The position numbers and the translations under genes are program-made. A stretch of DNA of 64,000 bases from Eublepharis macularius (taxonomy: Eukaryota; Chordata; Lepidosauria; Squamata; Eublepharidae), in contig NC_072806.1 in assembly GCF_028583425.1 (NCBI RefSeq), positions 36,564,001 through 36,628,000 on the forward strand. The letters are read 5' to 3'. Within the stretch, counting starts at the first letter, position 1; the number at the start of each line of letters is the position of its first letter. The notes under the pieces were generated by a model, which saw only the letters and a list, made by a program, of their open reading frames with translations, was not told the origin of the DNA and ran no database searches. Below, piece after piece: positions 1 to 64,000 of the stretch.

Positions 1-47
1 ATTGGAACTGGCAACCCATTTTCATAAAATGATGCCACAAATTCAAA

Positions 48-230
48 TCGCCCGGGCTCATCAGATCGCAGAAGCTAAGCAGGGTTGGCCATAGTTATAC
101 TTGGATGGGAGACCAGCAAGGGTGGCAGTGCAGAAGCAGACAATGGCAAACCAGCTCTGAACATCTTTTGCCTTGAAAACACTTATGGGGTCACCAAACG
201 GCAGCTACAACTTGATGGTCAAACAAACAA
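48..230 (+). repeat. 5S rRNA-derived SINE
   Basis: The stretch from about 48 to 125 matches the internal part of 5S rRNA: GAAGCTAAGCAGGGTTGG, then ACTTGGATGGGAGACC, the box A and box C promoter elements. It continues into a non-5S tail (GGTCACCAAACGGCAGCTACAACTTGATGG), so it is a SINE3-type element and not a 5S gene. Confidence 0.85.
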
Positions 231-360
231 ACAAAAACTCACCTGAACTGTAACTTCACCAAGTGACCACCTAATAGAAGCTGCTGTTCTCCACTCCCTG
301 TGTAGTAATAATGTTGGTCTACCTTCTGGGGTTATATTGTAAAGATGGTTGGAGCAATTC

Positions 361-570
361 CATGGTTGTCAGTTCCAGATTGGGAAATTCCTGGAGATTT
401 GAGGGTGGATCCTGGGGAGGGGAGGGCTTGGAGACGGGAAGGACCTCAGCCGAATATAATGCCATAGAGTCCATCCTCCAATGCAGCCATTTTATCCGGG
501 GGGGGGGCTGATCTCTGTAGTCTGGAGGTCAGTTGTAATTCTGATAGATCCCCAGGGGGTTGCACTCCTA
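361..570 (+). repeat. hAT MITE family 'GTTGCCAG', diverged copy
   Basis: It matches the consensus of this family: TTGGGAAATTCCTGGAGATTT, a GGGGAGGGG block, CATAGAGTCCA, GCAGCCATTTT, and the reversed GGAGATCTCC end. Both termini are eroded and no TSD can be read. Confidence 0.7.
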
Positions 571-1948
571 AATAAACTGACTTCCAAAGGCTGAGAAGCA
601 GGGGTCGTGTGTGGGCAGGGACTGGAACTGAGCAGATTTGGAAAGAAGGTATTCACCTTACCACTGCTACCTTCAGGGAGAGTAACATATACAAAGGGCT
701 CAATGGAGATTAAATTTTCCACTAACGGGAGATGTAATTGCCACCAATATTCTCTTCCTGCTGCAGACCCCCCAATTTGCCTCCTGTGTCATTCTTGGGG
801 GGACCCTAGGAGCAGCGTTCTGGAGAGATCAATGGACTGTGGTGGGAGACAGGAAAGTTCTGCTGATAAGAGAGCTTTCCATTAATGGAAAATTTTGTCT
901 GGATCCATCTCAACATTTGAAACCTGCTGGATTGTTCACAGGCTGTGGATGCTCAATTCAGGTCAGCATCTGACTTGTTCCTTTCGTGTGTCATCAGGAC
1001 AGAGAGGTGGAAATGAGTTCTCCTCCTAAGGCATAGCTTAGGATAGTGTAGCTGAAGCAGGAAGGCAGTTGCGGGCCTGCTGGTAAATTTCCCTAAGAAT
1101 TTGAAAGCCTCCCAGTGTAAATGGGGATGAGGGAAGAATGGCAGCAATGTGCCAGTTTGGATTATATGGAGCCTTGCGCGCACACATGCACATGAGCGCA
1201 CGCAGGTGAAAGTGTGTGTGTGTTATATGGCGGTGTAACATCATCTCAGCAAGACTTAACTATTTATAACCAAGTAACTTAGGCTAAGCCACTAGTGTAA
1301 AACTTAAAAGAGCTTTTAAAATTGGGTTAACGCTCATGGTGCCCCACAGCCCTCATCACAGACAAGGAACTCTGGATATTATCTCAGGTTACCAGCAGGC
1401 CTGGAGGGGGGGGATATCCTGTCCCTTTAATAGAGGCTTAATGAGATGTTATTCACCAGGTGATGTTGTTAAAGCTTTTCATGGCACAGAGGTTTAATTG
1501 CCCGTTTCCACACATTAAGCCTCTGTTAAAGAGACAGGGCATTTCCCTTCAGGCCTCTTTGCAGCTCTCGTATCATCATTCCTGAAGAACCATGTCAGGC
1601 AGCCGGAGTCTTCATGTGGGATTAATGTTGGCATGTCGAGGGGAAAGGTTTGTACTACTTTCCACTTTTGTGCAAGGGGGAAGAATTCTGACACGGATGA
1701 CGCATTCAGCCATGCAGTTCCCCCCCCCAGCTGCCATTTACCCACCCCCACTGCCTATGGTCTGAAGTAGCAGAGTCCTGTGAGGGCTATACCAGTTTGC
1801 TTTTCTTGCTGTTACTGCTCGGCACATTTCACTGAACTCGGAGGAAGTGTGGGTTTTAAATCTGTGTCACAAAACCATTTTTAGGATTTCAAAAGAGGAT
1901 ATGGGACAGAAGCCCTGTGGTACCCTAAGCAAACTTACATTCTTCTAA

Positions 1949-2174
1949 GCTGCTGTAGCACAGTGGTTAAGTGATTCAGCTGCGAATCAGCAGTCTACTG
2001 GTTCGAATCCCACTCCTGCCATGAACTTGGGTGGCCGTGGGTAAGGCCCAGCTCCCCAGCTGTATCGTGGAGATAATAATAACACGAACCTGTTCACCAC
2101 TCTGGGTGACACACTACTCTGTCTAGAAGAACAGTATATAAGCGCAGTTGTTGTTGTTGTTGTTGTTGTTGTCT
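1949..2174 (+). repeat. tRNA-derived SINE with (GTT)n tail
   Basis: The head has a Pol III B box, GGTTCGAATCC at 2000-2010, and an A-box-like TAGCACAGTGGTTAA. The tail ends in a (GTT)n run at about 2148-2171. The layout is like Sauria SINE but the body differs, so it is a related subfamily. Confidence 0.8.
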
Positions 2175-2504
2175 GGAAGTGTAGCAAGTCTTTCCTTCTC
2201 CAGACATGAGAAATAGAGGAACAAAGGGGTCCCTTAGTATTTCATTAACAACTCCATTTTTTTCTGAAATGCCTCAGTAGTCTTTACCTGCCTTTCTTTA
2301 TATCAGGGCTGGGAAAACATAACGCTCAGCAGCCAAGCAGTACCTTGGAAATTTTTCCAGCATGGCTGACAGTGTTGCAACCATCATATTAAATTATGGA
2401 ACCATCTTAAGGACGAGGGACTGGTCTGTTTCTGGGCTGGGTGCTTATTATTGTTTGTGACTCATAAGACTGTGCTGGAATCGAGGAGCTGGGGACATGT
2501 GACA

Positions 2505-2705
2505 AGTTGGAGTCAGTGTTGCATAATGGTTAGAGCGCCAGACTGGGCTCTGGGAAACCCCAGTTTGAATCCCTGCGGGGCCAGGGAAGCTCGCTGGGTC
2601 ATCTGAGAGCCAGTCGTTCTGTAATTCAGTTCACACAGTGGTTGTTGTAAGGATAAAATGGAGAAGAGGAGAAAAGCAAGGAATGAATATCTAAATAAAT
2701 AGATG
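2505..2705 (+). repeat. tRNA-derived SINE, second type
   Basis: It has an A-box-like ATGGTTAGAGCG, a B-box-like AGTTTGAATCC and the TGGGTCATC core. The tail is AT-rich with AAATAAATAG and no GTT repeat. Confidence 0.7.
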
Positions 2706-3835
2706 AGTTTTTTTTAAATCAGGTTCTGAGAAATGATGCTTGGACTTTGGGGCGAGTATAAATGGAAGAAAAAGTCATCCAAGGAAATTTGCAGAAGAGA
2801 GAAGGCTAGAGGAGGGGAAAGAATTGGGAGAGGGAATGTCCAGGAGCAGCAGAGAGGAGAGAGGCTGAAGTCCACATAATGGATTTTGAAATAACCAGCC
2901 AAATCTTGGGCCGCAGCCCCTTCCACGTATTTGTGATGTAAATTAGCCAAATAGCTGTCACCCCTGGACCTCTGGCTCCATTACTCTAGGACAGCATTTT
3001 TTAAAATTGTCTGCCTTTCGGGCAACCCTGTCCACCTAGACTTACTTGCTGAGGAACCTCTGCGTCTCCCCCCAGCCCCCCGCATTACACACTGTGGAAG
3101 GCCCCTGGAGGGGAGGCCTTGTTCCAGGCTGCTTGCTCAGTTCCTGGGGGTTACCATCGAAGCCTGTTTGGGTTCTACAGAATCCTATACAAATTGAAAG
3201 CAGACTGTAGAAGATACTCGACACATTATGCAAGGGAAGAGCCAGAGACAAGGCATCCTTTGCGGGGGCTTGTCCTGCCTGACTGATCTTCCCCCTGAGA
3301 GAACTCCTAAGGGCCCCATTTCCCACCCAGAACTTGATGCAAAAGCCACCATAAAAAGCCATAGAGGATCTTTGGGGTCCGTTGGTGTAATCATGCAACA
3401 TTTGGGTTGCTTGGACAGTTAAGCTACTTATGTTATTGTTATTTGCTCCATGTGCATGTGGACAAGTTCTCCGGTTCTGAGTCAGGAAAATGGTGCAGGG
3501 GGAGAGCTTGAACCCGCTGTCCCTGCATGCTGCTGCTCCAATCTGAACAGGACCAGACAATCTGCACTTCAGCAGAGGATGCCTCGAACATGCCTGCCTG
3601 GCAGGAGCAGACACAAGGGAGGCCTGTAAATGCTGTGAAATGTAGTTAGGTTCTCTCAGGATTCTGTGTAACTGTTCAGTTACTTATTACTTAAAGGGAT
3701 GGTGGGCTCTCGTCTCACCGCTGGTCTTCAAGCAGAGACCGGGCAGCCATGGACTAGTCATGGACACTAGCTTTGGATTTCCGGCATTGATCAGGGGGTT
3801 GGATTAGGCTTCATGGGTGCTTCCAGCCCTAGGCA

Positions 3836-4045
3836 CGATGGAGAGAGCTGTCAAGTTATAGTTGACTTATGGTGACCCCTGGTGGGGTTTTCATGGCAAG
3901 AGGCTAATGTAGGTGGTTTCCCATTACCTGCCTCTGCAACCCTGGACTTTGTTGGAGGTCTCCCATCCAATTACTAACCAAGGCCGACCCTGCTTAGCTT
4001 CTGAGATCTGACAAGATCAGGCTCACCTGGGCTATCCAGGTCAGT
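3836..4045 (-). repeat. 5S rRNA-derived SINE, reverse copy
   Basis: The reverse complement carries GGATGGGAGACCTCC, GCTAAGCAGGGT and AGATCTCAGAAGC in 5S order. They are followed by the same tail as the copy at 48-230 (GTCACCATAAGTCAAC type). This is a second, diverged copy of one SINE family. Confidence 0.82.
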
Positions 4046-4680
4046 GTATTTTAAAGACTATGTGCCCAGTTTAAAAACCACACATTTTCCCTTTAGTGGG
4101 CTCAAGAGAGCATCTACAGTTTCCTTGCAGCCAGAGATTATGCCTCATGAGTAATAGCATTATATCAAAAGCCTTCTCTCTTTTTAGTTAAAGCTCCATA
4201 ATACAAGTGAGATCCGTTTTAAAATGTACAAGTAATAGCTGCCATTATTCTGCCACTATCAATATATATTCTTCAGTATCAATCAATGTATTCTTCACTA
4301 ACAAGAGCTAAATCCTGTGGCTGAGAGGCAAGCTTTGAGTTTGCACAAAAGTTCTGCTCCCCAAACAGCTGCGTCTCCCGTTATTGTAAAACCATTGTTA
4401 ACTTTCAGAAAGCAAAATATTTTTTTTGGAAGGAGAAAGCCTGTATCTAGTTTATTGCAGGTCCTTGAAAAGAAAAAGAAAAAAGGCAGGAGAAGGCCTG
4501 ATGCCCAGAATTTTTGTTTGAAGGTAGGGGTGGAGAGTTCAGCTTCAGATCTCCTGATCTGAACTGCATACTCATGTCTATACAACAAGGATTTATAACT
4601 TTCCACTTGTGCTATTTTAGGACCAAACTCAATGGGAGCTGGAAGATCCACGATCCAGAGTATCTTTTATTGTTAAAAAC

Positions 4681-5059
4681 CAGGGCTTTTTTTCAGCTGG
4701 AACATGGTGGAATGGAGTTCCGGCATCTGTTGAAAATGGTCACAAGGCTGGTGGCCCCGCCCCCTGATCTCCAGACAGAGGGGAGGTTAGATAGTGGCGA
4801 GGAGGGCAATCTAAAGTCCCCTCTGTCTGGAGATCAGGGGGCGGGGCCACTGGCCATGTGACTATTTTCACCTAGGACAATTTAAACTTTAAAAAAACTC
4901 CCCCCTTGTTCCAGCTGACCCAAAGTGACGTCATTGTGCGGGCCTGGGAGCGTGCACACGTGCATGTGGTACTGGGGGCACCACCTCCTGCCAGGAGGTG
5001 CCCCCTGTGCTGGCAACCCACTGAGTTCCACCACCTCTTTTCCCAGAAAAAAAGCCCTG
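4681..5059. mobile_element. Palindromic hAT MITE copy 1 (longest)
   Basis: Terminal inverted repeats CAGGGCTTTTTTTC and its complement are flanked by a perfect 8-bp TSD, TTAAAAAC (4673-4680 and 5060-5067). The core is inverted-repeat sequence around CCCCTCTGTCTGGAGATCAG. This copy keeps about 120 bp extra near its right end (GTGACGTCATTGTGCG). No transposase is encoded. Confidence 0.92.
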
Positions 5060-5384
5060 TTAAAAACCATTCACAGGATGGGAGCAGTTTGGAGCGGGAT
5101 TACAGCATTGAATTTTATTTTTTAACTCGCCACCTCCATCTCTCTAGACATAAGAGTACTTTCTTGGAGTTATTTGCTCAGTTCAGGAATACAAAGGGGA
5201 TATTTGAGGTTAGGGAAAAAAGGGGAGGGAGAATTCGCCTCCTCCCTGGTCTGTGGCCCCAATCCAAGACAGCGCCACCCAGCCTACTGTTTAGCTGGAG
5301 AGGAGATCACAGGTCTTTCTGCATCTCGTTTTATTTGGCCATTAAAAAGTGGCGTCACATTTTTTAAAATGCCTGAGAATACAT

Positions 5385-5620
5385 GTATTTATTTACTTCA
5401 TTTATACCCCACCTTTCTCCCTGATGGGGACCCAAAGTGCCTTCTGTCATTCTGCTCACCTTCAGTTTATCCTCACAACAACCCTGTGAGGTACGTTAGA
5501 CTGAGAGAGAGCGTGACTGGCCCAAGGTCACCCAGCCACCTTCCATGGCAAAGTAGAGATTTGAACCTGGGCCTCCCAGAAGCTAGTCTGCCACTCTAGC
5601 TATTCCACCACCCAGGTTCT
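5385..5620 (-). repeat. tRNA-derived SINE, reverse copy
   Basis: Reading the minus strand gives a tRNA-like head with GGTTCAAATCTC-type box B, the core CTGGGTGACCTTGGGCC, and a tail that on the plus strand reads TTCATTTATACCCCACC. The tail differs from the BovB-like tail of the Sauria copies. Confidence 0.75.
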
Positions 5621-6206
5621 CATATTATGAGATATGCAGATGTATTCTGATGCGTATCCCACTTCCCCAGCTGGAGAGGAGTTCCAGGGGTAGCACATAC
5701 TGAGGTTGGTTCCCTTTGGGGAGAGCACTAGAGACTGGTGGCATTTCTGTAGCATTTGCTTTATTTACGAAATATCCGGAGTGCAGGTGGAGGCACAGAG
5801 GCACTCTTTGAGGCAGAAGCTCCACTGCCTCAGGTGCCCCAGAGACAGCGGTGTGGGGAGGGGGGGTGCTTCAGGTGCTCGTCTTTTCTTACAGTAATGG
5901 CTCTCTCTCCATTCTTTCCAGCACCAAAACTGCCCATTCTTTTCACACAGGCACAACATATCTGCCCCAACCATTCAATAAGCAGAGAGGCTCACCTCTC
6001 CCACACCCTGATGGGTGCTCGGTCACAGCCATTTCCAGACATTTAAGACCCATTGAAGAGAGATTTACAATCCTTAGCACTCAGTACCATTCCTTTTGTT
6101 GCTCAGGTTGGACTGATCCAACATCTAAGCCCACAAGACAAATACACATTACATTGCAGCAGTAGTGTGTATTAAGGTTTTCCTAGGAGTAACATCATGC
6201 CATCAT

Positions 6207-6459
6207 GAGAGCCAGTTTGGTGTAGTGGTTAAGAGCAGCAGGACTGTAATCTGGAGAACTTGGTTTGATTCTGCACTCCTCTGCTTGAAGCCAGCTGGGT
6301 GACCTTGGGTCAGTCACAGCTTCCTGGAGCGCTCTCAGCCTCACCCACCTCACAGGGTGATTGTTGTCAGGATAATAATAACACACTTTGTAAACTGCTC
6401 TGAGTGGGTGTTAAATTATCCTGAAGAGTGGTATATATATTGAAGGTTGTTGTTGTTAT
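6207..6459 (+). repeat. Sauria SINE
   Basis: Head GCCAGTTTGGTGTAGTGGTTAAG, core GGGTGACCTTGGGTCAGTCAC, and BovB-like tail TGTAAACTGCTCTGAGTGGG ... TTGTTGTTGTTATT. It is nearly complete. Confidence 0.9.
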
Positions 6460-7002
6460 TACCAACAGCTGTGTCCCATATTTGTCCCCTTCCCGGGTCT
6501 TCCACTGTGTCCTGGCCCTGCCTGGCACCCCTAGCGTGCATAGTGATTTACAGAAAAGACAAATTCCAGATTCTAGGTACTTTAAAATCAATTGTTGATT
6601 CCAAGTGTCTCAATGAATGCCCTGAAACTCTGGATGGCAAACTGCATTTGGCCAGCAGGGCCAAAACTTCTTTCATACTGATTTGTCAGGGATCTTCATA
6701 TCTGTTTTCTAGGCAGTTAATTTCAGGCATTGGAAAGCCTCCCTTAAGTTATCTCTTCAATCTTGTCTTGATAATTCGGAGCCATGGTTTTTAAAATTTG
6801 GCCTTTGGGGAACCTGCTTCCTACCTACAAACCACTGCATGCCTGTTATGGCACTTCAGTGCCTTGCAGAAGATTCTGGGAGTGTATTCTAAAACCCATA
6901 CCCACATACCCCGCCCCCAAGGACTCCGAAGTTTAGTATCCAAATCAAAGCACATTAAAAACGCACACTCAGTAATAGCAATTAAATTGACAATAATTAT
7001 GG

Positions 7003-7200
7003 TTGCCAACCTCTAGGAGAACATGGCTGCTTTGGAGGGTGCACTGTATGGAATTCTAGCCGGATGAGGTCCCTGCCCTTCATTCTCCCCCAGGGCTCCA
7101 CCCCTAAGATAATGCCCAACTACCTCTGCTTCTCAACTATCCTGAAAGCCCCTTGCTGGGGTTGCCATAAGTCAGTTCAACTTGATGGCACTCACATACA
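7003..7200. repeat. Fused fragments: hAT MITE 'GTTGCCAG' and SINE tail
   Basis: About 7003-7130 is a decayed reverse copy of the GTTGCCAG hAT MITE (GGTTGCCAACCTC, GGAGAACATGGCTGC). It runs into a SINE tail at about 7155-7195 (GGGGTTGCCATAAGTCAG, CAACTTGATGGC) like that of the 5S-derived SINEs. Confidence 0.65.
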
Positions 7201-7877
7201 CATGCTTGATGTTAAAGAAGGGGAATACATTTCTTTGTTTAAGTCCCTGTCCAAAATACTATGATACCAAAATGAATAGGGCTGACAAGTAATCCAAAAA
7301 CGAGTCCTGTGGCATCCTAAATATCAGCACATAATTGGTGGTAAGTGCATGGGGCAGAGTCCAGTTTCCAGATAAGGGGGGGGGGGGGCGGGATACACTT
7401 GCCAGGTTGATCACTGCAGTGAGTAATCTTCTGCCCTCCAGCTCCTGCTCTCACTCTGTGGCGCAGCGGGAAAGAAAATTGGGGTATTGGTGGTGGTGCA
7501 AATTCTGTGGCGTCACTTCTGATTGAGGGGCCAGAAGTGACATCATAGCATCCATGATGCTCTAGAGTATTTGCCATAGAGATTTAGGGAATCCCTAGAG
7601 AGTCACAGATGCAGTGACTTTACTCCTAGCTACTTGACCAGAAATGATGCCGTAGCATTAATGATTCTCTCCCTCCCCAGACTCAGCCCCCCAAAAGGAC
7701 TGAGAGTGCCAGTAGAGGGCTGACAACCCAAAGGGGGATGCAGTTAAGGGGGTAGAGCATGTGCTTTGTACACAGAAGGCGCCTAAAAAGGATTGTTTCT
7801 TACCATGATGCTGTGCTGTTTCTCTCTGTTTCTTTCTGATTGAAGAGATACCTGGGGGCAAAGAATTGCAGAAACTA

Positions 7878-8057
7878 AGAGCCAAGCTACAAGTGATGAA
7901 TGACACTTGCCTGGCAAGTGAACAGACTCACGTGTATTCCTCCCTGTTCACTTGCCATTCACTTGCCATTCACTTGTTCTTCACTTGATCAAGTGGAGCG
8001 CAAGTGAGTCTGTTCACTTGCCAGGCAAGTGTCATTCATCACTTGTAGCTGGGCTCT
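7878..8057. mobile_element. Terminal-inverted-repeat element (long hairpin)
   Basis: Arms of about 53 bp (7878-7932 and 8004-8057) are near-perfect complements, starting AGAGCCAAGCTACAAGTGATG. The loop holds degenerate tandem CACTTGCCATT units. No TSD can be read. It looks like a MITE of unknown superfamily. Confidence 0.7.
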
Positions 8058-9024
8058 GAGCTGCAATAGACTAGAAGTTGCTTTTGGAGGCACAGAAAAG
8101 CCTCTGCTGAAAATGAAAGTAAAAATAGCCAGCAGTCCTAGTGCTGCATCCTCTTGAAGGCACAGGATAGCAAATTTCTTTAACCTAAAAGAAACTGAAT
8201 AGTTAGAAATTAACTTATTACCTCCATGTTTTGTGTGGGGGGGGGGCGGGGGAGGGACCGCCAGAAGGAGGAACGGATCAGTCATGCTGGTGGAAAATTG
8301 GCCGGTAGGCAACCCCAGTTAGAATGGGTTTGGAAGAAGGGGGGCTTCGCTTTTGTGCTGTGGGTCCTCCTTTCCCAGACACATCGTATCAGGTAGCAAA
8401 TGTGACAATTAAGAGCCAGTTCAGTCTGCCGTCTCCATGATCCAGGTTATGACTCAGGCAAGTTATCCTTGCCTAGTCTATTTAAGGGAATACGGCAACG
8501 TGTGTGTTTTCCAGACACCTCCAGTCCAGCCCTCTGTTTTCCTTCATTGCAAAAATGGTGGTGCTGGGGAGAAAGGGTGCCTTGCCCCAGGGTTTATCTA
8601 CCACCCCGCCCTTCAACAGAAAAACAACCCTCTTCTGTTAATGGCATTTGGAGACTAGTCTGGCAGCTCTTCCCGAGCTCCTTCATTTTGTGCGAAATAT
8701 TTCCCCTCCTTGAGGCTAAGCTGTCCTCACACATGCTCCGTGGCTCTTACCGCATCAAACAGAGCACCCAGGCACACGAGCCAAATCTAAAGCATACACT
8801 GAAGGAGAGGAAACAAGAATGAAGGAAGGCAATTCAAAGGCACCAAATATTTGGAAATTGCAAAATCAACCTCCCCACCCTCTGTGTACGACAAACACAT
8901 ACACAAACTTACCCGAGTGATTCCTCTGTACCTTGGCAGTGCAGCACATCCCTCAACATTTCAGAGATGCCAGAGGGAGCATGCTTGTCATTCCCGTTTT
9001 CGTAATAAGAATCACTGCCGGAAT

Positions 9025-9242
9025 TAGGTTGCCAGGTCCAGGCTGGGAAATTCCTGGAGATTTTGGGGGTGGAGCCTGAAGAAGGCAGGGTTTGGGGAGG
9101 GGAGGGGCCTCTGTTGGGTATAAAGCCATAGAGTTCACCCTTCAGAGCAGCCATTTTCTCCAGGGGAATTGGTCTCTGGTGCCTGGAGATCAGTTGTAAT
9201 TCTGGGAGATCTCCAGCTACCACCTGGAGGCTGGCAACCTTA
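9025..9242 (+). mobile_element. hAT MITE family 'GTTGCCAG'
   Basis: The TAGGTTGCCAGGTCCAGG ... GGCTGGCAACCTTA termini are flanked by GCCGGAAT (9017-9024) and GCTGGAAT (9243-9250), 7 of 8 matching, which indicates a hAT TSD. Confidence 0.85.
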
Positions 9243-10224
9243 GCTGGAATCCCATTGCCCCATTACATGTTCCGAAAGGACCTACTTTCCTCATGGTACA
9301 AGTTTATGCTGGAATCGCCTGACCTGCACAGTTTTAAAACCCAAGACATTGTTTATTATTTTGCTTAAAAATACAGTAGAAAATCAGAGTTGTCCTTAAA
9401 TAGGATATAAATAGTCCCGTTAGCTGCAGGTTGTGAAATGGCAGTGACTAGTGCTTAAAGACCCATTCACACAATACAGAGTTAATCTAGCCATTACAAG
9501 GACTTTGGATCACACATGCACTAGGTATTCTGAGCTTTCCAGGTGTGTGGGGGGCTCAGTTTGGATTGAGACTGCAGCAGAGGTGGAGAAGGGGCTTTCA
9601 GCCTGCTCTCTGTTGTGCCGTATCTGAAACGCCTCCAGGAGCCATTTCCATCAGGAAACTTATGTCTGTCCTTCATTACATGTAGGTTTCCTAATGGATC
9701 AAATTGTGGCTGCCCAGGGCTGTTTCAGGTTGGGATAATGCATTGGGCTGGGGTGGGGAGGGGTTAAAACCACTTCACTATGTGAGCTCTGGTCCAAGTT
9801 CAAATTCTGCTCTTGCACTTAGCAAACATGGAACCCAGTGCATGTGTGATCTAAAGAAAGGTAGACCACTGCAGGTTTATGATTTTGGACATCTAGTAAT
9901 GCAAAGTTCTTGTGGCAACATTGAGGATGTTGCATTGTATGAGTTGGCCCCTACCGTTCATAGATATAAATTTACAGGAATGTGCTCTAGAAGGAAGACT
10001 CACCTGTTCCTCGGGGATTTAACTTCTAGAAATTCTGAGGTGGGAGCTGAAGCAGTAACAGAATTTTGACAAGATATTCCTCAAAGACAAAAGTAGGGAC
10101 TCAACAGAGATAATAAACTGAATTATTCAAATGGCTTTTTACTCAGATAGGAGGGCCGCATTGTAGGGAGGGGGTCTCAGATGATCCGTGAATGAGTTAG
10201 GAACCATAGACCTCACCACTATGT

Positions 10225-10405
10225 TGTATTGGATTCCTACTAATGCTCTGTCTTTGTGAACTTGTAGCTATTTACCCTATGGCATTGTTTATGGAAATGT
10301 CCTTGATACTGATTGTACTAATCTCACACTACGTAATCCGCCTTGAGTCTCCATGAGAAAGGCAGACTATAAATGACATAAATAAAATAATAAATAATAG
10401 AAAAA
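10225..10405 (+). repeat. Non-LTR retrotransposon 3' end
   Basis: The sequence GTAATCCGCCTTGAGTCTCC ... AGGCAGACTATAAAT, followed by AAATAAAATAATAAATAAT, is a typical LINE 3' terminus with an AATA tail. The CR1/L2-like family is not resolved. Confidence 0.55.
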
Positions 10406-11134
10406 GGGCCAAAACTCAGCAATGCCCTTGGCAAACAGACACAGTTGGAGGATATCATACAGGGTTCATGGGCGTGTGTGTGTTTTGCCATCTTAAAGAT
10501 GTTGGCAAGGTATCTCTGTCGGACTGGCTTGCTAAAAGTTGTAATCCAGACTACCTCTTGCAATGAGACATGAGTCCATTGGTTTCAAAAGATTTACTGA
10601 AGATAAACAACCATTATAGTCCACAATCCAAGATGCTAGGATCTTGGCTGATACACGAGTATTGTTACGAATGACAGGCAAAGGCTAAGGTACAGAATAG
10701 CAAACCCCTGTAGGCCCCATCCTCCCCCCACAGTTCTCAAAACAAACGGCCCGAGGCTGAGAAAACGAAAGCTTCCCAAGACTGGAAAGGTTGTAGTCAT
10801 AACATTCCTCTTCTCTAAGATATCTTCTACTGAACTGCTTGTCACCTGCAAAGAAGCACTTAAAACACTGACAGGATTAAAATGGAGTCTCTTTGGTTTG
10901 AACATACATGAAGCACAGTCAGAACGTGACAATCTCAACCTGTTCGCTTTCGCTGCTGTGGTTTATCCCCTAAATGGCTTCGGTGTGTTCTGTTCCTTCA
11001 TTGCTTCAGCAGTCAGGGGAATATGCTGGAAAAAGGAAAGGTTGGTTTGCCAGGCACAAATTCTGCCTTTCGGCATAAGCACATCATGTTCTCAGAGAAG
11101 GGACATTTCATGGCTTAAACTCACTGTTGAAATA

Positions 11135-11236
11135 AGATTCCCAGCATCCAGTTTGGGCTTGGAGATCTCGTGGAATTACAACTGGTCTCCAGATCACAGA
11201 GATCAGATCCCCTTGAGAAAATGGCTGCTTTGGAGG
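11135..11236 (-). repeat. hAT MITE 'GTTGCCAG' fragment
   Basis: Partial reverse copy: TTGGAGATCTCGTGGAATTAC and GAGAAAATGGCTGCTTTGGAG match the family. It is cut off on the right by the next copy. Confidence 0.7.
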
Positions 11237-11467
11237 TAGGGTTGCCTGCTCCAGGTTGGGAAATTCCTGGAGATTTTAGAGGTGGAGCCTGGAGAGGGCA
11301 GAGTTTGGGAAAGGGACAGACTTCAGCAGGGTATAAAGCCATAGAGTCCACCCTGCAAAGCAGCCATTTTCTCCAGAGGAACGGATCTCTTTGGCCGGAT
11401 GTAATTCCAGGAGACCAGTTGTAATTCTGGGAGATTTCCAACCACCACCTGGAGGCTGGCAACTCTA
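11237..11467 (+). mobile_element. hAT MITE 'GTTGCCAG' copy in cluster
   Basis: Full-length copy, TAGGGTTGCCTGCTCCAGG to GGCTGGCAACTCTA. It abuts the fragment to the left and sits about 20 bp from the next copy. Confidence 0.82.
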
Positions 11468-11487
11468 TTTGGAGTGTGGGTTCTATG

Positions 11488-11716
11488 TAGGGTTGCCAGC
11501 TCCAAGTTGGGAAATTCCTAGAGATCTGGGGGGTGAAACCGGGAGAAACCTGGAGAAAGTGGGGTTTGGGGAGGGAAAGGACCTTGGCATGGCATAATTC
11601 CATAGAGTCCACCCCAAGAAGTAGCCATTTTCTCCTGGTGAAGTGATCTCTGTGGCCTGGAGACCTGTTGTAATTCCGGGAGATCTCCAGCCACCACCTG
11701 GAGGCTGGCAACCCTA
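11488..11716 (+). mobile_element. hAT MITE 'GTTGCCAG' copy in cluster
   Basis: Full length. The flanks GTTCTATG (11480-11487) and GCTCTACG (11717-11724) agree at 6 of 8 bases. Confidence 0.82.
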
Positions 11717-11724
11717 GCTCTACG

Positions 11725-11805
11725 GCATTACACCCTGCTGAGTTCCTCCTTTCCTCTAAGCCTGCCCACCCCAAGCTCCATCCAAATCTCCAGAAATCTG
11801 GAAGT
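11725..11805 (-). repeat. hAT MITE 'GTTGCCAG' fragment
   Basis: Reverse fragment (CATTACACCCTGCTGAG, CAAGCTCCATCCAAATCTCC) wedged between two full copies. Confidence 0.65.
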
Positions 11806-11813
11806 TTCCTGAG

Positions 11814-12018
11814 TAGGGTTGCCAGCCTCCAGGTGGTGGCTGGAGATCTCCCAGAACTACAACTTATCTCCAGGCAACAGAGACCAGTTCCCCTGGAGAA
11901 AATGGCTGCTCTCTGGCATTATATCCCACTGAGGCCCCTCTCCTTCCCCAATCCTGCCTTCTCCAGGCTCCACCCCCCAAATCTCCAGGAATTTCCCAAC
12001 CTGGTCCTGGCAACCCTG
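11814..12018 (-). mobile_element. hAT MITE 'GTTGCCAG', reverse copy in cluster
   Basis: Reverse orientation, flanked by TTCCTGAG (11806-11813) and TTCCCGAG (12019-12026), 7 of 8 matching. It is the last of five tightly packed members. Confidence 0.85.
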
Positions 12019-12236
12019 TTCCCGAGAACAGCATGAGGTAATTGCCCCCCCTTCTCCCACTAATGTGTCATTAAAGACGAGGTTGTAACGTGTGAAATGT
12101 TTTAATGAACTGAGCGTTTAAATTGGGACCAGCGTTTGTTTTGATTTGAATACTGGGTGGAACTAGGCCTCAAGTTTGCCAGGCAACCATGTTCTCAAGG
12201 CCTCCTCTCAGTTACAGGCACATGAGGGTAAACAAG

Positions 12237-12405
12237 GTTTAGAAGGTTTTATTAATTTTAAAGGTTTTTTTAGTAGGGCGTTTCACGTGGTTTTGAAGTG
12301 TTTGATACCTGATTATTTTGATAATGGATTATACTGACATTCGAGAGTGTTTTGATATTGTGAAGGCCAACGGCCATATACAATAAAATGAATCTGATCT
12401 GATCT
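12237..12405 (+). mobile_element. Short retroposon with 11-bp TSD
   Basis: A 169-bp insertion ending AATAAAATGAATCTGATCTGATCT is flanked by the direct repeat GGGTAAACAAG (12226-12236 and 12406-12416). It is the 3' end of a non-LTR element with an ATCTG-repeat tail. The family is not identified. Confidence 0.75.
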
Positions 12406-12526
12406 GGGTAAACAAGATGGATACAAGAAACGGCTTCATATTTTGTGCAGAGAACACCCCCCCCCTTCCCCTACCTGGATCAAACCTGCTCAGAAGTTAA
12501 GATTACTTTAGAATACCTTTATTTGA

Positions 12527-12731
12527 TAGGCTTTCCGGCTCCAGGTTGGGAAATGCCTGGAGATTTGGGGGTGGAGCCTGAGGAGGGCAGGGAGATCATC
12601 AGGGTATAAACGCTATAAAGTCAACTTTCCAAAGCAGCCATTTTCTTCTTGGGAATAGATCTTTGTTCAGTCTGGAGATCAGTTGTAATTCTAGGAGCTC
12701 CCCAGGCCCCACCTGGTGGATGGCAACCCTA
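12527..12731 (+). mobile_element. hAT MITE 'GTTGCCAG'
   Basis: Decayed left end (TAGGCTTTCCGGCTCCAGG), intact body, right end GGATGGCAACCCTA. No TSD is visible. Confidence 0.75.
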
Positions 12732-12885
12732 ACATGAGGATTCAGCGTCCCTAACCAAGTCCGTTCCTCGTCAGGATCATGGAGGCAGAACTAATATGGG
12801 AGGCATTTGGGGTTTTTTGTAAACACTGAAAAAGGTCACTATAGAATAAGTACTGAGGGTCTAAATTTCACAATATTCTGACCTT

Positions 12886-13045
12886 GGCCGATTCCAGACG
12901 GCCCTCCCCATCCCGAAACGTCCCCATCCCGAAACATCATTTTGCGATGTCGTGCAAAACTCGCGTGAGAAAATGCGATATTTTGCGTTTTCCGCGCGAC
13001 GATGCACAACGTTTCGGGATGGGGAGGGCCGTCTGGAATCGGCCC
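12886..13045. mobile_element. Palindromic element with 36-bp inverted repeats
   Basis: The ends GGCCGATTCCAGACGGCCC and GGGCCGTCTGGAATCGGCC are exact complements, and the match extends to GGGATGGGGA. CTT flanks both sides, a possible 3-bp TSD (PIF/Harbinger-like). The interior is CpG-rich (CGCGTGAG, CGCGCGACG), which suggests a recent insertion. Confidence 0.75.
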
Positions 13046-13274
13046 TTGTGTCCTTTCCCATGTCATGTCCTCCTGACCACCTCCACAGATCCTGCTGTCT
13101 ACCAGACCCATTCCCTGCAAATTCCCAGTCACATGGTGAGGGAAATTTAGTTCAGCTTAGTTTAAACTTCCCCTGCTTAAACATACCTGGGAATTCAGTT
13201 CTGAGCGCAGGACTTGGCCAGAGCACCTCTGTTAGTCAGGACCTGTGGCAGCCGTGGGTGGGTGGCTGAGCGAG

Positions 13275-13291
13275 CGTGTGTGTGTGTGTGT
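13275..13291. repeat. (GT)n microsatellite
   Basis: A short GT dinucleotide run, GTGTGTGTGTGTGTGTGT-like. Similar short GT runs are at about 57831-57843 and 59552-59562. Confidence 0.8.
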
Positions 13292-13479
13292 TATGAGGCC
13301 AATGTGTTGTGTAGTTTGGCCCTTAGCCATAATGATCTTCAGCTGGGTTGAGGTCTGTGGCTTCGGGTAATTCCACAGTGGACCTGCCTGTCTGCATGTC
13401 CAAATGCCTCTTTGGTGCTGGATGAGGGGGAATGTTTGCTTAATGCAATGGTGGCCACATTTTTTTATGAAAACAAAAC

Positions 13480-13780
13480 CAGGGCTGTTTTTCTGGGAAA
13501 AGAGGTGGTGGAACTCAGTGGTGGAACTCAGGACCGCACAATGACGTCACTTTGGGTCAGCTGGAACAAGGGGGGAGTTTTTTTCAAGTTTAAATCACCC
13601 TTGGTGAAAATGGTCACATGGCCAGTGGCCCCACCTCCTGATCTCCAGACAGAGGGGAGTTTAGATTGCCCTCCGTGCCTCTCTGTCTGGAGATCATGGG
13701 GCGGAGCCACTGGCCATGTGATCATTTTTAAGAGGTGCCTGAACTCTGTTCCACCGCGTTCCAGCTGAAAAAAAGCCCTG
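13480..13780. mobile_element. Palindromic hAT MITE copy 2
   Basis: Same termini, with an 8-bp TSD AACAAAAC at 13472-13479 and 13781-13788. It keeps the GACGTCAC block also present in copy 1, so it belongs to the longer form. Confidence 0.92.
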
Positions 13781-14754
13781 AACAAAACAACTGATACTAC
13801 CTCATAATCATAAGAATCAAGCATGGCAGGTATTCAAAGGGGGGCCATGTGTGGTATTAGTCACCATGCACCTCTCTCCCAAGACCTATGGTCATTTGTT
13901 GCTTCCCTTCATTTTTTAACCTTCTGAGGATTTTGGCTTTGTTTGGATAGGAGCCTTTTAAAAAAATGCAATAGTTTTTAAAGCCAAGAGCTTCTATTCA
14001 GAGGGGAATTTGGAAGCCATTTGTTGTTAGTTCTGTTGTGTGACTGTGCGGATGAGTTTATGAAGCCTGCGGAGAATTATCTACAAAATGGTAAGAGAGC
14101 TGGCCAACCACGAAAGGGGGAGAAAGAATCTTGGCTGCAGTTTCCTCGCTGTTCGGTGATTTGCAGCCATGTGTAAAACACTCTATAAAAATAATTGGTT
14201 AGTGATGGCCTGTCTGCTGTCTTGGTAGCAGAAAGGGCACTGCTTCTGACACCAGCAAGCCCTGAGTCATGGCTTATAACAATCTGGGTTCAAGCAGCTG
14301 GATCAGTATCCTGTGATTCATGGGCTAGGCAAGACTAGCTTGCTGTGGGAAAACTGATAAAGTAGCATACACAATAAATGAAATAAACGCTTGTGTCAGC
14401 TCCAGCCCGCCCCCCCCTCCCCGCTGAGGAGGTTCACTGCATCTCTGCATGGTACTCTGTTCTAAGCTTAGCTCCTTCTCTTACCACTATCAGAAATAGT
14501 TGCCTGCTGCATCTGTGGATGAGTCACTAGAAGATGCCAAACCCAAGAATCTTCCAGGGATCTTCCCAGATCTACCTGGGAAATCCAGAAATCCAGGCAA
14601 TGGGCTCATCGGAGGGATGGACATGCTTACCCACATGAAATCAAACTTGAAGGAGCAGGACAAGGAAAAAAGTCTCCAAATTAAAATTTAAATTACAGAG
14701 GAAAAAACATGCTTCAGATGTTGGAGAAACACTACCTCAGACATTGAGGGATTT

Positions 14755-15056
14755 ACTATGCAGCCAGAGTGGTAAGCTGCAGTACTGCAGCCTAAGCTCT
14801 GCTCACGACCTGAGTTTGATCCTGGCAGAAGCTGAGTTCAGGTAGCCAGCTCAAGGTTGACTCAGCCTTCCATCCTTCTGAGGTTGGTAAAATGAGTCCC
14901 CAGTTTCCTGGGGGTAAAGTGTAGATGACTGGGGAAGGCAATGGCAAATCACCCTGTAAAAAGTCTGCCAAGAAAATATCATAATGTGATGTCCCCCCAT
15001 GGGTCAGTAATGACTTGGTGCTTGCACAGGAGACTACCTTTACCTTTACCTTACAG
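14755..15056 (+). repeat. tRNA-derived SINE with (ACCTTT)n tail
   Basis: The head has a B-box-like GAGTTTGATCC. The body is GGGGAAGGCAATGGCAAATC, CCATGGGTCAGTAATGAC, GTGCTTGCACAGG. The tail is CTACCTTTACCTTTACC. This is a third SINE type in the window. Confidence 0.8.
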
Positions 15057-15267
15057 AGGGGGTAGCTGTTCTCTCAGCCAATGCTCAGCTGATCAGAGGG
15101 TGAAGTGAAGAGATGAATCCCAAACTCATCTTAGTTTTAAAAAAGCATTTTGTATATTCACCAAAACCCATCTTTATAACACATATGCAGCATTAGCCAA
15201 AGACTGGTAGCTTGCCTGTAGCTTGTTGTTATCCCTAAGGTGCCCCTTGGACATGGCAAATTGCTGT

Positions 15268-15487
15268 TTGGTTTTTTTTAACCTCATTTCTACCCCACTT
15301 TTCTCTGATATGGGGACTCAAAGCTGCTTATGTCATTCTCTCATTTTATCCTCACAACAACCCTGTGAGGTAGAGTGGGCTGAGAGTGCATGACTGGCCC
15401 AAGATAACCCATGAGCCTCCATGGCAGAGTGACTTCTTCCATATTCTGATCTGATTCCCTTACCACTACACCGTGTTGGCTGTCATG
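15268..15487 (-). repeat. tRNA-derived SINE, reverse copy
   Basis: Same family as 5385-5620: CCCACTTTTCTCTG, then CCTCACAACAACCCTGTGAGG, GACTGGCCCAAG, then the reversed tRNA head ending near 15487. Confidence 0.75.
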
Positions 15488-16823
15488 GCAAATGCAGGTT
15501 ATTGTAAATAAGCTATACCACAGTGACCGTCATAAAGCAATGGATCCTACTGAAATCAAAGCCGCCAAATTCCACCTCCCCCCCGCCCCAGTTGGGCTTG
15601 TAGACGATCCATGATCAGCCAGCCTGATTAGAGTATTGGATTAGTATCTGGGAGGCCCAGTTCAACTCCCCGCTATGGTCTGAATCTTATTGCTTTGAGG
15701 CTTATATTCAAATAAATTAGGGCCAAAGGAAATCATAGTATTTTTTTTAAGGGAGAGGGATTGGTCGGGAGGTAAGTGAAGACTCCACACACCTTCTGGA
15801 AAACACCTACAGGCAAGCTGGCTCCAGATGCTCTGAAGGAATTCTGAATTCACCCAGTGAGGTAAACAGCTGGGCAAACCTAAATCTTCTGTATCTGCTC
15901 AAAGAGGACATTTTGTCCTTGTTTTCTCCCCGAGTAACATCAAAACCATAAATGTACAGTGAGGGACAGTTGCCAGCTTCCTGTGGTAAGGAAAGCTGGA
16001 ACGGTCCTGGCTTCTCTCTAGCTCTGAAAGGCACGTGTTTCTCCTGTCAGAATCCAGTGGCTTTCAAGCTGTCTCTCATTGCTCCTTTTGGTATCCGCCT
16101 TCGTTCATGCTTGTCAAGAGACAACTGTCTGGCCTACTTGGAGTCTCAGATGCTGGGATGAAGGACGGAAAGCAGCCATTGCCCTTAATACCCTGCAGCT
16201 GACTGCACGGTGCTGTATGTCACACAGTAAGTAGGTGACGTTGGACCAGAAAGAAAGGGAGTCAGCTTAGATCATGTCTGCTTGACATCCTTCCTCTTCC
16301 AGTCTTATAAGCAGGAGACACTGGCTACGTTTTAAAAACTGTGTTCTGGGGAACCCTTAGAATCTGGTTCGGCAATTGAGAGAGAAGCTGGGACTATGGC
16401 TCGGGGCAGTTATTTTGGCATGCACAAAATGCCAAGTTCGATCTCATCTCCGGTTAAAAGGAACACCAGTAGTAAGACTTTGAAAAACCTATTTTTCCTG
16501 ACACTTTGAATAACTGTTATTGTAAGTTTAAATGCAGGCTTCTGAGGAAAGGAGGAGAGGTGCTGGATGGGTGAATGGAGCGTGACATGATTGGGCAGTA
16601 GCTGTGCCTGAGGGAGTGGAGTGAGCTGCAATTTTTAGCCAGAGAGCTGAGGGAAGAGGTGGTCAATCAGTCTTTGGGAGTCTCCAAGAAAGGATTCTGG
16701 CTAAATCAGGCAAACCGTGTGGAAGCCTGAGACCCTAATTCTGTTTAAGTCAGGCAAACTATGTGTGAGCCTGGGTTGAGCTGTGTGTATCTGAGAGATT
16801 ATTCTAACTAGGTCAGGCAAGCT

Positions 16824-17160
16824 TAGGGTTGCCAGGTCCCGCGAGTCCCCCAGTGGGAGACTGAGACCCCAGCACTTACCCTGCGAAGTGCCGAGTCTCT
16901 ATCTTTGTGCGCACGCTCCCAGCGTGCGTGATGACATCACTTCCAGGAAGTGACATCACACAGGTCAAAGGGCGGCCTGGAGGCTGAATCACCCCCCTGT
17001 GGGCCCTCCTGAAATAGGCACGACGCGCCACCCGGGGGGGCGCCACGCCGCCGGGGGTACGCCACGGGGGGCGCACCCCCCGCTGGCTAGGTAAGTGGGG
17101 GCGGAGGGAGGAGGTGGGAGCAGGGGATCCCCCACCCCGGATGGGGGAATGGCAAGCCTA
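16824..17160. mobile_element. GC-rich hAT-like MITE, copy 1
   Basis: The TAGGGTTGCCAGGTCCC and GGAATGGCAAGCCTA termini are flanked by GGCAAGCT and GGTAAACT (6 of 8). The interior is CpG-rich and has paired TGACATCACTTCC blocks. Confidence 0.7.
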
Positions 17161-17322
17161 GGTAAACTGTGTAGGAGAGCCTGAGGGATGCTGTGTCTGT
17201 GGAGATGAGATGAGATGAGAGTTTAGTCTTGTCGTGTCGAAGGCTTTCACGGCCGGAGAACGATGGTTGTTGTGGGTTTTCCGGGCTGTATTGCCGTGGT
17301 CTTGGCATTGTAGTTCCTGACG

Positions 17323-17353
17323 TTTCGCCAGCAGCTGTGGCTGGCATCTTCAG
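17323..17353 (-). ncRNA. Hammerhead-like core, arm 1
   Basis: The minus strand reads CTGAAGA, T, a 6-bp stem GCCAGC/GCTGGC with a 7-nt loop, then GAAA. It has the order and conserved bases of a hammerhead core, apart from one extra base before the stem. Confidence 0.4.
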
Positions 17354-17422
17354 AGGTGTAGCACCAAAAGACAGAGATCTCTCAGTGTCACAGTGAGATC
17401 TCTGTCTTTTAGTGCTACACCT

Positions 17423-17452
17423 CTGAAGATGCAGCCACAGCTGCTGGCGAAA
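17423..17452 (+). ncRNA. Hammerhead-like core, arm 2
   Basis: Plus-strand twin of the motif at 17323-17353, with one base lost in the left side of the stem. Confidence 0.35.
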
Positions 17453-18469
17453 CGTCAGGAACTACAATGCCAAGACCACGGCAATACAGCCCAGAAAACC
17501 CACAACAACCAGAGTTTAGTCTGTTTAGTAAAGATCTGTGTGGAAAACTAGTCTGTGTGACCGAGTCTGTGGATATATCTTCAAGGAGAGATAATTATTT
17601 TTGAAACCACCAAGTTTAAGAGTTATTTTGAAACCAGTACAGTTATCAAAACTCTGCAACCATCACACTTACGTACTTATAAATTCTACTTTTAAGGGAA
17701 AAAATGCCACTTTTTAACCTCACCACCGCCCTCACTTGCTGACTGTTCTGTCAACAAGCCTTTTATAACAAGCCTTCCTATATTACAAGGCCTTTGGTGC
17801 AGCGAAAACCCTTGGAGAGAGTCAGGAAAGCAGTAAGATATTGGTCACACAAGCAAAAATGGGAAAGGTTTCTTGAGGTAAAATCCTGAGTAAAACAAAG
17901 AGTGTTGGTTGTGTGACCGGGGCCTTCTTGAGGTATAAGTAAGGTGGAGCTGCATTAAAGGTCCGAAGGCAACACTAAATCATTACAACCACTTTCAGCA
18001 ATAAATTAATGGCAATGCAAACGAAAAAATGAGATCATTGGCACATAAGAAATGAAAATGCACTCTGTTTCCAAAATCCAATGATTTCAGAATAAGCTTG
18101 GGGCGGGTGGGGGGGGGGAACAGCTGGGGCTTCCAACACATGCACCCACGCTGGTTGACAAGGCAGGTTAATTGCGCTAGAATTAGTTCTTCCGTTATGT
18201 GTAGGAAGGAACCTCTCTCATTCTCTCAGATGCCAGGAAATTCACTCCAAAGCAGTTTCAGAACTTCTTTACCCACACTTAAAACAGGGAGTGGAAGATC
18301 TCCAAAACATTTCTTTACTCCATTTCTTTCCCAAAGTTTATTAATCTCATATCTGAGGGTATCAACTTCAAGAAAGATTTGAGCTAAAATTAATTTCATT
18401 GGAAGAAAAAGTGATACTCATTTTTAAAACATTCCCCCTTCCCCATTTTTTAAAATTTTGTGAGTATTC

Positions 18470-19229
18470 TAGGGTTCTCATCCCCCCCCCCCGCTCGGTA
18501 CGGGGGATCTCCCGATCCCACCCTCCCTCCCCCGCGCCCACTTACCTGGCCAGCGGGTGTGTGTGCTTCCTGGGGTGCCCCCTCCCCAGGCGGCACGGCA
18601 CACCTCTGGGTGTGGGGCGCTCTCCCACGCCACGAGAGCAGGCAGCGGCAGAGAGAAAGCAGGCGGCGTTTGCAAGAGCACGCCACTCTCACTGCCACTG
18701 CTGCGGCTGCCGCGGCTCGCTCTCTCGCTGTGGCCGCCGCCACCCCTCTGCAGCTGGCGCCGGCAGGGACAAGGGGAGCAGCGAGAGAGCGATCTGTGGT
18801 GGCCACAGCCTGCTCTCTCGCCGCCTTCGCCACCATGCCCCTTGTCCCTGCCGACGCGGGCAGCACAGGGGCAGCTGCAGCCATGGCGAGAGAGAGACTG
18901 CCGCTGCCCCTGTGCTGCCCGTGCCGGCAGGGAAAAGGGGCGCGGCAGTGGCGAGAGAGAGAGAGAGCTGCCCGCTCTCTCTGCCCAATGTCAGAGTATC
19001 AGTATTCTTGTCAGTTTTCTAGCCAGAGTCACATCGTATTAACATGCCATATTAACATATTAACCTGGCACACGCGATGCATCATCCCTGTGTGATGATG
19101 TCACTCTGGAAGTGCCGTCATCATGCATCCTGGGAGCGCGCGGGGGGGGCACAACAGGAAAAGCGCCAAGGAGGTAGGAGCCAGCATCCCAGTCTCCCGC
19201 TGGGAGTCTTGAGGGACCTGGCAACCCTA
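18470..19229. mobile_element. GC-rich hAT-like MITE, copy 2, with internal GC repeats
   Basis: The ends TAGGGTTCTCATCC and GACCTGGCAACCCTA match the family. The flanks GAGTATTC and GACTACGC agree at 5 of 8 bases. About 18640-18975 is a mosaic of direct and inverted copies of GCAGCACAGGGGC, GCGAGAGAG and CCTGCCGACGC-like units. The mosaic creates overlapping open frames of up to 211 codons on both strands. None has codon bias or a family motif. Confidence 0.65.
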
Positions 19230-19334
19230 GACTACGCAGATCTCAAAAAGCAAAAGTTCAAGCATCACATTGCGACGTTCAACTGTTATGTTCTGTCTAG
19301 ACCGAGGCAACAAAATCACAATAATTTTAAAAGC

Positions 19335-20400
19335 CCTGACAAGACTGATTTTAATTTATTTTAAAACATTTGTATGCCATGTTTCTACCCAAATAAGTTC
19401 CACAATGTGACGAACATTAAAACCTTTAAAAATTTAAAACATTTTAAGAAGCATAAAAATTCAATAAAACACACACAAACACAATACAAATAACATAGAG
19501 GAAATCCAATAACAGTTATTGGGGATCTGCAAAACAGAACAGGTCTTCCTCTGCTGGCAGAAGACCGCAATAGAAGGGGACAGAATGATCTCCCTGGCGA
19601 GGGAATGCTGAAGTTTTGGTGCCATAACTGAAAAGGCCCTTTCTTAGGTTGTGCCCTGTTTAGCCTCAGATAGCAGGGACACCCTGAGTGAACAGGGAGA
19701 TTCATATGGGAGAAGGCATTTCTTCAGGTATGCTGGCCCCAGTTTGGTGTATGCTGGCCCCAGTTTGGTATAGTGGTTAAGAGTGTGGGACTCTAATCTG
19801 GAGAACTGGGTTTGATTCCCCACTCCTCCACTTGAAGCAAGCTGAGTGACCTTGGGTCAGTCACAGCTTCTAGGAGCTCTCTCAGCCCCACCCACCTTAC
19901 AGGGTGTTTGTTGTTGTGGTGATAATAATGACATGCATTGGAAACCACTCTGAGTGGGTGTTAAGTCATCCTGAAGGGCGGTATATAAATCAAATGTTGT
20001 TGTTATTATTATTTTAGGCTTTAAAGGTCAATACTAGCACCTTGAATTGGGCCCAGAAGCAAACTGGGAGCTAATGCAGATGAAACAATGGTATGGTCCC
20101 TACAGCCTGCTCCAGTCAGCATTCAGAACCTACTGTAGCTTCCAGACAGTCTTCAAAGGCAGCCCCATGTAGATCACATTGCAGTAATCTAATTTAGATG
20201 TTACCAGGATTTGTTCTATAGTGGCAAGATCTGTCTTGTTCAGGAAGGTCCTCAGCTGGCTCACTGAAGCTGAAAGGCACTCCTGGCCACCGCTGCCGCC
20301 TGTTTATTCCGCAATGGCTTAACCTCACTCCTGATCTCCGATGTTTTTCTGTTCAGGAAGGCAGACACCAATGGGTCCTGTGAAGATCAGGCAGCATGTA
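19335..20400 (-). repeat. CR1/L2-like LINE 3' region, reverse, split by a SINE
   Basis: The reverse complement ends in a typical LINE 3' tail (GGTAGAAACATGGCATACAA, then AT-rich). The plus strand contains AGCACCTTGAATTGGGCCC and CACATTGCAGTAATCTAAT, blocks common to squamate LINE 3' regions. A Sauria SINE at 19756-20014 interrupts it. Confidence 0.55.
19756..20014 (+). repeat. Sauria SINE inside a LINE
   Basis: Full head-core-tail structure ending TGTTGTTGTTATTATT. It is preceded by a short repeat of ATGCTGGCCCCAGTTTGGT that may be part of its target duplication. Confidence 0.88.
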
Positions 20401-21074
20401 ATACTAAGAAAGGTGATTGCAGGAAGGGGGAGAAGAACCAGAAACAATTTAAAAAAGAAATGTGGTTCTTAAGGACTAGATGCTTCATTATACTTAAACA
20501 AAACATATTTTCCTTAAGGGACAAGTATTGCTTTTCAAGTCTTGCAGAATGTTGCCAACGATAAATCAGTGGAATTAAATCTCTTATTGGGGGGGGGGGG
20601 GAACACTCAATTTCTTTCCTCCCTTGGCTCTCGTTTTATTCACTGTCTTTATTATTGCCCTTTTCATAGGCTTTGGTATTAACTCTTGGCTTCATATCCC
20701 ATTTCATACTGCCTTTTGATGTTTTGTGTAATTTTTTGTACATGTAGTTGGTTTTAATTGCATTTTTGAATTGTTGCAGCCAATTATATGGCAATTTGAA
20801 GGGGAATATACAAAGAGCAAATGATGCAAATCAGCACTTCCTCCCTTTGCTCATTTTAGGAAAGTAATTTAGCATCTCATTTGAACATTAGCTGGGGTGG
20901 GGGCTTCAGCAGCTTTGAGACACCATCAGGTGGGAATTGGGAAGACCCCCATTCAAAGATGATCCAAGGCATGACCTTGCGAGGTGGTTTTGTACCATCA
21001 GTTGTTGCATCTGCAATACGGGTTAACAAAGAAGTAATATTAATAAATGACATTACGAGCATTAATAAATAACA

Positions 21075-21250
21075 TTGAGTCAGACTAGAACTGGGGAAAG
21101 CCAGGTTCAAATCCAGTCACAAAGTGCATTGGAGAACCCTAAGTCTGTTACTTTTGACTAAGCCTACCTCACAGGGTTGTGTGGTTCAAACGAGAGAATC
21201 TCATACATGACTGAGTTCTTTAGAGGAAAGTTGGGATACAAATACTTCTA
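21075..21250 (+). repeat. tRNA-derived SINE fragment
   Basis: Box B AGGTTCAAATCC followed by CTACCTCACAGGGTTGTG and AGGAAAGTTGGGATACAAATA. This is the forward form of the family seen in reverse at 5385-5620. Confidence 0.7.
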
Positions 21251-21957
21251 TTGGCATTAACGATGCTATTAATATATGAAAATAATCCTTATCCAAGGCT
21301 TAAACTGTAGCTTGCTTAGCTTGTGTGTGTCTCTGGCTCTGAACACCCGAAGTATCTTGCATTGCCAAAGTCTGCCATCTCTTTTGATGCGACTCAGAGC
21401 CTTAAAAGTCTCTCGTTTCTAACAGTACATTTATTAGTTACACATTTTAGGTTTGGAGCACAAAAGCTGTAAAAATTAATAGACTTCAAAAGAGCAGGAA
21501 AATATCAAGGAAGCTTTGAACACAAATGAGCTCCCAACCCTAAAAGCTGAACTCTGAATAAATAAATTCAAGCAGGGTTGGGGGGGGGTGCTTTTTATGT
21601 GACTTTGTGGTTTCCATTCACCTTAATTGGAAGGGGCGGGGGAGATCCTCAAGACAACCGAGCAACTTGATCTGCTATCAAAGCTTGCAACAATACCAGG
21701 TTTGTTTCTGGATGAAGAAACTTGGCTTTAGAACCGCACCTGTTCAGATTCATCTCCTGAGAATAATAAGGGCAGAACGTCATATTCCAATTACAACGAT
21801 TATGAGCCCATGGCATTTATGCAGTGCCAGCCATGGTTGCTGATGCATCATCAACTTAATTCACATGGAATGCTATTGGAGTCAGTGGAAGAGCTACACT
21901 ACATTTGGACTTGGGGGATCATGACCAGGAGTGGAGGGAACTAGAATCTGGCAACCA

Positions 21958-22217
21958 CAGGGCTTTTTTTCAGGGGGAACGTGGGGGAACGGAGTTCCAG
22001 AACCTCTTGAAAATGGTCACATGGCTGGTGGCCCCGCCCCCTGATCTCCAGACAGAGGGGAGTTGAGATTGCCCTCCGTGCTGCTCGGCGGCGCGGAGGG
22101 CAATCTCAACTCCCCTCTGTCTGGAGATCAGGGGGTGGGGCCACCAGCCATGTGACCATTTTCTCTGAGGGCAACCCACTGAGTTCCACCACCTCTTTTC
22201 CCAGAAAAAAAGCCCTG
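21958..22217. mobile_element. Palindromic hAT MITE copy 3
   Basis: Short form, 260 bp, with a perfect TSD GGCAACCA at 21950-21957 and 22218-22225. The centre is a GC-rich hairpin with GCGGCGCGGAGGGC. Confidence 0.93.
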
Positions 22218-22225
22218 GGCAACCA

Positions 22226-22395
22226 TATTTTGAATCCCCACTCCACCATGGGAGCTCACTGGCTGTTCTGGGGTCCCTCACTTTCTCACCTGACCTACCT
22301 CCATTGTTTGTTGTGGGGAAATGGATGAGGGAGGCATGATATTGTAAACCACTTTGGCTCCCCATAGGGAAGAAAAATGGGGTGGGAATTTATAC
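22226..22395 (+). repeat. tRNA-derived SINE fragment
   Basis: TTTGAATCCCCACTCC (box B region), then TTGTTGTGGGG and GTAAACCACTTTGGCTCC. It lacks the head and begins at the edge of MITE copy 3. Confidence 0.6.
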
Positions 22396-23191
22396 ATACA
22401 GAGCCTGAATTGGTGCCCTCCCTGGAAAGTTGCATTGTATGATTTTTATGTGTAAAGATCCACCACGAATCCCAGATGAGCTGCCCTTTATTTGGATCAG
22501 TCACATTCTCAGCCTCCATTCCTCACCTATAAAATAGGATTGCTTATCTTTGCATTGTCTGCATTCCCGTGAACACTGTCCTTGCCCCCGAAGCGAAGTT
22601 ACATTTAGACAGGATATGTTCTTGGCCAAAAGTTGTCTCATCAGTTTGACATTCTTGGGTCAGAGCTGCGTGTGTCCCTTCACTCCCTTGATACCTGCAG
22701 CACCTGGAAATAAGTGGCAGGTGGGAATGGGTAGCAGGAGCTGATTTTTCCATAGCACTCCCAACGCAAAGACTTCACACACTTAGCTGCCAAAACTAGT
22801 CGGCCATGCATAGATCCAGTAAAGAGATAAGTCAAGTGGTTTACAGGCATTTCAAAACTGGAACTTTTTCCACTCTGAGAAGTTGGCTTGGATGAACGAA
22901 GCCATCCTGCTGTCCTTCGCTGAGCGTGTGCCTTTCCAACAGGCGCAGCGCTTCCAAATGAGCCAGGCGCTTGCATTTTGGACCAGTTTTCACAAATAAA
23001 CCTTCCCAGCCGAGTTAGTGCTGCTTGCCACCGGGCAGCCTTTACAGCTATTGCACGCATCAGTTAGCCAAGTTGTTCATAATTAAATTTTATTACATTT
23101 TGTTTGGAGCGATATAAACAGCCCAGCAGCCTCCTATCCCCGTCCAACCATAACCACAATAGCAAAAGAAAAGGAGGAAGATAGGTGGAGG

Positions 23192-23509
23192 CAGGGCTTT
23201 TTTTCTGGGAAAAGAGGTGGTGGAACTCAGGACCGCACTATAACATCATGTTGGGTCAGCTGGAACAAGGGGGGAGTTTTTAAAAGTTTAAATCGCCCTT
23301 GGCGAAAATGGTCTCATGGCTGGTGGCCCCGCCCCCTGATCTCCAGACAGAGGGGAGTTGAGATTGCCCTCTGCGCTGCTGGAGCGGCATGGCGGGCAAT
23401 CTCAACTCCCCTCTGTTTGGAGATCGGGGGTGGGGCCACCGGCCATGTGACCATTTTTAAGAAGTGCTGGAACTCCTTTCCACCGCGTTCCAGCTGAAAA
23501 AAAGCCCTG
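23192..23509. mobile_element. Palindromic hAT MITE copy 4
   Basis: Long form. The TSDs GGTGGAGG and AGTGGAGG agree at 7 of 8 bases (23184-23191, 23510-23517). The internal CpGs of the GACGTCAC block have decayed to TAACATCA. Confidence 0.9.
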
Positions 23510-23937
23510 AGTGGAGGAGAATGTATCCAGAAAATGCTCAGCAGTTCAGAGCCAAAGACTTTTTTGTTGTTGTGCTTGGTGCTCACTCCACAGCATGGAA
23601 TCCACCACATTCACAATTACCATCAACCAGAAGAGCCAAATTTATTTCCATCCCTGGAATAAGGGCTGTACCTCCGGGAAGCTTGCAGTCCTCCTGTTCA
23701 GCTGCCAGCAGAGAACCACCTGTCAACAAGAAGCCCCAGTGGGTCTTGTCCACTTTTCTGAAACCTGGGACAGGTGCCACATTGGAGAACAGTGCCCAAA
23801 AGAGCCACAGGGGGCATGTCGAACAGCCCTATGTGGCTCCCAAGCCACTGTCACTGTTCTGCAATATTTTTAACAACATCTGGTTATATTTTAAAGCGCT
23901 GTAAAAGGGAGACCATATTAGGATGAAACTTCTCAGA

Positions 23938-24255
23938 TTCTTCATATTTATTTATTTGCTTCATTTATACTTCCCCCCATGGGGACCTGAAGTGGATAAT
24001 AGTAATGATGATGATGATGATGATTGCAACAACAACAATCAATTTATATACTGTCCTTTAGGACAACTCAATGCCCACTCAGAGCAATTTACAAAGTGTG
24101 TTGTTATTATAGTTCTCCATTTTATTTTGTGAGGTTGGTTAGGCTGAGAGTGTGTGACTGGCCCAAAGTGACCCAGCCAGCTTCCACCACAGAGCAGAGA
24201 TTTGAACAAGGGATTCCCAGATCCTAGTCCAACACTTTAACTCCTACACCCCAAG
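23938..24255 (-). repeat. Sauria-type SINE, reverse copy
   Basis: Plus-strand (GATGAT)n and CAACAACAACAATC precede TTTATATACTGTCC and GCCCACTCAGAGCAATTTAC, the reversed BovB-like tail. GACTGGCCCAAAGTGACCC and the reversed tRNA head follow. A trimming SINE-like piece precedes it at 23938-24000. Confidence 0.8.
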
Positions 24256-24584
24256 AGCTCTTCCTATCAATGAAAGGAAAGTTTGTTCATTAGCAGTATG
24301 TTGCATCAGGTCTTCTACTTATAGATTTCTACAGGTTGAGAATCTAGATTTTCACAGAGGAATATTTTGCAATCAGAGCAGTTTTATGTATTTATTCAAC
24401 ATAACTATTTAAGCTGTTAATAAGACCTATCCCTCCATGAATTTTTCTAATTTCCTTTTAAGGCAATACCAGTAGCCATCACCAAACCTGCAGCAGTGAG
24501 TTCCAGAAATTAATGATGCTTTGTGTGAGAAAGTACTTCTCTTTTTCATGTCCCAAGCTTAGGCAATCTATTTGAATGACATCA

Positions 24585-25016
24585 AATGGGTCATTTCGTA
24601 GAAAAAGAGCTGGAGGGACTCATTAGCATAACTTATTAGCATATACCACACCCCTTGCCAGCACCAGAAGTGTGTCATTAGCATAATTGATTTGCATATG
24701 CCACACCCCCTGACATCACCAATCCTGTCTGTTTTGGACCCAATCCTGGCCATTCAGGGCTGAAATTGAGCCCAAAATGGCAAAAAGGGGCTGAAAATGG
24801 CTGAAAAGGGGCCCAAAATGGTCAGGTTCGGGCCGCTGTTGAGCGGAAGAGTGATCCACCACCCATCAGAGGCCCGATCGGGGCTGTTTTGGCCCCGATC
24901 CAGGCCAAAACGGGCCCAAAATGGCTGAGTCAGGTGGGCGGGGCCACCTGTCATGTCACCTCTTTGGGGAACTGCCGGAACTGCGTTCCTGCGCGTTCCC
25001 CCTCGAAATGAGCCCA
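24585..25016. mobile_element. hAT-type MITE family 'GGTCATTTC', copy 1
   Basis: The left end GGGTCATTTCGTAGAAAAAG is complementary to the right end CCTCGAAATGAGCCC. The interior has ATTAGCATAACTTATTAGC, ATTTGCATATGCC and tandem (CCCAAAATGG)-like units. The TSD is eroded. Confidence 0.78.
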
Positions 25017-25597
25017 GTAGTGCTGAGAGAGGAAGAAAATTCTCTTACAGCCAAATAGCAAGTTTATAACCAATGATCAGATGGATAGTGTTAAAGGACA
25101 GCTTTGTAGAAAGTGGTGGATTCTTTGTAGAAAGGGTCAAATGTATTCACTGCAAACTGTCTTCCCAAAATGTTACAGCATACACCCCATAACCTAGCAA
25201 ATAAGTAAAAGAGAGATACTTCTCCACTAGTAGTTATGGCGTTGAGAGATAGTTAACCCGAACAACTTTGGTTTAATTTTGAAAGGGTTTTTTTTAATTC
25301 TACGTTAGGGTCAGAGATTGGCTTGTTTACAGAAACTCAGCAGAATCCATTCCTAACTTGGAAACAATCTCAGTGGGGAATGTGATGAGACAACATAGTT
25401 TTCTACAAAATTACAACTTACTTGTAAGTTGTGCGAAATAGAGAGGGAAGCAGAGCGAGCGAGCACATGAATATTCAGCCTGTTCAGCAGTCTTTCAGAC
25501 CTGGAAAGTCTGGCTGTGTAAAAGCAGAAGACCACTTTGGTTTGCAGGATGCTCTGGGCTGAGTCAGAATGTACCTTTTAAAGACATCCGGACAACA

Positions 25598-25675
25598 CTA
25601 TTAACACAAGAGGAATCCTGCTGGATCAGACCAAAGGTCCTTGTAAGTCAGCATCCTGCTTCCCACAGTGGTCAA
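25598..25675 (+). repeat. LINE/SINE-derived fragment
   Basis: CTGCTGGATCAGACCAAAGGTCC and AGCATCCTGCTTCCCACAGTGG are a widespread reptile repeat block. The family is not resolved. Related blocks lie near 43480-43610 and 49180-49260. Confidence 0.45.
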
Positions 25676-25679
25676 AGTA

Positions 25680-25888
25680 TTATGTACTACATTTGTACCC
25701 TTCTCTTCTTCCAAGGAGGTGATGGTGGCATACCTTGTTCTCCCTCCTCCATTTTATCCTCACAGCCACCCTTTGAGGTAGGTTAGAGTATGTGACTGGC
25801 CCAAGGTCACCAAGTGAGCTTCCACGGCAGAATGGGGAATCAAACACGGGCCTCCCAGATCCTAGTCCGACACAGTAAACATTTGAGA
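25680..25888 (-). repeat. tRNA-derived SINE, reverse copy
   Basis: TTTTATCCTCACAGCCACCC, then ATGTGACTGGCCCAAGGTCACC and the reversed head ending AGTCCGACAC. Same family as 5385-5620. Confidence 0.75.
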
Positions 25889-26024
25889 CCAACACTGGGT
25901 CTCAAAATGTCCCTAGAAGCCCACCAAACACAGAGGAGAGCCCAAAGCCTCCTAGCTGTTGCCCTACCCCAACAACTAGTATTTACAGGTATCCCCCAAC
26001 TCTACAGAGAGGCTCCCATTAACC

Positions 26025-26240
26025 TAGGGTTGCCAACCTCCAGGTGGGGGCTGGAGATCTCCTGGAATTTCAACTGATCTCTAGGTGACAGAGATCAGTT
26101 CCCCTGGAGAAAATGGCTGGAGAGGGTGGACTCTATGGCACTATACCCTGCTGAAGTCCCTCCCCTCCCCAAACCCAGACCTCTCCAGGCTCCGCCTTCC
26201 AAATCTCCAGTAATTTCCCAATCTGGAGCTTGCAACCCTA
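26025..26240 (-). mobile_element. hAT MITE 'GTTGCCAG', reverse copy
   Basis: TAGGGTTGCCAACCTCCAGG on the left and TTGCAACCCTA on the right. The body is reversed relative to the 9025 copy. No clear TSD. Confidence 0.82.
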
Positions 26241-27149
26241 ATAACTGTCATAATTCCACGAATGGAGTTCATCATCTCACCATTTTTCAAGATTATATAT
26301 TTTAAAAACCCTGCAAAACTGGCCTCAACTATGTAAATCAATCTCTCCTCTTCCCCCACCTTGCAGTAGCCGCTTTTCTTTTGCTCCGTTGGGCCTGTGA
26401 GACTTGGTCATTATTTAGCACTGGAAAGCTGAAGGTGGTCACGTTGCTCTAATGAAGCCAGATGGTTAGAGAAGCCAAACAATGGACTGGTCAGTCCCTG
26501 AATCAATCTGGAGAACCCTTTAAAACCCATGCCTGCCTGGGCATTTTGGGTGGTTTGAATTAACATTCTGCAGTGCAAGAAGGAAACAAGAGGGAAACAC
26601 AGCCTCATGCCAGAGAGAATTGGTGGGGAGGGCAATAAGGTGCCGTGAGCCTGAGGTGCTTAATAATGAAGAGCATTAGCAACCATTTTAGGTAATTTGT
26701 GGTGGGTTCCCCCCCCCCCCCGCCAAGCATTTACAAATCAATTTAATTCTGAAGGGAGTCTCTCTCCACCCAGGTGCAGGGTATGTCAGAGAAAATTTTA
26801 AGGGCACCTTTTCTGGTAAATTCTTCTGTCCTGTACAATGAACAACCACTGATTAGGAGGTGAGCTGGCAGCTAAAATGTGGCAATTGAACCAAACTTAA
26901 GGATGCCTATAACATTAAAAAAACAGTCCCCAGGCTCTGCTGTCGTGACTTCTCTCAGAAAGGAACCCTGGGAATTGATGTAAGTTTAACCAAGAAAAGC
27001 CCGTATTGGACAGGGAGCGTGAGATACAGATTTTTAATGTAAACAGTTCCATGAAGCAGGCAGAGGATGTTATGCTCTCAGAACTGCAATTCCCAAAGTT
27101 CGTTAAGGCATGACAGGTTTTAAAAGCAGTTCAGGTTTGCAGTGCAGAC

Positions 27150-27546
27150 TAGAGATGGGCACGAACCGAAATACGAACCAAAATTATGCACAAACCAGGC
27201 CGGTTCGTGGTTTGCAACCCGTGGTTCGTCAGATCCCATTTCTGACGAACCGCCACAAACTTTTAGGCTGGTTCGTTTGGTTGGTTTTTTGGTTCGTGAC
27301 TGAAGACAGCCTGGTGCCAATCAGTTTCCTAGGCAACGGGATGGACTTCCTGCAGACCTTCTGCTGGCCTGGAGGTGACCTTCTGCTGACCCGAAAGTGA
27401 CGTTTTTCTGACCTGGAGGTGACTTTTCACGAACCAAACGAACTGGTTTGTGAACCAGGGCAGGTTCGTGAAAGTTCGTGGTTCGTGAAATTTGATGAAC
27501 CACGAACTGCATGGTTCGGGTTTTTTCTGGTTCGTGCCCATCTCTA
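27150..27546. mobile_element. hAT MITE family 'AGAGATGGGCACGAACC', copy 1
   Basis: The ends TAGAGATGGGCACGAACC and GGTTCGTGCCCATCTCTA have a perfect TSD GTGCAGAC (27142-27149, 27547-27554). The interior has many GGTTCGT/ACGAACC units in both orientations, probable transposase-binding repeats. Confidence 0.93.
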
Positions 27547-28162
27547 GTGCAGACAGAAGTGTTGAATGCACTTCTACAACATTGCTCGTGTTTATTACTC
27601 TCCCTGTGTTTATCCATCATCTTTTACGTTAAAGTATCCCAAATTCTTTTGAATTGAAGGCCACATATATTTTTAAAAATAGTTTTCCGTTTTAACAGTT
27701 ATAAAAATTTATTTTGCTTGGCTTAGTCAGATGTAAACTTGATCTCTTGAAACAGGGCAAAATAAACAGGTTAAAACCAATCTCTCTGCCGGGTAGAACC
27801 ATGTATGCTGCCCTGAGCTTCTTAGATGAAAAGTTGGATAAAAGTTTAGCTGGTGGGTGGGTGAGAGAGATTTTGATTTAGGCTGCGGTGATAAGGCAGG
27901 AGATTTCAGCCAGGCACCTGGAGCATGCATTTTCCAACCTCATCCTGGAACACCCAAGCCCACAACAAGCCCAGCCAGTGCAAACTGGATTTGCATCCCT
28001 GTATCAAGCTCCTTTCACAATGTGAAAGCGTTCCCTGTAGACAAGTTGATACGGAAAAAGTTTTCTGAAAGATGGGGTGGTGGCAGGAGCCGGGGACCTG
28101 AAAATCCCTGAAATGAAGGATGTAAATTAAACAGAATGGGAGAACATACTTAAACCTCAGGG

Positions 28163-28370
28163 ATATAGGTCAAGATGGGTAGCTCTGTTAGTCTGTCTGT
28201 AGCAGTAGAAAAGAGCAAGAGTCCAGTAGAACTTATAAGACTAATAAAATTTGTGGTAGGGTATAAGCTTTCGTGAGCCACAACTCACTTCTTCAGAAAG
28301 CTCATACCACAAATTTTGTTAGTCTTATAGGTGCTACTGGACTCTTGCTCTTTTCTACTGCTAAGAGATA
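28163..28370. mobile_element. Inverted-duplicate Penelope-like insertion, second family
   Basis: The arms AGCAGTAGAAAAGAGCAAGAGTCC and its complement flank a centre near 28280. The left end also has TCTGTTAGTCTGTCTGTAG. The flanks AGGGATATAG and AGAGATACAG agree at 8 of 10, a possible TSD. It carries the CTGAAGA-hairpin-GAAA block. Confidence 0.6.
28269..28296 (-). ncRNA. Hammerhead-like core
   Basis: The minus strand reads CTGAAGA, A, stem GTGAG/CTCAC with a 6-nt loop, then GAAA. The stem sequence differs from that at 17.3 kb but pairs perfectly. Confidence 0.4.
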
Positions 28371-28590
28371 CAGACCACCACTCAATGCTCAATAAATTTT
28401 GCTGAGTTTATTTTATTTCCAAGCAGGCGTACTTAGGAGACTATAGCCTTAATCATGTTTTGTTGGGTTGTGTCCATTAACTAGTATTGGCAAATCCAGT
28501 TCGGGAGTAAAATGTTACACTTTGATTTCTGCTTGACTTTGCTGCATGTATGGACACGTTTTACAGCTGGTCTTCCCTTGTGTATTGCAG

Positions 28591-28689
28591 CTGAAAAAGG
28601 AAAACATCAGAGCTCCACTGAACACAAAGAGAAAATTTAATTCAGGTTAGCGTGCATAGAATGGCAGCCTAAGCCCTCCAGCATCCCTC
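28591..28689 (+). other. DUSP14: 5' UTR part of the DUSP14 coding exon
   Basis: A pyrimidine-rich run followed by TTGCAG ends at 28590, 99 nt before the ATG. This is a good splice acceptor, so the coding exon probably begins at 28591 and one or more noncoding exons lie upstream. I could not place those exons or the promoter. The exon start is inferred from the signal only. Confidence 0.6.
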
Positions 28690-29289
28690 ATGACGTCCCG
28701 AAGACATTATTCTTTACCACGAACTCTGATGACTCCTCGTTTGTTTTCCGAGGGGGCTCTGGGGGGCATCGCCCAGATTACCCCCTTCCTGTACCTCAGC
28801 AAAGGAAGTGTTGCTGCAAATCGACAGCTGCTCCTGGCGCGTGGGATCACGTGTATCATCAACGCCACCATCGAGCTCCCCAATTATAATTTCCCTGATT
28901 TTGAATATGTCAAAGTGCCTGTGGCCGACATGCCCAGCGCCCCCATCTCGCTGTACTTTGACAGCGTGGCTGACAAGATCCAAAGCGTGGCACGGAAGCA
29001 CGGAGTCACCTTGGTCCATTGCGCAGCTGGTGTGAGTCGGTCAGCCACCCTCTGCATCGTGTACCTCATGAAATACCAGAACGTCTCCCTGTATGAGGCT
29101 TACAATTGGGTGAAATCGAGGAGACCTGTCATACATCCCAATGTGGGCTTCTGGAGGCAGCTCATAGACTATGAACGAGAGCTCTATGGGAGGAACACAG
29201 TTAAAATGGTACAGACTCCGTATGGCGTTATGCCAGATGTGTATGTGAGGGAGAGAAGAACCTTTGTGCCTTACTGGGGGGGAGTTTGA
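28690..29289 (+). CDS. DUSP14: Dual specificity phosphatase 14 (MKP6), single coding exon
   Basis: This intact frame of 199 codons plus stop is DUSP14, a small cytoplasmic dual-specificity phosphatase. Family members remove phosphate from tyrosine and threonine/serine, and DUSP14 acts on MAP kinases and on TAB1/TAK1 in T-cell signalling (family knowledge). The sequence shows the catalytic loop HCAAGVSRSA at residues 110-119, with Cys111 as nucleophile and Arg117 for phosphate binding. Asp80 sits where the general acid is expected (VPVAD, 76-80). The protein has no N-terminal CH2/rhodanese domain, as expected for an atypical DUSP, and its length is close to the human 198 residues. The first ATG after a splice acceptor at 28589-28590 is chosen because the N-terminus then aligns with the family start (LPRTLM at 9-14). 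The start context is weak (C at -3). The C-terminus (YWGGV) is one residue longer than I remember for human. No break is seen. Confidence 0.97.
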   Translation: MTSRRHYSLPRTLMTPRLFSEGALGGIAQITPFLYLSKGSVAANRQLLLARGITCIINATIELPNYNFPDFEYVKVPVADMPSAPISLYFDSVADKIQSVARKHGVTLVHCAAGVSRSATLCIVYLMKYQNVSLYEAYNWVKSRRPVIHPNVGFWRQLIDYERELYGRNTVKMVQTPYGVMPDVYVRERRTFVPYWGGV

Positions 29290-30050
29290 GGAAAAGGAAT
29301 GGAAGCAGAAGAGGACGTGATATTCGGAGCCCATCGGACTGGAGACCATTTCCTTTTCTTCTCATGGACATCACCTTTACGAGACAGCAGAACCTCTGAT
29401 GAGTTTTCAAAGCACTAAACCAGCAAACCCCTTGATTCAGGGGGCCTTAAACCTAAACCCTGTGGAGTTCACTTTACAGCAAGGTCTCCTTGGCAAAGAT
29501 GTACAGCTTCCATCCACATGAACTTGCAAAATCCATTTCAACAACCTAATTCATGAAGCCAAGCATTACGTTGGCAGAAGATGTGACCTGAAATATTGTT
29601 TTGCAATGCAGTGGATTTTATTTTTCCCTTCCTTGTAATAAGAAACTTGATGGTAAAAAGACTCCTAAGCAGAACTGCAAAACTACTCTTTAATGTTGGA
29701 TTTTTAAAAATAAATGGTTGATGCAGAGAAGCACTATGCTTATTGCAATCTTAAATTATGTAGAAATTATTCCAGAAAGGTTTTCCATCTCCTTTAGCTT
29801 TTAATTTTTGTTTGGAGAAAAAAATGCTAGCCAGACAATCTGCCACAAATAAAAAAATTTAGACTATTACGATGTCACATTCTATTCTCTCTTTGATCTC
29901 AATCGTCCATCCAGACCATTCAACATTCCTTCCACCACTTTTGCACATTCTGTAAATTAAACCGCTTTGCACATATTTGTATAATTTATTTTGCTTGTAT
30001 GTTGGCCCTGTATGACTAGCAGAATAAACGGAACCCTCACTGCTCTGCCC
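29290..30050 (+). other. DUSP14: 3' UTR of DUSP14 with candidate poly(A) signals
   Basis: About 760 nt of mostly unique sequence follow the stop codon. AATAAA hexamers occur at 29709-29714, 29848-29853 and 30023-30028. Any of them could end the mRNA. The last is followed by T/G-rich sequence and is taken as the outer limit. No repeat is recognised in this stretch. Confidence 0.5.
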
Positions 30051-31596
30051 CAAGCCATCTCTACAATCTCAAGAGTGAGGCAGTGAGGAAAATACTTCTG
30101 TGTTTAAACAAGAAAAAACTTGTGCAAAAAGTACCATTTCCAGGAGCCAGTATAAAAATTTTTAAAGCTTCTTGCATGCAACAAACAAGTGCTTCAAGGA
30201 GAAGGGCTATTCTAAAACTTTCCTGTTGATGGACCAGTTTACTAGATGCAGGGAATCAATTAAATAAAATTAATCCTTTCCCTGCACACCTATGAGGACA
30301 GGCACACTCCATAATTCTATCCTGGCGTTTTCTGTAACGATTAGAGTATCTTTTAATTATGTAACATATGGCTGGCCTGACTAAATAACATTTTGAGTGA
30401 ACTGTGCTTTAAAATCGGTAAACAGCAGGCTTAGCAGGCAGTCTGGCAACAGCAATTTGTTACATAAGCAGACCCTTAGACCACTCTAACCAGCTCCAAC
30501 CCAAACAAAAATATTGGGCAACACAGAATTACCAGTCTAGGGACACCAGCAGTGGCCTCTCTGATCAACTTAAGAACCAATTCATTCCATAAACTGGTCA
30601 CTAGATCAGATTGGAAACAGCACAATTTTCCTAGAAGTTGCCACATTGCCATGGTTTAATACTGCAGATATATTACAGCGGGCAACAAAAGCCCAATCAG
30701 TCACCACCACCAAGCTGACCGAGAGGCCCAATTTCCCCTCCCTCCTGAAATTTATCTGCATCACCGTCAGCAGTACACTGAATGGCACTCGCTAAACTTC
30801 TTCTATCAAAGTTCGTAAAGCCATTTACAGAGCAGCAGGGAGGGAAATGCAGGCGCCTGTATTTCCCTTCCCCTTTCTGCTGCTCTGTAAATGCTAAACT
30901 TGTTCTCTTACCTCAAAGTTTGCTTGGATCTGTAGGCATCCTGGAAGCTTAAAGTTTAGCATTTACAGAGCAGCAGGAAGGGGAAGGGAAATACAGGCGC
31001 CTGTATTTCCCTCCCTGCTGCTCTGTAAATGCTAAACTTTAAGCTTCCAGGACACCTACAGATCCCGGCAAACCTTGAGGTAAGAGAACACGTGCTGAAC
31101 CTGGGTATTTCTTAATGTGTGTTTTGGCTCTTTTCTGCTTGAATTTGATTCTTTTCAAAAAGTTGCTAGTCGTGGTGGTGGCAAACTTGAGGTGAGCACC
31201 AGTCGTACAAGGAATGCAGGATTAGGCAGGTCAAGATTGCTTCTGGGGGAGGACAATTGAACCTGCCAGTTGAATCATCTTTAAGGGCTTTCAAAGTACA
31301 ACAACAACCCTGCAGGATGGAACCATCTAGCCCATCCGCTTGCTTCCTACACTGATCAATGAGAAGCCCCCAGAAAATACAGAAAAGCAGCTTATGCCAG
31401 CAGAAGCCCCTCCGTCTTTGGTTGCACCCCAGCAGCAGGTATTTAAAGAGATATACTGTGCCTGAACAAGGAGGTTTCATTTAGTTAATAGCCATGGTCA
31501 GATTTACCCTCCATGAATTTGTCTCATTAAAAACCACCTAAGCTACCAATCATCCCGAAGATGGGTGAAGAAGTGTTTTCTTTTGTTGGTGTTGAA
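30051..31596. other. DUSP14-SYNRG intergenic interval
   Basis: About 1.5 kb lie between the likely 3' ends of two convergent genes. Apart from the nested palindrome at 30817-31089 I see no repeat, RNA gene or convincing frame. The short frames here are chance. Confidence 0.5.
30817..31089. repeat. Nested palindromes (possible MITE or satellite unit)
   Basis: 30900-31089 is a palindrome of about 190 bp centred at 30995/30996 (CAGGCGCCTG). Its outer arms are TGTTCTCTTACCTCAA and complement. A second palindrome with the same core is at 30817-30898, centred on the same GGCGCC. Both share ATTTACAGAGCAGCAGG arms. Confidence 0.85.
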
Positions 31597-31602
31597 TTTA
31601 TT
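31597..31602 (-). terminator. SYNRG: Candidate distal poly(A) signal of SYNRG
   Basis: The plus-strand hexamer TTTATT reads AATAAA on the minus strand, about 4.05 kb past the SYNRG stop. It is the last good hexamer before the palindromic intergenic block. The two other candidates are nearer the stop codon. Confidence 0.35.
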
Positions 31603-34600
31603 GCCCATCAATTTCCAGTCCAATACCCCTCCCCTGAAATTCTAATATTTGGTGAGATGAAGAAAAGGAGAGACTTCACCAACGGACTGAAATAAAATAA
31701 GGTTTTTTTAATAGAGAATCAGCAGTTTCACAGCAATCAAAAAGTTTGTACATCATCGCAAGGGAAGTAAATCAGGGTTTTTTTTTTAAGTTCTCAAGTT
31801 TTAAAAATATCAACACCACCACACCACAAAATAAAACAAGAGCTTAAACTGCAGTCATAAGAGCCACAAAACCATCCTAGAGGCAATCAAGGCAGTTTCA
31901 GAAAACAGTAAACACATTAAAAAGTTTTCCCATTGTGATGCAGCCCCTTTAAAGCTACATGACATTTTCCCCACCTGAAAAAAATGAAACTAAATATAAA
32001 GAAAGCATAATACCAACATGAGTTAAAATAGCAGCTAGTTTTCCGTTTGTAAAGGCTGATCCTTTTAACTAAAAATTCTATTCCTTAATCTCCAGGGGAA
32101 TTTTAAAAAAATTGTTCCCACCTCTCTGTAACATATTCATGGCCATGACTTACAAGGGCAGCACTTGTTTGCCCCTCTGCCTCCCAATTCCCCGACCGGC
32201 TGTAATCGGAAGCAACTCACAAGTTCCTTAGAATGTTTACAGAATATGGCCCTGATCCAGGGCAAGGCGAACAAGTTCTGATCCTGCTGGAACAAAGAGG
32301 ACTTCCGCTTGTGATAATAAGGTTTACGTGCAAATTTTCTCGGGGTTGGGCCGTCAAAACACAGCCTTCACAAGTGGGACCCCTTTTCCATCCTCCTGCC
32401 AAGGTGATCCATTACGGGGGGGTGACTCTGAGCCCACTTCTTCTGGCAAGCTTGGCCTGCTTCGCCACAATTGAAGAAGTCAAGATGCTGCAGTTACTGG
32501 GCAAGGGGCCACCATGGGTAACCTCAAAGGCTGCCCACATACAAGAACCCAGAAGATGGGATGTGCCGGAGTACCTGTTGCTGGCTGTGGAAAGGGAAGG
32601 TCCCACAAGCGCAGGAGAAACTTATGGTTCCATAGCAGAAAACAGAGCGGCCTTCGAGATTCTGGACTTCGTATTACTCTAGACTACAGGCTGAGTTGAT
32701 AGCTGCAGTGTTTCCATCCCCAATTGGCTGGCCTGTTCACAACCATTTGATAAATCACAGATGGAGCCATTGCTTAGGTTTATATTCCACCCCCTGCCCA
32801 GCCATGCTGCACCTGACACACTTAGGAGCATTTGGGTGTGCGGCACTAATGACAGCAAACTGTAATAAGCCGCTGCCAAGTCAAGGAAAACAGAAACACA
32901 GCCTCTCAGGGAATCCACAGACATACCCCACTTTGTACAGCTGCAGTCAAGACTTGACAACAACAAACAAACAGAGAATGGGCCTAACTCCCTCCCCCTT
33001 AGCTCCAGCTATGTACATAACACACTCACTTCGATACGTATTCTGCTTTGCCCAAGAATGAAAAAGGTGCATTTTGAAAAGTGACACCCCCCTCCCAAAG
33101 GGTTAAACCCTGACCCATTAAAACCTGCCCTGCATTTGTTAACCTGCAGTCAATTAAAAAGCAAGATAAAGCAAGCAGAACCTGACACAAAGAACTGGAA
33201 AATACCGTAACCTTGGATACAGTTTCCAAGGACACTGGGGCCCTGGGCCAGACGAACAGCAGCAGAGGGGAAGGTGAACAGGATGCCGAGTCTTTCGAAC
33301 TGGAGGTGGGGAGCGGGGAGCAGAATAATCTCTCCCAATGCAACAGCCTTTTGGTAAAAAAATGTGAAGTTGTTTGTGTCAGGCAAGACACAAAAATGCC
33401 TTTCTTTTGGTAGACAACATTGGTAACAGAACCCAGATGGCTATTTCCCCCCCTCCAGTATGTGTTATGGGCCTAACATGTTCACAATTCAGTAAGCTCT
33501 GCCGTAATTATAGTTGGAAATTCTGTCTCCCTCCACCCCTACGACATGGCTAAAAAGTGGGCTGGAGTTATCTAGAGACAATAATAGCACAAGAAGCCGA
33601 AGCGTTGCTTGGAATGGACGCTTGCGGTGGCGGCTCTACAGCTGAGCATTCAGGCACCAGCTGACGCACCCCTCCCACTTCAACAGCTACTGGTGCAAGG
33701 GTCTGTGGGGGTCCTATATGTATTTGAAAAAGCCTTTCCTTCCCCTGCACAGCTGTTATACACAAAGAGCTGGTTTGATTCAGCAACATGCATAAGACGA
33801 CTCTCCCAAAGGTTTATGCGCGTACAGTTTGCCAAATGCTGGAGCCAAGGAGGGTTTGCTAGCCACCTGGCAAGGAGACAGCTCAGGGGATATTCTGTAG
33901 CCTCGTGTAGAACAGGTGCTGTAAATTTACCCCGAGTTGACTTTATCATGCCCTGAAGTAATATGAGAATGAGCTCCCAAAGAGAAAACCGGGTTAAACA
34001 TGGGACTGAAAAGGCCAAGAGCGCACCACCAGAAGGTACCATGCATCACGGGTATAGTAGTGCACAAATGCCCCATGGCATCCACAACACGAACTCAAAC
34101 TTCAGGACTGGTTTATTATCAAGGCCCGAGGAGCAGGAAATCATGCACGCTGTGCCACGAAGCGCCTAGCATTAAGTATTTCACAAGCCCACCTGCTGCA
34201 GAGCTGTAAGGGGAACGGAGGAGGCTTTTCTTCATTTTAAATTGGACCCTGTTCTCATTCATGTCATGTGAGCTCATTTGCACACTACTTTGGGATATGG
34301 CAAAACAGCCACAAGGTGATGCCTGCACAATGTCTGCTAACTGGCAGAGGAATCAGGATGGAGGTGAGACACAGCTAAGAGGCCACCAAACATCGTAAGT
34401 CAATAAAATGACATACAGGCCGCCTTGGACTAAAAATGAATGCCAAATGGTGGAGAAGTGGGTGTAGAGCAGCAACTAGTCCAAGCCAGCAGACCCTTTA
34501 CCTTGCTGTTGCCTAATTAAGATGCCCTATTCTATTTCAACACTGTGGCATGCAGCTTTAGAAGAAAGAAAAAGACCATTTGTGGACCTTTAGATTTCCA

Positions 34601-35649
34601 CAACTATGATAATCCAGATTATTTAAGCCACTTGCTTAAGGGCAGGCCAACACTTGCCACCCCCAGACTGTGCAAGAAAAAGGTTTTCTATCAGAGCACA
34701 TCTAAGAAATGACAATTCAACCAACGGAAGACAGTATTTTTGCTTAGGAAAGGTCTGTGCTTGCCCCCAAATTGTATGAGTCACATATAGTGGTAATGCC
34801 CTTAGAAAAATGACACAAGTTTATGACAAGACCCTTGACTTCATGCCATACTGCCACTTAATTCTAAAAAAATTAAAATGAAAATAAAGACTCCAGTCCC
34901 TGGACTCATTGAGGCATGTATGCAGTAAAAATTTTTTGAGAAACATGCTAGATCCGAGGACAGCAACCCTTTTGCCTGGTGCAAGAACCCTTTCCCCAAT
35001 ATAAGTGCAAAATAGCCTCTTGCATCGGGGAAGGTACTAAGGGCCACCACTGGGCCCAATTCATTATTTATTTCCAGACAGGGATGGAGAAGCATCAGAA
35101 AATCTGAGTCGACAACCTCCTAAAACCTACGTTGTCAAGAGTTCCCTGTTGGAGGGTTCTCAGGCTTAGGAGCCAGGAGACTCATTTAAGACCTTATTTA
35201 AAACACACAAACAAACCCCTTTAGGTTTCTAAGATCCACTGCAGCTTGAAATGCAAGTCACTTCTTTACCGTCTTGGAGGAGGAATTTTCATTGCCCACT
35301 TCCCCAAATTTAGAAACAATGGTTTACCGCACTTGACAAGCAGTGCTAGTCAAATCCCACTCAAGAAACGCAGCAGTTTGTACCTCAGGGCGAAAAACAA
35401 AGAAAAACTGCATTCCGAATCCTTCTTTACAAAGTCCTTCACAAGGAACTAGGAGATAAATAGTGGCTTTTGCACCAGAGCAGCAAAGCCTGAAACAAAA
35501 ACATTTTATAAATACTCTAACCACTTACTTGGAAAAAACGTCACATTTATTGCCCCGCCCCTGCAACCCACCTACCCCTTCGTCCCCACCCCGCCCCCTT
35601 CCAGTGTATAGTTCCCTAGCAGGACTGCATCGAGTCAGCAGAAGTGTCT
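31597..35649 (-). other. SYNRG: Probable long 3' UTR of SYNRG
   Basis: About 4 kb after the stop codon hold almost no recognisable transposon, in contrast to the repeat-packed introns. This fits a transcribed, constrained 3' UTR. Minus-strand AATAAA hexamers occur at 35546-35551, 34112-34117 and 31597-31602. The last is taken as the distal end. Open frames here on either strand (for example 32233-32682 +) look like chance. The extent is inferred. Confidence 0.5.
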
Positions 35650-35781
35650 TCAGAGCAGATCAGGCAAAATGAGACCAGGAGGTTTGGGCTCCACGCAATT
35701 GATCCAGAAGTTGGCGCAGCTGGCATGGTACTGGTGCCCTCCATAAGCAAGTTTAAAATTGTCAGCCTCTGAATTAAAGGC
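35650..35781 (-). CDS. SYNRG: SYNRG terminal coding exon
   Basis: 132 nt: 43 codons and the stop TGA (35652-35650). The acceptor is TCCACAG. It begins AFNSEADNFKLAYGGHQYH and ends KPPGLILPDLL. HQYHASCANFWINCVEP has closely spaced His and Cys residues. The dileucine end is conserved as I recall it. Confidence 0.96.
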   Translation of the reverse strand, partial: AFNSEADNFKLAYGGHQYHASCANFWINCVEPKPPGLILPDLL

Positions 35782-38700
35782 CTGTGGAGGGAAAAGACAA
35801 AACAAATCAGAAACCTGCCATAGCCCCACGTGCTACATAAGGACTGGATTGTGGCGCATATGGTTATATCGACGCACTATGCACGGAGACTAAATTTTTA
35901 TGCCGTTTCCCAGCTGCTCTATTACCATGGGACTATTTAATGCGGGTCTGGCTGCATAACGTGGGTCTGACTGTTTTAAGGGGGCCTGGAAAGGACACAG
36001 CAATGGATGGTGCCAAACAATTTTAGGTAGTTATTGTAGTGTTTATAAAACAGCTCTTTTAAAAGAAGAGGGGAGGGGAGTCAGAGAGAAGGAGAGGTAT
36101 AAAGGGGCCGCATCTATTCACTGTGGCTTTTGGGCTGCAGGATCCTGCCCCCTCCCCTCCCGAGCCATTCCACTCTCGTGTGCAACTTTTCCACGCCGGC
36201 CATAACCAGACTCACATCCACATCATCCGTGGTTACTATTAATAAGGTTTTGTACTTTGATCAGTTTGCAAACTCACATTAAGAGGGAACCAAGTTAGCA
36301 TGATTCATTTTTAGTGCCAGGACAGATTTAACACTAATCCACGGTTACAGCTCACGGGTAAAAGTGTGTAGGGGGATACTTGACTCCAGAACGGTGATAC
36401 TCAGTGGCTTAGGAGGCACAGGTGGCTCTTTAACATGCCCTCTGTGGCTCTTCTAAGAACTGTTCCCCAATGTGGCACCTCCCTCAGGTTTCAGGGAAGT
36501 GGGCAAAGTCCTTGCCCAGCAGGCCTTGTGGTTTGGCAGTTGGTTTCCACCTTGAAACTGCTGTCATCGGAAGAACAGATACTCTGCAAGCCTCCCAGAG
36601 GTGCAGGCCTCATTCAAGGTATTATGCATGCAGCTCTCTGTGAGCCACAAACAGAGTGCTACTGCTCCAGAGCAGTGTATCTTTGAGGCCGATTCCCAAT
36701 TTCACGAACCATGGCTAGAAACAGAATCATGTGATATCAGTACTAGGACATAAACCCAAGTACTCAATCGGCATCAAGATGGCGACAGTTATAATTGCCA
36801 CAGTTCAAACCATTTTACAATTGCTCCACGTGGCCCATCATCTTCTCCTGGATCATAACCAGATACTGACCTATGGAGAGACATTTTCGATGCCATCCTC
36901 ATGGCAAGTGTAATGCACGCCCAGCCCCAAATTGCAAGCAGCTAGAGCCAAGTGCTTAAAATCTTGACAGGAGTGACTGAGAGGTGATATGACAACCGTC
37001 TTCAAGTACTTGAAGGGCTGTCCTATACAGGATGGCACAGAGCTGTTTTCCATTGCCCAAGGTCAGACCAGAACCGACAGGTTGAAATTAAGAGTTTTCG
37101 GCTAAACATTAGGAAGAACTTCCTGACACTTAGAGCAGTCTCTCAGTGAAACAGGCTTCCTCGGGAGGTGGTGGGCTCTCCTTCTTTAGAGGTTTTTAAG
37201 CAGAGGCGAGATGGCCATCTGACACCAATGCAGATTCTGTGAACTGAGGCAGATCATGAGGGAGAGGGCAGGGAGGGTTACATCAGTGCTTAGTTCTTGT
37301 GGCTCCTTCTTACATGCCCAGGGTAAGGCTGATCACCACCTTGGGGTCAGGTAGCAATTTCCCCCAGGCCAGTTTGGCAGGGGATCCTAGAGGTCTTTTG
37401 CTATCTTCTTGACATGGAATAAGGGTCACTGTGTGTGTATGGGGGGAGGTATTTGTGAATTTCCTGCATTGTGCAGGGGATTGGACTAGCGTGGGACTCT
37501 AATCTGGAGAGGCGGGTTTGATTCCCCACTCCTCCACTTGAAGCCAGCTGGGTGACCTTGGGCTAATCACAGCTCTCTGCAGCTCTCTCAGCCCCACCCT
37601 CCTCACAGGGTACTTTGTTGTGGGGATAATAATAATATACTTTGTAAACCGCTCTAAGTGGGCATTAAGTTGTCCTGAAGGGCGGTATATAAATCAAATG
37701 TTGTTGTTGTTGTTGTTATTAGATGACCTTGGAGTCCCTTCCAACCCTAAGATTCTATGAAATATTATAAAACCAAAACCTGTCTGCCACCTCCACTTAA
37801 ATTTGCTTTTAGTTTTATTGGTATATGTTTCCTCCCCTGTGCTTTAGGAAATTTTAATTGAAAAACATAGCAACTATTTAGTACTAGTATAAAATAATAG
37901 TAAAATAATTATTTTATTATTTAACATAACTACTAAATGCTTTATTTAGAAAGCTATAGGCTATATATTTTCTAGATTAATACAATACACAAATGCCTTG
38001 AGTCACTGAGAAAGGTGGGTTTTCAATTGCCCATAAATAAATGCTACTTTTATAGCTAAATTCTATTTTCTAAACAAAATAAGCATCAGCAGTGGCTGTA
38101 TTAAATATTACTTGTTTAGACAAATAGTATATTCAACTCACTTTAGCAGTTTGATATATTAATTTTCTAAATAAAATTATCATTTAGCAGTAGCTGCAAT
38201 AAATAATTACTATTAATAATAAATGCTTGTTTGATTTAGAAAACAAAATATATTTATTCTGACACTGATTGCAGTCTCTCTGACCTCAGAGAGGGCTGCT
38301 TGCTCTGTAGCTGCCTTAGGCTCAATAACCTTTAAATCGCTAACAATTCCTTTGCAGCCATCATCTGTCTGAATCAAACAAGCTGAAAGGCACCTAATTG
38401 GGGTGTGTGTTTGTGAGAGGGGTATAGATATTCAAGGGAACAAACCCCAAAGGCTAAACTTCAAGGTTTTCTGTTGGTTAGGCAAAGCAACAGAATAGGG
38501 GTCCTTGCCAGCTGCATTAATACTGCTGACCGACTTGCTGAAGCATTTCTGGAAGTCTTGTTAGAAGAGGAGATGGGAAGGCATGGCAAAAGGTTCTCTC
38601 ATTGGGTCTTAAAACAAAATCAAAAGTGATTTGTTTTTCAGCAAGGAACAGACTAACCAGACTCGGGGCTTGCTTGATTTAAAATATTTTATGTTAATTT

Positions 38701-41700
38701 TACGTAAAATGTGTGGTGTTAACACAGTGACTGTATTCTGTTACACTTAATGATAAATATTTTTAAAAAGGTCCTTACACAAATTTTAGGCGGGGAGGGT
38801 GTGCAAGGCGGGTTTTCAAATCAAGATCCCATTGGGCAGGGCACCTTTGAGACTGAGCTCTTTTGGACCAGTTTAGGGATGCCAGTCCCCTGCTGTGGCA
38901 GGGGCTCTCCCATTCCAACCCTCCACCCCCTGCCCCTGCTTACCTAGCGAGCGGGGGGGGGGCGGTATGTGCCTCCTGGGGTGCACCCCTAGGCAGAGCA
39001 GCACTCTCTTGGGCAGCACGGCATGCTCCTGTGTGCTGCAGCAGCCCAATTCGGTTGGATTCAATCTCAATTTGGCCCGAATTGGACCGCTGCAGAGCAC
39101 GGCTGGATTCGGGCTGAATCCCCCCCCCAGGGGAGTGCAAAAGTGCTCTCAGGACAGCCTGTGACTTGCATGAAGATATCACTTCCCGGAAGTGACCTCA
39201 TTGCACAAGCCGGGAGCTCACATGCACATGCAGTGTCACTATGTGTATAAAATAAGTGCCAGGCCTCTGATCTTCCGCCCCGGGGGGGGGAGGGGTCAGG
39301 GGACCTGGCAACCTTAAGGTGATGTAGTTGATGGTGTGTCGGGCTATGATCTAAGAGACATAGGTTCAACTTCTCCCACTCCGTCATGGAAGCTTGCTGG
39401 ATGACCTTAGGCCCGTAGTCAATGGGGAAAAAGGACGGCCGCACCAAGGCAAAACAAAGAGAAAAAGGCAAATGGTGCAAAGGGAAGAGTATTTAATAAT
39501 TATATAACCCCTATGTATTTCACAACAGCTGCTTCAAGGGGATCCCTACAACAGCCCCAATCCAAATCAGAATGTTCCCTGGATGCTTTTTCACATTAAC
39601 AGGTCAGGAGACCTCCTGCGGAAAGTGTAATTCAGCCCCCAGCTCCCCTCCTTTTTTAAAAAAAGGACAAGCCTCAAGCCCCTGTGGTTGCTTTCAAAAC
39701 CTTGAAAACGTATGTACATTGTTTACTGAAGTCTCAGGGAAAGTAGGGCGAGGTGGGGCAGGTCCATTTCCAACTACTGCAGAAAATGTGTGTGCTGGCA
39801 GGATATTACCTGCACACAGGGCTTTTTTTCTGGGAAAAGAGGTGGTGGAACTCAGTGGGTTGCCCTCGGAGAAAATGGTCTCATGGCTGGTGGCCCCGCC
39901 CCCTGATCTCCAGACAGAGGGGGGTTTAGATTGCCCTCTGTGCTGAGCGGCGCAGAGGGCAATCTAAACTCCCCTCTGTCTGGGGATGGCCATGTGACCA
40001 TTTTCAAGAGGTGCCAGAACTCCGTTCACCGCGTTCCAGCTAAAAAAAAGCCCTGCATGAACAACCCCTTCACTTCAGGCATCCTATAAGTTAGTCTATT
40101 TCATATCTACAGACCTCCTTTTCTCAGATCTACATTCTGATTTTTGCCCAGGGCTGCAGTGGTTAAAATTGTCTAACCAGGATCTGGGAGACCCAGGTGC
40201 AAATGCTCGCTCTGCCATGGAAGCTTGCTGGGCGACTGTGAGCCAATCACACACACTTAGCCTGGACAGAGAGTAGAACGACGTAAGCCATTTTGGGTCT
40301 CTATTGGGGAGAAAGGTGGGACGCAAATGAAGTAAATATGTAAAGAATAGACTTTATCTCAGCAAATCTGTGGACTCTACTCATGTTCATTAAGATACTA
40401 AAGGGGAAGAGGGAGAAGTTTGCAAAGAAAGATGGGTAGGCGCAAGGGCACTCAACTCCTCCTGCACCTGATTTTTCCCAGGCAAATACTTTAAAGTCAC
40501 TCCGGCCCAGTTGAGTTCATTGGAGCTAATATGCTGTAAGAGACTGATAATCCAGCATTACACTCCTGAGCATATGCCTGTATGTCTTCTATGGAGGCTC
40601 CAGGAACGATGAAGTCTCATTTCAACCAGTTTCTTTTCCAACAGAATGCTTTCGATAAACAAAATTGTTTATTTAATGCAAACATGACCTGAGATGTCCG
40701 TTGTGCTCCCTGAATGTCTTAAAACACAATCGAGGCAACCCTGTCCCAGGCCAGACATGCAAGAATTGATATGCAGAGTTAATTGCGACTGCAACTTCTT
40801 TGCCACACAACAACACACCAGCACAAAATGCAAAACTACTCACGAGGCAAGAGGCATGCCAACACAACAAAGAAGAGAGGAAGCAACACCAGCACAAATT
40901 AGTCGATTAAATCAAGAGGTTAGAGAGAGTCACAAAAACTGTGATTGGACACATATGGAGAACAAGGGCAGCGGTCAATGCCACCTTCTTGCCTTGGGCA
41001 CACATGAAAAGAGAAAAAAAATGTCATGGGTTCGTACTTCTCTAGGAGGTTCTTCCGCAGGCTTGTCTTCTTTCTGAAACAATGTTGAAACCAAAAAGGT
41101 CAACACAATTGCCAAAACACAGGAGTCAGCTGGCAATAATTGCCCTCCTGTTTAAAGGGGCGGTGGCGGGGTGGTGGTGGTTGTCCTCTGTTCCACTGAG
41201 TTGTTCTTCAGCGGCTCTCTTTACCCCTTTGACAATCAAGCAGTACAGGTTCCCAAGCTTACCTGTCTTCATTTGAAAGATCTTGAGCAGCAGCCACAGA
41301 GAGTTTGTTTTTGTCTCCAAATCACAAACTACAATTGCTCACTTTCCTCTACAACTTGGTTTGGAATCCTTCTTTGGAGGAAGAGACCAACTTGTAGTTT
41401 GGGAATCGGTTGCAATGACCAACTTGGGTTCACTGCAAAAGCCTCTAGTTTCTGAGCCACACACAAGGAAGGGGAAGAAGGATCTCCTTGCTCACATACT
41501 GACAAACCACAACTCACTTCCAGTAGTATAACTATTTCATACTGGTACTCATACCTTCTTTTTCCCCCTACGAATGTTCTCTTTCTTTCCCATTCCTTAT
41601 AGAATCATAGGGTTGGAAGGGACCTCTAGGGTCATCTAATCCAACCCCCTGCACAATGCAGGAAATTCACAACTACCTCCCCTCCCCACACCCCCAGTGA

Positions 41701-44700
41701 CCCCTGCCCCATGCCCAGAAGATGGCAAAACACCGTCAGGATCCCTGGCCAAACTGGCCTGGGGGAAATTGCTACCTGACCCTAAGGTGGCGATCGGCCT
41801 TACCCTGGGCATGTAAGAAGGGGCCACAAGAACTAAGCACTGATGTAACCCTTCCTGCCCTCCCATCATGATCTGCCTAAGTTCACAGAATAAGCATTGC
41901 TGTCAGATGGCCATCTAGCCCCTGCTTATATAACTTATGATTAAGTGTTATTGTACATTGAAAAATGTCATTGATAGAAATATTTTACTGTAACACAAGA
42001 GGAATTTTTAAAAATCGTAGGGGAAGTCTATATGAACCACGAACCTGCCCATACAAGGCATTGTTTGGTTTTTAGGGTATTGTGCTTGATAAGCAGGAGA
42101 CAGAGGGCCTTTTGTTCACCAAACACACAGAAGAAGGCCAGCGGAATGGACTCAGAGCTGGCATTCCCTGCATCCCCAGACTGTTGTTGTGATGCCAGCC
42201 CAGTCATATTTTTAGAAATGTCACATGACTGTGGCACTGTCAGGAGCCTTCAGGGCCAGAACCTAGAACCTCTGGGTTTGTGCTTTGCTGCCTCCTTGTG
42301 ATGAACACCATCCAGGCTACGCTCTAAAAGGCTTTACAGGCTCTGATACCCTCCTAAGCTCCAGGGTAATTCCAGATATCCAGGCAGTCCACTGTTTTCG
42401 CTTTGACATGGAAGTGCTATTAAAGCTCCCAACACAGGCCCGAGAAACCCTTTCCCCCCTTCGCTTTAAGTTTGCGTTTTGCCACACAACCCTAAAGGAG
42501 CCCATAGAGGCACACTGCAGTTTTAAGTAAGGATATGATGAAGTTACAGATTACAAAAAACAACAAAACAGGAGGCAAGTTGCACCGGAGAGAGGAGCAA
42601 AATTCATTGTGGCATAATCTTTCTTGAGTCTGAGCTGCCTTCATGGCTTCCCCTTTCTGTTGGAATATATTTTGTTCATCTTTTAAGGCGCCATTGGCCT
42701 CCTGTTTATTTTGGCTGCTGCAGACGAACACGGCTAGCCATTAAGACCAAGCGAAGCAGCACTGAGACTTCGCCTGGCTGGCTGGCCGCCGTCCCTTTGC
42801 TGGATTCCCTCCAACTCTAAATGCCCAAAGCCTCCCTGCCTCCTATTCCCCCACCCTAACAACCTGCCAACAGTTCACCAGTGGCGAGGCACTGTGTAGT
42901 CTGTTGGGTGGCAGAATATTAGAGAGAGCCCATCTCTGCCTACATCACAGGTCTTAGCTTGTATAATACGTCAGCTAAAATTACGTCAGCTAAAATTAGT
43001 GGAATAAGTGTAGCAAAACACAGCAAACAGACAAAACCCCACACACATTCACAGCAAATGCAAAAGGGTTTTAGAGGGAGGGAAATGTTGCTTCTGTACT
43101 TACTTTGCTTCTAGAATCAACGTTCAAGAGACAGACGCCACAAGCCAGCTCTTGAGCATTTTTAATTCCTGGACGAAGCATGCAAGAAGAGAAATCCAAC
43201 GAGTTTTCATCAGGCTGCAGGGGCAACAGGGAAAAAACACATATTTTACTCCATAAGTTAATATAATAAATGACGTGAGATTTGCTGCTACCCACCTTAC
43301 ATCCCTATGTTAGGAGAAAGGAAAGAATATTAATTTTAGTATTTTGAATAAATAAATAATTAAGATGTAGTATCAGCCGCCATAACACGCTTAGTCGGCT
43401 TTTAAAAGGCTAAAGGGCAAGACTGTCACAGCTGCTACTATCCACGACAACTATGTGGATCCTCCAGGTTCAGAGGCAGTCCATCTCTGCATAGCAGATG
43501 CTGGAAAGAATCAGCAGAGGAAGGCCATCATTGTCGTGACCTGTACAACGGATTCCCAGAGGCATGTTGGGAGCAGACTGCTTGGCTACAGGAAACTTTG
43601 GTCTGATCTAGCAAAGAGCATCTTATCAGCTGTATTTAAAATTAAGCCTCCATATACAGTGGCAATATACATCTAAATATCTAACACTGGGACCAAATTA
43701 CAGGGGACAGCTGTTGCCTTCATCTTGCTCTCTCTGTAGGCTTCCTGGTTGGCTACTGCTGGAAACAGGACAATGAGCTAGGTGAACCACGGCTTGGTTC
43801 AAAAGGCAATTTTTAACATTTTTAGTTCACCTTCTCACAGTGCAATCCTAAGCCGAGTGACATCCTTCTAAGCCCACTGGTTTTAATGGATTTAAAGGGT
43901 GTAACTGTTCAAGACTACACTGTTGTACTAGCAGTGAAAAAAAAGACAGACTTTATTGCAGATCTTAAAAACTCTCCTCCAAAATTATCCACCTTTCCTT
44001 CACCATGACATCCAAGAAGCAGAGCACAATGAGCAGGGTTTTACGTGTGTAACATGATTGGATGTGAACCATGTACAGAAGACAAAAAAACCCTGGTCTA
44101 GGAGGGCCCATAGAATTGGAAGCCAATGTCCCAGTCCTACTAGAACACCACCAAAAGACAGCGGTGGTAGTATTGCCACCACTTCTCCGAACTAGCGCTA
44201 GTTCAGACACTGGGGGAAACAAACCTTGAGTCTTACTGGCCAGCTGCGCTGAATCTCCATGAAACAGTTTCAAAGGCCAAACCAGGCACTAGTTTAGATT
44301 AAAGCCAAGGATCAAAGAAGCACCACACTGTTATGAAGAATATTTTGTTTATTATAAATATGCACTGAAAGATTATATACTGTAAAGTTTGTAAAAGGAC
44401 AGGTAAAACAATAACGATCTAACTAGACCTAACATTACACATACCAAGCAGAGTCTCTTGCCATGATGGAAACTTGCAGGTATTACACAGCATTCTTAGT
44501 CAGTATGAACGTGTCTAAGTCCAAGGCATCAGGTGTCCAATCCCAGGGTGATTGGACACCTGTAACCAGGGCTTTTTTTCTGGGAAAAGAGGTGGTGGAA
44601 CTCAGTGGGTTGCCCTCAGAGAAAATGGTCACATGGCTGGTGGCCCCGCCCCCTGATCTCCAGACAGAGGGGAGTTTAGATTGCCCTCCGCGCCGCTTGG

Positions 44701-47700
44701 CGGTGCGGAGGGCAACCTAAACTCCCCTCTGTCTGGAGATCAGGGGGCGGGGCCACCAGCCATGTGACCATTTTCAAGAGGTTCCGGAACTCCGTTCCCC
44801 CACGTTCCCCCTGAAAAAAAGCCCTGCCTGTAACCAATGAAGTCCCCAGGAAACAGAACAAAGCTCAAAAACAAAAAGCCAACTGACTTCCCCAATTTTA
44901 TTCCCAGTTGCCAGCAACCAGGGGAGATGCTATGGACCAATGAATGCCCTGCAGTGACAGGTGAAGACAGACAGAATGCTTGGCCTTGCCTCTAACCTTG
45001 GGCCTTAGCACTTGTGCTGCAAACTAAGCTTTCTTTAGATTTATTTTCATTGTGGCAACACTTGCTCACAATTCAGAGACTCTGGCCAATGAGGCCTATT
45101 TCTTTACCAATTGGAAAAGGATGGTGAAAGGCTGGACTATGTTCTATTTGCTAGGAGTTGCGATTATATCAAATTGCTGGGCTATTGTTTCTTGGGTTAG
45201 GCAAATCTCATTTGGCATTCATTATTCTGTCCAATTGTCAAGATCCACAGATACTAATAATTTCATAACGGTTGTTCTAAAGATTTTATTGTATTTGGTT
45301 TTGCTATGTGAACTGCCTCATGCAGATCCCTGGAAAGGTGACAAACATTTTCTAAGTAAACAAATAAATTGACCTGATAAACTCATGCCACATCTTTAGG
45401 AGAGGATTCTGCCTTAATTGCATTTTTTAATGGGCACACCAGCTTCATAGTAAGTTGAACATCTTATTAGAAAGACTTATGTTAATGTTCTTCCTTTTCC
45501 TGGAGTGTTAACAGCCTAGTATCTGGATTTCCTTTACTGGTTATTGAATAATATTAAATTAGATATTTGACTGATCTGAAGATGTCCGGTAGATTTATTT
45601 TTTTAATTTATTATGATTGTCAGTCCCTGGCAGTTAGGTCCCTTCAAGTTCTCCACAGTTAACACACAGGTGTTCCAGCTGAAGCAACTTTATTAGGGAT
45701 CCATACAGTCCAAAGTGTTCACACCAAGGTAGCATTTGGCAAAAGTGACTATTCAAAAATGGACACTACTCATTATAGGGAAACTTCCCACCCTTTGGGT
45801 CCGTTGACATTCTGGTGGAAAACCCCAAAGAGTTACATGGGAACGGATTAGTTTGGGCTAGACATAGTACAGAATGAAATCACTGCAGTCTCTGAGAAAA
45901 GATACTTCGCTCGCTGCCCGCAGCTGGCATCCAAGGAAACTTGCTCCAGAAGTGAAAGTAAATACTTTCGATAGATAACAGACAGCCCCACTGGCTCAGT
46001 GCATTATAAGATAGCAGTTTATACACTCGCAGATGATTTATACAGAATACAACCTTAGCCAAAAGCAAGGCAGAAAGAGAGTAGCTTGTGAATGTGAGGC
46101 CCAAAATTTGAGAGTGACCTCTTGGATCCCAAATCAGTTTCCCTTCTTTAGTCTTTCCTTAGAAAACAACTTGATAAATTCAGAAGAGGAAGACAGACGT
46201 AGCAATGTTTATTAGCTAGGCCAATTAAGTCAAACCTCCATGTTCAGAGGCAGCTGACCCTCTACATTCAAGATTGCTAGGGACAGAAAATGCCTTCAGT
46301 GCAAGTGGTGCAAAAGTATCTGGTCAGTCCAGAAACGAGACTGGATAGGCCCAATCTAACCAGGCTATTTATTTATTTACTTTCTATATTTACAGTCTGT
46401 CTTTTTCACTGAGATGCAAAGTAGATTACACAGTGCAAGTCAATACAACCAATGTGAATGTCTAATAAGCATATACCAAGACTCAGATTAGAAATATTAG
46501 GCATGCTACAGAGTGCAAATATAATGAAGAGGCCCCATTTCTTTTACCGCCTTACCGTTAAAGCAGCCAGTGACATGAAGCCAATCAGGTTGTTCCATAC
46601 TTTATCAATATCCTTCAACAGCTGCTGGAGTTTCTCACTACAGACAGCCGTAGCTTTGATGCCCAACTCAACTCGTTTTGTTACTCTGTAAACCTCAACG
46701 ACCCCTATCAGAAGTTGAAGAAGAATTTAGGAGGGTCACCAAGCAAAGCTCTGACAGACATCCTACAACATGAGGCTAGGGGTGGGGGTGGAGCGGGGGA
46801 GAAGAGGGACCACAGCCATTTATAGTGCGTGCAGATTTTGCTCTTCCATGATGACATAAACATACTATTTATGTTTGTATTTTGCATTCCAAAACAGGCT
46901 GGAAAAGCAGGATCAAAAAACATAATGAAAATTAAATAGAAATTGTTCCATGGGGAAGCAAGACCTCGGCAGGAGCTGAATCCAGATACAAGGGAGGGGT
47001 GCCTGGCTGCTTTCCCCCCTCCTCTATCTGGTGGCCTCAAGTCATGGCAACTGGAAGTTGGAGGGACAACAGCCCTCGGCAGGAGCTGGATTTGGACATG
47101 ATGAAGGGGAGGCCTGGCTACATTAGCCTCATTACGGGACCCAGGGCTTTTTTTCAGCTGGAACGTGGTGGAACAGAGTTCCAGAACCTCTTGAAAGTGG
47201 TCACATGGCTGGTGGCCCCACCCCTGATCTCCAGACAGAGGGGAGTTTAGATTGACCTCCATGCCGCTGAGCGGCGTGGAGGGCAATCTAAACTCCCCTC
47301 TGTCTAGAGATCAGAGGTGGGGCCACCAGCCATGTGACCATTTTCTCCAAGGGCAACCCACTGAGTTCCACCACCTCTTTTCCCAGAAAAAAAGCCCTGA
47401 CGGGACCCCAATATAATCTTTTTCTCTTTTAGGTTTGAAGTGATCCAGCACCTGCACTGGAACCGTCCAGATAACTTTCCCAGCTGCATATCTATGAATC
47501 CTCGACCCCTTTAGGACCCCTCCTCCTCCACCGGATCTGTCTCTGGTAAAATTACATAGCTGACCAGTTCCAGTGCAGGATCTTCATACCCCAAAGTAAA
47601 CTTGCAGGTACGAAAACCTTTGCTTTTAGATTCTTCCTTACAGCCTCTAGAAACATACTTCACAAGCCTTTTAGGACTGGATGTCGGATGGCACTTGTTC

Positions 47701-48701
47701 TGATCAACCATGTACAACGGCAAAGAGAACAGGAGAATTTTTTTTTCTTGCATGGAGGTTGAAAAGTAAGCAAATTTTTCTAACACAGTAGCACTCCGTT
47801 TGTGGGTTGTGGAGAGCCACATTTGCAATGACTATCAAGCAGAAAAGCCATAGGATCATGGTATGCATTGTGTACCACCCCACCACATAAATCATATAAG
47901 AAATTACTACTAATTACTACTACTACTAATACGAAAGATATAGCTAGAAGCTTTTTACTTACCTGAGTACCCCTGAGATTTTACAGGTTCTCTCTCCCCA
48001 CCAGTGCTGAAAACTTAATAGGCAGCCCTTGTATATCTGGAGTGAAGGGATGGACTTCCCTCTCTGCCTTCTCTCTCTTTCCTCAGCACAGCAGCTCAGG
48101 CCAGAGAGTGAGACTGCAGAGGTGCCTGGAGGAGAGCAAGCTGGCCCTGAAGAAAGGGGAGTGAAACCACCACCACCCATCACCTACTGCAGCCTGCTTG
48201 CTCTTTCCCTGAGCGGCTGCCATGATGGTGGTTACACTCCTTTGCCTGCAGCCAGTTTGGTCTCCTCTTGGCAGCTGGGATGAGAGAGCAGAGAATAGGA
48301 AGGGGCAGGATTTTGGAGAGGATGGGCCCTTTACTTCTGTTCTTGGGATGAGGCTTGCATCTTACTCATCCTCCAATCCCTCAGGCAGCAACTGCTTCAA
48401 GGTACGAACCACACTTGTCAATCACAAGCCCTACTGAGCAAGGGCCTCGCTACTTTTCTGGAACACAAAATAGGGGCCACACCGGGGAATGGTGCTCATA
48501 AAAGCCACATGTGGCTCCCAAGCCACTGAGTGAGTAGCACTGTTTTAACATCAACAAGATAAGGTAAAATGAAACCATACCTAACAAATACTCCATGCCT
48601 TGGGCAGACTGAATTACTTCTGTGCACACAGAAGAACTGCTAATGCCATTCAGGGTGTCATTTGCCTTCTTGATGATCTAGCGAAAGAAAGAAAGAAAGA
48701 A

Positions 48702-48739
<38 letters not shown>

Positions 48740-51700
48740 GAATGATTAATCTACCATATGAATGATTAATCTACCAGAACAGTAGATAAGCCAAGTGAAG
48801 GTATCTTCTCTGGCCACCAACATAACAAAAACAAAACCTTGTTTAGATGAAAAGGCAGAACCTTTCTGGTCACCAGCAAGAGTAGAAAACATTTCTAGGG
48901 TTAGATTCAGGCATGCCTCTTTTTTCCTGTTTCAGCATCTACTACCTGAGCTATCCTTTTGTCTCCTCTGGATTAGGAGCCTTTGGGACAGAAAAAAAGG
49001 ATGTCTTTTCAGACCATACAACCCTTCTACCTTTCCCTGAGCACTCAGGATAGGGCTGAGCCTGGAAGAAACCCAGCCTGCAGCAGGCAATACTTTCACT
49101 TCCATCAGAACCAGGACTAGCTTCTCGAAACCAACTAGTGACATTAAAAGCCCAAAGAGATGCCACAATCTTTAAAGGTGCATACAAAGTTGCCTTATAC
49201 AGAGCCAGACTGCCAAGGTCCGTGTGGTCTGTTCTGTCTGGCAGAGGGTGCCCAGGGTCTCAGGAAAAAGTCTTCCACTGGAGATCCGTTCCCTGCCATA
49301 GCCCCTCCTCCCCTATCTGCAGCCCTGCCCCGGACAATTCTGCTTTCTCACCTTAATCATGAAGCACCACACTGCACCTTCCTTGATTAGATCCAACTTT
49401 ATGTCAATACTACTCTGCTCATCTCCCAGCGGGTAAGGACTAGAGATGGGCACAAACCGAAATACAAACCAAAATTAAGCACGAACCAGGCCGGTTCGCG
49501 AACCAGCGGTTCATCAGATCCCATTTCTGACGAATCGCCACGAACTTTAGGCTGGTTTGTTTGGTTCGTTTTTTGGTTCCTCACTTCAGACAGCCTGCTG
49601 CCAATCAATCAGTTTCTTAGGCAACAGGGGATGGACTTCCTGCAGACCTTCTGCTGACCCGGAAGTGACCTTCTGCTGACCCGGAAGTGACGATTTTCTG
49701 ATCTGGATGTGACATTTTCATGAACCAAACAAACTGGTTTGTGAACCAGGGGCAGGTTCGTGAAAGTTTGTGGTTCGTGAAACTTGACAAACTATAAACC
49801 ACATGGTTCGTGCCCATCTCTAGTAAGGACCACTCACAGCTGTTAAGAGATGGGCAGACTACGATTGATTTCTCTTCTACTGGTCTTTGTTTCAAGTTGG
49901 CCTCCCTTTGTCATACTGCCCATTTCCACCTCTCTGTGGCTTGTAAGTTTAAATACAAATATTTGTCTGCAACAGATGTGTATGTGCCATGCCTCTGATG
50001 AAGTGAGTTCTGACTCACAAAAACGAATGCTGGAATAAATGTTCTTAGTCTTGGAAGTGCCACTGAGGTTCTGTTTAATTTTGCCTCGCTTATTCTTCCC
50101 AACTAGAAATGCTTGAGTGTGTGTGTTTTTGCAGCTGATACAAAAGGACCAAAACAAGTTATTCTGGTAGAAGGAGACACCATACTTACTTGGAGTGCAC
50201 TTTCCAAGCATCTCTGCCATTCATAAGCATATCTCTCGCTCTCCTACATGACAAAGAAAAAAAAAGGGGGGGGAGAAATCACACCATGTGCTAAACCAGG
50301 GCTATTTCAGGACTTTTTTCTTACACGGAGGATGACAAAAATCAGAAAAGGTGCCCTCCAGAACTGAGGATTCTTTTCCCTTGAAACACACTTGCAGAGA
50401 TGTAAGAAGTGGTCCTCAGAAGTTGCTGTCCACTCTGCTAACTGGGAGGTGCAGACCAAGGAGGAATGTATCCTTGGCTAAACCATACCACATACCTAGA
50501 AGGCAGGGATCAAACACGCCACAGCAGCACAGTAAGAACACCACATTATGATCTACACACATCCCACAAAATGGCAAGGCAGATTCCTTCTGGGACTCCA
50601 GACTGGAAATAATCGTGAAATAGCTTTTTTGAATGCTATAAGACTAAGCACATGAAGGCGTGGTTTCCTTGATGTGCTGCCTTCTTACATGCAAGGAGGT
50701 CTTTTTCTTTAAACATCAGGGAACATTCAACAATATAATCCCATGCACAAAAGTGTTGGTGGTGGGTCTCTACGCTCCAAATGAGAATAAAACTGGATTT
50801 TATTTTTAAAAATTGGGGAATGTTTAACAGATTTAGCATTTGAAAATTGTTGTTTGATGGGGGACTGGAATGGAGTGATTGACCCGAAGATAGATAGATG
50901 CTCGAAGAAACATATTAGGACAATCCAGGGTAAACTGCCTAATGTTTTCTTTGATTTAATGGACAATCTGGGTCTGATTGATCTTGGGAGACAAAAATGG
51001 TAATGCAAGAGAATATACTTTTTTCAGAAAGACATAGATCTTTCTCGAGAATAGATACGATTTTGACATCAAGGGTCATTGCCACCAAGGTAGTTAAAAT
51101 AGAGGTCCTACCCAAGACCTTCTCAGATCATAATCCTGTAGCTATGACTTTTAGGGGGGGTGGAAAGGGTTCCTTTAGGTGGAGATTAATGAAGCTGTGT
51201 TACAAAATGAAGAGATTACTAAAGACAGTAAAAATAAACTAAAATAATTTTTTGAGTTAAACGAAGGCACAGACATGAGAATGGTCTGCGATGCAAGTAA
51301 AGCATTTATTAGAGGTTATCTAATCCAATATAATGCTCAACTGAAGACAAGGAACCAAGAGAAAAAGCAACATATTTTGGAGGAGATATAGAGCAAAGAG
51401 GAAGAACTAAAGAGAGCTCCTGGCAATACAAAAATATTGCAACATATTAAGATCTTACAACAACAACACTTGATGTTAATGACAAGATAAATGGAAATTA
51501 AATTACGAAACAAAGAATATTTGAATATGCAAATAAGCCAGGGAAATGGTTGGCTTATAAATTGAGAAAGGAGAGAGAAAAGAGAATGATATTGAAAATA
51601 TAAGAGACGGATAAGGTATTAACAGAATTTGAAATTGCCCTTTGTACAAATGATGAACATGTTATTTCTAAAATGTATAAACAGTTGTTGAGGTTTGAAA

Positions 51701-54700
51701 TGGAAGAAGAGTAGGTAAAAGAATGTATGATAAAATGGAGAAAAATTTGGACATGACATATTAATGGAGCAATGGGAAAATGGGGTGAAGGGGGTTGAAA
51801 TTTACACTAAGTTCTAGCATCAAAGAACATTTTTACAAGATGATGTATCGTTGGTATATGACTCCTGAAAATTGGCTAGAATGTATAAGGGTGCTTCAAA
51901 TGTATGTTGGAAATGTGCTAAACAAGAAAGGACATTTTATCGTATGTGGTGGACATATAAGAAAGCAAAGAGTTTCTGGTTGCAGATACAATAATTGATT
52001 CAGAAGATTTTGAAGACTAGAATCCAGTTGAAACCAGAGATTATTTTGTTGGGAATAATGGACAGGCAGTTGGAAAAAAGCTTTGGAACTTTGTTTTTAT
52101 ATTTTATCACAGCAGCAAGAGTACTTTATGCACAAAAGTGGAAAACTCCAACATTGCCTACAGTGGAAGAATGGTGGACAAAAGTTTTGGAGTTTGCGTC
52201 AATGGCAAAACTTACTTCATTGATTAGATAAAGGACATTAGTTAAATTTTGACAGAATGGAACCCGTTTATAGTTTTACATGAAATGGATAATAAGGATT
52301 TGATGATATCTGGATTTATAGATTAAGAATTATGAACAATGGAAAAAAGAGGGTCTTATGTTTAACTTATAATAAGTGAGACATTAGTAATGATACATAC
52401 TTGTTACGGAGAAATCGGAACTCAACCTGCAGTTTAGTTTTTAGGGTCTTTTTGTTTTATTTTGTTTATGTATTGTTAGTGTGTCTTTAGAATGTTGTGT
52501 TTTTCTTATCTTCTATGTTTATTGTTTATAACTTTTATATTATTGTTTATAGCGTATAGTTTAAATAAAGAAAATGAAACCAGAAAAAAAATATAATCCC
52601 ATGCATGCAGTTTGCAGCAATACTGTGCGGCGCTTTGAGTGCTGAACTAGGACAAATTCTTGCTCATCCATGAAACTCAGTGGGTGACCTTGGGAAGATT
52701 CAATTTAACTCATAAAATAGATGCATGGATAAAAAGGTGGTGTGTGTGTGTGTCACAGCCATGTACATCATGGAAGGAAGGATAATCAAACAGGAAGCAA
52801 GATCAGAACTATTGCCATGTAGCTTTGCTAAATACACTCCGCTCCAAGAGCTGTCTGGATACATCATCTTATATTGCAGGTGTAGCCTAGCAGCCACACA
52901 GCACCTGCTGGGAATGGCTGTTAAAAAATAAAGGAGAGCCCAGGGCTTTTTTTCAGCTGGAACGTGGTGGAACGGAGTTCTGGCACCTCTTGAAAATGGT
53001 CACATGGCTGGTGGCCCCGCCCCCTGATCTCCAGACAGAGGGGAGTTGAGATTGCCCTCCGCGCCGCTCAGCGGCGCGGAGGGCAATCTCAACTCCCCTC
53101 TGTCTGGAGATCAGGGGGCGGGGCCACCAGCCATGTGACCATTTTCTCTGAGGGCAACCCACTGAGTTCCACCACCCCTTTTCCCAGAAAAAAAGCCCTG
53201 GGAGAGCCCATTTGGGTTCAGGATGCCGCTGCAAAGGGAGGAAGGGTTCCGCCCCCCACAAGCTGTTTTCCTACATCAAAACAGTGCTGGTGTGTGTGTT
53301 GGTGGTGGGGAGGGTTATTTCTCTGTTTTAGCTGCTTTATGCGGCGGATTCTGTGCATGTGGAGTAGCAAAAACAAGGAAATAACTTCAGCAAAATTTCT
53401 GTGCAGAAAAACTGCTTGCAAGAGAAAACAGGAACTTTTCTTCCCTCTGTGGCAGCATTCCAAGCCGCAAAAGGCCCTCTCTTATTTTTCAGCAGCCATC
53501 CCTTATGGTGACTGCGGGGAAACAGGAACCAATCTTTAAAAGCCTACTTTGGCCTTAAGTCTCATGAAGTCAAGGGTCTTAGAAGCATGCAGCAGTTCAT
53601 GATTATGCTGCTGGAATCCGAAGTGCAAACCAGGCTGGATCTTGCCTCTTCCATGAACTCAGTAAGCGGCCTTAGACAAGCCAACCATTGTCAGCCACAT
53701 CACCTGCATGATGGAAAATTATACTGGGTCTCCCTTACAGGGCAGTTGTGAAGCCAAAGTTTTTTAGAATCTAAAGCACTGTGGAAAAGCGTTCATCGTT
53801 TTTTCTTGGATCTTTTCTGCTTCCTCCTCAGCATCGTTCCTTACCTCTACTTCCCCCGTCAGATCTTTATATTTGTCTCTGATGACAGGTAGGGCAGGTT
53901 TCTCACTCAGGGTATTTGACCGATCTCTGAATGGCTGCTCCAGGGATGGCAAAGGTGAGGAGCGGCTTATCTCTCTGTCACCCAAGCTCAAGCTCCTTTT
54001 GTGAGATCCTGCAAGGAATGAGAGAGAACGCTAAATGCACCCTCCCTGTTCCGAAACAGTGCACCTCCTAAAACCAGCTGCTGGGGCCCTCTGTGCTCTA
54101 CTTGGAGGCCTTTCGTGGCATCTGCCTGGCAGGTTTGAGAAACAGGGTGCTGGACTAAACAGACCATTGGTTTAAACCCCATGGCTCTTCTGATGTTCCT
54201 AAACTACCTATTCCCAGCGCCTATTAGAGGAAATGCAAATATGAACTAATCTTGCAGAGTACAAATATAACCACAGTATGGGAGGAGAGACAGAATTCAG
54301 CAGCGGTTGTTTTCTTGTTCATTTTTTAAAAAGCAATTTTCGTACCTATGTGATTGTGAAAATATGCTTAAAAGCATGCAAAGTCAGGGACAAGAGACTG
54401 GAGGTCTAATATAGCCCCTCGAAGGCCTCCAGTTTGCTCCCTGCTCCCATCACACTGTTCTTCACCTTTGCTACTTTCTCCCAAGCAGGGGCATAGGCAA
54501 AGGCCTCTTGAATCCCAACATCAAAAAGGGAAGAACAGAGGCCTTGACAAAGCCTTCGCCTTATCATGAACCTCAGCAGTTCACTCCCACATATGTCAGG
54601 GCAAGAGTGAAATGGAGGGGCACTACGGAGCCACCTGATGACTCTGCTCAAAGCACTTCAGAAGAGGTGGTGTTAAAGAGCCCTTTGCCTGCACTCTCCA

Positions 54701-57266
54701 TTTGTGTGTCAGCCAATGCTGTGAGCCCTTTGCTCAGCTGAAAAATATTTTAAATTACTTGCTGATCAGAGGTGCAGGTAATGCCAAACAGGGAAATTCT
54801 TTAACATTTCAAGCACTTGGAAAGGGGGTACGGCACTGCCCACTTCCCTATGGCTAACAAAAGCATAATAAGAAAAAAGGAAAACATAAAAAATATGTAA
54901 TCTGCAAAATGTAGTGGCTGCAAAATTTAGCTTTGTCTGGTTCAGGGTACAGAAGTCTGATTAAAGCTTGCATAATATTAGCAAACATCCTCTGGGTGTT
55001 GTGCTATAAAAAGCACCACTCACTCAGCTTCAAAGTATTGCTTAACCAGTCTGGTAAGCTCTCACCATATCTATAGCATCCTCCTGTTCTGAGGGTAGCT
55101 CCAGTTAAAGAGTAGCTGAAAAGATCTTTCTCAGCCTGACACCCTGGACAGTGGCTGCCATTCAGACAGTGCTCAGCTAAATGGGGGCAATGGTGAGACT
55201 TAGTAAAAAGGTAATTTTACATGTTTCCTACAGCCCAGCTCAAGTTAGTTTGATGTTTTTGGAGTTCTCCTGAAATTTCTACACTGCACTAGGCATTTAC
55301 AATGTGCATTATGACTCACTCAGGTGCATGCAGCCACAGTACTAAAAACAATCATTTTCAAATGGGTTATCTGCCCCATGTTCAATGCTTTTATGAGGAT
55401 GGGTTTTCCCCAACTTCCCACATAGGGCTGCCAGGTTCTTATATCTTCTCAGTGGGAGGGGGGGACCTGGCACTCATCTTGTGCCTTGTGTGTGCAGCAC
55501 TTGTGTGATGACATCATTTCCAGGAAGTGATGCCATCACGCTGTCCACAGGCATGCTCCCATGCTTCTCATGCAGCTAATTCTGACCCCAGAGAAGCACA
55601 GAACCATGCCCACAGCCAGCGCAATGACATCACTTCAGGAAGTAACGTTGTTGCGCCCCACTGAGAGTGTGCACAGTGCGCACTTTCCCTAGTTGCTTGC
55701 TGGAGGCGAGCAATCTCAAGGGGGCTTGCCAGCAATTGTTGGGCAACAGAGCAACCCCTGGGAGACTGGCTGTCACTGGCAGGCAACTGGGAAGCCTATC
55801 CCCTCAGCATTGTGGTGCATCTTCCCATGCAATATATACTATTATTGTCAGCAATGCCCTTCCACTCTCTTCATTGGATACACAGGTCCGTTCCTATGTA
55901 AAAGAATAAATGGACATACATCTGACATTAAAAGCCACAGCACTCAAAAACCAGTGGAAGAAACTTCAAGGGGAGATTACAGTGTGAACTTGTTGAAATT
56001 GAGTTCATTCACAAATTCATAACAATGGACACCCCCCCACACCGGGGGGAGGGGGCAGGGGGCAGGATTGAATAGAGACCTAGGATTCATATCTCACTAC
56101 AGATGCTAATTTCTATTCTAATCAAGCTGCACTTTACCTTTGCATCCTGATGCCCTTCCTTGTAACACCTCTCCCACCTTCTGGCTGGGATATAAAGGCT
56201 CAGTGATCTCTATTCTTACTCGTATCTGAAGAAGGGAGCTCTGACTCTCGAAAGCTTATACCCTGAAAATCTTGCTGATCTCTAAGGTGCCACTGGACTC
56301 AAATTCTGCTGTCCTACAGGTATTTTTAACCCACTGTTTTCTCCATTTTCATTTGAGGATACAGGCTCTGGACACCTTCTAGGAGCCATTCATATATAAC
56401 ATCCAGAACATCCTAGCAATTGGCATCCATCAGCACTAGGGGGTTTGGAAAGCGAGTGGGTGTTTTGATCAGCAAGTCAAACGGCCAAGAGAGGAGGAAA
56501 TTTAGATTAGGAAAACAGCATGGAAGAAACCACCACCACCCCCCTCATCAAAATAACACAATTTTTAGTTGTTTGCAACTAAAAATAGAAAAGTCTAGAA
56601 ATCTATTAATGGGTCTTCCACATCTCAACTGGCTCAGCTCTAGCAAATGAGTATGACAAGCCAACGACCCAAGTTGCTTACCTTGCACAGAGAGGTCGAA
56701 GGTTGCAAGCTCACTCTTGATCATTTCTTCGCTAGATTTCATTTTTCCCTGGGAAGTGGCCAGTAGGAAGTCAAACTTGCTAATCTTTGGCTTCTCGCTT
56801 TGAAACTCTCCAAAGTCATCCATGCTTTCTTTAGTTGCTCCCAAAGTGGCATTGCTGGCACCTGCCTCTTGGATCGCGGCTGGGGCTTTGTGCCCCTTTG
56901 CCAAAGGTCTCGCAAATTCCCCAAAGTCTTCCACATCGTCATCGCTCTGGTCCACAGACTGATGGTCAGAACCTTTGAAGTTTGCAAAGGGTGAAAACTG
57001 CACATCTTGGAGAGCATCCTCGCTTGCAAAAGTTGTTACTTTAGAAACAGTGGTCATGGTGATGTTTTCTGAACTGCCAAACAAGGTCTCTTTCTTCTGA
57101 AGGACAGAGGTAGCTGAGGAGGAGCCACTTCCAGGGGGAAGTGGGAAGGAGAACTTCCTGCTTTGGTAGGTGTCCTCCTTATCAGACCAGTCATAGCTTG
57201 GAAAGCTACTCAAAGCAGAGTCCTGGCTGTAACTTCCAAAGGGGGCACCTTTCAAGTCATCAAGAT
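35650..57266 (-). CDS. SYNRG: Synergin gamma, C-terminal part (eight exons, gene continues beyond window)
   Basis: Gamma-synergin binds the gamma-ear of the AP-1 clathrin adaptor and works in trans-Golgi/endosome vesicle traffic (family knowledge). Eight coding exons are seen on the minus strand, in order: 57266-56682, 54008-53845, 50243-50190, 48677-48581, 46704-46556, 43214-43104, 41073-41038, 35781-35650. Every junction has AG/GT signals and the reading phases join exactly. The first exon carries two acidic-phenylalanine motifs, EDFGEF and DDFGEF, of the type that binds the AP-1 gamma-ear. The rest is the conserved C-terminal region ending in PDLL followed by TGA. The N-terminal EH-domain exons lie outside the window. 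Introns are 1.9 to 5.3 kb and full of young transposons, but none interrupts an exon. The gene runs toward DUSP14, tail to tail. Confidence 0.95.
36920..37757 (+). repeat. CR1 LINE 3' region split by a Sauria SINE
   Basis: AGGAAGAACTTCCTGACA, GAGGTTTTTAAGCAGAGGC and GATGGCCATCTGACA are CR1 3' blocks. The end ACCCTAAGATTCTATGA is the CR1 terminal octamer region. The left edge is uncertain. Confidence 0.8.
37491..37720 (+). repeat. Sauria SINE, 5' truncated, inside CR1
   Basis: It begins at GTGGGACTCTAATCTGG, has GGGTGACCTTGGGCTAATC, and ends ATGTTGTTGTTGTTGTTGTTATT. The CR1 sequence resumes directly after. Confidence 0.88.
38874..39316. mobile_element. GC-rich hAT-like MITE, copy 3 (SYNRG last intron)
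   Basis: TAGGGATGCCAGTCCCC to GGACCTGGCAACCTTA. The interior has CACTTCCCGGAAGTGACC and G-runs. The TSD is not readable. Confidence 0.65.
39317..39425 (+). repeat. tRNA-derived SINE fragment
   Basis: GATGTAGTTGATGGTGTGTCGG and AGGTTCAACTTC keep the head and box B. TGGATGACCTTAGGCC is the core. The tail is missing. Confidence 0.6.
39817..40055. mobile_element. Palindromic hAT MITE copy 5 (SYNRG last intron)
   Basis: Both CAGGGCTTTTTTTC-type ends are present. Part of the right arm is deleted, so it is shorter than the other short forms. The flanks CCTGCACA and CATGAACA agree only partly. It is probably an older copy. Confidence 0.82.
40140..40345 (+). repeat. tRNA-derived SINE (SYNRG last intron)
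   Basis: GCAGTGGTTAAAATTG (A box), CAGGTGCAAATGC (decayed B box), TGGGCGACTGTGAGCC (core), GGGGAGAAAGGTGGGACGC (tail). Confidence 0.7.
41038..41073 (-). CDS. SYNRG: SYNRG 36-nt microexon, probably alternative
   Basis: The minus strand reads TTTCAG, then 36 nt encoding KEDKPAEEPPRE, then GTACGA. Phase is 0 on both sides, so inclusion or skipping keeps the frame. I recall a similar Lys/Glu/Pro-rich insert at this point of human SYNRG, which is the main support. The weak donor (GTACGA rather than GTAAGT) fits regulated splicing. Confidence 0.8.
41600..41935 (-). repeat. CR1 LINE 3' region, reverse
   Basis: The plus strand starts ATAGAATCATAGGGTTGG, the reversed CR1 terminus, then CTAATCCAACCCCCTGCAC. 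It matches the reverse of the 37.2-37.7 kb copy (CAGGATCCCTGGCCAAACTGG), so the two face each other across 4 kb of intron. Confidence 0.85.
42661..42742 (+). repeat. Fragment of the 28 kb/62 kb inverted-insertion family
   Basis: TTTTAAGGCGCCATTGGCC and GCTGCAGACGAACACGGCTAG match the distal part of the arm at 62250-62310. No hammerhead-like block remains. Confidence 0.55.
42968..42997. repeat. Two tandem 15-bp units
   Basis: ACGTCAGCTAAAATT occurs twice in a row. It is a local duplication about 110 bp downstream of the SYNRG exon's donor (minus strand). Confidence 0.8.
43104..43214 (-). CDS. SYNRG: SYNRG exon (Cys-containing conserved segment)
   Basis: Exon of 111 nt, 37 codons, phase 0 on both sides, starting PDENSLDFSSCMLRPG and ending CLLNVDSRSK. 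The acceptor is CCCCTGCAG and the donor GTAAGT. Cysteines in SSCML and ELACGVCLL, with HASC in the last exon, could form a small metal-binding or redox site. That is inference only. Confidence 0.95.
44567..44826. mobile_element. Palindromic hAT MITE copy 6 (SYNRG intron)
   Basis: 260 bp with a perfect TSD CCTGTAAC at 44559-44566 and 44827-44834. It lies next to a 31-bp chance-looking palindrome (44531-44561, AGGTGTCCAATC and its complement). Confidence 0.93.
46556..46704 (-). CDS. SYNRG: SYNRG exon (VVEVYRVTKRVELG)
   Basis: Exon of 149 nt. Two bases finish a Gly codon, then 49 codons include VVEVYRVTKRVELGIKATA and WNNLIGFMSLAALT. The acceptor is TGATAG and the donor GTAAGG. The alternating charged and hydrophobic pattern suggests a helical bundle segment. 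No domain name is claimed. Confidence 0.94.
47142..47399. mobile_element. Palindromic hAT MITE copy 7 (SYNRG intron)
   Basis: 258 bp with a perfect TSD ACGGGACC at 47134-47141 and 47400-47407. The ends are in the opposite order to copy 6: the GCTGGAACGTGG end is on the left. Confidence 0.93.
48581..48677 (-). CDS. SYNRG: SYNRG exon (32 codons plus one base)
   Basis: Exon of 97 nt beginning IIKKANDTLNGIS and ending GMEYLL plus the first base of a Gly codon. The acceptor CTAG directly abuts a (TTTC)n microsatellite, and the donor is GTATGG. The sequence is nearly identical to my memory of mammalian SYNRG. Confidence 0.94.
48682..48737. repeat. (GAAA)n microsatellite at a SYNRG splice acceptor
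   Basis: GAAA/GAAGAA repeats of about 56 bp. On the SYNRG strand this is (TTTC)n and ends 4 bp before the acceptor AG of exon 48677-48581. Confidence 0.95.
49441..49822. mobile_element. hAT MITE family 'AGAGATGGGCACGAACC', copy 2 (SYNRG intron)
   Basis: Same ends, with a perfect TSD GTAAGGAC (49433-49440, 49823-49830). The interior includes two tandem CTGACCCGGAAGTGAC units. Confidence 0.93.
49995..50130 (+). repeat. Diverged copy of the inverted-insertion family
   Basis: It holds CTGATGA, A, stem GTGAG/CTCAC, then AAAA (the G of GAAA is lost), followed by TTCTTAGTCTTGGAAGTGCCACTG. It is a single arm and old. Confidence 0.55.
50190..50243 (-). CDS. SYNRG: SYNRG small exon (18 codons)
   Basis: Exon of 54 nt, phase 0 on both sides, encoding ESERYAYEWQRCLESALQ. 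The acceptor CATGTAG follows a C8-T9 homopolymer polypyrimidine tract, and the donor is a strong GTAAGT. It starts the conserved helical C-terminal region. It is too short to appear as a free-standing frame. Confidence 0.93.
50748..52589 (+). pseudogene. L1 LINE, 5' truncated and internally deleted
   Basis: A perfect 16-bp TSD AATATAATCCCATGCA (50732-50747 and 52590-52605) brackets the insertion, which ends in a short A-tail. The 5' end starts inside the ORF2 endonuclease. Endonuclease blocks are readable: VGLYAPNENKTGF, then GDWNGVIDP, then SRIDTILTSRV and FSDHNPVAMTF. The reverse transcriptase core is absent. The C-terminal part follows (KMMYRWYMTPENWL, KILKTRIQLKPEI). Stops and frame changes are present throughout. 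It is 1.84 kb against 6-7 kb for a full L1 and is not functional. Confidence 0.9.
52615..52790 (+). repeat. Decayed SINE-like fragment
   Basis: CTTTGAGTGCTGAACTAGGA, CTCAGTGGGTGACCTTGGG and CATGGATAAAAAGGTGG resemble a worn tRNA SINE. A similar worn copy is at about 53605-53785. Confidence 0.4.
52941..53200. mobile_element. Palindromic hAT MITE copy 8 (SYNRG intron)
   Basis: 260 bp with a perfect TSD GGAGAGCC at 52933-52940 and 53201-53208. It has a near-perfect central palindrome and looks like one of the youngest copies. Confidence 0.94.
53845..54008 (-). CDS. SYNRG: SYNRG exon, Ser-rich region into DKYKDLTGEVE
   Basis: Exon of 164 nt. Two bases complete a Gly codon from the previous exon, followed by 54 codons. 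The acceptor is CTTGCAG and the donor GTAAGG. It contains KRSLSLGDREISRSS, a likely phosphorylated basic/serine stretch, and the conserved VIRDKYKDLTGEVE. The open frame continues past the donor into the intron, so a frame scan alone gives a false C-terminal extension. Confidence 0.94.
55423..55798. mobile_element. GC-rich hAT-like MITE, copy 4 (SYNRG intron)
   Basis: TAGGGCTGCCAGGTTC on the left and GGGAAGCCTA on the right. TTCCCACA and TCCCCTCA agree at 6 of 8. It has inverted CATCATTTCCAGGAAGTGATG blocks. The right end is less sure. Confidence 0.55.
56220..56330 (+). repeat. Copy of the inverted-insertion family, single arm
   Basis: CTGAAGA, A, stem GGGAG/CTCTC, GAAA at 56226-56253, then CTTATACCCTG and TCTAAGGTGCCACTGGACTC. 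The order is the same as in the arms at 28.2 and 62.2 kb. Confidence 0.65.
56682..57266 (-). CDS. SYNRG: SYNRG exon with two DFGEF motifs
   Basis: Exon of 585 nt: two bases completing an Asp codon, 194 full codons, then one base of the next codon. The acceptor is TTTGCAG and the donor GTAAGC. Motifs: SYDWSDKED at codons 23-31, VLQKKET at 54-60, EDFGEF at 112-117 and MDDFGEF at 148-154. It ends in the conserved KISKFDFL ... KSELATFDLSVQ stretch. The middle (about 95-145) is rich in Ser, Asp and Ala and poorly conserved against my memory of human SYNRG, as expected for a disordered linker. Confidence 0.95.
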
Positions 57267-59869
57267 CTGCAAACAGTAACAAAGTAGTTAAAGCAGTGGC
57301 TGCCAGTGTGCAAACATGCCACAAGTCCACTCTGGAAAATGGAAGCGTACACCATCCTAGCGAGCATTAGGACATTTATGGAGTTTGTGTACCTTGGGGA
57401 GGGTACACCTGTTGTTGTGTGATCCCAGCAACCTAACAGCATAGTACAGCACTAGAGAGAAAGGTGGGTAGAGCAGACCCGAGTCTATGCCACGATCAGA
57501 GCAGTGTGCAAACTATGCGAGATTCTGCAGTCTGCATAAGTTACACAAATTTGCTCCACTTATCTTCTTTTGCATCACATTCTGGACCTCGGGCTGCCTT
57601 GCATAAGTTCTTTTGGTTACCATAGCTATGGAAGGAGCCCGAAAAACTTTATTCACCCCCATCTCTGGCTTTTGAGATTTCAAGAGGAATTGCCCACATC
57701 CTTTCAGTGCTTCAGGCATATCTTCATCACCACCGTGATGACTATACACTTGAGTGTGCTTTTTAAAAAAAGGCCGACGTTCCCAGGAAGCTGAACTCTG
57801 CATCTCATGTGGTGTGTGTCTGTCTGCGGTGCGTGTGTGTGTGTGGGGGGGGGGAGGGTCCTGTGCCTCTGCAAAATCACAGCATATACATAATCATGGC
57901 CACAGCAGGTGGTCTTCCTCTTGTCCAGGTGCACTTCAAACACCTGCTGATCGGGGCAAATGTGCCAGCCACCCATGAGACGAGAGCAATTCACCCAAAA
58001 GTAGCAGACTGCCTAAACGTGCCACTTGCTCGCTACAACCAGCCATAGACAACAGCTCATTAGAAACGTATATGCGATGATTGTGCATTGAATTGGCTGG
58101 ATTAAAAGCAGATGCTAATTTAAGGGCTTGAGCCCACACGACAAATACACACTCCGCCTCCAGTCCTATTTCAGGCCCCTTCCTGGAGTTTTTAGCTTTA
58201 CTTTTTTTTTTTAAAGATAGTAACTAGCTGTTCATTTTCAGAAACTAAAGGAAAATCAGCAGGCAGCATCCTACTCCCAGAGATGGAAAGCTACCTTCTG
58301 CTGTCCCAGCCACAAACTGGCAAGTGCTTGGACCTATTTTATTAAAAGGTCAGTTTCATTCAAAGTTTCTGACTCTGGGGATAAAGTGTTGTGAATACGG
58401 ATGCATGCATCTGTTGCTTTCACTCAAGAAGCCTCGGCAGGACCCCCCCCCCCAAACACATTACAAAATAAGTTATACTTACCTGATCATTTCGTGGTTT
58501 ATGCGGGTGCTTCCTCTCAAGACCACCAAGTGGTGGAGAGAAATGTGCAGAAATTGGACTTCAGACACGCTTTATTTGTTTCCTCATTTCTCTCTCTCTT
58601 TTAACACTTAGGACTCAGATGCATAATGCACTTTTGTTTTGTTTTGTTAAACGGTAACATCAGGGACCAGCCGCCTCCCTTCTGCATGCTGAGCATTTGC
58701 TTTCCAGGCATTAAAAGCTGTCGATCCCTATTAAAATCTCAGCCACTGCTCAGAAATGTATTGGCTAGGCATAGTGGGGGGGGGGGGATGGGATCATGAG
58801 TCAACTATCTGACCCACGGCAAGTGCTTTCCTGGCTGTGGGCTCACGGGAATTTCTGTGCTTGACCTTGTTTGCAATAGCACCCTCATGTGAACTGTTCA
58901 GTTAGGGTCGGCCAAGATTTTACGTGGGATTTCAGAAGTGTGATCTGATCTTCCTTGCGGTTCGGTATTTCAAACACAAATGAGGTGCCCACACACGGAC
59001 ATCTGGTGGGCTGGGAGATAAGGTGGGTACTTGCGGCAGAGGGACATGGCCTCCCTCTCATCCTCCCCCCTTGCCATGCTGCCCTTAATTGCGGTTTGGT
59101 TCACACATGCAAGAAAGTCGGGTCAGAACGAACTATGCCATCCCAGATTACATGTGGGGGATTCCAACGATCTTATGCAGAAAAAGTATTCCACATACAA
59201 AAAATGCATGCAAGAGAAAGGTTCCTTCCCCCACATTTTTCTTCTTGTGCTGGCAGGGTGGTAAACACAGAGGTGCATACAAACAATGGCGACCCTGTGC
59301 TGGCAGTCTGAAATGCTACAGATCGTTCTTCCTTCATGCCCTCTGCACATGTGAACCAGGCCTGATGGTCGGAACAGTCCTTAAGTAGACAAGAATCACG
59401 TCTGAGGGAAAGCAAAGCAAATGCATATCTGTCACTACCAGATCGTCCCATTCCTTTTAACCAAAGCAGTTTTAACAAACCCATTTTGGTTGACTGGCAA
59501 CTTGCCGGCACTTAACGTATCAAAGCAGACTTCAGCGCTGTAAATATTTTAAGTGTGTGTGTGTCTTTAAATGCTTGGTGTGGTACAGAGGAAGAATGGG
59601 TGTGAGAGGGATGAGTGGGATGACTGGTTGATGACTGAGAGTGGGGATGGAGTGAACTGCTGTTTCTAGTTACTGAGCAGAGAGAGAACATTGTCTGCGC
59701 AAAGCAGGCGACCTGTGTGCAGCCTGAGTGTGTTTAAGCATTTCTGAGAGAAATATTGAGTCTGGTTTTAGCAGGCAAGCTGTGTGCAGCCTGAGGGTGT
59801 CGATGCATTTCTGAGAGAAAGACTGAGTCTGGGCAAAGCAGGCAACCTGTGTGAAAGCCTGAGAGGGAC

Positions 59870-60124
59870 AGCCAGTTTGGTGTAGTGGTTAAGAGCGCAG
59901 GACTCTAATCTGGAGAGCTGGGTTTGATTCCCCACTCCTCCGCTTGAAGCCAGCTGGGTGACCTTGGGTCAGTCACAGCTCTCTCAGAGCTCTCTCAGCC
60001 CCACCCACCTCACAGGGTGTTTTGTTGTGGGGATAATAATGGCATACTTTGTAAACCGCTCTGAGTGGGCATTAAGTTGTCCTGAAGGGCGGTATATAAA
60101 TCGAATGTTGTTGTTGTTATTATT
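59870..60124 (+). repeat. Sauria SINE inside the LTR
   Basis: Complete: CAGCCAGTTTGGTGTAGTGG head, GGGTTTGATTCC box B, GGGTGACCTTGGGTCAGTC core, GAAGGGCGGTATATAAATCG tail, (GTT)n end. It is the cleanest copy in the window. Confidence 0.92.
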
Positions 60125-60452
60125 CTCATTCTATAGTTCTGTTAGGCAGCCTGTGTGGAAGCCTGAGGGGGATTCTCATTCTAGTTCGGTTAGACAGCCT
60201 GAACTTTGGGTGTCTATGAGAGAACTTTCATTCTATCGAAAGCAGGCAAACTGTCTGCGCACCTAAGAGAAAGTCTATGTATATTTGAATGAGTGGTTGG
60301 TCTATTTGAAGCAGGGAAACGGTGTGTGCACCTGAGAGAGAAGGTTTATGAAGATCTGTGTGACTGAGTCTATGAAGAGAAACTTTAAGACCTGGTAACT
60401 ATCTTTGAAACCATCAAGCTTAATTAACAGTATGAAACCAATATGCTTCTTA

Positions 60453-60884
60453 CAGGGGTCATTTCATAGAAAAAGAGCTGGAAGAACTCATTAGCATAAC
60501 TCATCAGCATATACCATGCCCCTTGACATCACCGGAAGTGTGTCATTGGCATAACTAATTTGCATATGTCACACCCGACATCACCAATCCTGGCTGTTTT
60601 GGACCCAATCCTGGCCATTCAGGGCCAAAATTGGGCCCAAAATGGCAAAAATGGGCTGAAAATGGCTGAAAAGGGGCCCAAAATGGTCAGGATCGGGCCG
60701 CTGCTGAGCACGAGAGAGATCCACCACCTACCAGAGGCCCGATCCAGGCCATTTCAGCCCCAATCCAGGCTGTAACGCCCCCAAAATGGCTGAGGGTCAG
60801 GTGGGCAGGGCCACCTGACAGGTGACTTCTTTGGGGAATTGCTGGAACTACGTTCCTGTACATTCCCCCTCGAAATGAGCCCTG
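60453..60884. mobile_element. hAT-type MITE family 'GGTCATTTC', copy 2
   Basis: The ends CAGGGGTCATTTC and GAAATGAGCCCTG have a perfect 8-bp TSD GCTTCTTA (60445-60452, 60885-60892). It sits inside the LTR of the gypsy-type element, so it is younger than that element. Confidence 0.92.
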
Positions 60885-61519
60885 GCTTCTTAACAAAATA
60901 AAAGTTTATTTTGGGTTTTTTTCCCCATCCCAGAGTGCCTGTTATTCCCATATGCCATTCCTATCCTCAGGGCCACATAGACCCACGAAGGAGCCTGATA
61001 CTTGGGCATGTTATTAAAGGGGAATTTTAAATTTATTATTTTGGAATATAATTCCTGGTGGCAGCCATCTATCCAGAGAGTGTAAGAAGAGGGTTAAAGG
61101 AAAAAACTAACGGAAAAAGAAAGGGGGTTGTAACTGGTGGTGTCAGCGGTGGGATATCAAACATCCTGAGGAGGAGAAAATATTTTAAGTGGGATAGAAT
61201 ATCCTAGGAGGAAGAACATTCTGAGAGAAAGGCATTCTGAGGGGACAAATAGCCAAAGAGACAGAGTGTTCAATTGAATTCTATGAGGAAAATAGAACTG
61301 GTAGAAAGGAAAGAGACACAGAGAAACTAGTAGGATTTATAAGAGAGAACAAAATCTGGTGAAGGTTAGTATAATTGTAGAAGGAAGGAAAGAAAAATGG
61401 CAGAATTTATGGCGATGAAAAAGAAGGCTCTGATTCAGAACTACAAATAGTTAAATTTACCTTATGAGAGGAAAAATGTAGAAGAAGAGAGTTATACTGA
61501 TACAAAGTATTGTGGAGCC

Positions 61520-61738
61520 TAGGGTTGCCAGCTCCAGGTTGGGAAATTCCTGGAGATTTGGGGGGTGGAGCCTGGAGAGGGTGGGGTTTATGGAGGGGAG
61601 GAAGCTCAGCATGGTATAATGCCATAGTGTTCACCCTCCAAAGCAGCCACTTTCTCCAGGGGAACTGATGTCTTTCAGCTGGAGATCAGTTGTAATTCCG
61701 GGAGATCTCCAGCTACCACCTGAAGGCTGGCAACCCTA
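61520..61738 (+). mobile_element. hAT MITE 'GTTGCCAG' inside gag
   Basis: TAGGGTTGCCAGCTCCAGG to AAGGCTGGCAACCCTA with a perfect TSD GTGGAGCC (61512-61519, 61739-61746). This copy proves the 8-bp TSD of the family. Confidence 0.94.
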
Positions 61739-62126
61739 GTGGAGCCTATCACAGCTGAGAGAAACCCTGATGGGAATGTATAATCTCAGTCCAGAATATT
61801 TAGAGCTTCTGAGGGAAAAGCTGAAAGTTGAAGCAGAACAACTGTTTGAGAGGGAAAAGTGGAATGAACAAAAGTAGTTTGAAAGGGTAAAGTGGAGAGT
61901 TGAAATAGAACTTAGAACTTAAGAGATGGAAAGACAAAACAGTTTGGAAGCAGAGAGATTACAATTAGAGAGAGATTTAAGAATAGGGATAAAAAGGAGG
62001 GAAACCCTGAACCCAAAGCTGATTTTCCTCAAGTTACCCAAAAAGATTTTATGGTGTATGTGTCAGGAGAAACAAAAAGAGTCCAGTAGCACCTTTAAGA
62101 CTAACCAACTTTATTGTAGCATAAGC

Positions 62127-62154
62127 TTTCGAGAATCACAGTTCTCTTCGTCAG
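62127..62154 (-). ncRNA. Hammerhead-like core, left arm
   Basis: Minus strand: CTGACGA, A, stem GAGAA/TTCTC with loop CTGTGA, then GAAA. Confidence 0.4.
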
Positions 62155-62197
62155 ATGCATGGAGGGCAAGACCAGTTTCTTCTTGCCCTCCATGCAT

Positions 62198-62225
62198 CTG
62201 ACGAAGAGAACTGTGATTCTCGAAA
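62198..62225 (+). ncRNA. Hammerhead-like core, right arm
   Basis: Plus strand: the same block, identical to the left arm. AUGC after GAAA can pair with GCAU before CTGACGA, closing an outer helix. Confidence 0.42.
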
Positions 62226-64000
62226 GCTCATGCTACAATAAAGTTGGTTAGTCTTAAAGGTGCTACTGGACTCTTTTTATTTTTGCTTCTACAGACTAAC
62301 ACGGCTAACTCCTCTGCATCTATGTGTCAGGAGAAGATCCACAAATCTTTCTGTCAACTTTTGAAAGATCTGCTCGGAACTGGGGAATACCATGCAGACA
62401 CACAATATATGAAGTATTTACCCATCTTAATTAGAGGGGACTTGGCTGAGATCTACAACACATTTCCCTCAGATAAACCTGTGGTGTATGATGAATACAA
62501 GGAAGCTGTATATGACAGATTTAAGTTAGGTGCTGATTACTTCAAAAAAATTTAGAAGCTTAGTACCTAAGAAAGAGAAGTCATTTAAGTCTTTTACTGC
62601 CAAACTAACAGATTATTTTGATAGGTGGATTTCATCTGCCAAAGCTAACTTTAAAGAGGGAATGAGAGATCTAATTATTTCGGGTCAATTTTTATTTCAG
62701 CTTCCCTCAGAGATTATACTTCTGGTTAAAGATAAGCTTCAAGAGAATGTTAATCAAGCATCAGAGTGGGCAGATAGATTAACACTTAATAGAGGAGGTT
62801 GGGATCGCCATGAAAAGAAAGATTATCCTTATAAACCAGATTTTAAATCAAGAAGAGAACAAGAAGGAGAAAGGAAAGGAACATATGAGAGAGCTGAGAT
62901 TACAAAAAGACAGGAAAAAGTATAAAAGGAAACAAAGATGGATACTAGAAAGATAGAAAATGTTTTGTATGTGGTCTGAAAGGGCATTTAGCTTACAAAT
63001 GTCTAAAGAACCAACCCAAGCAAGCAACACTTGTATGGAGGGTCACTAGAACTAACTCAGAGAATGAAAGTGAACAAGCTAGAGACTCCAACAGTTCGAC
63101 AAACACAAATGCAAGATCCAGTAAAAACACCCCCCTAACCCATAAATACTGAAGAAACAGCTTACTTGTGTGGTGTAAAGACAGATAAGGTTGCACAGGA
63201 TACTGAACCGAGAGACATGGTACAAATAAATGGGAGAGATACTTTTGCCATTCTAGACCAGGAGCATCAGTAACACTGGTCAAGGAGGATTTGGTCAACA
63301 ATGAAAACCTGATTCCAGATAAGCAAATATCCTTGCAAGGTGTGTGGGGAAATTCTAAAGAGGTGCCACTAGCATAGCTAAAAAGTAACTGGCGAGGAAA
63401 AGAAGAATATTTCCCTGTAGCAGTTATTAAGAACAGAAATTACCAGTAATATTGGGAAGAGATGTAATGGGAGCAAAGGCAAGAATTCAAATATGACTGG
63501 CTCGGAAGAATTGCTACAAGTTGAACCAAGGGGAGCAGAAAACAGGCCCCTAGGTATCTTGGCAACAGACACAATTGATACATTGCAAGGGGGGGGGGGA
63601 AGAGACACACAAACTCCCGTCAGTACTGCTGAAATGTCCCAAGAAAAAGGAAGAGGCATAAATAAAAACACTGAAGAGTTTAAAAAAGAAGTTATGACAG
63701 ACCCTGAGTTAAAGGACATATGAGAGAAAACCAGGCAGAATGAGATAAACACAGAAACAGACATTTTTTGTGTGGGAAAATGAGTTAATTTACAGGATTT
63801 GGAAACCAAAGGGGACCAAGTCAGTTTGGGAGCCTGTAAAATAGCTGGTTACTCCTAAAAAAAATACAATCCTTGACTGAGGTGGCACATGACATTCCAT
63901 GCGCAGGTCATTTAGGAATTAGCAAAACCTAGAAGAGGTTAATGAAAGGATATTACTGGCCTAGAATTTCACAAGATGTGAATAAGTACTGCCAAAGCCG

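Follow-up and report, generated by a model that had tools for sequence, protein, structure and literature searches.

The conserved motifs scattered over a 64,000-nucleotide stretch of the Eublepharis macularius genome (hereinafter, the window) are very likely minimal type I hammerhead ribozymes of Penelope-like retroelements, located at the boundary between the pseudo-LTR and the body of the element, with cleavage predicted from the sequence of the motifs. They represent a new set within a known kind of RNA and not a new kind of RNA. The identification of the full core, the covarying stems, the UH site and the host elements bearing reverse transcriptase (RT) and GIY-YIG domains supports the hammerhead and Penelope reading proposed in an initial annotation of the window. 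The value of this set lies in its copy number, the extra base in the core, the overlap of the core with a start codon and the observation that the copied RNA appears to be mostly uncut.

Hammerhead motifs in the window

All seven sites listed in the initial annotation are present in the window sequence, and an unfiltered search of the window with a covariance model retrieved exactly these seven copies at E <= 5.3e-6, with the next match at 0.065. The model was built on 19 hand-picked seeds selected for a full core; four of the window copies (56221, 62115, 62193 and 17311) are among the seeds and thus match by construction, whereas those at 17418, 28257 and 49990 are non-seeds. The E-family unit at 62194..62233 (+), detected both by the motif scan and by the covariance model, has its core at 62198 and reads GCAT-CTGACGA-A-GAGAA..TTCTC-GAAA-GC-TC-ATGC. 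It consists of the 5' strand of stem I (GCAT, 62194-62197), CTGACGA (62198-62204), an extra A (62205), stem II (62206-62221), GAAA (62222-62225), the stem III dinucleotide GC (62226-62227), UC (62228-62229), with the predicted cut after 62229, and the 3' strand of stem I (ATGC, 62230-62233). An inverted partner unit, detected in the same two ways, occupies 62119..62158 (-) and has UU at the predicted cut (62124-62123). These two head-to-head units belong to a 5'-truncated E-family Penelope-like insertion (62072..62320, +) that carries a 3' tail on the + arm and is flanked by identical 15-bp target-site duplications (62057..62071 and 62321..62335). Homology to the start of the open frame of a family E locus, L089, begins at 62217, in an alignment that overruns the right end of the insertion. 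Each strand of the inverted pair at 62,084-62,326 folds as a single long hairpin (-163.5 and -167.4 kcal/mol), so that, under this folding model, the pair is probably inactive. Of the 15 sub-threshold Rfam matches obtained with the whole inverted pair, 14 involved microRNA families and one a bacterial sRNA; all were rejected as a reflection of the long inverted repeat.

The D-family unit (56222..56261, +; core at 56226) reads GTAT-CTGAAGA-A-GGGAG..CTCTC-GAAA-GC-TT-ATAC, with stem I GTAT/ATAC, the dinucleotide GC and UU. A putative TATA-like box, ATATAAAG, lies at 56190..56197 (+), 36 nt 5' of the core, which is also preceded by what remains of the endonuclease (GIY-YIG) end of a Penelope-like ORF of family D (55831..56100, +; tblastn against L089, 41% over 102 aa, E 2.5e-13). 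The A-family (Poseidon/PAc-like) insertion at 17230..17510 comprises two head-to-head pseudo-LTR ends between the copies of a 12-bp target duplication, AGAGTTTAGTCT (17218-17229 and 17511-17522). Its intact unit (17316..17356, -; core at 17353) reads CCT-CTGAAGA-T-GCCAGC..GCTGGC-GAAA-CG-TC-AGG; a start codon (17347-17345) stands right behind CTGAAG, so that the extra U of the core is the U of the AUG, and the TC at the predicted cut ends exactly 26 nt after this ATG. The other unit of the insertion (17420..17459, +; core at 17423) is one stem II base short and failed the strict motif test. In the C-family unit (28257..28301, -; core at 28296), stem II (GTGAG/CTCAC) is intact and an inverted-copy junction stands where the 5' strand of stem I should be. 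The remaining copy, a decayed unit at 49990..50034 (+; core at 49995), is detected by the covariance model. In addition, an eighth, badly decayed and inverted relic at approximately 42606-42650 (-) adjoins a relic tail (42664-42736, +; the whole relic spans 42606..42736); its hammerhead part was recognized by eye and is not called by model R1.

The CUGANGA and GAAA strands are bridged by a paired stem II, and past GAAA, the four complete window copies contain a self-complementary dinucleotide (GC or CG), UH (UC or UU) and the 3' strand of stem I, which is 3-4 bp long and only 3 bp in family A. The strand order of the complete copies is that of type I, with stem III cut down to two bases. UC or UU is present in all five window copies scanned; the genome-wide core pattern fixes UY, so that the genome sample says nothing on UH. 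In the scanned motifs, no intramolecular stem III was found apart from the GC or CG dinucleotide, which can pair only with another copy and not within one motif. Thus, stem III and the cleaved UH, which the initial annotation could not place, are both found in a minimal form, GAAA-(GC or CG)-U(C/U)-stem I. The comparison with Rfam suggested at that stage gave no support: when four copies were searched (among them the copy with the lost base and the intact A copy), no Rfam 15 hammerhead model matched at E <= 10, and a search of the whole window at the gathering score yielded no hammerhead and, as its sole match, one resembling 5S rRNA. The motifs may be missing from Rfam annotation because of their extra base and their lack of stem III. 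The 5S match (3930-4057, -; 43.1 bits against a gathering score of 38 bits) is perhaps a 5S-derived repeat.

The claim that the letters of the stem change while pairing is retained is borne out for stems I and II alike in two samples. Among the 19 seeds, 87.9% of the cells in the ten pairs are paired, 24 cells are changed on both sides compared with a shuffled mean of 8.0, and the covariation score is 0.423 compared with 0.181 after shuffling, a value that none of 500 shuffles reaches; with the partner slid by 1-3 columns, the score is 0.05-0.15. In the same seeds, neither the number of doubly changed pairs nor that of additional pair types exceeds the shuffled values (184 and 210 of 500), and 12 of the 19 do not form the tenth pair. 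The second sample of 39 copies was obtained with a pattern that fixes only the core and the first pair. Here, 284 of the 312 stem cells are paired compared with 258.6 +- 3.1 in shuffles (0 of 1000 reach the observed value). Positions 2-5 of stem II are paired in 37, 37, 39 and 38 copies, and the four positions of stem I in 37, 35, 31 and 30; the sixth position of stem II, paired in 23 of the 39, was excluded from the total. The exchanges include A-U/U-A and G-C/A-U in stem II and C-G/U-A in stem I. This sample represents 39 of the first 60 among the 100 matches listed along contig C1 and leans to variety because the selection passed over 7 copies of a tandem array and 14 others whose stem letters were mostly represented already. 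The hammerhead copies are related to one another and accordingly, the covariation counts are not independent events.

Host elements and the extra base

The elements that carry these motifs are extremely abundant in the genome and, as judged from their sequences, are Penelope-like: they encompass a single ORF encoding an RT and a GIY-YIG domain (the latter matched below the Pfam cut-off), pseudo-LTRs, a tail, an inverted 5' copy and short, variable target duplications. The family A locus L201 contains hammerheads at 283-330 (-, inverted), 460-507 (+) and 3129-3176 (+). Its 863-aa ORF starts with the ATG at 471, inside the 460-507 hammerhead, and the stop codon ends at 3062, 66 nt before the 3129-3176 match; the repeat of the ORF start extends for 115 nt from the ATG and is followed by an AT-rich flank. 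In another family A locus, L064, the RT domain is recognized as RVT_1 (1.2e-8), and the GIY-YIG-like part has a sub-threshold match (0.065) to T5orf172, a GIY-YIG relative; the frame of L066, from the same family, matches no Pfam family at 0.001. In family E, L089 contains a 933-codon open frame with RVT_1 (1.1e-11) and GIY-YIG (0.0011, below the Pfam cut-off) matches, in which the first in-frame ATG is located 92 nt past the predicted cut; this family has a UGA stop within the loop of stem II. No PDB chain matched the L089 frame. In L004, also of family E, the GIY-YIG-like frame (PF01541, 0.00061, below the cut-off) ends approximately 116 nt before the core. Over 216 aa, the proteins of families A and E share 33%. 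In these loci, the motif is located shortly past the end of the RT/GIY-YIG frame and either ahead of (family E) or across (family A) the start of the next one.

The initial annotation had counted the single extra base before the stem as an argument against a hammerhead; in these elements, such a base is the norm. A base between A9 and stem II is present in 84 of the 88 motifs, many of them near-identical, identified in a scan of the window and loci L001-L068. In the genome, the D/E/C-type pattern CTGANGA-A-G-N14-CGAAAGCTY has 24,600 exact matches and the A-type core pattern with the extra T has 33,454, with 0 matches to the reversed pattern in either control. The D/E/C-type pattern without the extra base has 44 matches, in a comparison that covers this type only; 29 of these pair better with the extra base kept, 13 without it, and 2 tie. 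The C-type genome copies are known here through the core-pattern search only. With 58,054 exact cores across the two types, there is enough material to address the relationship between the ribozyme and insertion by sequence analysis alone. The (+) hammerhead of Chrysanthemum chlorotic mottle viroid reportedly also has an extra core nucleotide, which likewise stands between A9 and stem II. However, that is a viroid ribozyme with full stems and no link to Penelope, unlike the present motifs.

Tandem arrangements of the motif were observed as well. One Penelope-like insertion (L161, 181-702; G000:C1:10495350-10496350) contains ten head-to-tail 52-bp hammerhead units, 7 of which match the exact core pattern. 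This array is a small hammerhead satellite whose adjacent motifs could pair in cis. Elsewhere on the same contig (G000:C1:11786827-11786905, -), two hammerhead cores are found in tandem, 47 bp apart.

Folding, cleavage and the copied RNA

Because the dinucleotide cannot pair within one motif, cleavage would require a partner motif, either in tandem or in a second RNA, or else the protein of the element, as in the case of PAc, a Poseidon element from Anolis carolinensis. Nearest-neighbour energies do not favour the dimer (for family E, -9.3 kcal/mol for the double hammerhead compared with 2 x -6.4 kcal/mol), and the grounds for a dimer step are thus published work and the occurrence of GC or CG as the dinucleotide in two groups. 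Among the three transcripts folded (A, D and E), only that of E forms both stems with high probability; the pairing probability of stem I is 0.01-0.02 in A and 0.06-0.07 in D, where that of stem II is 0.22.

The relationship between the predicted cut and insertion was assessed in family E, in a tail-only sample collected with a 73-nt tail query that starts 10 nt past the cut (40 insertions scored of 724 candidates). In this sample, 38 of the 40 insertions extend through the predicted cut, one of them, L136, by only 6 nt; L147 is the sole insertion that starts at the cut and L150 the sole one that starts after it. The possibility that insertions begin at the ribozyme cut was accordingly rejected. 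The 5' ends, numbered relative to CTGANGA (n=40), form a cluster of 11 at the stem I edge (-7 to -3); a further 2 fall at -2 to 0, 10 are scattered between 1 and 25, 2 lie at -28 and -19, and 13 at -40 or beyond. In the cluster, at least L143 is misplaced by the program and, when inspected by eye, extends to approximately -20. Given the readthrough in nearly all sampled insertions, the template for DNA synthesis would be mostly uncut RNA, whichever RNA is cut. This outcome agrees with the in vitro insertion of PAc and argues against cutting as the template-making step. The cluster of 5' ends at the stem I edge, together with the TATA-like boxes located approximately 30 nt before this edge in D and E1 (in E2, the spacing is approximately 23 nt and the fit is poorer), suggests that transcription may start at the edge.

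In family A, cutting would part the start codon from the ORF, whereas in family E, it would strip only the 5' leader. A quite unlikely extension of these observations is that the hammerhead marks the 5' end of the transcript and acts as a switch between protein making and copying. On this reading, because the family A start codon lies within the catalytic core, folding or cutting of the core would preclude translation from this AUG and vice versa, and the fixed extra base (in family A, the U of the AUG) would be part of this compromise and of a protein-assisted fold. In L201 (471-512), the next in-frame AUG, codon 14, is found 10 nt past the predicted cut, so that the cut family A RNA would still hold an in-frame AUG.

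The readthrough of the cut by the family E insertions, the weak stem III and the weak folding of A and D are also compatible with the best surviving alternative, an unlikely one, namely that the motifs are catalytically dead hammerhead relics kept as structured RNA, for example, as a binding site for the protein of the element. For PAc, it has been reported that the RNA is not cut without the protein of the element, that mutants in the hammerhead still insert in vitro, where cutting is not required for insertion, and that RNA-seq revealed no read starting or terminating at the cut (PMC11167929). However, the same report describes cutting of PAc RNA once the protein is added, and minimal motifs of this kind may self-cleave as dimers (PMC7761336, PMC6466107). 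Furthermore, families A, C, D and E keep the core and the UH while their stems differ, in samples that were partly selected on the core, which favours active hammerheads over dead ones.

Much less probable is the possibility that the block owes its conservation to a protein-coding or RT-initiation role at the start of the Penelope ORF, with the likeness to a hammerhead being secondary. The family A motif spans the first ten codons of the 863-aa ORF, and in PAc, the RT start and a presumed protein-binding region are located just downstream (PMC11167929). Nevertheless, the ORF of family E begins only after a motif that shares the core, UH, dinucleotide and covarying stems and contains a stop codon in its loop, and the C3 and G8 mutants of PAc behave as a hammerhead predicts: C3G and G8C each abolish cutting and the double mutant partly restores it (PMC11167929). 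Hence a conserved coding frame explaining both halves of the block, the outcome on which the initial annotation would have abandoned its reading, is not what was found: the family A motif overlaps the first codons, but the family E motif precedes the ORF. Finally, a chance CTGA/GAAA pattern in related repeats combined with a fortuitous hairpin, to which the near-background frequency of the bare CTGANGA-gap-GAAA pattern (9 in the window against a shuffled mean of 4.47, reached by 5 of 100 shuffles) might lend some weight, is refuted by shuffling of the full motif and by both covariation tests. With the bare pattern so close to background, the case for hammerheads rests on the full motif: the core with stem II of at least 5 pairs occurs 5 times in the window (mean 0.115, maximum 2 in 200 dinucleotide shuffles), and with UH and stem I of at least 3 bp added, 4 times compared with 0 in 200 dinucleotide shuffles.

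Comparison with PAc and other minimal hammerheads

Several groups of Penelope-like elements provide counterparts to the hammerheads described here. The published anatomy of the Adineta vaga Penelope elements includes pseudo-LTRs with a TATA box, an inverted 5' copy with palindromes, a short tail and a short target duplication (PMC3846280), all of which are shared by the present elements; the word hammerhead occurs 0 times in that paper. Cervera and de la Pena in 2014 and Lunse, Weinberg and Breaker in 2017 reportedly dealt with minimal type I hammerheads in Penelope-like elements and terminons, and Penelope hammerheads are described as lacking helix III (PMC7761336, PMC6155905). The present motifs have in common with these the type I order, the absence of a usable helix III, the pseudo-LTR location and the proposed activity as dimers. 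The role of the self-cutting RNAs of Penelope elements is called unknown in review literature (PMC7761336).

The closest resemblance is between family A and PAc. In PAc, the start codon comes after C3 and G8, the cut falls 26 nt past this codon and the RT starts 111-118 nt into the ORF (PMC11167929). Family A similarly has the start codon directly after G8, the predicted cut 26 nt later, a protein with RT and GIY-YIG domains and pseudo-LTR ends, and the 115 nt to which the L201 repeat reaches into the ORF fall within the range of the PAc RT starts. The identity of family A with PAc is inferred from this shared geometry. In contrast, the D, E and C types differ from PAc in their stems, in the dinucleotide, which is GC, and in the extra base, which is A instead of U; in addition, the ORF of family E starts downstream of the motif. 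Altogether, family A displays the published PAc geometry and, to judge by the motifs themselves, families D, E and C are further members of the Penelope-like hammerheads.
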